Shown piece by piece: positions 1 to 56,468 of a stretch of 56,468 nucleotides of DNA. Within the stretch, counting starts at the first letter, position 1. Each line of letters begins with the position of its first letter. A model generated the notes under the pieces. It was not told the DNA's origin, ran no database searches, and saw only the letters and a list, made by a program, of their open reading frames with translations. The position numbers and the translations under genes were made by a program. This DNA is from Dehalococcoidia bacterium (GTDB taxonomy: Bacteria > Chloroflexota > Dehalococcoidia > GIF9 > AB-539-J10). The stretch covers positions 1 through 56,468 of the forward strand of contig JAGGVQ010000007.1 of assembly GCA_021157895.1 (NCBI GenBank), in the 5' to 3' direction.

Positions 1-43
1 CTTGCGTGTGAAGCAAGCGCTCTAACCACTGAGCTAACCGCCC
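1..43 (-). tRNA. tRNA-Val (anticodon CAC), 5' part only; the 3' part lies outside the window
   Basis: Reverse complement reads GGGCGGTTAGCTCAGTGGTTAGAGCGCTTGCTTCACACGCAAG: acceptor 5' strand, D arm, and anticodon stem CTTGC/GCAAG with loop TTCACAC (anticodon CAC). Confidence 0.9.
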
Positions 44-320
44 TGGAGCGTAGTTATTTTAGCGGCGAGGGATCTATTTGTAAAACCGCAGGTCCTGCTG
101 AAGCCGTTGAGGAAGTATCTTTTGCTGTCAGTTATGATTTGTGTTCTTTGTCCTGTTGTGTGCCGGGAATTGGAAAGTCTGGTCTTTGCTTGAGAAAGAT
201 AGTGTTTGCTGACAAGGCACTTGTTGGGTCGTGAGGTTTTGGGTTTTAGCTTTGTGATTGGCTATAACAAGTCAAAGTGTGGTTTAATGTGTGTCGGAAT
301 TAATCTTGAAGGAGAAATAG

Positions 321-965
321 ATGGCTCAAGTGAATTTGAATGTTGCCAAGCGCGATGTTTTGGGGAAAAAGGTGAGATTTTTACGTCGCCAGGGGCAGAC
401 CCCGGTGCATATTTTCGGTCATGGGGTGAAGTCTATGGCGGCACAGTGTGATACTGAGCAGCTTCAGCACATATTGGCTGAGCGTGGGCGGACGAAGGTT
501 CTTGCGCTTAATGTGGAGGGGGAAAAACGATCGAGGCATGTTTTAGTAGGTGAAGTCCAGAAGGATTTCCTGAGAGGCATATTGCTTCATGTGGATTTTC
601 ACCAGGTCAGGAAGACAGAGATGGTGAAGGTGGAGGTCCCGATAGTTCTGGTTGGGGAAGCTCCAGCGTTGAAGTTTCAGGAAAATACCCTGATGCATGC
701 GATTAGGTCTCTGGAGGTTGAATGTCTTCCCGACGATATTCCTGGAGAGGTTGAGCTGGATATTAGCTCTCTCACGGATAGAGGACAGATGATTAGAGTC
801 AAGGAGATTAAGCTGGGAAAGAATATTACTGTTCTTGATGATCCTGAGCAGGTTATAATTGAAGTTGAATCTCCTGCCGTAGAGAAAGAGGTGGAAGAAG
901 TGATAGAGGAGGCGGAGGTGAAGGTGGTGGGAGAGGCGCCTGAAGTGACTGAGGAAGAAGCCTAG
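321..965 (+). CDS. rplY: 50S ribosomal protein L25 (Ctc/TL5 type)
   Basis: N-terminus LNVAKRDVLGKKVRFLRRQGQTPVHIFGHGVKS and acidic C-terminal tail typical of Ctc-type L25; upstream SD gaaggagaaatag-ATG. Confidence 0.9.
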   Translation: MAQVNLNVAKRDVLGKKVRFLRRQGQTPVHIFGHGVKSMAAQCDTEQLQHILAERGRTKVLALNVEGEKRSRHVLVGEVQKDFLRGILLHVDFHQVRKTEMVKVEVPIVLVGEAPALKFQENTLMHAIRSLEVECLPDDIPGEVELDISSLTDRGQMIRVKEIKLGKNITVLDDPEQVIIEVESPAVEKEVEEVIEEAEVKVVGEAPEVTEEEA

Positions 966-1063
966 AGATAACGCCAGATTTATCCTGGTTACTGCTAGGG
1001 GTCAGGTCATTTACCATGTTGTATGTTTCTTGTTGAGTCAGTCCCTGCGTGGGATGTATTTTT

Positions 1064-3367
1064 TTAGGAATACAGGTCTACCTCTTTGATTTGTTTCTGC
1101 TTGCCGTTGTATTCTACGCGGTATACTTGCAGATCGTCAGCGAAGTCTCGCACCCAACCATCGAGAGGGAAATCCGCGGTTTCTTTTACTGATAGTATGT
1201 ACTGGACATCATAGTTGGCAGCAAACTCCTTTACCAGGGAGACGAAGTGCTGCAGGTGGTTCTTGTCCAGGTTGTTGGCGGCTTCATCAATGATGACGGG
1301 CAACTGAAAGTATGTCGCCAGGGCAGTGAGTGTAGCCAGGCTGAAGAAGGACCTCTCGGCGCCGCAGGGATGGGTGATTTCCCTGTCTTTGTAGGTGGTC
1401 TTGCTGAGTCGCAGGCTCCCCTCACCGATCTCTATCCTGGAGTTGATCAGGCCTTCGGCAGCCAGTTTATCGTTGATCTCCATGATGATTTCCTGCATTC
1501 CCTGTACCAGCTCTTGTTCCTCGAAGGCGTTGTCCAGGATGGCATCGAGGGTTTTGTCCATGCCGTCTGCCACGGCAGGCACATGTGTTAGATCGACGTG
1601 CTCGGCATCATTCCGTTCCCACCTGCCCCTTTCCTGCCGTGTCAATTCCATCCATATATTTCTGTAGAGTGGTATGGCTTTTTCCATGTCTGTGAGCTGC
1701 TGCAACAGGAGATTAACTTCGTGAGTAGTGAACCTGCTTGCTTGTATGTTCAGGGGTCTTACCCTGTCGTTGATCTCCTTCAGGAAAACTGCATTCTTGC
1801 GAGATGCAATTTGTGCTATGTCAGACAGGAATGGCTTCACATCCTCCTCGGATTCGAGTTTGAGTATCTCGATATGCTCGTGGGTCAACAGTGTCAGCTT
1901 GGAGGACAGGGTATTGGTGAAATTAGATATTTTTTCTTGCTCTTCCCTCTCCCTATTCATCAGGAAAGCCTGGTATCTGCTGAGCTTGCTCAGCCTCTCG
2001 ATGAATTCACCGGAAAAGAAATTTTCTGCCCTGTTTTTGTCGTCCGCCATGCGCGCGATATTAGCTATTTTTTTACTCAGTGCCTGGACGTACTGTCTTT
2101 TGTCCTCTTCAGGTGCGTCGGGAATAGGTTCTGCGCTTAACCTGGTGAAAGCAGGGTCTTTGTCCATCATCTGTAGCGGAATGAGTGCGTGTACGGAGTT
2201 ATCAATTTTGACCAGGTCAACCCTTATCCTGGGAGCGTCCGTAGTGCTAATTTTTCTGGTTAATAGCTGTAATACTTTCTCCTTATCGCCCTTGATCCTG
2301 GCGGGGTTTTCATTAAAGTCAATCTTCTCCAGTTGTGCCAGGGCCATGGCGTTGGCATAGCGAGCCTGAGCCTCCTTGATTTCGCGGTACATGTTCTTTA
2401 CATAATTATCAAGTTTGGTATCATGAAAGCTTTCTGGTTCTGGTGGCATGGGGTTGCCTCTCCTTACCTGTCTCAGTACCGACTCGAGCGTGGCCAGGTG
2501 TTTCCTGTCTGCTCGTATCTCCTTTATTTGCTCAAAGTGCTGCTTGATCTTTTCCCCTTTCTGGAGCGAGGCCTCTATGTCTTCTCCTACCGCAGCTTGC
2601 CGTTTCATGCTCTCCAGCCATGTTTTTAGCTCACCTCTCTCCAGGCTATCGATGTGTCTCTTTAGTCTTTCGGCGACGTCGTTTATCCTGTCACATGTCT
2701 TGCCCGGTTCATATGAGGCGAAGTTGCCCACGTCGATGGATAGTTCTTCTAACTTTGATTTCAGGTCACCGACGAAGGACTCATAGTCCTTTTCTATGGT
2801 GGAGACCCTTGTTTGGGCTTCCTCCCGTAACCGTTCGGTGCGCTCTTTGAAATCCTTGGCCAGCACCTTGGCGTTTCCTGTCTCCTTGAATAACTCCCGG
2901 ATGACGGCATCAATATTTTTCTCATTCAGGTGTTTGAACCCCATGGCGCTATCGGGGGCGAACAGGGCATCGAGCAATCCTGCCTTTAGCTCCCTGGAGA
3001 TGGTACTGTTGAAATCAATTTCCCTGGGGCCGGTAGCTTCTGTTTGCAGCAGCTTGTTGGCATCCTTGTGCTGGTCTACTTCACGGCGGATTTCGAAGTG
3101 TTTTCCCTCGTGCTCAAACTCAACGGATATTTTGCCAACCCCTTCGGCTGGAGCTATCTCTCTTGTTGTGACCAGCTTGAGTTCATCATATCCCGGATTT
3201 TTTCTTGGCCTGATAACCTTGCTGAGGAAAGCGTATCTCAGAGCGTGGATGATGTTGGATTTTCCTGCTTTGTTCTCACCGTAAATCACCACGGTTTTGC
3301 CCTCGGGAAAGGCCATGGAACCTTCCATCTCCATGGCATGTTCGAAACTTACTCTGGTTAATTTCAT
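1064..3367 (-). CDS. SbcC/Rad50-like AAA ATPase
   Basis: Walker A GENKAGKSN near the N-terminus, ABC-type signature region GAERSFFSLATLTALA, Walker B VIIDEAANNLDK, helical middle; adjacent to a Mre11/SbcD-like gene on the same strand. Confidence 0.8.
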   Translation of the reverse strand: MKLTRVSFEHAMEMEGSMAFPEGKTVVIYGENKAGKSNIIHALRYAFLSKVIRPRKNPGYDELKLVTTREIAPAEGVGKISVEFEHEGKHFEIRREVDQHKDANKLLQTEATGPREIDFNSTISRELKAGLLDALFAPDSAMGFKHLNEKNIDAVIRELFKETGNAKVLAKDFKERTERLREEAQTRVSTIEKDYESFVGDLKSKLEELSIDVGNFASYEPGKTCDRINDVAERLKRHIDSLERGELKTWLESMKRQAAVGEDIEASLQKGEKIKQHFEQIKEIRADRKHLATLESVLRQVRRGNPMPPEPESFHDTKLDNYVKNMYREIKEAQARYANAMALAQLEKIDFNENPARIKGDKEKVLQLLTRKISTTDAPRIRVDLVKIDNSVHALIPLQMMDKDPAFTRLSAEPIPDAPEEDKRQYVQALSKKIANIARMADDKNRAENFFSGEFIERLSKLSRYQAFLMNREREEQEKISNFTNTLSSKLTLLTHEHIEILKLESEEDVKPFLSDIAQIASRKNAVFLKEINDRVRPLNIQASRFTTHEVNLLLQQLTDMEKAIPLYRNIWMELTRQERGRWERNDAEHVDLTHVPAVADGMDKTLDAILDNAFEEQELVQGMQEIIMEINDKLAAEGLINSRIEIGEGSLRLSKTTYKDREITHPCGAERSFFSLATLTALATYFQLPVIIDEAANNLDKNHLQHFVSLVKEFAANYDVQYILSVKETADFPLDGWVRDFADDLQVYRVEYNGKQKQIKEVDLYS

Positions 3368-3373
3368 CCTGCT

Positions 3374-4648
3374 TTATCTCTTCTTCCACAGTGGTTCGAC
3401 TTTCTGGAGAAAGCCAGGAAGATTTTCTTGTGATACTCCATAGTCAGTGGCGGATAATTCCAGGAGTCTCTGGAAGAGGTACCTGCTGAGGTTACTGTCC
3501 GGTCTCTTAGATAGATTGCTGGCAGTGAAGATTTCATCAAATACTTTTTGTGCCACTTCTCTATCTGGCCAGGGCATGGAGGACAACACCTTGGCTTGCA
3601 GATCAGACAGGCTGATGATCTTATCCATTCCCTTCAGTTCTGCTGGCTTCCTGGTATCTTTCTTCGCCCTGACATCTATATCCATGGTGTTTATTTCGAG
3701 ATATTTATTAGCTTCCCTTGCCACAGTATCTTTGAAGCTCACTCCTTCAGCTGAAATCCAGACCCAGATGTTGTTTCTGTCCTCCCGTTCCATGAGCCTG
3801 GAGTAGATCTCGTCGACGCCACTGATGACATCAGCAGGGGTATCGCCTTTGATCTCCATCCGCACTATGCTTTGTATCGGCGTGTATCTACGGAAGGAGA
3901 GTTCACCATTCAGCATCACGTAGCCGAAAGGGGAATTTCTGACCTCGGGCTGTAAATCGCCGGGCCACTGGTATTTTACGGTGAAGTTGTTTTTCAACTG
4001 GCGTGATGGGATTAACGCAGGCAGGCTATAGAGGTTGTCTATGTCCAATGGGCCGTGAGCATAATGGTGCATGTGCCCGTTGAGTACCATGACGAATCTT
4101 TGCCCCAGCTTCTGGAATATCTCCTGCTCCAATCCTGGTATGCCCCGGGGTATAGTCTCGTGCATGATGAGGATTTCTCCCTCTCCGGGGAGTTCCTCGT
4201 CAGGGATTCGATAATTACCCTGGCGGTAGCGGGTTTCCAGGAAATATACCTGGCGACCGCAGATTTCCCGTGCTTCATCTCGCACAAACTGGAATCCATC
4301 CCCGAGGAAGTCCTGGAGTTCCTTTAGCACCGAGGCAGAGTCATGATTTCCTCTCAATGCGTATATTCCGTATTTGGTGGATGACATCAGTCGTTTTATC
4401 TCGCTGCGGATCTCAGGCCAGTACTTGGCGGCCTCTGAATCTGCTATCAGTTCTCCGCCCTTTTCCCGCTCGTCAAACATGTCGCCGGCAAGGATGATTG
4501 CCTGGGGCTCCTCTGCTATGATTTGGCTGATAACCCTGTTGAAGTTTTGCAGCGATAGCTCACCGCGCGGTGAGCGCGTGTTTTCATCCTTGTAGCGTTC
4601 AGCCTGTATTAGAAGGTGGGCGTCGCTGAGAATGGCTATCTTGCACAT
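3374..4648 (-). CDS. SbcD/Mre11-like calcineurin-type metallophosphoesterase
   Basis: Phosphoesterase motifs SDAHL, LAGDMFDER, RGNHDS, NGHMHHY; operonic with the ATPase (6 bp gap). Confidence 0.85.
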   Translation of the reverse strand: MCKIAILSDAHLLIQAERYKDENTRSPRGELSLQNFNRVISQIIAEEPQAIILAGDMFDEREKGGELIADSEAAKYWPEIRSEIKRLMSSTKYGIYALRGNHDSASVLKELQDFLGDGFQFVRDEAREICGRQVYFLETRYRQGNYRIPDEELPGEGEILIMHETIPRGIPGLEQEIFQKLGQRFVMVLNGHMHHYAHGPLDIDNLYSLPALIPSRQLKNNFTVKYQWPGDLQPEVRNSPFGYVMLNGELSFRRYTPIQSIVRMEIKGDTPADVISGVDEIYSRLMEREDRNNIWVWISAEGVSFKDTVAREANKYLEINTMDIDVRAKKDTRKPAELKGMDKIISLSDLQAKVLSSMPWPDREVAQKVFDEIFTASNLSKRPDSNLSRYLFQRLLELSATDYGVSQENLPGFLQKVEPLWKKR

Positions 4649-4679
4649 GGACTGTTTTATGCACCTGTTTACTATTGGT

Positions 4680-4883
4680 TCAGTATATCATACGGCAATC
4701 GGGGATTACGTTGGATTGTGGTCGGCAGTTTTTCCAGCAGCACAAAAACTTGGCATAGCAGTAAAGACAGGCATGCTGGCAGCCTACATACTGGTTTATA
4801 GCGTATTTTATGCCAGGTATTTTTGTAGGCGTGAATATCTGTTTTGCCGTGATGTTGTAAATGTTGGGTGTTTGTTGCTGCAA
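4680..4883 (-). pseudogene. N-terminal fragment of an SPL-like radical SAM protein
   Basis: 67-aa ORF with KYAINQYVGCQHACLYCYAKF (CxxxCxxC radical SAM motif in the SPL-like YxxNxYxGCxHxCxYCYA context), then abrupt stop just upstream of the SbcD-like gene. Confidence 0.7.
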
Positions 4884-4925
4884 TGTCTTGGTAAGTTCAG
4901 CGCAATTGCTTATGTAAGGCAGGTG

Positions 4926-5492
4926 TCATGTTTTAGGTTGTTGCTGTGCCTGTATGGAGATGATCTCGCTGCCTGCCTCAAATAGCTGCGACTTGATTTC
5001 GTGTACTAGCCCCCAGGACTGAGCCTCCTCGGGGTTCAGGGTTGTTCTTTCCAGCATTGCTGTTGTTACCTCGTCTACAGTCTTTCCTGTGTTTACTGCG
5101 ATTACCTTGGCGATATTCTCAATGTCAATCCTGAGTCCCTTTAACCTTTCTTCCAGTTGTTTTTCCTCCAGGCTTTGATTTGTGGGGAACTGCGCATTGA
5201 CGCCGTGGAGCAAGAATCTCGCCTGGGGCACAGATAGCCTTTTGGAGCCGGCACAATACAGGACAATTCCGATGGAGTCTACGCTGCCAAAATTATGTGT
5301 GGTGATGTTTGCTGGCAATCCCCTGAGGTAGTTGTATGTGCTTAAGCCGTGAATTACAGATCCACCAGGGGAGGATATGAGTATGGTGAAATCCCTCACC
5401 CCCTGTTTCATTTTCTGGTCGATAGCATTCATCAGGGCGTTAGCAGTGGCGTCTATGACGGGAGCAAAGAACTTAATTACTACTGGTTTCAT
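4926..5492 (-). CDS. ClpP/crotonase-fold serine protease-like protein
   Basis: ILISSPGGSVIHGLSTYNYLRG, GSVDSIGIVLYCAGSKR, FLLHGV, LNPEEAQSWGLVHEI match the ClpP fold with Ser and His positions. Confidence 0.8.
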   Translation of the reverse strand: MKPVVIKFFAPVIDATANALMNAIDQKMKQGVRDFTILISSPGGSVIHGLSTYNYLRGLPANITTHNFGSVDSIGIVLYCAGSKRLSVPQARFLLHGVNAQFPTNQSLEEKQLEERLKGLRIDIENIAKVIAVNTGKTVDEVTTAMLERTTLNPEEAQSWGLVHEIKSQLFEAGSEIISIQAQQQPKT

Positions 5493-5609
5493 ATTTTACT
5501 TTATCCTATCACATGTGGTGAAGTTCGGTAACAGGTTGAGCCATAGCGAAGCAGCCTGCCGTTTCCCTGCTCATGCAAAACAAATTGTAGTGCAGGGACA
5601 GGGCTAGAA

Positions 5610-6443
5610 CTAAATGTTTTCCCCGAGCTCTTCTAGTTGCTGGTAGGAAAAGACAGGACCATCCAGACAGACGTATTTTTCACCAATGTTACAGTGGCCA
5701 CATTTCCCCAAGCCGCATTCCATCCTTCTTTCCATAGTGGTGATAATTCTGTCTTTCTTAAACCCCAACTTCAGTAAGTCCAGGATTATAAAATGTATCA
5801 TTATAGGAGGGCCACAGACAAAGGCTGTCGTATTTTCAATGTTCATATTGATTTTGGGCAAGAGCGATCCTACTACCCCTATATTGTTTTGCCAGCCATT
5901 ATCAGGGGCAGTGTCAACTGTAAGTAGAACTTCACTGTTTTTGAGCTCTGCCCATCTGCTAATATCGTCCCGGAAGCAGAGCAGGGCAGGATATCTGGCA
6001 CCATAGAGTATGCTTATTTTGCCAAATTTGTTTCTCTCGGAGAACATCTGGTTGATCAGGGAGCGAAGGGGGGCGAGCCCAATCCCTCCAGCTACAAAGA
6101 GGATATCGTTACTTTTCACTTCATCAAATGGAAACCCATTCCCGTAAGGGCCCCTGAACCCGATGATGTCTCCTTCCCGTTTAAGGTGCAGGGCCTGGGT
6201 AACCTTGCCTACTCCAGCTACGCTTAATTCAAAGTAGCCTTTATTTACAGGAGAGGAAGTAATAGAGATAGGAGCCTCTCCTGCTCCAAACACTGTTACC
6301 TCGCCGAACTGTCCCGGGCGATAATTAAAGGATTCTCTTTCCACTGGGTCTTTAAATGTTAGAGTGAAGGTCTTTACGCCTTCAGCTTCGTTTCTGATCT
6401 TTTCTATAGTTACTAGATGAGGAGCATAGATGTTCTCTGTCAT
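5610..6443 (-). CDS. FAD/NAD(P)-binding oxidoreductase subunit with 2Fe-2S (HydG/AsrB-type gamma subunit)
   Basis: YRPGQFGEVTVFG, GPYGNGFPF, FVAGGIGLAPLRSLI and C-terminal CGLGKCGHCNIGEKYVCLDGPVF; 4-bp overlap with upstream gene. Confidence 0.85.
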   Translation of the reverse strand: MTENIYAPHLVTIEKIRNEAEGVKTFTLTFKDPVERESFNYRPGQFGEVTVFGAGEAPISITSSPVNKGYFELSVAGVGKVTQALHLKREGDIIGFRGPYGNGFPFDEVKSNDILFVAGGIGLAPLRSLINQMFSERNKFGKISILYGARYPALLCFRDDISRWAELKNSEVLLTVDTAPDNGWQNNIGVVGSLLPKINMNIENTTAFVCGPPIMIHFIILDLLKLGFKKDRIITTMERRMECGLGKCGHCNIGEKYVCLDGPVFSYQQLEELGENI

Positions 6444-7477
6444 TTCTGCCTCCCTAAGATTCCCAAGATATGAGTAATATTAATCTCACTGGGACAAACT
6501 TCTGTGCATCTTCCACAGCCTGTGCATCCTATTGCCCCATTATGTCTGGCTGGGACGTAGGAAAACTTGTCGTATATTCTCTGGCGCAATCTCTCTGCCT
6601 GAGTCTTTCGGGTGTTTTCAGCTGCCATCTGGGTATATCCGCCGAGCTGGCAGCTATCCCAGTATCTTACTCTCGTAGAATTTTGCTCGTGTTCATCGGC
6701 TATATCCTCAATATTGAAGCAGTAACATGTGGGGCAGATGAAATTACAACCCCCGCAAAGGATGCAGTTTTTTGACTCTTCAGCCCAAAGGGGATCGTCC
6801 CATGCTTTAGTCAATGCTGCTTTCACCCTGTCCTGATCCACAGAGTACAGGAAGGCCTGCTTACACTGTTTTTCTATTTCATTGGATTTATTTTTCTCCT
6901 CATCTGAGGCAGTGGCAAAGAGGTTGGCTCTTCTTTCTATCAATTCCTCACCCGCCTTGCTACCAATTTCCACCAGAAATTGGTTACCTAGATTGGTAAA
7001 GAGGAGGTCAAAAGCATTTGAATTAGTGGCGAAAGGGCCTGTTCCCATGGAGCTACAGAAGCCTGCCTCGCAGGGCTCATTGCAATTCAGCCCCATAAGG
7101 ATAGTATTTTCTCGCCGCGCGTGATAATAGCTATCAACATAGCGGGATAAAAAGACACTATCTAGTGTTTTGATCCCGTAGAGGTCACAAGGCCTGATTC
7201 CCCAGATGACTCGCTTGTCTTTGTTTATGTGAGCTTTGATTGTTGCCTTTCCCTCCTTGGTGGCAAAGGTGAACATCTCCTCCTGTTGTGGGAAAAAGTA
7301 TTCTTTGGGAGGGACTAAAGGTCTGCCGGCGAAATCAATCTCTGGCCTGGCATGAGCCATGCTGCTAAATGATAAGTTTCCATTGTTGTAGCTGGGCACG
7401 GTAACCTCAAAGTCGGGCATTAACTTCTCCAGGAATTCAACAAGTTTTGTTTTATCCAGTATCTTCATTTCGCTCAT
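6440..7477 (-). CDS. 4Fe-4S dicluster subunit (sulfhydrogenase beta/AsrA-type)
   Basis: CILCGGCNFICPTCYCF and GCTGCGRCTEVCPSEINI ferredoxin motifs; WGIRPCDLYGIKTLDSVFL typical of HydB/AsrA. Confidence 0.85.
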   Translation of the reverse strand: MSEMKILDKTKLVEFLEKLMPDFEVTVPSYNNGNLSFSSMAHARPEIDFAGRPLVPPKEYFFPQQEEMFTFATKEGKATIKAHINKDKRVIWGIRPCDLYGIKTLDSVFLSRYVDSYYHARRENTILMGLNCNEPCEAGFCSSMGTGPFATNSNAFDLLFTNLGNQFLVEIGSKAGEELIERRANLFATASDEEKNKSNEIEKQCKQAFLYSVDQDRVKAALTKAWDDPLWAEESKNCILCGGCNFICPTCYCFNIEDIADEHEQNSTRVRYWDSCQLGGYTQMAAENTRKTQAERLRQRIYDKFSYVPARHNGAIGCTGCGRCTEVCPSEINITHILGILGRQK

Positions 7478-7482
7478 GGTTT

Positions 7483-9516
7483 CTACCCTCTCTCCAGCTT
7501 AACGGCACATACTTTGTATTCGGGGATTTCGGCTACCGGGTCCAGGTTAGCTGCTGTGAGCTTGTTGGCTGCTGCCTCAGCAAAGTGGAAGGGGATGAAC
7601 ACTAATCCCTCCTGGATTGTATCAACAACTTTGGCTTGTAGAGAAATGTCTCCCCTTCTTGAGGAAACTTTTACTGTCGCTTTATTTCGTATTCCTACCT
7701 TCGCAGCGTCTTGAGGATTAATCTCTACAAATCCTTCAGGGATTTCTCTATTCAGTGCCCAGTCTTTCCGTGTCATTGTCCCTGTGTGCCAGTGGAAGCC
7801 AACCCGCCCGGTGGTAAGAGTAAAAGGATAGTTGGCATCTGGTAATTCGACTGGTGGACGATAGGGTATAGCAAAGAGCTTGCCCTGTCCTCCGGCGCGG
7901 CTAAATTTCTCCTTGTGAAGATAAGGTGTGCCTGGATGGTCTGGTGAGGGGCAAGGCCAGCTTAGCCCTCCGCCTTCCAGGCGATTATAGCTAATGCCCG
8001 CGTAGCTTGGGGTTAGCTTCGCTATTTCATCCATCACTTCGCTAGGAGAGGGATAAGCCATTTTATAGCCAAGATGGGAAGATAGCTCAGTTATTATTTT
8101 CCAATCGGGTCTACTTTCACCTATGGGGTCAATAGCCTTCCTCACTCGCTGCACCTTCCTCTCGGTAGAGGTAAAAGTGCCGTCCTTTTCGGCGAAGGAA
8201 ACCCCGGGAAGAACTATGTGGGCTAGCTTGGCGGTCTCAGTTAGGAAGATGTCCTGTACAACCAGAAAATCCAGCTTCTTCAGGGCTTTCTCAGTATGGT
8301 TTATGTCAGGGTCAGATATCATAGGATTCTCTCCCATGATGTAGAGTGCCTTGATACTACCATCTATAAATTTATTCATTGCCCCGGTCACAGTAGCCCC
8401 CGGTTTTGAGGGCAATTTCACCCCCCACGCTTTCTCGAACTTCTGCCGTAATTCATCGTTGGCTACTGCTTGATAGCCAGGGAAGACATTGGGCAGGGCT
8501 CCCATATCACAAGCACCCTGAACATTATTCTGTCCTCGCAATGGATTCACCCCGGTAGATTCTTTGCCTACATTACCTGTTACCATGGCAAGGTTGGCAC
8601 ATGACATGACATTATCAACCCCGGTGGTGTGTTGGGTAATTCCCATAGCGTATATAATGCTACTGCTTTTACCTGTAGCGTAAATGCGGGCTGCCTCTAT
8701 GATTTGTTCTGCAGGCACTCCAGTAATTCGAGATGTTTTCTGTGGGGTGAATTTGGCTACTTCCTCTCTGAGTGCCCCGAAACCTTCGGTGCGACCACTG
8801 ATGAATTTTTTATCTATCAAGCCCTCGGTGATAATTACATTAAGCATACCGTTGATGAGAGCCACATCCGTTCCTACTTTGTGACTGAGGTGGATAGTGG
8901 CTATCTTGGTTAGCTGAATTTGCCGTGGGTCGGCGATAATTAACTTGGCTCCCCCTTTTACTGCCTTTATTATCTGATTGGCGACCAGTGGGTGCTGCTC
9001 ACTGGTATTTGAGCCAATCACAAAAATTACATCAGCATTACCAATCTCGGGAATAGAATTGGTCATAGCCCCACTGCCAAAAGTCTGGGCGAGGCCGATG
9101 ACTGTAGATGAGTGACATAAGCGGGCACATTGGTCAATATTATTGGTTCCGATAGCAGCTCGAGCGAGCTTTTGCAACAGGTAGTTCTCCTCGTTGGTAC
9201 ATTTCGACGAGGAGAAGACAGCGATAGAATCACTTCCATGCTGCTCTTTTATTTGCTGGAGTTTATTTGCAATCAGCTTGTAGCTTTCATCCCAGGATGC
9301 TTCTCTAAATTTATCCCCTTGCCTGATTAAGGGTGTTTTTAGTCTTTCCGGGCTATGGATATAGTCGTGTCCCCTCCATCCCTTAATGCACAGTTTACCC
9401 TGGCTCACCGGGTGTGAAGGGCAAGGATAAACAGCAACAACTCTATTATTCTCAACCCCTAAGTAGAAATTGCAGCCGCACCCACAAAATTCGCAGGTAG
9501 TCAGTACCTTCTTCAA
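7483..9516 (-). CDS. fdhA: Formate dehydrogenase-like molybdopterin oxidoreductase, catalytic subunit (Cys variant)
   Basis: N-terminal CEFCGCGCNFYLG...GKLCIKGW 4Fe-4S motif; active-site region DQCARLCHSSTVIGL with Cys at the Sec/Cys position; GVNPLRGQNNVQGACDMG. Confidence 0.85.
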   Translation of the reverse strand: MKKVLTTCEFCGCGCNFYLGVENNRVVAVYPCPSHPVSQGKLCIKGWRGHDYIHSPERLKTPLIRQGDKFREASWDESYKLIANKLQQIKEQHGSDSIAVFSSSKCTNEENYLLQKLARAAIGTNNIDQCARLCHSSTVIGLAQTFGSGAMTNSIPEIGNADVIFVIGSNTSEQHPLVANQIIKAVKGGAKLIIADPRQIQLTKIATIHLSHKVGTDVALINGMLNVIITEGLIDKKFISGRTEGFGALREEVAKFTPQKTSRITGVPAEQIIEAARIYATGKSSSIIYAMGITQHTTGVDNVMSCANLAMVTGNVGKESTGVNPLRGQNNVQGACDMGALPNVFPGYQAVANDELRQKFEKAWGVKLPSKPGATVTGAMNKFIDGSIKALYIMGENPMISDPDINHTEKALKKLDFLVVQDIFLTETAKLAHIVLPGVSFAEKDGTFTSTERKVQRVRKAIDPIGESRPDWKIITELSSHLGYKMAYPSPSEVMDEIAKLTPSYAGISYNRLEGGGLSWPCPSPDHPGTPYLHKEKFSRAGGQGKLFAIPYRPPVELPDANYPFTLTTGRVGFHWHTGTMTRKDWALNREIPEGFVEINPQDAAKVGIRNKATVKVSSRRGDISLQAKVVDTIQEGLVFIPFHFAEAAANKLTAANLDPVAEIPEYKVCAVKLERG

Positions 9517-9569
9517 TATTGGCCTCCTTCACTCCTATACCCCGAAGATTGGATTCCTTGCGCTTGTGA

Positions 9570-9722
9570 TTATCCTTCGCTGCCCCTAAAAGCAGCAAGC
9601 AAGATTGACAGCATGCCAAGGAGACTCAGCACTATCACCAGATAGTTATTCCAGCATGCACAGCATGCTCCAGCGAATACTAGCAGCATGCCGCCCAGAA
9701 AGCTTTTCTCTCCTATACTCAT
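9570..9722 (-). CDS. Small (50 aa) membrane protein, not in the supplied ORF track
   Basis: Hand translation: MSIGEKSFLGGMLLVFAGACCACWNNYLVIVLSLLGMLSILLAAFRGSEG*. The ATG sits 1 nt after the upstream gene's stop (TGACATG), suggesting translational coupling. Confidence 0.65.
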   Translation of the reverse strand: MSIGEKSFLGGMLLVFAGACCACWNNYLVIVLSLLGMLSILLAAFRGSEG

Positions 9723-9723
9723 G

Positions 9724-10191
9724 TCATCTCTCCTTAATATCAGGTATCTTGCTGATACTCATACCCGAAATTGCTGGATTTCCCCGCAGCAACATCTTTC
9801 GCATTATCATTCCCACGACCTGTATTTTATCACCGACCATTACATCTGATGGGAATGAGGTAAATATGATCACGGGGATGGTTCCTGTATTATCCCTTAT
9901 GCTTAGTAGTGGGCGATTCATCCATCTGAATGAGATCTTTTCTACAGTGCCTATTACCTTGACTGGCTCGCCTATTCTACTCATATTGATGTTCTGTATT
10001 TTTTCAAGCTTTAATCTAGCGGCATGGGCCTCGTCTATTTCAGAGGATACTTGCTGGTTTAAGCTGGAGAAAATCATTGGTATAACTAGAAGCGCCAGAA
10101 GCATAGGAATAGCCAGTGTCAAGAGGTGGTAATCCCTGGTATTTACAATAGCGATAATTGTTGCTACCACCCCGAGCCCAAAGGCTATCAT
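9724..10191 (-). CDS. Membrane-anchored OB-fold-like hypothetical protein
   Basis: Two N-terminal hydrophobic helices, then GEPVKVIGTVEKISFRWMNRPLLSIRDNTGTIPVIIFTSFPSDVMVGDKIQVVGMI (OB-like beta pattern); in FDH operon. Confidence 0.6.
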   Translation of the reverse strand: MIAFGLGVVATIIAIVNTRDYHLLTLAIPMLLALLVIPMIFSSLNQQVSSEIDEAHAARLKLEKIQNINMSRIGEPVKVIGTVEKISFRWMNRPLLSIRDNTGTIPVIIFTSFPSDVMVGDKIQVVGMIMRKMLLRGNPAISGMSISKIPDIKER

Positions 10192-10225
10192 GGCTGGCAG
10201 CGATATTCTTGGTAGTCTTATTATC

Positions 10226-11113
10226 TTAATTGCTCGATTCCTTGGGTAGTTCCTTTCTGAAGGCGTAGAAGTAAAAGACAGCTATAAAAAGAAAACCACC
10301 GATTATATTACCTATGGTAGTTGGCAGTTCATTCCAGTACCACATGTCAACCATGGTGATTCCCCCATAATGTGATAACAGTCCGCCTACCTTATCGATA
10401 ACGTCAGGGTATTTGTTTACCAGCATCATTCCTGTTGGTATGAAGTACATGTTGGCTACACAGTGCTCAAATCCTGATGAAACGAAGGCCATGATAGGGA
10501 ACCATACCCCAAAGAATTTTCCGACGACATTGTCCGCGGTAAGAGCCAGTAAGATCGCAATATTGACCAGGAAGTTACAGCCTATCGCTTTCCAGAAGCA
10601 GGACCACAGGCCCCATCCCCCGGCCATCTTATAAGTTAGTGTTTTGGCGGCGGCGATGCCGACAGCATGCTCACCAAAGGCATTAACGGCCATCCCCGTT
10701 TCAGTTGCGCTGACAAAGGGTCCAGATGCCATCAGATAGGCGTAGAAAACTGAACCAACGATGTTGCCAATATATACCCATAACCAGACTCTTAGTACTT
10801 TTGACCAAGGGGTTTTTTTCATCATGGCTGCCATGGGCACTAGCATACAATCTCCGGTAAACAGCTCAGCCCCGGTTAGTACTATAGCGATCAATCCTAC
10901 GGGGAAAACTGCTCCGGCGATCAGCTGGGAAATGCCAGGCCCCATGATGCTGGCTACACCCGTACTGCAAACAGTGGCTAAGGCTCCCCCAATAGCGATA
11001 TATGCTCCTGCGAGGAAACCTCGCAGGAGCAATTGAAATACTGGAAGATTTGATTTGTAGACCCCTGCATTTCCTGCCATGAGGGTCATTTTTGCTGGTG
11101 GATTAAAGGCCAT
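10226..11113 (-). CDS. focA: Formate/nitrite transporter (FNT family)
   Basis: FLAGAYIAIGGALA, NIVGSVFYAYLMA, GFEHCVANMYFIPTGM, GNIIGGFLFIAVFYFYA motifs of the FNT family. Confidence 0.9.
   Translation of the reverse strand: MAFNPPAKMTLMAGNAGVYKSNLPVFQLLLRGFLAGAYIAIGGALATVCSTGVASIMGPGISQLIAGAVFPVGLIAIVLTGAELFTGDCMLVPMAAMMKKTPWSKVLRVWLWVYIGNIVGSVFYAYLMASGPFVSATETGMAVNAFGEHAVGIAAAKTLTYKMAGGWGLWSCFWKAIGCNFLVNIAILLALTADNVVGKFFGVWFPIMAFVSSGFEHCVANMYFIPTGMMLVNKYPDVIDKVGGLLSHYGGITMVDMWYWNELPTTIGNIIGGFLFIAVFYFYAFRKELPKESSN
11004..11030. repeat. Perfect inverted repeat inside the focA coding region
   Basis: GCTCCTGCGAGG-AAA-CCTCGCAGGAGC: 12-bp perfect stem, 3-nt loop. Confidence 0.9.
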
Positions 11114-11374
11114 GAGTTAAAATTCTCCTTTCTGGTGATTTAGATCGGCAGGCCCACTGAACAGCGATGGCATCAAGAGTAAAGAAGGTCGATGATTGTC
11201 TCTGTCTATCGGATGTACATTGACGACATAGCCTCAATCTTTTTGTTGCCTGAGATTTTATCACAGGGTAGATTGCTATTAAAGAGGTACCTTTTCTTAA
11301 AGAGCTGGTTTTTGTTTTTTGTGCCCTGCGAATTTACGTTTACTTAGCATCTCCTTTCCTGTTTTCTGGTGTGA

Positions 11375-13468
<2,094 letters not shown>

Positions 13469-13495
13469 GTTATGTTAAAAGGCTCTTTTTACATT

Positions 13496-14017
13496 CTATT
13501 GTAAGGGAAGTTCCTCTTGGATTTCTGCGATGGTGGTCTGGAACAAGTTGGTGTAATAGCTTGGTAATTCTGGGATGTTGAAGAATCTGGCATCCTCCAC
13601 TTCATCATTTGGGATTAGCTTGTCGTCGGTTACTTTTACGAGATATTGAACAATTAACATGTCTCCATAGATTTCCTTGTCCTCTCGCCGTGCTATGCCG
13701 ATCAGCTTTACTATTTCTCCCGAGGTTCCCGTTTCTTCCTTTAGCTCTCTCAGGCAAGCTTGCTCTGAAGTCTCTCCGCTCTCGATGAAACCTGAAGGGG
13801 AGGCCCATATTCCTTTTTTGGGAGGGATGCCTCTCTTGATTAACAGTAGCTGTTTGCCTTTTACTGCGACTGCTAGAGCTACCGGCAGAGGATTCTTATA
13901 ATCGACGAAGTCGCAGTTGGAGCAGCATTTTCTTGTCTTACCATCGATGAATCCTGCATGTAGAGGAGCTCCACAGATAGGGCAATAGTTATATTCTTTC
14001 ATCCTTGGAAGGGGCAA
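13496..14017 (-). CDS. NUDIX hydrolase with N-terminal zinc ribbon
   Basis: YCPICGAPL...CCSNCDF ribbon and Nudix box GFIESGETSEQACLRELKEETG. Confidence 0.9.
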   Translation of the reverse strand: MPLPRMKEYNYCPICGAPLHAGFIDGKTRKCCSNCDFVDYKNPLPVALAVAVKGKQLLLIKRGIPPKKGIWASPSGFIESGETSEQACLRELKEETGTSGEIVKLIGIARREDKEIYGDMLIVQYLVKVTDDKLIPNDEVEDARFFNIPELPSYYTNLFQTTIAEIQEELPLQ

Positions 14018-14068
14018 AGTCTATACTATAGTTTAGTTTATAATATAACATAAAGTGGGGAGACGTTC

Positions 14069-14644
14069 ATGAAGTTAATTGTTGGTTTGGGAAATCGGGG
14101 GAGGATATATGCGCATAATCGTCATAATATTGGGTTTCACTGCCTGAACTATTTCGCTAGGGTTCATGATATCCATTTTGACCGGCAGCAGTGTCGGGCC
14201 AGGGTAGGATTTGATAAAACTGGTGAATTGTTGTTGGTCAAGCCCAGCACTTTTATCAACCTCAGTGGTGAATCCGTTGCTTCCCTGGCACACAGGTATC
14301 ATGTTGCTGTCGAGGATATCCTGGTAATTTGTGACGACCTGGATTTACCCCTGGGTAAAGTTCGCTTGCGCCAAAATGGTGGGTCTGGAGGCCATAAGGG
14401 GATGAGATCTATTATATCTGAACTGGGTAGTGATGAGTTCCCTCGCATCAGGGTAGGTATTGGCCGACCGGCTGATTTCACGGGTGTGTCCACCACTGAC
14501 ACCGACATGATAGTTGATTATGTGCTTGGTGATATTACTTCACAGGAAGAGGAAATACTCAAGCCGGCGATTCTTAAGGTATCTGAAGCTATCGATTGTT
14601 TTCTCCAGCAGGGGATGGAGATAGCTATGAGCAGGTTTAACTAG
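14069..14644 (+). CDS. pth: Peptidyl-tRNA hydrolase
   Basis: LIVGLGNRGRIYAHNRHNIGF, VKPSTFINLSGES, DDLDLPLGKVRLRQNGGSGGHKGMRSI. Confidence 0.95.
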   Translation: MKLIVGLGNRGRIYAHNRHNIGFHCLNYFARVHDIHFDRQQCRARVGFDKTGELLLVKPSTFINLSGESVASLAHRYHVAVEDILVICDDLDLPLGKVRLRQNGGSGGHKGMRSIISELGSDEFPRIRVGIGRPADFTGVSTTDTDMIVDYVLGDITSQEEEILKPAILKVSEAIDCFLQQGMEIAMSRFN

Positions 14645-14686
14645 AAACGAGGATTTGGCAGGCACAGGTAGTGTATACTTTGTACT

Positions 14687-17464
<2,778 letters not shown>

Positions 17465-17486
17465 TGATATATCAGGAGGTAAGTAA

Positions 17487-18506
17487 ATGACGACGATTGG
17501 TATTAATGGATTTGGCCGTATCGGAAGGTTAACCCTCAGGGCAATCAAGCAATTGCATGGTAGGGATCTGGAAGTTGTCGCGGTGAATGATCTCACAGAT
17601 GTTAAAACTAGTGCGCACCTGTTTAAATATGATAGCACCTACGGTGTTTATCCTGGCACAGTGGAAGCCAAGGGAGATGCTATTGTAGTGGATGGGAGGG
17701 CAATCAAGGTGTTAGCAGAACGTGAGCCAGAAAAATTGCCCTGGCGAAAGCTGGGTGCTGAGATAATTCTGGAATCCACGGGAATATTTACTGGAATTCC
17801 AGATGCTCTTCGTCACCTTGATGCTGGCGCCAAGAGGGTAATTTTGACTGCTCGGTACAAGGGCAGTGCGGTAAATGCGGTTATGGTTAATATGGGAGTT
17901 AACCAGGATGATTACAATCCTGACCAGCACCAGCTGATTTCTATGGCTTCCTGCACTACGAATAGTTTGACTCCGCTTATGAAGGTCTTGCTGGATAATC
18001 TTGGTATTGAAAAAGCATTGATGACCACCATTCATTCTTACACCAATGATCAGAGAATTCTGGATTTTGGCCATAAAGATTTACGCCGAGCTCGTGCTGC
18101 TGCACTGTCAATAATTCCTACCACCACTAATGCTGCAGTAGCAGTCACTGAGGTTATCCCGGCGCTCAAAGGGAAGTTTGATGGAATGTCGATGCGGGTG
18201 CCGACACCTACAGGTTCACTCTCGGATGTCACTGCTATTGTTGGGCGCGATACTACCGCCGAGGAAGTAAATAGCCTGCTGAAGAAGGCTTCAGAGAATG
18301 AGATGAAGGGGATACTGGGATATACTGAAGAGCCGCTGGTATCCCGAGACATAGTGGGAACCACATATTCAGCGATTGTCGATGCCCTGTCTACGAGGGT
18401 GATGGATGGGAACATGGTTAAGGTGTTGACCTGGTATGATAACGAGTGGGCCTATAGTGCTCGGATTGCTGATCTTGCCATCTATATTGCCAGCAAAGGC
18501 CTGTAG
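17487..18506 (+). CDS. gap: Type I glyceraldehyde-3-phosphate dehydrogenase
   Basis: TTIGINGFGRIGRLTLRA, SMASCTTNSLTPLMKVL active-site Cys, WYDNEWAYSARIADL. Confidence 0.95.
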   Translation: MTTIGINGFGRIGRLTLRAIKQLHGRDLEVVAVNDLTDVKTSAHLFKYDSTYGVYPGTVEAKGDAIVVDGRAIKVLAEREPEKLPWRKLGAEIILESTGIFTGIPDALRHLDAGAKRVILTARYKGSAVNAVMVNMGVNQDDYNPDQHQLISMASCTTNSLTPLMKVLLDNLGIEKALMTTIHSYTNDQRILDFGHKDLRRARAAALSIIPTTTNAAVAVTEVIPALKGKFDGMSMRVPTPTGSLSDVTAIVGRDTTAEEVNSLLKKASENEMKGILGYTEEPLVSRDIVGTTYSAIVDALSTRVMDGNMVKVLTWYDNEWAYSARIADLAIYIASKGL

Positions 18507-18594
18507 AATGTCCTGGTAGCAGTGGGTACTGTTTGGGCGGGAATGCGTTATATATTAGCCCAATAAACTTTTCCTTATTCCTTTCGTTTTTCAC

Positions 18595-18600
18595 TATAAT
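18595..18600 (+). promoter_or_regulatory. Consensus -10 box TATAAT upstream of the sigma-factor gene
   Basis: TATAAT at 18595-18600, 13 nt before the ATG at 18614; no strong -35 seen. Confidence 0.5.
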
Positions 18601-18613
18601 AGACATCACGCCG

Positions 18614-19153
18614 ATGTCTAGTGAGAAAGATGTAGTCGCTCGAGCAATAAAGGGGGATGGGGAAGCTTTTACTCAGCTCTATGAGGCAAACTTCGATAGG
18701 ATATATCGCTATATTTACCTGAGAGTAGGAAATATATCTGAAGCTGAGGATTTAACCCAAGAGGTGTTTGTTAAGGCTATGGGAGCGCTTTCCTCATATC
18801 GCTGGCGGAATTTGCCCTTTATCTCCTGGCTGTTTCGCATTGCTCGCAACCAGGTTATTGATTACCTGAGGAAGAGGGATAAAGTGGTGACACAGGAACT
18901 GGATGACAATATTACTCTGCATGCAGAGTCGGGTCCTGCGGATATCACTGAACGGAAGCTTGAGATTGAGAAACTGGCGGGGTTAATCGACAAATTGTCT
19001 CCAGCGCAAAAGGAAGTGATTATCCTCCGTTTTAGCTCCGAACTCTCCATCATCGAGACAGCTACTGCCTTGGGGAAAAAACAAGGAACGATTAAGGCTT
19101 TACAGTATACAGGGATAATGGCGCTGAGGAATATGGTGTTTGAGGATAAATAG
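18614..19153 (+). CDS. ECF-type RNA polymerase sigma factor
   Basis: EANFDRIYRYIYLRVGNISEAEDLTQEVFVKAM, FISWLFRIARNQVIDYLRKRDK, C-terminal LSPAQKEVIILRFSSELSIIETA. ATG at 18614 preferred over the track start 18533. Confidence 0.85.
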   Translation: MSSEKDVVARAIKGDGEAFTQLYEANFDRIYRYIYLRVGNISEAEDLTQEVFVKAMGALSSYRWRNLPFISWLFRIARNQVIDYLRKRDKVVTQELDDNITLHAESGPADITERKLEIEKLAGLIDKLSPAQKEVIILRFSSELSIIETATALGKKQGTIKALQYTGIMALRNMVFEDK

Positions 19154-19969
19154 TTGATGACACAGCAAATGCAGGATGTATTGGTTCGGTGTATAGAGCG
19201 GTTATCTGCCGGGGATAGAGTGGAAAATTGCCTTAGGGATTATCCGGAGCAGGCTTCTGAGTTGAAGCCGTTGTTGCAGACTACCATTGCTGTTCGACGA
19301 AGTTGCTCTGCCGTTAAACCACGGGCGGAGTATAAAGCTAAGGTTTATGACTATCTGGAACAGTTATATTGTGATAGACAAGCCAGGAAGGGAAGAGGAT
19401 GGAGCTTTTTCGCCTGGCATAGGCATTGGGCTGTGGCTATGATAGCTGTTGTGATGGTGTTATTTTCTGGCATGGGGATAGTCGTGGCATCTTCTGGGGC
19501 TTTGCCTGGTGAGTCCCTTTATACGATAAAGCTGGTCACGGAGAAAGTAAAGCTGGCGACCTCTGTATCTGATATGCATAAGGCGAAATTGCACATTCAA
19601 TTTGCCGAAAGGAGAGCAGATGAGATCGCGCGGTTGGTTCGAGAGGGCAAAACTGAATCTATACCTGCTTTGACCGATGAAATTGGGAATCAGTTGAATT
19701 GTGTAATTTTTGGGTCTCGGGCAATGAAGAATTTTCAGGCAGGAGATTCCCAATTGCCTTCTACTGAGAATTTCTGGATGGGGAGTGCGGAAGAAAGTGA
19801 AGTTACCGAGATAATAGAATTGTTACACCAAAGTCGAGAGCGAAGCCTGCATGAATTGAATGATGCCTTGTCTCAAAGTTCATTGACGGCCTTACCCAGT
19901 CTGGAACAGGCCATAAGAGATACAAGTCAGGCTTATGATGATACACTGCTCATACTGGAGGGTGACTAG
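19154..19969 (+). CDS. DUF5667-like single-pass membrane protein, partner of the upstream sigma factor
   Basis: Cytoplasmic helical N-terminus, TM AVAMIAVVMVLFSGMGIVVASSG, then ALPGESLYTIKLVTEKVKLATSVSDMHKAKLHIQFAERRADEIARL pattern. Confidence 0.7.
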   Translation: MMTQQMQDVLVRCIERLSAGDRVENCLRDYPEQASELKPLLQTTIAVRRSCSAVKPRAEYKAKVYDYLEQLYCDRQARKGRGWSFFAWHRHWAVAMIAVVMVLFSGMGIVVASSGALPGESLYTIKLVTEKVKLATSVSDMHKAKLHIQFAERRADEIARLVREGKTESIPALTDEIGNQLNCVIFGSRAMKNFQAGDSQLPSTENFWMGSAEESEVTEIIELLHQSRERSLHELNDALSQSSLTALPSLEQAIRDTSQAYDDTLLILEGD

Positions 19970-20005
19970 CCTTTTGGAGAGGTAGTAACCAGGGTATAAT
20001 AAGCG

Positions 20006-21607
20006 GTGTCTATGGAATGGGAAGTTCTTTATCGTAAGTGGCGCCCGCAAACCTTGGCTCAGGTTGTGGGACAGCATGTGGTGACTGAGACTTTGTGTCA
20101 TGCTGTTGAGAAGGGAGAAATAGGGCATGCATATCTCTTTTGCGGTCCTCGAGGTACAGGGAAAACCAGCACGGCTCGTATTTTGGCCAAGGCCGTGAAT
20201 TGCCCCCAGCAGAAGGGGGGAGAGCCGTGCAATGCTTGTGATATTTGCACCTCAATCACTGAAGGCAGGGCTTTGGACGTGATTGAGATAGATGCTGCCA
20301 GCAATCGCGGCATTGATGATATTCGTAGTCTCAGGGAGAAGGTCAATTACTCGCCGCAGCGGGCCAGGTACAAGGTATATATCATAGATGAAGTACACAT
20401 GCTTACTGAGGCAGCGGCCAATGCGTTATTGAAAACCCTGGAGGAGCCTCCAGAGCATGTTATTTTCATCTTGGCCACAACGGAGCCTCACAAAGTCATA
20501 TCCACTATCATGTCGCGATGCCAGAGATTTGATTTTCGCCGTTTACCGCAGGATACTATAGCCACCAAGTTGGAGGGGATAAGTCATAGTGAAAACATAA
20601 CTATCGCTCCTGAGTCGTTGAGACTCATTGCCCATGTAGCTGGTGGAAGTCTTCGAGACGCGGAGAACATATTACAGCAGTTAATTGCTTATCATGGGCA
20701 CGAGGTTGATGCTGGTCAAGTTGAAGAGATGCTTGGAGTTAGTGAAGATTCGAGGATCGGACCTCTAGTCGCAAGCATAGTTAATAAGGATGTTTCCACT
20801 GGTTTGAAGATTATCAATATGGTTGGCAGTGATGCTGTGAATCTGCGCCAATTTACCCAGGGATTAGTGAAGGAGCTACGCGGCTTGTTATTAGCCAAGA
20901 CTCGATGTGGTGAGATTCTGGACGTCGCAGCTGATGATCTGGCAGAGATGGAACGATTGGTGACTGGAGTCGACGTTGGTTTCTTGCTGCGAGCGGTCAA
21001 GCGCTTTGCTGATATTGATTTTCGTGGCAATGGCTATTCCACGTTGCCTTTGGAATTAGCCCTGGTGGAGTGCACGTTGTCTCCAGTTGTAGTCTATGGT
21101 GAGTCTTCGGACTCGAGTTCAGAGAAGATAGAGCAAGCGGTGAAGGGGGAAGAGAAGAAGGAGGTTGTTGTCTTATCACCAGGCTCTACCGTATCTTCTT
21201 CGCTGAGCAAGCCTCCTGTTTCCGAGGATATTTCCAGTACTGTAGGTGAAAGCGATGCTAGTGATATCGATTATTTTCATGGTCAATGGGGGAGGTTCAT
21301 CGATTCTTTGCGGGGGGAGGGCTCAGGAGGTACTCTGGATGCGTTTTTACGGAGTGCCTGCGAACCGATAGGTATTGATAATGACACTCTGGTATTGGGA
21401 TTTTATTATCCTTTTCACAAGGAAAAGATCGAGGAGCCCAAGTATAAGAGTTTGGTGGAGAAAAAAATCAAGGAGATTTTTGGCAAGCCTTATGCTGTAA
21501 AGTGTGTATTAATTGATTCTAAGAAAGACACGTCGCTGAAGCGCAGTAAAGGTAGTCCCTTAATTCAGGCGGCGCTGGAAATGGGGGGTAAAATCGAAAA
21601 TGGATAA
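20006..21607 (+). CDS. dnaX: DNA polymerase III subunit gamma/tau
   Basis: YRKWRPQTLAQVVGQ, GPRGTGKTSTARILAKAVNC, CNACDIC, IDEVHMLTEAAANALLKTLEEPPEHV. Confidence 0.95.
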   Translation: MSMEWEVLYRKWRPQTLAQVVGQHVVTETLCHAVEKGEIGHAYLFCGPRGTGKTSTARILAKAVNCPQQKGGEPCNACDICTSITEGRALDVIEIDAASNRGIDDIRSLREKVNYSPQRARYKVYIIDEVHMLTEAAANALLKTLEEPPEHVIFILATTEPHKVISTIMSRCQRFDFRRLPQDTIATKLEGISHSENITIAPESLRLIAHVAGGSLRDAENILQQLIAYHGHEVDAGQVEEMLGVSEDSRIGPLVASIVNKDVSTGLKIINMVGSDAVNLRQFTQGLVKELRGLLLAKTRCGEILDVAADDLAEMERLVTGVDVGFLLRAVKRFADIDFRGNGYSTLPLELALVECTLSPVVVYGESSDSSSEKIEQAVKGEEKKEVVVLSPGSTVSSSLSKPPVSEDISSTVGESDASDIDYFHGQWGRFIDSLRGEGSGGTLDAFLRSACEPIGIDNDTLVLGFYYPFHKEKIEEPKYKSLVEKKIKEIFGKPYAVKCVLIDSKKDTSLKRSKGSPLIQAALEMGGKIENG

Positions 21608-21905
21608 GTCCTTATTGCGTCAGGCGCAGCAACTTCAGGAGAAAATGGCCAGGGTTCAACAGGAACTGGGTGAAGTTACGTTGGAGGCAAGTAGTGGAGG
21701 AGGGGCAGTGAAGGTTGTTATTGATGGACATCAAAAGGTTCGCTCGGTAGAAATAGCTCCTGGAGTAATTGTCGATAATGATATTGAGTTATTGCAGGAC
21801 ATGGTGATGACTGCTATGAATGAGGCCGTTCAGAAGTCTCAGGAGCTGGCCAGTAAACGATTCAGTAGCCTGAGTGGAGGGCTTAATATACCCGGCTTGA
21901 TGTAG
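21600..21905 (+). CDS. YbaB/EbfC family nucleoid-associated protein
   Basis: LLRQAQQLQEKMARVQQELGEVTLEASSGGGAVKVVIDGHQKVRSVEI; overlaps the dnaX 3' end as usual for this pair. Confidence 0.95.
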   Translation: MDKSLLRQAQQLQEKMARVQQELGEVTLEASSGGGAVKVVIDGHQKVRSVEIAPGVIVDNDIELLQDMVMTAMNEAVQKSQELASKRFSSLSGGLNIPGLM

Positions 21906-22059
21906 TAAAGCACATCCACTATGGTTATTGGTCTTCTCATGGGCATGTTTGTCATTGTAATAATAATGTCGTCGGCATTTCATATTGACAATGCCCGTGT
22001 AACAAATTACAATCCCCCGCAATTGGGAACAGCATGATAAGTTGTAAGGTGATTTAAGC

Positions 22060-23556
22060 TTGCAAGCTGACTGGCAGCCCAAGCCCGGTGACAAGTTTGT
22101 TCATCGTCCTCGAACCAAAGCCCATCCTTTGATACGAGCCTTGGGGGTTTCTGGGTTGTTTGGCGCTGGCTATGGCAATGTTGGTTCTTCCATATATTAT
22201 GCCCTGGGACTAGTGGCGTTGGTTGCTCTGGGAGCAACCCCCATTTGCCTGCTTATTGCTGGCGTATTTTTTGTATTTACGGCTCTTTCCTATGCTGAGG
22301 GTACAGCCATGCTTCCTGGAGCTGGAGGCTCGGCCAGCTTCGCTCGTCACGGATTTAATGACTTGGCTGGTTCCATTGCTGGGTGGGCGTTGGCATTTAG
22401 CTATATTGTTACCATAGCCATTTCAGCCTATGCGGTGCCTTCCTATCTGGGGTATTTCTGGGCACCACTGAAAGATTCTGCCATCCTCGGGACATCTGCT
22501 GCCATAGCGATTGTCTTTTTCTTGATGTTGCTAAATATTGTTGGTATCAAGGAGTCTTCGATCTTGAACGTTGCTTTTGCCATTCTTGATGTGTGTACGC
22601 AGGTTATCATTATCGTCTTGGCAGTAGTATTTTTATTGCAGCCGCAGCTATTGTGGCATCGCGTGATTGACTATTGGCCCTCGTGGTCCAGTTTAGTTTT
22701 CGGCATTGCCATGGCCAGTATTGCCTATACCGGGGTGGAGACAATTTCTCAGCTGTCTGAGGAAACCAAGAGGCCTGCTGTTAATGCCCCCAGGGCACTA
22801 CTTTTAATGATGGTGGTAGTGCTGGTTCTGTTTGCTGGTATATCTGTGGCGGGCTTCTCGGCGATGACTCCATCAGAGTTAGCCATGGAGTGGGCGCGGG
22901 ATCCTGTGGCAGGCATCGCCCAGCAACTATCGGTTATCTTGATTGGGGAAGGCATGGCACAGGGCTTGTTGCTTGCGCTATGCAAGTTTTTACCTGTGCT
23001 GGTCGCTATACTGGCAGCTACCATATTAGTAGTGGCTACCAATGCCGGACTTATGGGTATATCGAGATTGACATTTTCCTTGGGCAGATTTCAGTTGATT
23101 CCGCTAGCTCTATCTCGAGTACACCATAAGTTTAAAACCCCGTACCGGGCTATAATTATTTTTGCTGTTATGGCTATGGCGTTGATTAGTTCCGGTTATT
23201 TTGCTCCAGACACTTTTATCATTCTGGGGGGCCTGTATGCCTTTGGTTCTTTGTTCTCCTTTGCTCTGTCGCATGCCTCGATATTGCGATTGCGGGTGAC
23301 GCAGCCTGAGCTTCCGCGTCCCTTTAAGCTAAGGGGTAATATTAAATTGCGGGGATATTATTTACCGATAACTGCTATTTTGGGCTTGATAGCTACTGTT
23401 GCTGTTTGGTTAGTGGTTGTGGTTGTGCAATTTGATACTGTCTGGATTGGATTTGGCTGGATGGCAATAGGTATGCTTGTATATTATCTGTTTCGGCGTC
23501 ACAAAAAGCTCCCACTGGTGGGAAGAGTCCAGGAGATTAAGGCCTCCGTTGACTAG
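22060..23556 (+). CDS. APC-superfamily permease (amino acid or possibly K+ transporter)
   Basis: Multiple hydrophobic helices; GLFGAGYGNVGSSIYYALGLVAL and YAEGTAMLPGAGGSASFARHGF; TTG start with SD aaggtga. Confidence 0.85.
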   Translation: MQADWQPKPGDKFVHRPRTKAHPLIRALGVSGLFGAGYGNVGSSIYYALGLVALVALGATPICLLIAGVFFVFTALSYAEGTAMLPGAGGSASFARHGFNDLAGSIAGWALAFSYIVTIAISAYAVPSYLGYFWAPLKDSAILGTSAAIAIVFFLMLLNIVGIKESSILNVAFAILDVCTQVIIIVLAVVFLLQPQLLWHRVIDYWPSWSSLVFGIAMASIAYTGVETISQLSEETKRPAVNAPRALLLMMVVVLVLFAGISVAGFSAMTPSELAMEWARDPVAGIAQQLSVILIGEGMAQGLLLALCKFLPVLVAILAATILVVATNAGLMGISRLTFSLGRFQLIPLALSRVHHKFKTPYRAIIIFAVMAMALISSGYFAPDTFIILGGLYAFGSLFSFALSHASILRLRVTQPELPRPFKLRGNIKLRGYYLPITAILGLIATVAVWLVVVVVQFDTVWIGFGWMAIGMLVYYLFRRHKKLPLVGRVQEIKASVD

Positions 23557-23586
23557 AAAAAAAAAGCGGCGTAATATCACGAATCG

Positions 23587-24018
23587 ATGATGGTTAAGAA
23601 GATATTGGTCCCAGTGAGAGGACGTGGTGCTGATGATGATGCTTTAAAATTAGCTTGTACCGTGGCACAAAAGTCTAAGGCTGAGGTTTATGTGCTGTAT
23701 ATTATTGAGGTGGCAAGGGATCTTCCTCTGGATGCTCATGTTGACGAGGAAGTGGGGAAAGCAGAGGAAGTTCTGACTCATGCCGAGGATATTGCTGCTG
23801 ATATTGGTTATGACATCGACACTGATTTGATACAGTCCAGGGATATTGGTTCTGCCATTGTTGATGAAGTTGTCCAGAGAAATGTAGACCTGGTTGTGAT
23901 GGGGATTGGTTACCGTAATCCTCTGGGCAAGTTTGATTTGGGCGACATTATTCCTTATGTTCTCAAGGAGGCTCCCTGCCAAGTGCTGGTATATCGCGGA
24001 TATAAGCCTTCCGAATAA
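23587..24018 (+). CDS. Universal stress protein UspA family
   Basis: KKILVPVRGRGADDDALKLACTVAQKSKAEVYVLYII and VVMGIGYRNPLGKFDLGDIIPYVLKEAPCQVLVYR. Confidence 0.9.
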   Translation: MMVKKILVPVRGRGADDDALKLACTVAQKSKAEVYVLYIIEVARDLPLDAHVDEEVGKAEEVLTHAEDIAADIGYDIDTDLIQSRDIGSAIVDEVVQRNVDLVVMGIGYRNPLGKFDLGDIIPYVLKEAPCQVLVYRGYKPSE

Positions 24019-24420
24019 GTGATGAAAGTTTTTGTCATAGGTTGTGGCCGTATGGGGGCTGAATTGGCCAGTAGATTGGATGCTGAGGGGCACCAGGTTG
24101 TTATCATAGATACCGATGCCAGCAGCTTTGATAAGCTCCCCTCTGATTTTAAGGGGACGACTTTGCTGGGAGATGCTACTGATGAGGAGGTGTTGAGGAA
24201 GGCAGGCATTGCAGATGCTGATGGGTTTGTTGCTATTACTAGGGAGGATGATAAAAATGCCATGACAGCTCAGATTGCCAAAGAGATATTTCATATACCC
24301 AGGGTTCTCTGTCGTATCTATGACCCTCTGCGCGAGGAATTTTATAAGACTCTAGGGCTTGAGGGGCTCAGTCCCACTAGCATCGTTGCCAATCTTCTCA
24401 AAGAGAAATTGGAGCAGTAG
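24019..24420 (+). CDS. TrkA-N (RCK-N) domain protein, single domain
   Basis: VFVIGCGRMGAELASRLDAEGHQVVIIDTDASSF, GDATDEEVLRKAGIADAD. Confidence 0.9.
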   Translation: MMKVFVIGCGRMGAELASRLDAEGHQVVIIDTDASSFDKLPSDFKGTTLLGDATDEEVLRKAGIADADGFVAITREDDKNAMTAQIAKEIFHIPRVLCRIYDPLREEFYKTLGLEGLSPTSIVANLLKEKLEQ

Positions 24421-25104
24421 ATGTATATCATGATTGTTGGGGGGGGAAAGACGGGTTATTATCTATGCCGGAAGCTGATAGCCCTGGAACACGAAGTGCT
24501 GATGGTTGAGAAAAGGCTGGATAGATGCGATGAGATTCGTGAAGAGCTTGGTAGCGTTGCCTTGTGTGGGGATGGCAGTGAAATATCTGTTTTGTCCAAG
24601 GCAGGGATATCCCGAGCAGAGATGTTGATTGCTGTTACTGATGAGGATGAGGACAACCTGGCAGTCTGCCAGATTGCCAAGCAAAAGTTTAAAGTTCCCC
24701 AGGTTATTGCCAAGATTAATAACCCGAGGAACGAGCATATTTTTGCTAAGCTCGGAATAGATCGCAGTGTGAATGTGGCTGAGCTTGTTTTGGAGCGAGT
24801 CGAATTGCAACTCTCGAGCTCTACCGTGGTCCATCTGCTGAGCTTTCCTGATAGTAGCCTGGATATTGTATTTGTCAGGGTAACTGAGGGTTCGGGGATA
24901 TTGGACAAATCTCCGAAGGAGCTATCCCTACCTTCAGGTTGTCTTACCTGCTTGTTCCGGATTCGCGGACAAGGGGCTGGTGTACTGAACCAAGACACTA
25001 TATTTGAAGTTGGTGACCAGCTGATTTGTTCTATTCCTAGTGGCAGTATGGGGGAGGTGCGAGCACTGCTTGCTGGCGGTCAAGTGACAGCGAGCAATGA
25101 CTAA
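24421..25104 (+). CDS. TrkA-family protein (RCK-N plus TrkA-C)
   Basis: MIVGGGKTGYYLCRKLIALEHEVLMVEK, CGDGSEISVLSKAGISRAEMLIAVTDEDEDNLAVCQIAK, C-terminal NQDTIFEVGDQLIC. Confidence 0.9.
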   Translation: MYIMIVGGGKTGYYLCRKLIALEHEVLMVEKRLDRCDEIREELGSVALCGDGSEISVLSKAGISRAEMLIAVTDEDEDNLAVCQIAKQKFKVPQVIAKINNPRNEHIFAKLGIDRSVNVAELVLERVELQLSSSTVVHLLSFPDSSLDIVFVRVTEGSGILDKSPKELSLPSGCLTCLFRIRGQGAGVLNQDTIFEVGDQLICSIPSGSMGEVRALLAGGQVTASND

Positions 25105-25924
25105 GATCGCTTTTCAGGGAGAGAGGGGTGCTTTCAGCGAGGATGCTGCTACCAGATTTTTTGGTACGCATATCGATTTCTTGCCCTGTGCTTATTTAAG
25201 GGATGTCTTTCAAGCAGTGCTGACGGAGGAAGTCCCTTTTGGCATGGTTCCTGTAGAAAATTCTCAGGCAGGCAGCATCAATGATACCTATGATTTACTG
25301 TTGTCCTATCCTCTTAACATCTTTGCTGAGCTTATCCTGAGGGTGCATCATTGTCTTATGGCTTTGCCAGGACAATCCCTGGCAGAGATAACTGCAGTTT
25401 ATTCTCATCCCCAGGCGTTGGCTCAGTGTGACAAATTTTTGAGCCAGCTTCAAGTTGAGACTATTCCTGCTTATGATACTGCAGGCAGTGCCAAAATGAT
25501 AAAGGAAAAGCACTTACGTGATTGTGCTGCCATAGCTAATAGTAGGGCTGCTGATATTTATGGACTAGAGGTTTTGGCGTCGGGCATTGAAACCAACCCT
25601 CATAACTATACCAGGTTTTTTGCTATTTCCAAGCAGAAAACTCGACCCGCAAGGGAGAATAAAACTTCGCTGGTTTTTGCTGTCAAACACGTGTCCGGCG
25701 CATTATATTCTATCTTGGGCATTTTCGCTGCCAGGGATATAAATCTGACAAAGTTGGAGTCCAGACCCAGCAGGGATAAGCCCTGGGAGTATGTGTTTTA
25801 CGCTGATTTTGAGGGTCATGTGGATAGCGAGATATATCGGGGTGTCATTGAGGAGCTCCGGGAGAAAACTACTTTTCTTCGCTTGCTTGGCTCTTACCCC
25901 AAGTCTGAAGAGCGGCTAGCCTAG
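25097..25924 (+). CDS. pheA: Prephenate dehydratase
   Basis: IAFQGERGAFSEDAA, GMVPVENSQAGSINDTYDLL, ACT region GALYSILGIFAARDINLTKLESRPSRDKPWEYVFYADFEGH. Confidence 0.95.
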   Translation: MTKIAFQGERGAFSEDAATRFFGTHIDFLPCAYLRDVFQAVLTEEVPFGMVPVENSQAGSINDTYDLLLSYPLNIFAELILRVHHCLMALPGQSLAEITAVYSHPQALAQCDKFLSQLQVETIPAYDTAGSAKMIKEKHLRDCAAIANSRAADIYGLEVLASGIETNPHNYTRFFAISKQKTRPARENKTSLVFAVKHVSGALYSILGIFAARDINLTKLESRPSRDKPWEYVFYADFEGHVDSEIYRGVIEELREKTTFLRLLGSYPKSEERLA

Positions 25925-26401
25925 CTCTGCTTTGAGTTTCCTGTATGTGGCAGCCAATGCCTCCGAAGTAACCTTGGTGTTGGATAGTATGGGCATGAAA
26001 TTGGTGTCGCCTTGCCATCGGGGGACTACATGAGTATGCATGTGGTCTTCTATTCCTGCCCCGGCCGCCTTGCCGATATTGATTCCAATGTTAAATCCAG
26101 CAGGTTTCAGCACGGCAGATAATAATTCGGTGCTTTTTTTCACAAGTTGAAAGTGTTCCATTACCTCTTGATTGGAGAGGTCCCCTAAGTTGGCTGAGTG
26201 TCGGTATGGGGCTATCATTAAATGACCAGGATTATAGGGGAAAGCGTTGAGCATAATGAAATTATATTGACCGCGATAGAGAATGAGGTTTGCCTCGTCC
26301 AGAGTTTCCTTAGGTTTTTGGCATAAAATGCAACCGTTACCCTTCGGTTTCTCTATGTACTCTATTCTCCAGGGGGCCCAGATATACTCCATTTGATCCA
26401 T
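25916..26401 (-). CDS. HIT-family hydrolase
   Basis: APWRIEYIEKPKGNGCILC and HIT-type motif DHMHTHVVPRW; convergent overlap with pheA. Confidence 0.9.
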   Translation of the reverse strand: MDQMEYIWAPWRIEYIEKPKGNGCILCQKPKETLDEANLILYRGQYNFIMLNAFPYNPGHLMIAPYRHSANLGDLSNQEVMEHFQLVKKSTELLSAVLKPAGFNIGINIGKAAGAGIEDHMHTHVVPRWQGDTNFMPILSNTKVTSEALAATYRKLKAELG

Positions 26402-26604
26402 ATACTATGCTAAATAGTTTCTGGTTGCAATAACAGTATGGGGTTATTCTGAAGGAGGAACTCCAGTCGATTCCTTCGGGCTGGAGGCTGTTAACTGGAG
26501 ATAGTTGTGTTAGTGGAGACCTTTGCTTGGGCATGATGGAGTTATGCTACAATTTAAGCCCGGTATTATGATCGGAATGAATTAGTTGTCGGATTTTAAT
26601 AGAT

Positions 26605-27948
26605 ATGTTGGAAGTATTAACACAGAAGTTAACCGGAATATTTCGTAGCCTGGGAAAGAAGGGTAAGCTTACTGAAAAAGAAGTTGATGTCGCCTTGAGG
26701 GAGATACGGCTGGCTCTGCTTGAAGCGGATGTGAATTTTAAGGTGGTGCGGGAATTTTTGTCCACGGTAAGGGAACGCGCTGTTGAGACTGAGGTATTAC
26801 AAAGCCTGACATCGGTACAGCAGATCGTTAAAATCGTCAATGAAGAGATGGTTGGTATCCTGGGGAGGGAACCTGGTCAATTAAATCTTTCTCATCGGCC
26901 CTCGGTAATTCTGCTTGTTGGGTTACAGGGCTCAGGCAAGACAACCACTGTTGTAAAGTTGGCATCTCATCTGAAGCGTAGGGGGCAGAACTCGCTGCTG
27001 GTAGCAGCTGATACCAAGCGTCCTGCTGCTGTGGAGCAACTTAAGCTGTTAGGAGAACAGCAGAACATCCAGGTGTATAGCGAGGGCACCAGTGCTATAC
27101 CGGTAACTATTTGTCGCCATGCCTTGGGGAAGGCTAAGCAAATGATGGCAGATTGGCTGATTGTGGATACTCAGGGGCGTTTGCAGACCGATGAACATGT
27201 GATGGCAGAACTGAGTGATATGAAAGGTAAATTAGAACCTACTGAGGTGTTGTTGACGGTGGACGCGATGACGGGACAAGATGCTGTGAAAATAGCTCAA
27301 GAATTCCATCAGAGGATTGGACTTACCGGGCTTATCCTGACCAAGATGGATGGGGATGCTAGAGGTGGGGCTGCGCTATCTATCCGGTATGTTACCGGGG
27401 TTCCGATAAAGTTTATGGGGGTGGGAGAGAAGGTGGAGGATCTGGAGCTATTTTATCCTGATCGGCTGGCCTCTCGCATTTTGGGAATGGGTGACATGCT
27501 TACCCTTATTGAGAAAGCCGACAGGGCTATGGATCAACAGCAGCTTAAGCAGTGGCAGAAGAAAATGAGCACTGCTAGCCTTGATGTTGAAGATACTTTG
27601 GCTCAACTGCGCCAGGTAAGGAAGATGGGTTCATTGAGCCGTCTTGTTGAAATGCTCCCAGGATTTTCTCAATTTGCCTCACGGCTACCTGGAGATGCTG
27701 GGGAAAGCCAATTAAGGAAGGTGGAGGCTATTATTCTGTCTATGACTCCTGAGGAGCGGCGTAATCCTGCGGTGATTAATGGTAGCCGGCGCCATCGTAT
27801 TGCTGCTGGAAGTGGAACAACTACTAAGGATGTTAACCAATTTCTCAACCAGTTTTACCAGATACAGAAATTAACCAAGATGATGAAGCGAGGCCGGTTA
27901 CCAAAGGGCATGCAGGGCATATTTTTTCATCAGGGTCACTCCAGGTAA
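26605..27948 (+). CDS. ffh: Signal recognition particle protein Ffh
   Basis: [49 protein letters not shown]-domain [37 protein letters not shown]. Confidence 0.95.
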
Positions 27949-29387
27949 TCTCTGAGCCTGCGGCTGAGTTTGGGATGGCGGAGCTTACGTAAAGCTTTTG
28001 CTTCGATTTGGCGAATTCTTTCTCTGGTGACATTGAATTCTTTGCCTACCTCTTCCAAAGTTCGGCCTCGTCCGTCTTGAAGGCCGAATCTAAGTTGTAG
28101 CACCCTCTTCTCCCTGGGACTTAATTCATCCAGCACGGACTCAATTTGTTCCTTGAGTAGTTGTTGAGAAACTGCGGATATGGGAGCCAGGCTAGTGTGA
28201 TCTTCTACAAAGTCACTCAGCCGGCTGTCCTCTTCTTCCCCGATAGGTGTTTCTAGGGAAGTGGGTTCATGATGGAATAAGTTCATGATCCCCTCGATTT
28301 TCTCCGGTGTTATATCCTGATGCTGGCAAATTTCATCGCGTGTTGGCTCACGTCCATACTCTTGAGTTAGCTCTCGCGTGGTTCTCAGTAACCTGTTAAT
28401 TGTCTCAATCATGTGAACAGGGATACGAATTGTGCGGGCGTGGTCGGCTATGGACCTGGTGATACCTTGCTTGATCCACCAAGTGGCATAGGTGCTGAAT
28501 TTATATCCTTTCCTGTACTGGAATTTGTGCACGGCCCTGATAAGTCCGATATTTCCTTCCTGGATAAGGTCAAGCAGAGACATGCCATGTCCAATATATT
28601 TCTTGGCTATACTTACTACCAGGCGTAGATTGGCCTGAATGAGATGTGTTTCAGCTCTTTCTGCTTCACTTTTTATCTTTTCAAAATGGTCTGCGAATGT
28701 GCTGGCATGTGAACTCACGGCGTGAAGAAATTCACTATCGGATAAGCAAGCTGGTATTTCCTGCCAGGGAATCTGTTCTTTGATGGATTTCAGTATCTGT
28801 GGAGACAGGAGATGACTGCTTATGGAGAGGGCGATAATAGCTTTTTCTGCAGCAGGAGTATCTCCATTTATTCTTTGTGCTACTTTGGTGAGGAGTGCTG
28901 GGTCGGTAACTTTATCAATAGCAGATTGGAATTCAGGGTTCATAGTTGTTTCCAGCAAATCACAAGAGCTACTATCAATGCCCAGATGCTCTCTTATCAC
29001 CTGAACCACGGGATAAGATTGATACAGCTGGTCAAGCAGGTATATTACGATGTCAGTTGTTGTGGGAGAGGTTTTGTATTTCTTGAAATGTGCCTCTTCT
29101 ATTCTCTTCAGATAATTCCCCTGCTCTGTTTTGTGGGACAGGATTTTTTCCTCAGCAGCCTTAAGTAATGGCACTTTGCCGATTTCGTGGAGGTACATGC
29201 GAGCTGAGTCATCACTTACCTCCTCTGGCTCGATTTGTGGTTTGATCTCTTTGGTAGAATCTTCCTCAGATATAACTTCATTATCAGAATCCAATTCACT
29301 ATCCGTTTCACTAAGGAGAATATTTTCTATTGCCCTCTCAGCGTTTTTCTTGCTGTTGGCAGGACTGCTATTTTTGACTGGTGTCAT
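27936..29387 (-). CDS. rpoD: RNA polymerase primary sigma factor (RpoD/SigA)
   Basis: [121 protein letters not shown]. Confidence 0.97.
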
Positions 29388-31188
29388 TTTTATTCCTCCG
29401 ATTTCCTTCTCTGATGAAAATTTCCTGTAGTTGTTGGTCTGGAAGTATACCTTGCTCCTCCAACTTGGCTAATTCAGCAGCTATACCTTCTTTCTCGCGT
29501 GTTATGCTGAACATGAACTCTCTCTCTCTCTGAAAGCGTTTGGTTAGTCTCTCCTGTAAGCGCAGAATACAATCACTACATACAGCCTGTCTGTTACTGA
29601 AGTCTTTCTTGATGGCAGGGGGAAAGGATTTATGATATAGGTATTGTATGTGTTCTGCTAAGCCAGGGTCAAGTTTCTGGCTCAGGGTATTGATGTCGGG
29701 TGCACGTTGCCACGCGAGGAATAACTCGCGATTTTCAGTAGATTCGAAATGATCTGGTGATAATTCTTGAGCCATACTTCGCAAATCGGGATATTGTAGG
29801 AGCAGGGCCAAGCAATAGTCATCAAGCGGGCTGGCCAGATCAGGGCGCTGCGGATTAAAGCTTTCTCCAGCCATGGGATATGTCTGTCTTCTTCTATTCA
29901 CATGGAGATTCTTCAGGCTTGTTACCAGGGTTGCCTCGCTTACTTTCAGTATATTGGCTAGTTTTTGGATGTAATGAGCTTGATATATGGGGGCAGCAAT
30001 CTCGCTAAGAAGAGGAAGGAGCTTTTGAGCTGCTGTGGACTTATCTTTGGCTTTGTTGAGGTCGAGCTTACTCATTGTTACTTGGAAGGCGAAATCGAGA
30101 GATGGTAGTGCTTCTTGGACCAAATTTTGCCATGTAGATGGACTTTCTCCGATTACATCATCAGGGTCTTTGCCTTGAGGTAGAGATATGATCTTTAGTT
30201 CAGCATCGACGATACCTTTACCCAATGACTTTACCAGAGTTTCTATACCTCGAAGTGTTGCTTCCTCCCCGGCGGTGTCAGCATCAAGCGCCAGTGTGAT
30301 GTGCTTGGTTAATCGCTTGATAACTTCCACCTGTTTCTCAGTGAGGGATGTGCCCATTGAAGCAACCACATTGTTCCATCCATGCTGGTGGGCTTTGATA
30401 GTATCCATGTAGCCTTCCACGACAATAACCAGATTGTTTATCCGGATGGCATTCTTGGCCTTGTCGATGCCATAGGGAGTACTGCTTTTATCAAAAAGTG
30501 GTGTTTGGGGAGAGTTAATGTATTTGGGCTGTGAGTTGTCCAGGGCTCTGGCCCCGAATCCTGTGACTCTGCCTTGGATATCACATATGGGAAACATTAA
30601 CCGATTACGAAATCTGTCGTAGCTATTTCCCTCTTTCGAAATTATCAACCCAGCCTGCTTCATTTCCTCGTCCTTATATCCTTTGTTCTGGAGAAAAGTT
30701 TTCAGCACATCCCATCCGTTGGGGCTGTAACCTAGACGAAAGTCGCTTATAACCTCCGGGCTTATCTTTCTGGCGTTGAGATATTTTCTTGCGGCTTCCC
30801 CTGTAGCAGTACTTGTCAATATGTGGTGATAGTATTCGGCAGCGGCATCTGTTACATGGAATAACCGTTGTTGTGCTTCATTCTCAGCAACTCTTGTTGA
30901 CCCCTGAGAACTCAAAGATATGCCTGCCCTTTCAGCCAGTATGCGCAGGGATTGCCCAAATTCGACCCCCTCTTTTTTCATAATAAAGGAGAATACATCT
31001 CCTCCTGTGCCGCAAGCGCCAAAGCAATGCCATGTCTGCTGTTCTGGAAATACGAAGAACGAAGGATGCTTCTCGTTGTGGAAGGGGCACAGGGCCTTGA
31101 AGTTCTGTCCTGCTTTTTCCAGGTGGACACATTCGGAGATGACATCCACTATATCTATTTTGCGTTTTATATCTTCGGCCAGGCTCAA
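29368..31188 (-). CDS. dnaG: DNA primase
   Basis: [37 protein letters not shown] zinc-binding region; Toprim [28 protein letters not shown]. Confidence 0.97.
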
Positions 31189-31513
31189 TTTATACCTATT
31201 TCCTCATCTGACCATAATGTGTATTATCCGGATTGGATACAATCGGGGGGAGGGTAAATCGAACCCCTTTTTCTATCCTGGCCGAGGTTCCAGTATATTG
31301 ATATGATTCATTTCAGCCAGATTGGCTCCTTTGTTACCAGCGAGCGGAATGTCCTGTTTGCTGAACTCACTAAACCAGGCGATATACTTTATAGTTGTTT
31401 ATGGAGTGTTTCTTTGTTAGGGATAGCAAAATTATACCATATGCAGGGTAACTCAACAAAATATTTTGTCGAATGCGGTATCTTGAAGACGGCGCTGGCT
31501 TAGGCTAAAATGG

Positions 31514-31542
31514 TTGACTTGAATTGGCTGATTGATTAGGAT
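31514..31542 (+). promoter_or_regulatory. Candidate sigma-70 promoter (-35 TTGACT, 17-bp spacer, -10 TAGGAT)
   Basis: TTGACT at 31514-31519 and TAGGAT at 31537-31542 upstream of the 31578 CDS. Confidence 0.4.
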
Positions 31543-31577
31543 TAGCAGGACAATATGGTGTTTATCTGGGGGGTAGT

Positions 31578-32111
31578 ATGGTAGAGATGACAATTGAGAG
31601 TATCCGCGTCAGCCTGATGAATTATCAGCGGGTGGTCATATTGAAAGAGAAAGATAATAATCGCTACCTGCCTATTTGGATTGGACCCAATGAAGCAGAT
31701 GCCATTGCAGTGAAGCTGCAGAATGTTGAGCTCAACCGTCCCCTGACGCATGATTTGTTACAATCAGTGATTACTACGCTGGGAGCTTCAGTCAACTTTG
31801 TTGTGGTGAGTGCGCTGCAGAACGATACTTTCTATGGCAAGCTTGATTTAAACGTTGGTGATGAAGAAGTAGAGATTGATTCGCGTCCCAGCGATGCGCT
31901 GGCTTTGGCTGTCAGGATGGGGGTGCCCATATACGCGGAAGAGGCAGTGCTGGCTAAAGCAGGCATCACGCTTGAAGAGGAGGCGCGCCAGCCTGGTTCT
32001 GAAGGTAAGGCAAAGGACAAGCTTGATGATAAGGAACTGAAAGGCCTATCTGCCTACGAAGATTTTGTCAACACTCTGGACCTAGAGGATTTCAAGAAGC
32101 GTAAGTCGTAG
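31578..32111 (+). CDS. DUF151 / bifunctional nuclease family protein
   Basis: LPIWIGPNEADAIAVKLQNVELNRPLTHDLL, EVEIDSRPSDALALAVRMGVPIYAEEAVLAKAGI. Confidence 0.9.
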   Translation: MVEMTIESIRVSLMNYQRVVILKEKDNNRYLPIWIGPNEADAIAVKLQNVELNRPLTHDLLQSVITTLGASVNFVVVSALQNDTFYGKLDLNVGDEEVEIDSRPSDALALAVRMGVPIYAEEAVLAKAGITLEEEARQPGSEGKAKDKLDDKELKGLSAYEDFVNTLDLEDFKKRKS

Positions 32112-32130
32112 TGATTTATGAGAAGGAGTT

Positions 32131-32429
32131 GTGATGAAAACATGGCCGGCATCTATGCAATTGCTCACTGTTGGATTTTATGTTGCCCTGAGCCTTCTGA
32201 TACCAACAGGGATAGGGTTTTGGCTTGATCATAGAGCATCTCATGGTTTTCCGTGGCTTACGCTCGTTGGATTGGGACTGGGGACTATCATTATGGCTTA
32301 TGGGGTATATCGTATGATGGTGCCATTTTTACGACAGACTAAAGAAGAGGGAAGGGAAGATCAGCTTTATGGGCCGGTGAAGAAAATAGCTAAGATGACC
32401 TTCCGGGAAAAGAAACAAGAGCATAAATA

Positions 32430-32430
<1 letters not shown>
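32131..32430 (+). CDS. AtpZ/AtpI-like accessory membrane protein
   Basis: Two TM segments (VGFYVALSLLIPTGIGFWLDHRASHGFPWLTLVGLGLGTIIMAYGVYRMM), first gene of the atp operon. Confidence 0.8.
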
Positions 32431-33631
<1,201 letters not shown>

Positions 33632-33656
33632 TTTATATCCTGGAGTTAGTGAATTT

Positions 33657-34154
33657 ATGGGTTTAGGCTTAGATTTAGCAACCTTTGTAGGGCAACTTGT
33701 CAGCTTTCTCATATTGCTGGGGTTACTTACCTTTGTTGGCTATAAGCCGATCAGGAAGATGCTGGATCAGAGATCGGAAAAGATAAGGGAAAGCATGGAG
33801 CAAGCTGAGGCCACCAGACAGGAATATGAGAACGCTAAAGTAGCAGTCCAGGAGCAGATTAAGAAGGGTCGTGAGGAAGGACAAGCTATAATTGCTCAGG
33901 CGACGCAGACGGGAAACAGACTCAAGGAAGAGGCAAGGGAGGAGGCGAGGAAGGAAGCGCAGGTTATTGTGGAGCGGGCCCGGGTAGAATTACAGCATGA
34001 GCGGGACCAGATAGTTGATGATTTGCGCCGTGAGTTTGTGGATACTGCCATCTTGGCTGCGGGCAAAGTGATCAGTGAAACGCTGGATAAGAAGAAGCAT
34101 AGAGAGCTAATTGAAGAAGTGTTACAAGAGAGCGCTACTTTGAGGGGTAAATAG
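33657..34154 (+). CDS. atpF: ATP synthase F0 subunit b
   Basis: One N-terminal TM then a long charged helix (IRESMEQAEATRQEYENAKVAVQEQ...); operon position. Confidence 0.92.
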   Translation: MGLGLDLATFVGQLVSFLILLGLLTFVGYKPIRKMLDQRSEKIRESMEQAEATRQEYENAKVAVQEQIKKGREEGQAIIAQATQTGNRLKEEAREEARKEAQVIVERARVELQHERDQIVDDLRREFVDTAILAAGKVISETLDKKKHRELIEEVLQESATLRGK

Positions 34155-34164
34155 GAGCTAACTG

Positions 34165-34701
34165 ATGCCACGAGGAGTTTCGGGCAGGAGATATGCTCAG
34201 GCTGCCTTTGATCTGGCTATGGAGAAAAATGAGCTGGACAGCTGGCAGAAGAGCCTGATGAAAGCTGCCGATCTCAGTAAGGATGAGAAGCTTATGGAAT
34301 TGCTGGAGAATCCCAAGATTCCCTTTGAATTTAAGCAGGGGATATTGAAAAAACAACTGAAGGGGATAAATCCTCTTGCGTTAAATTTAGTGGGACTTCT
34401 TATGGCCAGGGGGGGATTGAAAAGCGTTGGGGATATTTCCAGGGAATACGATAATTTATTAGATGCTCATCGTGGTGTTAGACATGCTGCTGTGATTACT
34501 GCTATCGCGTTGGATAGTGGTGCCAAAAAGGAGATGGCAGCTAGCATCGAGAAGGTTCTTGGAGGGGAGGTGGTTATTGATGCGCAGGTGGACCCGGCGA
34601 TAATTGGGGGAGTTCGTGCCAAGGTGGGGGATATGCTCATCGATGGTAGTGTAAGCAGCAGGTTGGAGTCTTTGAGGAATAGTCTGGCTGAAAGTAAATA
34701 G
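34165..34701 (+). CDS. atpH: ATP synthase F1 subunit delta
   Basis: [26 protein letters not shown]-terminal [33 protein letters not shown]. Confidence 0.93.
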
Positions 34702-34718
34702 ATAGATTAGGGGGGCAA

Positions 34719-36230
34719 ATGGCAACTAGAGGACAAGATATAGTTTCGGTGCTTAAGGAAGAGATTGAACATTTTGGTGTTACCGTTGCTGTAGCCAATG
34801 TCGGCACAGTGGTAGAGGTGGGTGATGGCATCGCTCACATTCATGGGCTCAGTAGCGCTAAATACAATGAAATGCTGGAGTTTCCTCATGATATCATGGG
34901 AGTGGCCCTGAACCTGGAGGAAGATAATGTCGGTGCGGTTATCATGGGAGACTGTACCCGCATTAAGGAGGGGGATGAGGTCCGGGCGACCGGCAGAGTT
35001 ATTGAAGTTCCCGTGGGAGATGCTCTTATTGGTCGTGTGGTTGACCCCCTGGGGCGTCCTCTTGATGACAAAGGGCCTATCAAGACGGAGAAAACGCGAC
35101 CGATAGAGAGGGTGGCTCCTGGTGTTGTGGAGCGTGCTCCGGTGAATGTGCCGGTACACACAGGAATTAAGGCTGTTGATAGCATGGTTCCTATTGGCAG
35201 GGGTCAACGCGAGCTCATTATTGGAGATCGCTTCACTGGCAAGTCGGCCATCACCATTGATAGCATAATTGCCCAAAAGGGAGGAGACCTTATCTGTATA
35301 TATGTTGCCGTTGGGCAGAAGACATCCAAGGTGGCGCAGGTGGTGGCCACATTGGAGAAAAATGGTGCTATGGAACATACCATTGTTGTTGTTGCTGGCG
35401 CTTCAGATCCGGCCCCCTTGCAGTATATTGCGCCTTATTCTGGTTGTGCCATGGGCGAGGAATTTATGGAGCAGGGCAAGGATGCCTTGATTGTCTATGA
35501 TGACCTGTATAAACATGCCTGGGCTTACCGTCAACTCTCCCTGTTATTACGCCGCCCCCCGGGCAGAGAAGCTTATCCCGGAGATGTGTTCTATCTCCAC
35601 AGTCGTTTACTGGAGAGAGCCGCAAAATTGTCTCCTGAACGAGGAGGGGGTTCGCTCACTGCTTTGCCTATCATTGAGACTCAGGCAGGAGATATGTCGG
35701 CCTATATTCCCACGAATGTAATTTCCATCACTGATGGACAGATTTATCTTGAGCCTGATTTATTTAATGCTGGCATCCGACCGGCAATCAATGTCGGTTT
35801 ATCGGTATCTCGTGTAGGAGGTTCAGCGCAGCGCAAGGCTACCAGGCAGGTAGCGGGGACCCTGAGGCTGGAGTTGGCCCAGTTCCGTGAACTCCAGGCC
35901 TTTGCTCAGTTTGGTGCTGCTGACCTGGATAAGGCTACCAGAGGACAACTGGAGCGGGGTAGACGTATCACTGAAGTATTGAAGCAGCCGCAGTATTCCC
36001 CTATGTCATTGGGGCAGGAAGTTATGATTCTTTATGCCGTGACCAATGGATACCTCGATGATGTGCCCGTAGACAAGATTGTTGCCTGTGAGCAGAATTT
36101 CCATGAGTTTATGAAAAGCAGTCATCCTGATATTGAACAAAGGATCAACGCTGAGCATGAGATGAAATCTGAGGTCGAGGAAGCTCTGAAGGGGTCACTC
36201 GAAGAATTTAAACAGACCGCTAATTATTAG
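34719..36230 (+). CDS. atpA: ATP synthase F1 subunit alpha
   Basis: [15 protein letters not shown] Walker [45 protein letters not shown]. Confidence 0.97.
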
Positions 36231-36232
36231 AT

Positions 36233-37096
36233 ATGGCTAGTATTCAAGTTCTTCGTCGACGGATACGCAGTATCCAGGGGACTCAGAAGATATGTCGTGC
36301 AATGGAGATGATTGCTACCTCCAAGATGCGTCGTACCCAGGATAAAGCAATAGAGGGAAGACCTTACTCTGAGAAGATCAGCCAGGTGATTGCTGATCTT
36401 GCTGCACGTCCTCAGGCTGGCGAAGATCTAACGCCTTTATTGCAGAAGAGGGAAGCAGGTAGAATCGGCATAGTTTATTTCACCACTGATCGAGGTCTGT
36501 GCGGTGGTTTAAACGCCAATCTAAATCGGATGATGGCCAGGTTCATCCTGGAGCAGAGTGTGCCAATCAGCGTGGTAACTGTGGGGCGCAAGGGGCGAGC
36601 ATTCATGCTGCGGAGTGGGCAGAATATTCGTGCTGAGTTTTCTGGCATTAGTGATCGTCCGACCTTGTTAGAAACCTTACCCATATCACGTGTGGTTATA
36701 GAGGACTATGTGAAGGGCGAAGTGGATGTGGTGTACATGGTTTATCCTCGTTTTGTCACTACCATGGAGCAATGTCCGTCGATGGACATATTACTTCCTG
36801 TTGAGGTAGCACAGGCGTCATCATCTTCCTCGGTGGAGTATATCTATGAGCCCGGACCCGCTGCTGTCTTGAATGAGTTGCTGCCGAGGTATGTCGAGAT
36901 GAAAATATATCATACCATGCTGGAGCTTATTGCCAGTGAGCAATCGGCGAGAATGGTAGCCATGCGCAATGCCAGTGATAATGCCCAGGATGTAACTGAG
37001 GACTTAACCCTGATGTTGAATAAAGTGCGGCAGGAGATTATTACCAAGGAGATATGTGATATCAGCGGTGGGGCGGAAGCCTTAGCTGGCACTTAG
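36233..37096 (+). CDS. atpG: ATP synthase F1 subunit gamma
   Basis: RRIRSIQGTQKICRAMEMIATSKMRR; DRGLCGGLNANLNR; ARMVAMRNASDNAQD. Confidence 0.97.
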   Translation: MASIQVLRRRIRSIQGTQKICRAMEMIATSKMRRTQDKAIEGRPYSEKISQVIADLAARPQAGEDLTPLLQKREAGRIGIVYFTTDRGLCGGLNANLNRMMARFILEQSVPISVVTVGRKGRAFMLRSGQNIRAEFSGISDRPTLLETLPISRVVIEDYVKGEVDVVYMVYPRFVTTMEQCPSMDILLPVEVAQASSSSSVEYIYEPGPAAVLNELLPRYVEMKIYHTMLELIASEQSARMVAMRNASDNAQDVTEDLTLMLNKVRQEIITKEICDISGGAEALAGT

Positions 37097-37114
37097 AAGG
37101 AGGTCATTAATTAG

Positions 37115-38508
<1,394 letters not shown>

Positions 38509-38509
<1 letters not shown>

Positions 38510-38940
38510 TGGCTACTATAAAGCTGGAAATAGTTACTGCGGAGAAGGTTATTTACTCCGACGATGTCAGTGAGGTAGTTGTCTGGGGAATTGAAGGGCA
38601 GATGGGCATTCTTCCCCATCATGCTCCGTTGGCAACGATACTCCGACCGGGAGATTTGCTCATCAAGAAGGATAATGAGGAGGAGTATTTCTTCGCCAGT
38701 GGAGGCTTTCTCGAGGTGACTGCTGATAAAATAATTATACTGGCTGATGCCTGTGAACGTGCTGAGGAGATAGATATCGCTCGTGCAGAAGAAGCCAAAC
38801 GTCGTGCAGAAGCTACCCTTAGGGAACAGCCATCCAGTGTTGATATGGCAGCTACCGAAGCTGCTCTACGCCGATCTTTAGTCAGGTTAAAAGTAGCGGA
38901 AAAAAGGCGCACCAGACGTACTAGCCGTAGCAACACATAA
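38509..38940 (+). CDS. atpC: ATP synthase F1 subunit epsilon
   Basis: LEIVTAEKVIYSDDVSEVVVWGIEGQMGILPHHAPLATIL; GTG start overlapping the atpD stop. Confidence 0.95.
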
Positions 38941-38975
38941 CTTTCCCACGTGAGGGGGGTATGTTGTTTCCGCGC

Positions 38976-39203
38976 TTAGATTATCTCTAACTTTACCTGG
39001 GTTTCTGCTCTGGCAGCTTTGACACGAAGTAAAGTACGCATTGCCTCAGCCACACGACCCTGTTTACCAATGACCCGACCCTTGTCGTCAGGGGCTACCT
39101 CGAGCTTAAGTATCAATCCCCTGTCGTCGGTCTCCTCAGTGAGGCTGACCTTGTCTGGCTCGGCCACAATGGATTTAACGATGTATTCTATGAGTTCCTT
39201 CAT
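38976..39203 (-). CDS. KH-domain RNA-binding protein (KhpA-like)
   Basis: LKLEVAPDDKGRVIGKQGRVAEAMRTLLRVKA (GxxG loop); next to rpsP. Confidence 0.92.
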   Translation of the reverse strand: MKELIEYIVKSIVAEPDKVSLTEETDDRGLILKLEVAPDDKGRVIGKQGRVAEAMRTLLRVKAARAETQVKLEII

Positions 39204-39225
39204 TTCTTCTCCTTGCTGGTTGAAT

Positions 39226-39498
39226 TTAGCTTAAGGCTCTCTTCTTCTGCTCAAATTTCTCCAGGATGCCCAGTTGACCCAGCAGGCTGCGAACAGTGTC
39301 TGTGGCTTGAGCTCCTTGGGTAAGCCAGTTCAGAGCCTTTTCCTCATTGATGTCAACATGGGCGGGATTGGCCAGGGGATCATAGTGACCAATGACCTCA
39401 ATAAACCTGCCATCCCGCGGTGAGCGGCTGTCAGCTACAACTATCCGGTAAGAGGGCTTGTGAATAGCTCCTACTCTGCGCAATCTAATCTTAACCAA
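39226..39498 (-). CDS. rpsP: 30S ribosomal protein S16
   Basis: [45 protein letters not shown]. Confidence 0.97.
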
Positions 39499-39539
39499 GG
39501 TGGCATATTATCTCTTAACTGCATGCACTTGTCAATGGC

Positions 39540-39675
39540 TTGTGGTGGTTAACCACAGAGGCGACACTGGGCTACGGATTTTAGCAAGTTCTTTTTCAAT
39601 GTGCTCTATGGGAGCAAGGTAGCCAAGAGATTAGCGCGGACGGTTGGAGTTATTCTCAATAAGCCAGTTTCTATC
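39540..39675 (-). pseudogene. C-terminal remnant of an IS3/IS481-like (rve-type) transposase
   Basis: Minus-strand hand translation DRNWLIENNSNRPR*SLGYLAPIEHIEKELAKIRSPVSPLWLTT resembles the NN-RPHSSLGYLTPxEyI transposase C-terminus, with an in-frame stop at the usual His position. Confidence 0.7.
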
Positions 39676-40833
39676 CTATGGAGTGTCCCTAGGCACCCGC
39701 ACGATCAAAGATGTCCCTCTTCCTGGTGTTGATTTCATTTCAATAGTGCCGTTCGCTAGCAGGGCTCGCTGTTTCATTCCAGCTAAACCAAGCTTCCCCA
39801 TACTAGTAAAGTCTCCTTGCTCAGGCAACTTAAACCCTTTGCCGTTGTCATTAACAGCTAAAACAATCTCATCATCTCCAAATTCTAGTGTAATCCAAGC
39901 ATGTGATGCTTCTGCATGTCTTCTGGTATTAGTTAATGCCTCTTGGGCAATGCGGAATAATAAGAGTTCTATCTCAGTGGGCAATCCTCTTTCACTACCT
40001 ATCATCTTAACCTGGATATCAAGTCCGTATTTTTGGGTTAGGTCTTCCGCCATCCACTCCAGTGTTGCTAATAAGCCGAGTTGGTCTAGTATGGGGGGTC
40101 TTAAGTCCTGAACACAGCGCCGCAAGTCTTCTAATGCCCCAATCGCCTGGCTGTGCAGCTTCTCTAAAGATTGTATAAGGGGCTCGCCAGATAACTTCTC
40201 TTCTTCAGTTGAAGTGAGAAAATCTAGGCCCTGCGTGAGAAGGAGCAGGGATTGAGCAAGCTCGTCATGCAATTCCCGGGCAATGCGCGCTCTTTCCTCC
40301 TCCTGCGCTTTGGTAATCTGCTGGACATAAAGACGAGATCTGTTCTCCATATGTCTCCGTTCAGTCACATCCTGTAAGGTCTCTATGGCTCCTATTATTT
40401 CTCCATCGTTATTCTTAACAGGGCTTGCCATAAAATGAAGCCATCTGCCGTTCTCTCCAAGCTGCGGGAAGAAATCTTCGGCTTCGTAGGCACCATCAAT
40501 CAAGGAAGATTTCTTGCCTTTATCCTGGTAGTATTGTTCTATTTCAGCAATAGAGGTTTTGTCTACTATTAAATCAGCCAGAGTTGGCCTCTTCTCAGTG
40601 TAGAATGCCACCCATTGCCTATCTGTCCCGACCACTTTTTCCCTTTTTGCGCCGGAGAGAGATTCGAGCGCTATATTCCAGTGAACGATTTTGTGCTGCT
40701 CATTGATGGTAAATGTCGGAATTGGGGAGCCATCAATGATTTTGCAGGTTATTTCTGACTCTGCTCCCTTTTGCTCAGTAAGTTTGATTTTTGATTCTGT
40801 CAACCTCTCCCTCCTCTTGGGGGATATCGTCAA
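39676..40833 (-). CDS. PAS-domain sensor histidine kinase (HisKA_3/NarX-DevS type)
   Basis: PAS-like region, H-box EEERARIARELHDELAQSLL, HATPase NDNGKGFKLP...GLAGMKQRALLANGTIEMKSTPGRGT. Probable true start is TTG 40803 with SD gaggagg. Confidence 0.88.
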   Translation of the reverse strand: MTISPKRRERLTESKIKLTEQKGAESEITCKIIDGSPIPTFTINEQHKIVHWNIALESLSGAKREKVVGTDRQWVAFYTEKRPTLADLIVDKTSIAEIEQYYQDKGKKSSLIDGAYEAEDFFPQLGENGRWLHFMASPVKNNDGEIIGAIETLQDVTERRHMENRSRLYVQQITKAQEEERARIARELHDELAQSLLLLTQGLDFLTSTEEEKLSGEPLIQSLEKLHSQAIGALEDLRRCVQDLRPPILDQLGLLATLEWMAEDLTQKYGLDIQVKMIGSERGLPTEIELLLFRIAQEALTNTRRHAEASHAWITLEFGDDEIVLAVNDNGKGFKLPEQGDFTSMGKLGLAGMKQRALLANGTIEMKSTPGRGTSLIVRVPRDTP

Positions 40834-41479
40834 GAGTAATATATCCTTCCCTAAATGCTTTAACTACCATCTCAGTACGGCATCTACAATTCATTTTGGT
40901 AAAGATGTTAGTCAAGTGAGCTTTTACGGTGCGCAAGCTGAGAAACAGATTGGTGGCAATTTCGTTGTTGTTCATCCCTCTAGCCGCTAGCCTCAGAATT
41001 TCAATTTCCTTAGTGGTTAGCTGCACATCAACCTGCTTTCCACCGGTCTCCTTTCCAGTTGCATGTTGCAAAAGCCGGCGGGTTACCGCCGGGTCAAGCA
41101 CAGCCTCACCGGAATAGGTAGCACGGATAGCCCTGGCAATCTCGCTGCTGCGTGCGCTCTTCAGTAAATAGCCACAGGCGCCGGCCTCCAGAAGGCCAAT
41201 AACGTAGTGGATATCGTTATAGGCAGTCAATACCAGTACTGCTGTAGGCGGGCTTGCCTGCTTAATTAATTTTGTAGCCTCAATGCCATTAAGCTTGGGC
41301 ATGACAATATCCATTAAGACTAAATCGGGCTTTAGCTCACTGCCTAACCTGGCCGCCTCCTCACCATCACCAGCCTCTCCGACTACTTCAAAGTCCTTTT
41401 CTCTCTCAAGCAGTTTACGCATGCCTTCCCTTAGCACGGCATGGTCATCGGCAATTAGAATACTTATCTTCGTCTTAAT
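40775..41479 (-). CDS. NarL/LuxR-family response regulator; probable AUU start
   Basis: REC domain plus HTH TTKEIEILRLAARGMNNNEIATNLFLSLRTVKAHLTNIFTKM. In-frame extension IKTKISILIADDHAVLREG upstream of the track start (41437) restores the receiver DD motif; only ATT (41477-41479) suits SD aagga. Confidence 0.8.
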   Translation of the reverse strand: MKTKISILIADDHAVLREGMRKLLEREKDFEVVGEAGDGEEAARLGSELKPDLVLMDIVMPKLNGIEATKLIKQASPPTAVLVLTAYNDIHYVIGLLEAGACGYLLKSARSSEIARAIRATYSGEAVLDPAVTRRLLQHATGKETGGKQVDVQLTTKEIEILRLAARGMNNNEIATNLFLSLRTVKAHLTNIFTKMNCRCRTEMVVKAFREGYITLDDIPQEEGEVDRIKNQTY

Positions 41480-41519
41480 ATGGCCTTCCTTACGTTTGAT
41501 TACTCAGCTAATTCTAAAC

Positions 41520-41532
41520 TATCCGGCGGATA
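41520..41532. repeat. 13-bp palindrome TATCCG-G-CGGATA
   Basis: Perfect 6+1+6 inverted repeat in the divergent intergenic region. Confidence 0.6.
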
Positions 41533-41549
41533 ATATCGACAAGATAGTG

Positions 41550-41607
41550 GACTTTAGGGCGCATGGAATTACGACTTTAGGGCGCATGGAATTACGACTT
41601 TGGGACG
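41550..41607. repeat. Tandem direct repeat: two perfect 23-bp units plus a partial third
   Basis: GACTTTAGGGCGCATGGAATTAC at 41550-41572 and 41573-41595, then GACTTTGGGACG at 41596-41607. Confidence 0.9.
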
Positions 41608-41645
41608 CTGTATGGGGTCGTGTCGGCAAGTACTATATAAGTGAA

Positions 41646-41882
41646 ATGATGAATATGACATTGGTGGTGAAAAAGAGAGAGCCTATCACTAAGGATAGAA
41701 GGCTGAAACGGAAAATGAGAATCCTGACAATACTAGCCAGAGCTGCAGATGATAGCGAGTGCTTAATTTTAACCCGGGAGGAGATGGTGGCACTGGTTAG
41801 GGGGGACATAGGGAGAATAGAGAGTTGGCTGGATAAATTAGACAAACGGCATCCAATTAGGCTATGGCACCAATTAAGCTGA
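41646..41882 (+). CDS. Hypothetical protein, 78 aa
   Basis: In-frame ATG inside the 41283-41882 ORF, after the divergent promoter region: MMNMTLVVKKREPITKDRRLKRKMRILTILARAADDSECLILTREEM... The upstream part of the track ORF is antisense to the response regulator. Confidence 0.4.
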   Translation: MMNMTLVVKKREPITKDRRLKRKMRILTILARAADDSECLILTREEMVALVRGDIGRIESWLDKLDKRHPIRLWHQLS

Positions 41883-41953
41883 GAGAAATGAACGAACAAC
41901 TAGCCGTTAAGTGTCGAGGCCAAGGAAAAATACAAGGAAACAGGAGGTGAAAA

Positions 41954-42322
41954 ATGAAGGTTTTAGTGAAGGAGCCAGAAAGGATTGATGGGAGATCTGT
42001 TCAAACTGGGAGCCTTGTTGCTGCTAGATGGCAAAGTAGCAAAGACTATGCTGTGGGTATTGTAAGTGAGGATCCAGGCAGCCTGTTTAATGAAGAGCAT
42101 CTTAAGAGGGCGACACATGTTGTTCTGCTTAAGAAAGCTTCTGAAGTCACGGCGATAGTCAATAAAGCTAAGAAGGCTTTCTGGGAAAGCGTAGTCCAGG
42201 ACTTTCCGGAGGGAGAATCTAGGCCATATGCGCCATACTCAACCATAGATTTCGATGATGCTTGTAGGAGAGCTCTTCATAACTGGCTAAATCTGCAATA
42301 TTCTCTTTCCCTTAGCAATTAG
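41954..42322 (+). CDS. Hypothetical protein, 122 aa
   Basis: SD acaggaggtgaaaa-ATG; MKVLVKEPERIDGRSVQTGSLVAARWQSSKDYAVGIVSEDPG...; no family recognised. Confidence 0.65.
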   Translation: MKVLVKEPERIDGRSVQTGSLVAARWQSSKDYAVGIVSEDPGSLFNEEHLKRATHVVLLKKASEVTAIVNKAKKAFWESVVQDFPEGESRPYAPYSTIDFDDACRRALHNWLNLQYSLSLSN

Positions 42323-42384
42323 CAGGAAGGCAAGAGTTAATGGAGCAACTAACCATGTGAACGCGCGACGGCAACAGCAAATGA

Positions 42385-42639
<255 letters not shown>

Positions 42640-42664
42640 GAAAGCGGTTGATGCTCTGGCACCA

Positions 42665-42695
42665 CAGAAAGGCGAGGTTATCCCTCGCCTTTCTG
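42665..42695. terminator. Strong hairpin downstream of the c-subunit paralogue
   Basis: CAGAAAGGCGAGG-TTATC-CCTCGCCTTTCTG, 13-bp perfect stem with 5-nt loop; only a weak T-rich tail. Confidence 0.7.
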
Positions 42696-42863
42696 CTAAT
42701 TTTAGAGGGTTTTGCTCTCGGTGCATGGGAACGAGCTCCCACCAATCTCAACTCAATTACTTGAAGCTAAATTAACCATACCGTAAGTGTTCCCCGTGTA
42801 TCTCAGCCTCTGCATGGCGTGATTGTTTGGGTATGCTACGGGGATAGTTTATAATTCGGCGGA

Positions 42864-43565
42864 ATGCAGGTACACCAATTACACCGCTGGGACATGTCAT
42901 ACACTGAGGCGAAACAAGTCCAGTCGAGTTTGGCCCGGAAGGTGATAATGGAGGGAGAGGATATCGCCCCTCATCTCATTGCGGGTGTGGATATCTCTAC
43001 CCATGGGCCCCAGAATATGGCGCAGGCAGCGGTGGTAGTACTCGACTATCCCTCTCTTAAATTAGTTGAGGTGGCAACCAGTCAGGCCATACCTGCTATA
43101 CCTTATATCCCGGGTCTGTTATCCTTTCGTGAATGTCCGTTGATTCTGGCAGCGTGTGAGAAGGTAATGAATATTCCTGATATCATGCTGGTTGATGGAC
43201 AGGGAGTGGCTCATCCCAGGAGGTTTGGCCTGGCGTCTCACCTGGGGCTTTTTTTGGATATTCCCACTGTGGGATGCGCCAAGTCCATCCTTTGTGGCCA
43301 GCATGGGGTTCTGGCTGATGAGGCTAGCGCACATGCCGATTTAATTGATAATGGCGAGCTTATTGGGGCAGCTTTGAGAACCAGGGCGAAGGTGAAACCG
43401 ATATATGTATCTGTGGGGCACAAGATCAGCCTGGCCTCCGCTTTATATTGGGTGATGAAAGTCTGTCGTGGCTATCGTCTTCCTGAACCAACTCGCCTGG
43501 CTCACCTTGCCGCCGGCGGCAATTTACCTGTCCAGCATCGGTATCAGCCGGATATATTTCATTAA
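42864..43565 (+). CDS. nfi: Endonuclease V
   Basis: LIAGVDISTHG, YIPGLLSFRECPLIL, IMLVDGQGVAHPRRFGLASHLGL. Confidence 0.93.
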   Translation: MQVHQLHRWDMSYTEAKQVQSSLARKVIMEGEDIAPHLIAGVDISTHGPQNMAQAAVVVLDYPSLKLVEVATSQAIPAIPYIPGLLSFRECPLILAACEKVMNIPDIMLVDGQGVAHPRRFGLASHLGLFLDIPTVGCAKSILCGQHGVLADEASAHADLIDNGELIGAALRTRAKVKPIYVSVGHKISLASALYWVMKVCRGYRLPEPTRLAHLAAGGNLPVQHRYQPDIFH

Positions 43566-43580
43566 CTGGAGGAGAGCATT

Positions 43581-44682
43581 ATGCAACAGCAACGAGACAT
43601 GTTAAGGGCCTTGCGCCGCAGGATTTCCGATATCATGGTGCATCTTTGACATCCCTGCTAAAGAAAAGGAAATTACCAGGATAGAGCAGGAGTCAGCCAG
43701 TCCTGACTTCTGGCACTCGCCGGCAAAGGCTCAGACTATCATGCGCCACCTGGGGACCATGAAGAACCAGGTTCACACCTGGCGTAGCCTGGAGAGGAAA
43801 GTTGCTGATCTCTATGATGTCGCTGCATTAGCGGTGGAGGAGGGTGACTCTTCCCTTGAGCCAGAAGTAGACCGGGAATTGAGCGAGTTAACTGCACAGT
43901 TTGATGGCCTTGAGAGTCAGCTAATGTTCAGCAGTGACTATGATAGACGCAATGCCATTATTTCTCTTCATTCTGGAGCTGGAGGGATAGAATCGCAGGA
44001 TTGGGCTAGCATGTTGCTCAGGATGTATCTCAGGTGGGCCGAGCGACACCATTACCAGACCGAGATCTTGGATAGCTCTCCCGGGGAAGAGGCTGGCATC
44101 AAAAGTGCTGTCGTCGAGGTCAAGGGAGAATATGCCTATGGCTATCTCAGGGGTGAACGTGGGGTGCATAGATTGGTACGGCTTTCTCCCTTTGATGCTG
44201 ATCATGCACGGCATACATCCTTTGCCCTGGCAGAGGTCATCCCTGAAGCGGAGGGGGTGCTGGATATTGACATAAACCCGGCAGACTTGAAGGTGGAAAC
44301 CTTTCGGTCGAGTGGGCCTGGAGGGCAACATATGCAAAAGACGAGCAGTGCTGTGAGAATAACTCACCTGCCCACGGGGATAGTGGCAACGTGCCAGGAA
44401 GGCCGGTCTCAGTACCAGAATAAGGAAGTTGCCCAGAGAATTCTTTATGCTCGGCTCCTGGACAGGGAAATAAAGATCAGGGAGAAAGAAAGTGATACGC
44501 TCAGGGGCGAGCATGTTGATGCTGCCTGGGGCAACCAGATCAGGAGTTATGTCCTGCACCCATACCAGATGGTGAAGGACCATCGCACGGGATATGAGAC
44601 TGGCAATGCGGAGGCGGTACTGGATGGGAACCTGGATAAACTTATCGATGCCTATCTGCGTTTTGAGGTTGGAGAGAAATGA
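43581..44682 (+). CDS. prfB: Peptide chain release factor 2, expressed through a programmed +1 frameshift
   Basis: ORF1 MQQQRDMLRALRRRISDIMVHL ends at in-frame TGA 43647-43649 within CTTTGAC; the +1 frame continues DIPAKEKEITRIEQESASPDFWHSPAKAQTIMRHLG into the annotated 43741 ORF. GGQ motif RSSGPGGQHMQKTSSAVRITHLPTG. Confidence 0.93.
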
Positions 44683-45911
44683 TTAAGCGCATCATCGCAT
44701 TTTGCTTGAGCCTGCTATTCATGTTTCTTCTTGTTCCTGCCTCAACTCTGGCTGATAGCGGTATCTCCGTAGTAAACAGCAGCGTGGAACTGAATTTTCC
44801 CCATCAAATTACCTTCCATCTTGTATCTGAAAGCGATGCCAACATTACTGGCGCACGCCTTCACTATCAGGTGGACAAGATGAACTATGCCAATGTGACC
44901 AGTGAGGGCTGGGCAAATTTTGTTCCCGCTAAAAGGGTAGATACCACGTGGGAGTGGAACATGGCGTATTCCAGCCTGCCTCCGGGGGCAGCAGTAACAT
45001 ACTGGTGGACAATCGAGGATGCTGATGGAGATTACCTGGAGACCTCGCCTGCGATGGTATGTTTTAACGATACTCGCTATGAGTGGCAGAGCCTGACCGA
45101 GGACAATCTTAGTCTCTTCTGGTATGAAGGAAGCGAATCGTTTGGCCGGGAGTTGATGGCGGCCTGCCACCAGGGGCTGGCGCGGATACACCAGAACACT
45201 GGTGCCTATCCCCATGGCAATATCAAGGTGTATATCTATGACTCTGCTGCTGCTTTACAGGGAGCCATGCTTTACCCCCAGGAGTGGTTGGGGGGTGTAG
45301 CCTTCAGCCAGTTTGGTATTGTCGCCCTTGGTGCTTCCCCGGAAAACCTGGAGTGGGGCAAGAGAACCATAGCTCATGAATTAACACATGTGGTGGTACA
45401 TCAACTTACCTTTAGCCCTTACTGTGATCTGCCCACCTGGCTGGATGAAGGACTGGCCATGTACAGTGAAGGAAGGCTTGATCCTTTCTTGCAGTTGCGA
45501 TTGAATCAAGCTATCTCTAGCGATGAACTTATCTCGGTACGCACGCTATCCAGTCCCTTCCCTGCTGATATTGATATGGCCTATCTTTCCTATGCTGAGA
45601 GCTACAGCGTTGTACAGTATCTCATCAGCAACTATGGTCAGTACGACATGCTCCAGTTCCTCGGTGTGTTGAAACAGGGCAGCACCTGTGACCAGGCCTT
45701 GAGCCGGGTATATGGATTTGATGTCGATGGACTGGATAGTCAGTGGCAGGAGTCACTGTCAACTTCTCCCGTGAAAACGGATGATTCGTATCCTTATCCG
45801 GTCCTGATTGCTACTGTAGCGGCACTGGCTACTGCGCTGGCCCTGGCTGGAGCTTTAGCGCTGGAAGATTGGTCCTGGCGAAGGATGTCCCGGAAACGCG
45901 AGAAAAAATGA
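44679..45911 (+). CDS. Secreted/membrane-anchored gluzincin metalloprotease (peptidase MA-like)
   Basis: Signal peptide, HELTHVVVHQ (HExxH) with downstream WLDEGLAMYSEG, C-terminal TM and basic tail. Confidence 0.8.
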   Translation: MIKRIIAFCLSLLFMFLLVPASTLADSGISVVNSSVELNFPHQITFHLVSESDANITGARLHYQVDKMNYANVTSEGWANFVPAKRVDTTWEWNMAYSSLPPGAAVTYWWTIEDADGDYLETSPAMVCFNDTRYEWQSLTEDNLSLFWYEGSESFGRELMAACHQGLARIHQNTGAYPHGNIKVYIYDSAAALQGAMLYPQEWLGGVAFSQFGIVALGASPENLEWGKRTIAHELTHVVVHQLTFSPYCDLPTWLDEGLAMYSEGRLDPFLQLRLNQAISSDELISVRTLSSPFPADIDMAYLSYAESYSVVQYLISNYGQYDMLQFLGVLKQGSTCDQALSRVYGFDVDGLDSQWQESLSTSPVKTDDSYPYPVLIATVAALATALALAGALALEDWSWRRMSRKREKK

Positions 45912-46600
45912 GAGACAGAAACAGCTTCACGGTACATGATCTCCCCCTTGATGAGCGTCCCCGGGAGAGATTGCTCAAGCTGGGCGGCGAAGCCCTGTCG
46001 GCCCAGGAAATACTGGCTCTGATCCTGGGGAGAGGGGGTAATGGCGAGTCGGTCATGGTCACGGCGCAAAGACTGTTGAGCCATTTTGGTAACCTTCGAA
46101 AGATTGCCGCTGCCCCCATCCAGGAATTGGTTGGAATAAAAGGCATTGGACTGGCAAAGGCCGCGCAGCTCAAGGCTGCCGGAGAGATGGGGAAGCGGTT
46201 AGAAGATGAGGGTCAGGGGATTAATCCAGTAATCAAATCTCCTGAGGCAGCCTTCAATTATGTGAAAGGGAGACTGAAGGGCAAGAAAAAGGAGCATTTT
46301 CTTGTTCTCTGCCTGGACACCAGGAAGAGGCTGATTGCCTGTAACACGATATCGGTTGGCAGCCTTGATACCAGCCTGGCTCATCCCCGGGAGGTGTTCC
46401 GGGATGCCATTTCTGCGAGCTCCGCTTCGGTGATTTTTGTGCACAACCATCCATCGGGAAGCACCGAGCCGTCGCGGGAGGATATTGAATTAACTCACCG
46501 GCTGGTCAAGGCGGGTGAGGTTATCGGAATTGAAGTCGTGGATCATGTTATCGTCTGCGATAGCAGCTACCTGAGTCTCAAATCCAGGCAATTGTTATAG
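45908..46600 (+). CDS. radC: RadC/JAB-domain DNA repair-associated protein
   Basis: GGEALSAQEILALILGRG; FVHNHPSGSTEPSREDIELTHRLVKAGEVIGIEVVDHVIV. ATG overlaps the upstream stop (ATGA). Confidence 0.92.
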   Translation: MRDRNSFTVHDLPLDERPRERLLKLGGEALSAQEILALILGRGGNGESVMVTAQRLLSHFGNLRKIAAAPIQELVGIKGIGLAKAAQLKAAGEMGKRLEDEGQGINPVIKSPEAAFNYVKGRLKGKKKEHFLVLCLDTRKRLIACNTISVGSLDTSLAHPREVFRDAISASSASVIFVHNHPSGSTEPSREDIELTHRLVKAGEVIGIEVVDHVIVCDSSYLSLKSRQLL

Positions 46601-46608
46601 GGGGGGGA

Positions 46609-47211
46609 ATGTATTATATCGAGGAGCATCCCAACAGGCGAATGAAGATAGTAGTCGGGGTTTTGATTGCTGTCTGTGTTTTTCTATCTGTCCTTCTTGC
46701 TGGTTCCTATAACAAGCTGGCATCAGCGGGAGCCATGTTTGCATCTATGCAGGAAGAGCAGGAGTCAATACAGGCGGAGCTGGTGTCAACCCAGGAAGAA
46801 TTGCTCTCGGTGCAGGCTGAATTATCCAGTTTGCAGGATAACTATGACAGCCTGGCCAGCGGTTATATATATCGAAATCCTACCTATGCAGAGATGAAAT
46901 CCTTCATTGCCACGGACCATACCAATTTGAATGAATATAAAGTTGGGCAATATACCTGCATAGATTTTGCCGCTGATGTCAAGCAACATGCCATGGGACA
47001 GAATTTTCGCTGTGCCCTGGTCGAGATTGAATTTCCTGGTGGTGCTCATGCTCTGGTAGCATTTGATACTACTGACCAGGGAAGGATTTACATAGAGCCT
47101 CAGAATGATAAAGAGGCGCAGGTGTTTATTGGTGAGAAATACTGGGAGCAGTGGTCAAGCTACTACTCTTCTTATGATGATACTATAGAGCGGATCCGGG
47201 TTATCTGGTAG
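46609..47211 (+). CDS. Membrane-anchored coiled-coil protein with a possible Cys-His hydrolase-like C-terminal domain
   Basis: N-terminal TM, coiled coil EEQESIQAELVSTQEELLSVQAELSSLQ, then YTCIDFAADVK...GAHALVAFDTTDQGRIYIEP. Confidence 0.55.
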   Translation: MYYIEEHPNRRMKIVVGVLIAVCVFLSVLLAGSYNKLASAGAMFASMQEEQESIQAELVSTQEELLSVQAELSSLQDNYDSLASGYIYRNPTYAEMKSFIATDHTNLNEYKVGQYTCIDFAADVKQHAMGQNFRCALVEIEFPGGAHALVAFDTTDQGRIYIEPQNDKEAQVFIGEKYWEQWSSYYSSYDDTIERIRVIW

Positions 47212-47214
47212 ATA

Positions 47215-48798
47215 ATGATGAAGAGAACTGGATTTATATTATTAGCTTTACTGATTGGCCTGGCACTATTGCTGCTGGTGATGGGTTGCCAGCCCCAGCA
47301 GCTTTCTTCCCAGCAGGAAGCGCTTAACCTCTGGGGTGAAAATCCTATCACCCTGGACCCGGCAATCTCCAGTGAAAGCACTTCTCATGCCTATATCATG
47401 CAGATATTCAGCGGGCTGGTCCGGCTAAACGAAGAGATGGAAGTGGTGCCTGATATTGCCCGGAGCTGGGAAATAAGCCAGGACGGCATGACATATACCT
47501 TTTACCTGCGTCATGGCGTGAAGTTCCATGAAGGCCGCGAGGTAAAGGCGGCCGACTTCAAATATTCCTGGGAGCGAGCCTGCCGTCCGCAGTTGGCTTC
47601 CCAGACGGCAGCAATGTATCTGGGAGACATCATTGGTGCCCGGGAAATGCTGGCAGGTGAGGCGGAAAGCTTATCCGGCGTTGAGGTTATAGATAATTAC
47701 ACCCTCCGGGTTACCATCGAGGCTCCCCGGGCATATTTTCTCTCCAAGCTCACCTATCCCACGGCATTTGTGGTCAACCAGGATAATGTCGCTGCCGGGA
47801 GTGGGTGGTGGTATGCTCCTGATGGCACGGGACCCTTTCAGCTTGGCGAATGGCAACATGGTCAGCAGCTAATCCTGGAGCGAAACGAACTGTATTACGG
47901 TGAGAAGCCCCTGCTGGATAAGGTTGTCTTTCACCTGAGTGGCAACGCCAGGACGATGTATGAGAGAGGGCAGCTTGACGTTCTTCCGGTCTCGATATAC
48001 TACATCGATGAACTCCGGGATAAAAACAGTCCTCTTCACGACCAGCTAGCTGTCTTTCCTGAGCTGAGCCTTCATTATATTGGGTTTGATACTACGGCGC
48101 CGCCATTTGATGATGTCAATGTCCGCCGCGCCTTCTCTCATGCCGTAGATAAGGGGGCTGTCATTAATTCTACGGTGAAGTCCATGGTCCAGGAAGCTGG
48201 CGGCATTTTGCCTCCGGGCATGCCGGGATACAACAGCGGTCTTGAGCCTCTGGAATATAATGTCACTATGGCTCGAGTCTGTCTTGCCAACTCCAGGTAT
48301 GGAGGAGCTGACAACTTGCCCCCCATCACCCTCACCACCTCGGGATATGGCAATTCCATTACTGCCTCCCTGGGAGCCATAATTCAGCAGTGGCGGGAGA
48401 ACCTTGGTGTTGAAATCCAGGTAAGACAGGTGGAGCCGGGCAATTTTCTCTATCACCTGTCCCAGGAGAAGGATGAAATGTTTATACTGGGCTGGATAGC
48501 TGATTATCCCGACCCCGATAATTTTCTCGGTGCCCTGTTTCACTCGGGGAGCGAGAACGACATTTTTGGTTATAACAACTCACAGCTGGATGCCCTGCTG
48601 GATGAAGCTGCCGTGGAGCAGGATGAAGCTGTCAGGATTGCCATGTATCGCCAGGCAGAGCAGGGGGTGGTGGATCAGGCTCCCTGTTTGCCTTTATGGT
48701 TCGGCACCAACTATCTCCTGGTCAAGCCCTATGTCAAAGACTTTCAAATGAATCCCCTGGGAATTCCCAACCTGAGCCAGGTATACCTCGAGCACTGA
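47215..48798 (+). CDS. Peptide/oligopeptide ABC transporter substrate-binding lipoprotein (OppA/DppA-like)
   Basis: Lipobox LLLVMGC; YTFYLRHGVKFHEGREVKAADFKYSWERA; FHSGSENDIFGYNNSQLDALLDEA. Confidence 0.9.
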   Translation: MMKRTGFILLALLIGLALLLLVMGCQPQQLSSQQEALNLWGENPITLDPAISSESTSHAYIMQIFSGLVRLNEEMEVVPDIARSWEISQDGMTYTFYLRHGVKFHEGREVKAADFKYSWERACRPQLASQTAAMYLGDIIGAREMLAGEAESLSGVEVIDNYTLRVTIEAPRAYFLSKLTYPTAFVVNQDNVAAGSGWWYAPDGTGPFQLGEWQHGQQLILERNELYYGEKPLLDKVVFHLSGNARTMYERGQLDVLPVSIYYIDELRDKNSPLHDQLAVFPELSLHYIGFDTTAPPFDDVNVRRAFSHAVDKGAVINSTVKSMVQEAGGILPPGMPGYNSGLEPLEYNVTMARVCLANSRYGGADNLPPITLTTSGYGNSITASLGAIIQQWRENLGVEIQVRQVEPGNFLYHLSQEKDEMFILGWIADYPDPDNFLGALFHSGSENDIFGYNNSQLDALLDEAAVEQDEAVRIAMYRQAEQGVVDQAPCLPLWFGTNYLLVKPYVKDFQMNPLGIPNLSQVYLEH

Positions 48799-48801
48799 TT
48801 A

Positions 48802-49440
48802 TCACGATGACGGAGAGGCTTTGCCGGTGACGCGTTTCCAGGCCTTCTCTAGCTGGAGCCTCATCCGTGATTTATCCTCTGATTCCGCGTCTATGATGAC
48901 ATCAGCGTATCTCAGCTTTTCTGCCAGGGGCAATTGAGATTTAAGTCTGCTGGTTGCCTCCTCGCGGGAGAAGCCGGAGCGCTTTATCATGCGCTTGATG
49001 GAAGTATCCTCAGAGGTACTGATTACCCATACCTGGTCCACCATGCCGGTCCAGTTCGTTTCGATAAGCAGGGGAATCTCCACCACGACTGCCGGGCATC
49101 CCGCATGGCGATACTTCTCTATTCTTTCCTGTAATGCCTGTTGTATGTAGGGATGGGTGATTTTGTCCAGCTTTTTACGCTCCTCAGGCTGGTTGAATAT
49201 TATTTTTCCCAGCCTGGCCCGGTCGATCTGCTCATTCTCTCCCAGCACCCCCCTCCCCCAGGTCTGGATTATTTTCTGCCACACCTCGGTGCCCGGCTGC
49301 AACTGCTCGTGCCCGATCTTGTCGGCTTCGATTATGGCTGCCCCCATACCTGCCAGCATCTGCAGCGCCGTGCTCTTGCCGGAAGCCATATTTCCCGTGA
49401 GCCCTATTACCACCATTTCATTACTACCGGTAAAATCCAA
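48802..49440 (-). CDS. coaE: Dephospho-CoA kinase
   Basis: VIGLTGNMASGKSTALQMLAGMGAAIIEADKIGHE; VVVEIPLLIETNW. True start may be ATG 49416. Confidence 0.93.
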   Translation of the reverse strand: MDFTGSNEMVVIGLTGNMASGKSTALQMLAGMGAAIIEADKIGHEQLQPGTEVWQKIIQTWGRGVLGENEQIDRARLGKIIFNQPEERKKLDKITHPYIQQALQERIEKYRHAGCPAVVVEIPLLIETNWTGMVDQVWVISTSEDTSIKRMIKRSGFSREEATSRLKSQLPLAEKLRYADVIIDAESEDKSRMRLQLEKAWKRVTGKASPSS

Positions 49441-49538
49441 GAGTATTATACCAGAGCTTATTTACCAGGAACGCGCGGCGTATATCCTGTAAGCACATAG
49501 ACAGGGTTCAGGCAGATGTTCCTGGTGCTATAATTAAT

Positions 49539-50570
49539 TTGTCTATGGAAAAAGAAGCCATGCTGTATGACACCTTGCCTGGTGGCAGGGTGAGGTGCAA
49601 TATCTGCCAGTGGAGGTGTGTAATCAACCCCGGCAAGATGGGTGCCTGTCGCATGCGCGTTAACCGTGGTGGCAAACTATACACCATGAACTATGGCGAG
49701 GTGTCCTCGATAGCGGTGGACCACATAGAGAAAAAACCGGTATTCCATTTCTATCCCGGCAGCTATGCCCTTTCCCTGGGTGGGTGGGGGTGTAACTTCC
49801 ATTGCAGGGATTGCCAGAACTGGGAGATTGCCTGTGTGGATATTCCTGAGACCTCGCGATATATATCCCCGGAGAGGCAGGTGGAGCTGGCACGGGAGAA
49901 TGGCTGCCGTGGCATCGCCTGGACCTACAATGAGCCTACCGTGTGGTGGGAATATACCCTGGATTCTGCCCGGCTGGCCAGGGAAAATGGCCTATATACC
50001 GTGTATGTCACCAATGGCTATATTACTCCTGAGGCCCTGGATGCCATCGGCCCGTACCTGGACGTGTTCAGAGTGGACATCAAGGGATTTAGCGATAAGT
50101 TTTACCGGGACCTGGCCAACATCCCTCACCGGGAAGGCATACTGGAGGTGACCAGGCGCGCCCAGGAAAAGTGGCACATGCATGTCGAGGTGGTCACCAA
50201 TATCGTTCCCACCATGAATGATGATGATGAGCAGCTTCGTGGCATTGCTGCCTGGACCAGAGATAGCCTGGGAGAGCTGACCCCGTGGCATGTGACCCGT
50301 TTCTATCCGGCATATAAGCTAAAACACCTGCCCCCCACACCCGTCGCCACGCTGGAGAAAGCCTATCGCATTGGCAAAGAGGCTGGACTGAAGTTTGTTT
50401 ACCTGGGTAATGTTCCCGGGCATGACTATGAGAACACCAGATGCTACTCCTGTGGCAGAACCATCGTGCACCGCGTGGGCTACGAGACTGATGTCCGGGG
50501 ACTCGACGGCTCAAAATGCCGTTTTTGTGGAGCAGAGCTTAATTTCACTACCAGCAGGGAGGCATCTTAA
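49539..50570 (+). CDS. AmmeMemoRadiSam-system radical SAM enzyme
   Basis: [52 protein letters not shown] (CxxxCxxC); [15 protein letters not shown]. Confidence 0.92.
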
Positions 50571-50572
50571 GA

Positions 50573-51094
50573 ATGGCTATGAAACAGGAAACTCATCCCA
50601 TCGTAAAACTGGCGCGAGATACAGTAGAGAACTATATTCGAACCGGGAAGGCACCTCAGCCAGGGGAACTGACTCCCGAGATGCGCAAGAAAGCCGGCGT
50701 GTTCGTTTCCATACATAAGCATGGTGAACTGAGGGGTTGTATTGGCACCTTCGCCCCCACCCGGGCGAATGTGGCCCAGGAAATTATAGCCAATGCTATC
50801 AGCTCTTCCACCCGGGACTCCCGCTTCCCCCCGGTTGTGGAATCTGAGCTTGGTGACCTGGAATACAGCGTGGACATACTCACCGAACCTGAGCCGGTGA
50901 CGGATGAAAGCCAGCTTGATGCCAGGACATACGGGGTGATCGTCGAGAGTGGTTGGAGGCGAGGACTTCTTCTTCCTGACCTGGAGGGAGTCGATACCCC
51001 TGAGAGACAAATCGAGATATGCCGCCTCAAGGCAGGGATTGCTCCTGGTGAACCTGTCAAGCTCTATCGCTTTCGTGTCGAGCGTTTCCGATAG
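50573..51094 (+). CDS. AMMECR1-domain protein (AmmeMemoRadiSam protein A)
   Basis: [47 protein letters not shown]. Confidence 0.92.
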
Positions 51095-51191
51095 CTTAAT
51101 TTCAGGAATTCACCGTGTTATAATGATTTTTAGATGGAGATAGATAGCCGGCATATCCTCGAGTGCTTGCTTCTATTGAGGGAGGTGCATT

Positions 51192-51821
51192 CTGAGTAAG
51201 TTCTTTTTCCTTCCCCGCGATGTCAAGTTCTACGACCTTTTTGAGAAGGCCACCGCCAACCTGGTTACTGCTTCTGCCAGTCTTGCTGACATGTTTGATA
51301 ACTATACTGATGTCGAGAATAAGGCCCGGCATCTCAAGGAGATGGAGAACGCGGGTGATAGTATCACTCACGAGATAGTACAGCGACTGCATGGCACCTT
51401 CGTGACTCCCATTGACCGCGAGGACATAGCTCATCTCGCCCACACCCTGGATGATGTGATGGATTACATTGAGGCTGCGGGCAGAACTGCCTTCCTGTAC
51501 CGTGTAGAGCAACCGACGCAGCGAGCCCGGGAGCTGTGTACCGTCATAGTGGAGATGACCGACAAGTTAAATCAGGTGTTGCCGCTCTTGCGCCATCGTG
51601 AGAAATTCCCCCACATATTGAAGGGATGCGTGGAGATTAACCGTCTGGAAAACCAGGCTGATGATATCCACCATTCTGCCCAGGCGGAGCTGTTTGATGG
51701 CAGTCGTGATGCCTGTGATGTCATCAAGTGGCGTGAAATTTACCAGCACCTGGAAAATGCTACTGATAAGGGTGAGGGCGTGGCCAATATTCTCGAGGGC
51801 GTAGTATTAAAGAATGCCTGA
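51192..51821 (+). CDS. DUF47/PhoU-like phosphate transport accessory protein; probable CTG start
   Basis: In-frame extension (L)SKFFFLPRDVKFYDLFEKATANLVTASASLADM upstream of the track ATG 51291; SD ggagg 6 nt before CTG 51192; in-frame TGA at 51177 bounds the start. Confidence 0.85.
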   Translation: MSKFFFLPRDVKFYDLFEKATANLVTASASLADMFDNYTDVENKARHLKEMENAGDSITHEIVQRLHGTFVTPIDREDIAHLAHTLDDVMDYIEAAGRTAFLYRVEQPTQRARELCTVIVEMTDKLNQVLPLLRHREKFPHILKGCVEINRLENQADDIHHSAQAELFDGSRDACDVIKWREIYQHLENATDKGEGVANILEGVVLKNA

Positions 51822-52806
51822 ATCTCCAGCACTGCTGGTTGTACTGATTGTTGTCGCTATAGCCTTTGGAGTTACCAATGGCTTTAATGATGCCGCCAAT
51901 GCCATTGCCACCGTGATTGGCACGCGCAGCCTTTCTCCCCGCAAAGCCATTCTCATGGCTGCTGCCTGTAACTTTGCTGGTGCTGCCACGGGCACTGCTG
52001 TGGCCATGACCATTGGCAAGGGGATTGTTGCTGCGGAATATGTGAATATGACCATTGTCCTCGCCGGGGTGGGAGCAATTGTTATCTGGGGAGTACTGGC
52101 CACATACAGTGGCATGCCCATTAGCCTGACACATGGACTGGTAGCGGGGTTGGTAGGGGCGGGCATCGCCCAGGCAGGCTCTGTTGCCATCGTGTGGCAG
52201 GTACTGACCCGGGTGTTGTCGGCGGTAGCCATTGCACCGATACTGGGATTTGGTGGAGGCTTTCTGGTTATGGTGGGTATTATGTGGGCCTTTCGCCATA
52301 AAGCGCCCAACAAGGTGCGCCTGTTCTTCGCCAATGCCCAAATCCTCTCTGCTGCCTTCCTGTCGTACAGTCATGGCAAGAATGATGGGCAGATGCCCAT
52401 TGGCGTTATTTCCATGGCACTGATGGCATATTATGGTTACAGCGAGTTCTATATTCCGGTGTGGGCTGTCCTGGTCTCGGCCACTGCCATCAGCATGGGA
52501 ACGGCATTTGGTGGCTGGCGGGTCATCCAGACCCTGGGATTGAAGATGACCACGCTGCGGCCTGCTGGCGGATTCGCTGCCAATCTATCTGCGGCAGTGG
52601 TTATTGAACTTGCCTCGCACTTTGGCATTCCTGTCAGCACCACGCACTGTGCCAGCTCCGCCATCATGGGGGTGGGGGCTACCAGGCGTCTATCTGCGGT
52701 AAAATGGGGCATAGTAAGGAATATCGTTCTTACCTGGATATTGACTTTTCCTGCCTGCGGCCTTCTCGGCTGGGGTATCGCCGAGCTACTGCAGGTGTTT
52801 TCCTAA
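51814..52806 (+). CDS. PiT-family inorganic phosphate transporter
   Basis: FGVTNGFNDAANAIATVIGTRSLSPRKAI; SYSHGKNDGQMPIG; GIPVSTTHCASSAIMGVGATRR. Confidence 0.93.
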   Translation: MPESPALLVVLIVVAIAFGVTNGFNDAANAIATVIGTRSLSPRKAILMAAACNFAGAATGTAVAMTIGKGIVAAEYVNMTIVLAGVGAIVIWGVLATYSGMPISLTHGLVAGLVGAGIAQAGSVAIVWQVLTRVLSAVAIAPILGFGGGFLVMVGIMWAFRHKAPNKVRLFFANAQILSAAFLSYSHGKNDGQMPIGVISMALMAYYGYSEFYIPVWAVLVSATAISMGTAFGGWRVIQTLGLKMTTLRPAGGFAANLSAAVVIELASHFGIPVSTTHCASSAIMGVGATRRLSAVKWGIVRNIVLTWILTFPACGLLGWGIAELLQVFS

Positions 52807-52813
52807 CGCCTGG

Positions 52814-53989
52814 TTACAGTGTGGGCAGATCCTTGCCGAGCTGGGCCAGCGCATCTATCTTCCCGTGAATCTCATCCAGCTGTATCTGGTGGTCCTGCCC
52901 GTAAATCGTGCCCTTCTCATAGATTTCCTTGATGCGGGGCACGAAGGCCAGCTGGGATAATATCAGGGTGACATCGATGAAATGCTTTTCCCCGGGAAAA
53001 TCTCCTCCCCGGATAACGGCCTGGGGTGCGATCTCCTTGATATAGCTGCTGACACTCTGCACCATGTCCATGCTCATCTCTTTTGCTGGGCCGGCAGTGA
53101 GATACAGGGCAAGCCCGGCGTCCCTGGGGTTGACTGATACTGACATATCTCCCACGGTGGCTTCCAGCGCCTGTGTTCCCCGGGAGCTTTCCAGCGCCTT
53201 GTCACGGAAGTGTTTCTTATTGATTTCCCATGGAAAGCGGAAGCTGGGCAGGGTAACTCTGCCGGTGCTGATGGCGGTCCAGCCCTCCAGGGATGCCATG
53301 ATGTCACCGCCGTCAACGGTGCGCGTGCCGACATTCTTGGCCTGCGTTACCTCGCCGGCGCACATCAGGTCGTAGAACGGCTCGGCGATCTGGCGGTTAA
53401 TCTTCTCGATATTGTTGACCAGGCTGGCATCCTTCTCAACGTATCTCTGGTTATCGGCCAGAAATACCGCATCGACGATGTCAAAAGTGGACTTGAGGCA
53501 GGTAGCCGTGTTATACAGGGTGCGTGATTCGGTATCCTGCTCGTGCTCGAAGGGCAATACGGCGAGGACAAACAGGGGCTTATTGATATAGCGCTCCTTG
53601 ATCATCTGGGCCACCACGGGCAGTGAACCTGAGCCTGTGCCTCCGCCGGTGCCGGCGATGAGCAGGAAGGCGTGTGTCTGGTAGAAATAAGGGTTGGACT
53701 TGATGGCATCCACGATCTTATCGCCGTCTGCCCGGGCCAGTTCCGCTCCCAGCTCGTTTAGCTTGCCCACGCCGTGGCCATGCGTCTGGCGCAAGCCGAT
53801 GAGTATGCGGTGCTTGTGATCTGTCTGGATGTATTTCAGTCCGGTCAGGTCCGCCTGGTCGGCATTCACGGCGATGACATTGGGAGCGATGACGGCCTTG
53901 CGCTCGCGGCGGGCCTTGCTATTTAATCGAGCAAACTGGTCGGCAACACGCGAGCCGCACTGCCCTAACCCGATAACAGTTAATTTCAT
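52814..53989 (-). CDS. Divergent tubulin/FtsZ/CetZ-family GTPase
   Basis: N-terminal VIGLGQCGSRVADQFA; tubulin signature FLLIAGTGGGTGSGSLPVVAQMI; FLADNQRYV; no FtsZ C-terminal tail peptide seen. Confidence 0.85.
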   Translation of the reverse strand: MKLTVIGLGQCGSRVADQFARLNSKARRERKAVIAPNVIAVNADQADLTGLKYIQTDHKHRILIGLRQTHGHGVGKLNELGAELARADGDKIVDAIKSNPYFYQTHAFLLIAGTGGGTGSGSLPVVAQMIKERYINKPLFVLAVLPFEHEQDTESRTLYNTATCLKSTFDIVDAVFLADNQRYVEKDASLVNNIEKINRQIAEPFYDLMCAGEVTQAKNVGTRTVDGGDIMASLEGWTAISTGRVTLPSFRFPWEINKKHFRDKALESSRGTQALEATVGDMSVSVNPRDAGLALYLTAGPAKEMSMDMVQSVSSYIKEIAPQAVIRGGDFPGEKHFIDVTLILSQLAFVPRIKEIYEKGTIYGQDHQIQLDEIHGKIDALAQLGKDLPTL

Positions 53990-54104
53990 TATTTATTTCC
54001 TCCTGCGGTTATGCCAAGATTATATCGTCATAGTGCCTCTCGCTGCAAGGGCAAGGGCATTTTTGAGAGAGACAACAAAAGTTTTGTGAACTGGCAGTGG
54101 GAGC

Positions 54105-55766
54105 TTAGTAGTAATATCTGCTCCTTGACCTGATGTAGAATACCAGCCCGACAATGAGTGCTATTGCCAGGACAACAACAGCGATGGCCGCCCACTGGGG
54201 CATATAGCCGGCGCGGAAGGTCTGGACATCCGACCACGAGCCGGTGTTCATGGCTCCATCAATGGCTCTTATTTGCCACTGGTAGCTGCCGTAGGGAAGG
54301 GAATACTCCCCTGCTAGGGAATAGCTGGTGCTGTTGGTGCCGGCCTGGGTAGCTGACGGCAGGATGACCAGGGGCGATGAAAATACGGGAGTGACATTGG
54401 TGGTGCCATTGACGACCCTCACCTGGTATATCTGCAGCTCATATTTATTGATTCCGCTGGTGTCGCTTATGGTGGTCCAGGTAAATGTGGGGCGGACCTT
54501 TCCGAGCAAATTGCCCAGGACGCCTGTTCGCTTGCCATTCAGGGGAGAGAGCGGAGTTATCTTGGCCGGCGCCGTCGATTCCATGACGAAGTTGGTGCTT
54601 GCAATGGCGCTGGCTCCATAGGTGGCCTGCACCGGGTGGTTTGTGGTGTGCGTGCTCTGGGTGTGGGTAGCGGTAAAGCTGACGCCGCTGAAGGTGCCGG
54701 TGGCGCTGGTGGTCACAGAGCCTATCGTGGCGCCATCATAGCTTAAAGTTAAGGGGATATTGGCACTGAAGCCACTTCCCGAGACATTTACTACCTGCCC
54801 CACGTGACCCGGAGAACTGGTGCTGGCGGCCGGGTTCAATATGATTTTTGGGCTCAGCGTGAACTCGGTTGATGCCACGGAAGTGGTGGCGCTGCCGAGG
54901 TAGGCCTCGATATCATAGGTGCCCTGTATGTGTGAGGGCACGACGAAGTTTACCGGTCCCCAGCTTCCCCTGCTATCGGATGCGATGTTGCTGAGCACGG
55001 TCTCGCCGTCGAACTTCAGCTTGATGTCAGTCCTCCCGCCACTGAAACCGGTGCCGGAAGCGGTGACGCTGTCACCAACGAAACCCGTGCTGGGGCTTGC
55101 CGTGATATCCCTCAGCACCTCGAAGTCAGGCGCAGACATGACCAGAACATCATCCTCGTACAGCTTCAGGTCATGTGAGCCCCTGGTGGAAGCGGGCACG
55201 GTGAAGGTTATGGTTAGTGAGCCATACTCGTCGGTCTCCAGGTTATCGGCCACTGTCTCGTAGCTGCTGCTGGTATAGTAGTAGCGCAGGCTGATGTCAT
55301 CGGCATCCGCCTCGCCGCCGGTTACCTTTAATGTGACCTGGTCCCCCACGTGTCCCTTGCCGGAGCTGGGAGATATTATCTCGGCACTGGATGTCACGGA
55401 GAAGGTCGTGTTTGCTATAATATCATATACGGGATTATTATACTGGCCGGCGCGGATCTCGTGGTCTCCATAGGCGCTCTCCGGGATATCGGCCAGGACG
55501 GACAGGTCATCTCCAGTTTCTGTGTATGTTCCCCCGGGATTCAGCAGGACCCAGTCGTCCTCAGCCCTCTCGTAGTGTATGTAGATTGTTGTTTCCGGGA
55601 CGAAGTTTTCCCCGGTGAGCACGACACTGGTTTCCACGGGGCCGGTGGCGGGAGAGACATTTATTTGAGCTTCTTCAGGCCCATCAGCCTGGACGGGGCT
55701 GGTGAAAAAGGGTACTGCCAGCACGCATAGCGCCAGCACGATAAACAGTCGGAATAGCAGTTTCAT
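54105..55766 (-). CDS. Secreted IPT/TIG-like repeat surface protein with C-terminal membrane anchor
   Basis: Signal peptide MKLLFRLFIVLALCVLAVPFFTSPVQA; about four repeats of the xPxxGxVGxxVTxxGxGF type; Fn3-like region; C-terminal MPQWAAIAVVVLAIALIVGLVFYIRSRSRYYY. Start moved to ATG 55766 (SD aaggag). Confidence 0.75.
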   Translation of the reverse strand: MKLLFRLFIVLALCVLAVPFFTSPVQADGPEEAQINVSPATGPVETSVVLTGENFVPETTIYIHYERAEDDWVLLNPGGTYTETGDDLSVLADIPESAYGDHEIRAGQYNNPVYDIIANTTFSVTSSAEIISPSSGKGHVGDQVTLKVTGGEADADDISLRYYYTSSSYETVADNLETDEYGSLTITFTVPASTRGSHDLKLYEDDVLVMSAPDFEVLRDITASPSTGFVGDSVTASGTGFSGGRTDIKLKFDGETVLSNIASDSRGSWGPVNFVVPSHIQGTYDIEAYLGSATTSVASTEFTLSPKIILNPAASTSSPGHVGQVVNVSGSGFSANIPLTLSYDGATIGSVTTSATGTFSGVSFTATHTQSTHTTNHPVQATYGASAIASTNFVMESTAPAKITPLSPLNGKRTGVLGNLLGKVRPTFTWTTISDTSGINKYELQIYQVRVVNGTTNVTPVFSSPLVILPSATQAGTNSTSYSLAGEYSLPYGSYQWQIRAIDGAMNTGSWSDVQTFRAGYMPQWAAIAVVVLAIALIVGLVFYIRSRSRYYY

Positions 55767-55845
55767 TCGCGAACTCCTTGAATCGGTAAACATTTGCGCC
55801 AAAGTATAACCGTTCTTGAATATCAAGGCAAGAATATAAAAGGAA

Positions 55846-55868
55846 AGGGGCGGGATTTACCCGCCCCT
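55846..55868 (-). terminator. Rho-independent-type terminator for the downstream minus-strand gene
   Basis: AGGGGCGGG-ATTTA-CCCGCCCCT, 9-bp perfect stem; minus strand continues into TTCCTTTTATA. Confidence 0.7.
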
Positions 55869-55895
55869 CTTTTGCTAGCTTTAGCTAGCTGGTAA

Positions 55896-56468
55896 TTAGA
55901 CCCTGCGTGTCCTGAAAATGAGGACCAGGGTAACGATTACCAGTATCGCGCCGATAGCGATGACTACCCACACCCAGGAAGGAGTGGCAGGAGGTGCTGG
56001 CGGGGCAGCCGGTTCAGACTCGGTGGTGAAGGTGGAAGTGGCGCTGGTGGCAACAACGTTGCCGCTGGCGTCCTTGGCCGTGACGGTCCAGAAGTAAGTG
56101 GTGTCATAGGCCAGGTCGGAGGCACTGACGGAGAAGCTTTCGCTGGTCAGTCCGGTGCCCGAGGCAACCACGGCACCATCGGAGTCTGTCAGGGAGAAGT
56201 CATAGGTGGCATCAGGAACATTGGTCCAGGTGAAGCCCAGGGCGGCAGTTGTGCCGACCCCGGTCGCGCCGTTGTCGGGAGCGGTCAGAGACAGGATGCC
56301 CGCTTTGGGTGCGACGGAGAAGCTCCAGGTCTGAGACCAGGGGCTCCTAATAACTTCGCCGGTCTCGGCGTAGTGTGCCCTGACTCTCCAGTAGTATGTC
56401 TGTCCGGAGTCAAAGGTGTTTCCCGGTACCAGCAGTGTGGGAGTGCCCGGGTTGGAAGGCTTGTAGTA
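55896..56468 (-). CDS. Fibronectin type III-like surface protein, C-terminal part; 5' end outside the window
   Basis: Frame stays open to the window edge (191 codons including stop): ...YYWRVRAHYAETGEVIRSPWSQTWSFSVAPKAGILSLTAPDNGATGVGTTAALGFTWTNVPDATYDFSL...; C-terminal PSWVWVVIAIGAILVIVTLVLIFRTRRV. Confidence 0.8.
   Translation of the reverse strand, partial: YYKPSNPGTPTLLVPGNTFDSGQTYYWRVRAHYAETGEVIRSPWSQTWSFSVAPKAGILSLTAPDNGATGVGTTAALGFTWTNVPDATYDFSLTDSDGAVVASGTGLTSESFSVSASDLAYDTTYFWTVTAKDASGNVVATSATSTFTTESEPAAPPAPPATPSWVWVVIAIGAILVIVTLVLIFRTRRV

Follow-up and report, generated by a model that had tools for sequence, protein, structure and literature searches.

The gene at positions 52814 to 53989 of the window, by which we mean the whole 56,468-nucleotide stretch of Dehalococcoidia DNA analyzed here, encodes a tubulin-like GTPase that almost without doubt belongs to the CetZ family. 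Taken as a whole, we regard it as reasonably probable that this GTPase forms membrane filaments serving cell shape or the envelope, while FtsZ and FtsA divide the cell. The family is known and its bacterial branch appears to have been little noticed, the pattern reported here being apparently undescribed. Recent CetZ papers still term the family archaea-specific (PMC9856176, PMC11621097), and no description of the paralogs, the C-terminal tail, the neighboring gene pair or the confinement to murein-less lineages was found in the open-access literature.

Identification of the protein as CetZ

The gene and its parts are the following.

52814..53989, minus strand: cetZ gene, CetZ-family tubulin-like GTPase of 391 aa (ORF, Pfam, PDB sequence matches, tree, fold search)
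53999..54004, minus strand: likely ribosome-binding site of cetZ, AGGAGG (direct reading of the sequence)
53939..53971, minus strand: T1 loop GLGQCGSRVAD, residues 7-17, of the CetZ type GxGQ[AC]G
53627..53653, minus strand: T4 tubulin signature GTGGGTGSG, residues 113-121
53288..53320, minus strand: T7 synergy loop TVDGGDIMASL, with acids at both catalytic positions (alignment)
52913..53425, minus strand: CetZ_C domain (PF21011), residues 189-359 (Pfam)
52835..52939, minus strand: long C-terminal helix of 35 residues, residues 351-385 (AlphaFold model)
52817..52834, minus strand: conserved C-terminal tail KDLPTL, residues 386-391 (alignments)

The ORF is intact and its start codon, read from the window sequence, is ATG. 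The first-pass annotation had proposed a tubulin/CetZ-like GTPase with a clear GTGGGTGSG signature. The signature is indeed present, and the assignment to CetZ was borne out by the Pfam CetZ_C domain, PDB matches, fold, phylogeny and failure of the curated FtsZ model. Pfam Tubulin (PF00091) scored 109.2 bits (cut-off 33, E 4e-31) and CetZ_C 60.3 bits (cut-off 21.6, E 2e-16). The FtsZ equivalog TIGR00065 gave 63.6 bits, far below its cut-off of 295.2, and this weak match is confined to the N-terminal domain. A phmmer search of PDB sequences returned Haloferax volcanii CetZ1 (PDB 4b46) end to end at 7e-45, followed by CetZ2 (2e-25) and Methanosaeta CetZ (7e-14), with FtsZ afterwards. The best three fold matches of the AlphaFold model (mean pLDDT 83) were again CetZ1, CetZ2 and Methanosaeta CetZ, although the input alignment of the model consisted of 28 archaeal CetZ proteins, so that the fold match partly repeats the sequence evidence.

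CetZ1 shares with the window protein homology over the whole length, the fold (TM 0.93 on target, rmsd 2.1), the GxGQ(A/C)G motif, the T7 acids and an acidic-hydrophobic C-terminal tail. The differences are an identity of only about 31%, the bacterial host, the tail itself (KDLPTL against the DELESLF type of CetZ1) and the placement in a separate clade.

Phylogeny of bacterial CetZ

The main tree comprised 47 rows of FtsZ and CetZ sequences. It places the protein on the CetZ side, split from FtsZ with support of 100/100. In this tree it groups with the orthologs of its own family (100/100), on a branch separate from archaeal CetZ. The paralog clade that holds the second CetZ of the genome lies inside the bacterial group (98/99). 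There is also a second bacterial type in the class, represented by L004-L013 (from f1/g3, f14, f35 and f50), which forms a clade of its own (100/98) and joins archaeal CetZ in a group that excludes the window type (99/100). Like the window protein, these sequences carry the CetZ_C domain and come from murein-less hosts. However, their identity is about 30% to the window protein and about 40-46% to archaeal CetZ, and the DIPSL-type tail described below occurs in none of nine of them.

A single origin of all bacterial CetZ was considered and set aside, since the best tree gives two CetZ lineages in the class, though a topology with all bacterial sequences in one clade narrowly passes the AU test (p 0.084). 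The bacterial clade is monophyletic in a 128-row tree, and the 47-row tree does not fix where the root lies among the window type. The window protein almost certainly belongs to the same group as the Chloroflexota-Dehalococcoidia CetZ-like sequences of Santana-Molina et al. 2023 (PMC9871819). In the accessible portion of that paper, a single sentence mentions these CetZ-like proteins, and a match of the CetZ C-terminal profile to bacterial Chloroflexota sequences is reported. The sequences are called sparse paraphyletic groups there, and that portion describes no paralogs, tail, neighbors or link with murein loss.

Other tubulin-family genes of the genome

The source assembly (737 kb in 18 contigs, 68% complete) has three tubulin-family genes: a canonical FtsZ on contig C10, the window CetZ and a second CetZ on C17. 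It is extremely improbable that the window protein is instead a divergent FtsZ of this genome. That reading draws on its membership of the tubulin superfamily and on the weak N-terminal TIGR00065 match, but the score is far short of the cut-off, the FtsZ on C10 passes with 396.7 bits, and the CetZ clade is fully supported. The first-pass annotation had named a sole FtsZ clustering with canonical FtsZ as the outcome that would overturn its proposal; a canonical ftsZ was found on another contig, which refutes this identity. It is this gene, and not cetZ, that sits in the remnant of the ftsA/dcw cluster, within mraZ-mraW-ftsA-ftsZ. The two proteins share the tubulin GTPase domain and the core of the tail (DVP-F in FtsZ), while their identity is about 20%.

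TubZ entries rank far under CetZ both by PDB sequence and by fold, and cetZ is surrounded by chromosomal housekeeping genes rather than by a plasmid-partition context. A viral or phage origin was also rejected: one scan of viral contigs yielded no relatives, and viral tubulins were only distant fold matches.

The second CetZ is 45% identical to the window protein. In its locus (L086 3278-6699, contig C17), two genes flank this cetZ, one for a coiled-coil protein of 528 aa, rich in Ala and Glu, and one for a helical protein of 153 aa. A long coiled-coil gene lies beside the second-paralog cetZ in 11 of 13 loci from several families, and its product is a possible partner of the second CetZ. In another genome, one cetZ copy (L062, G229:C49) is interrupted by a TAG stop and is possibly decaying.

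Catalytic loops and C-terminal tail

In the alignment, conservation covers the P-loop-like T1 loop (G-x-GQ[AC]G) as well as T4 and T7. GLGQCGSRVAD had been called unusual for an N-terminus; the motif is present, but GxGQ(A/C)G is what CetZ proteins ordinarily carry there. At the two T7 positions the bacterial clade has D in 90% and D in 97% of sequences; the counterparts are D plus E in archaeal CetZ, and FtsZ shows N-x-D-x-x-D. Judged by sequence, the nucleotide-binding and T7 catalytic loops of the window protein are intact, and since both acids are kept, GTP hydrolysis across the protofilament contact is predicted to be likely.

The long C-terminal helix ends in a short conserved tail of the form [DEGSKN]-[ILVM]-P-[STNVK]-[LVI], which was seen in 61 of the 71 bacterial sequences of the set, with the consensus KD(I/L)P(S/T)L around the window type. 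Its P and L columns reach about 3 bits, against about 0.5-2 bits in the preceding helix, making the tail the better conserved part. The earlier statement that the FtsZ C-terminal peptide is missing holds for the basic-ended form, as the protein ends in KDLPTL without basic residues; the tail nevertheless resembles the core of that peptide. The conserved tail suggests a docking peptide that was inherited with CetZ and has a core resembling the FtsZ peptide.

The tail could also speak for an accessory part in division, with CetZ as a second tubulin of the Z-ring that assists FtsZ and shares FtsA or another anchor through DLPTL. The FtsZ of the genome bears LDVPSFIRRR near its C-terminus, FtsA is encoded in the genome, and in some relatives a second canonical FtsZ gene is present as well. 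However, cetZ lies outside mraZ-mraW-ftsA-ftsZ and there are congeners with FtsZ only. Moreover, archaeal CetZ termini have the same form (D-x-[IL]-[ED]-P-L-F, with the final Leu aligned in 29 of 29 rows), so that the tail is better explained by descent from CetZ than by a link to FtsA. We therefore consider a role in division unlikely.

Genomic neighborhood

Three neighboring or comparable loci of the window are relevant here.

54105..55826, minus strand: TIG/Ig-domain surface-protein gene directly upstream of cetZ (Pfam TIG 5e-9; conserved neighbor)
51291..52806, plus strand: PhoU-like (DUF47) and PiT phosphate transporter genes, convergent, given as context only (ORFs, Pfam)
14069..21607, plus strand: pth - LOG-like - eno - gap ... 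dnaX block, here without cetZ

These genes agree with the neighbors first described, a PiT transporter and anchored surface proteins: the former is the PhoU-like (DUF47)/PiT pair, and the latter has Ig/TIG domains and a C-terminal anchor. An operon of cetZ with the PiT transporter was ruled out because the genes are convergent. Given this tail-to-tail arrangement, only the upstream surface-protein gene could share transcription with cetZ. The spacing of the pair is 115 nt. A pattern scan detected no more than weak matches to terminators nearby, plus a single promoter-like one immediately ahead of cetZ.

The surface protein, the only TIG match in the genome, has one C-terminal transmembrane segment followed by a short, basic, tyrosine-rich end. 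Such ends (RSRYYY, RRGSYD, RKGYYD and similar) are conserved in the family (window, L034, L037, L038, L040, L042 and L044). All seven loci of the family of the window have a TIG surface gene as the immediate upstream neighbor of cetZ, in the same orientation, with gaps of 41-345 nt; among the sister families this holds for 3 of 4 loci, with gaps of 171-1061 nt. In other families cetZ is found beside gap/dnaX or coiled-coil genes, and the link with the surface protein is thus lineage-specific. In family f50 the archaeal-type cetZ, too, has a TIG protein nearby, perhaps for no other reason than the shared TIG domain.

Most other families, such as Dehalococcoides-like genomes, have the order pth-LOG-eno-(dehydratase-like)-gap-cetZ-dnaX-ybaB-recR. 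The window has the pth...dnaX block without cetZ, which indicates that the gene has probably moved. The position of cetZ between gap/eno and dnaX-ybaB-recR in many relatives would fit a protein on which metabolic or DNA-processing complexes assemble, or a TubZ-like function in DNA segregation, and scaffolding roles have been suggested for archaeal CetZ from gene neighborhoods (Brown and Duggin 2023, PMC9856176). We find this reading quite improbable, as the window cetZ lies outside that block, no plasmid or DNA-binding partner adjoins it, and TubZ scores far below CetZ. Elsewhere in the window, prfB (release factor 2; 43581-44682, plus strand) carries the classical programmed frameshift signal, CTT TGA C, at 43644.

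Distribution and loss of murein

CetZ_C matches occur in 67 of the 294 Dehalococcoidia genomes covered, often in two or three copies per genome. In a draw of 301 genomes across the phylum there were 22 positives, all in this class, and none among the 263 genomes of the same draw from outside it. MurG is present in 130 of the 294 genomes and never together with CetZ (0/294). In a 72-genome subset, MreB was found in 0 of 29 CetZ genomes versus 23 of 23 MurG genomes, and a PBP transpeptidase in 1 of 29 versus 23 of 23. The single exception, G229, lacks MurG and MreB, and its enzyme could be a contamination or repurposed.

In an rpoB tree, every CetZ genome falls inside one lineage (SH-aLRT 86) that has no MurG genome and that also contains fifteen subset genomes with neither CetZ nor MurG. 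Since all carriers belong to this one murein-less, MreB-less lineage, the exclusion rests on few independent events. The tree implies about one murein loss, so that the exclusion is a correlation within one lineage; of 6 independent pairs, only 0-2 contrast in the presence of murein, and no significance is claimed. A naive Fisher test (p 9e-21) was discarded as invalid owing to shared ancestry. According to published work, the dcw genes were lost once, in the ancestor shared by Dehalococcoidales and SAR202, and the wall of D. mccartyi has been described as S-layer-like (PMC10608941).

Proposed role

The occurrence of CetZ only in a lineage without a peptidoglycan wall and MreB makes it a candidate scaffold for shape or envelope. 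In these cells, which keep FtsZ/FtsA for division and no longer have the peptidoglycan/MreB shape system, CetZ would assemble in a GTP-dependent manner into filaments lining the cytoplasmic side of the membrane. Its C-terminal helix and tail would attach it either to a membrane adaptor or to an anchored surface protein, like the product of the upstream gene, and CetZ would help to set cell shape or to place envelope proteins. In Haloferax, rod shape and motility depend in part on CetZ1 (PMC11621097). The role in cell shape that the first-pass annotation suggested as possible is plausible for the window protein. Several species of the same family (G188, G199, G210 and G246) have FtsZ only, so CetZ is not essential for shape there. 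With the fifteen genomes of the lineage that have neither marker, this makes CetZ dispensable. A fuller scenario, in which CetZ took over shape or envelope patterning after the loss of peptidoglycan and MreB, entered the class at least twice and is tied through its tail to the TIG surface protein, is tentative and in our view rather doubtful. A widespread bacterial CetZ branch, restricted to hosts lacking murein and MreB, would render shape-keeping in wall-less bacteria testable, and likewise the question of whether a CetZ cytoskeleton accompanies an S-layer-type envelope.

FtsZ annotations in Dehalococcoides

Among the CetZ-bearing families, f16 is organohalide-respiring, with 8 to 42 reductive dehalogenase matches in each of eight single-contig genomes of 1.4-2.1 Mb. 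From these matches and the published Dehalococcoidia CetZ-like sequences (PMC9871819), we infer that f16 corresponds to Dehalococcoides/Dehalogenimonas. In D. mccartyi 195, DET0343, DET0589 and DET0636 are annotated as FtsZ (PMC5102406). Going by relative position alone, DET0589 is a possible CetZ and DET0636 possibly an additional FtsZ, and the multiple 'FtsZ' annotations in Dehalococcoides should be read with the warning that they may include CetZ. Two or three canonical FtsZ-type genes, besides or instead of CetZ, were seen in several genomes of the class, namely G013, G068, G200 and G032.
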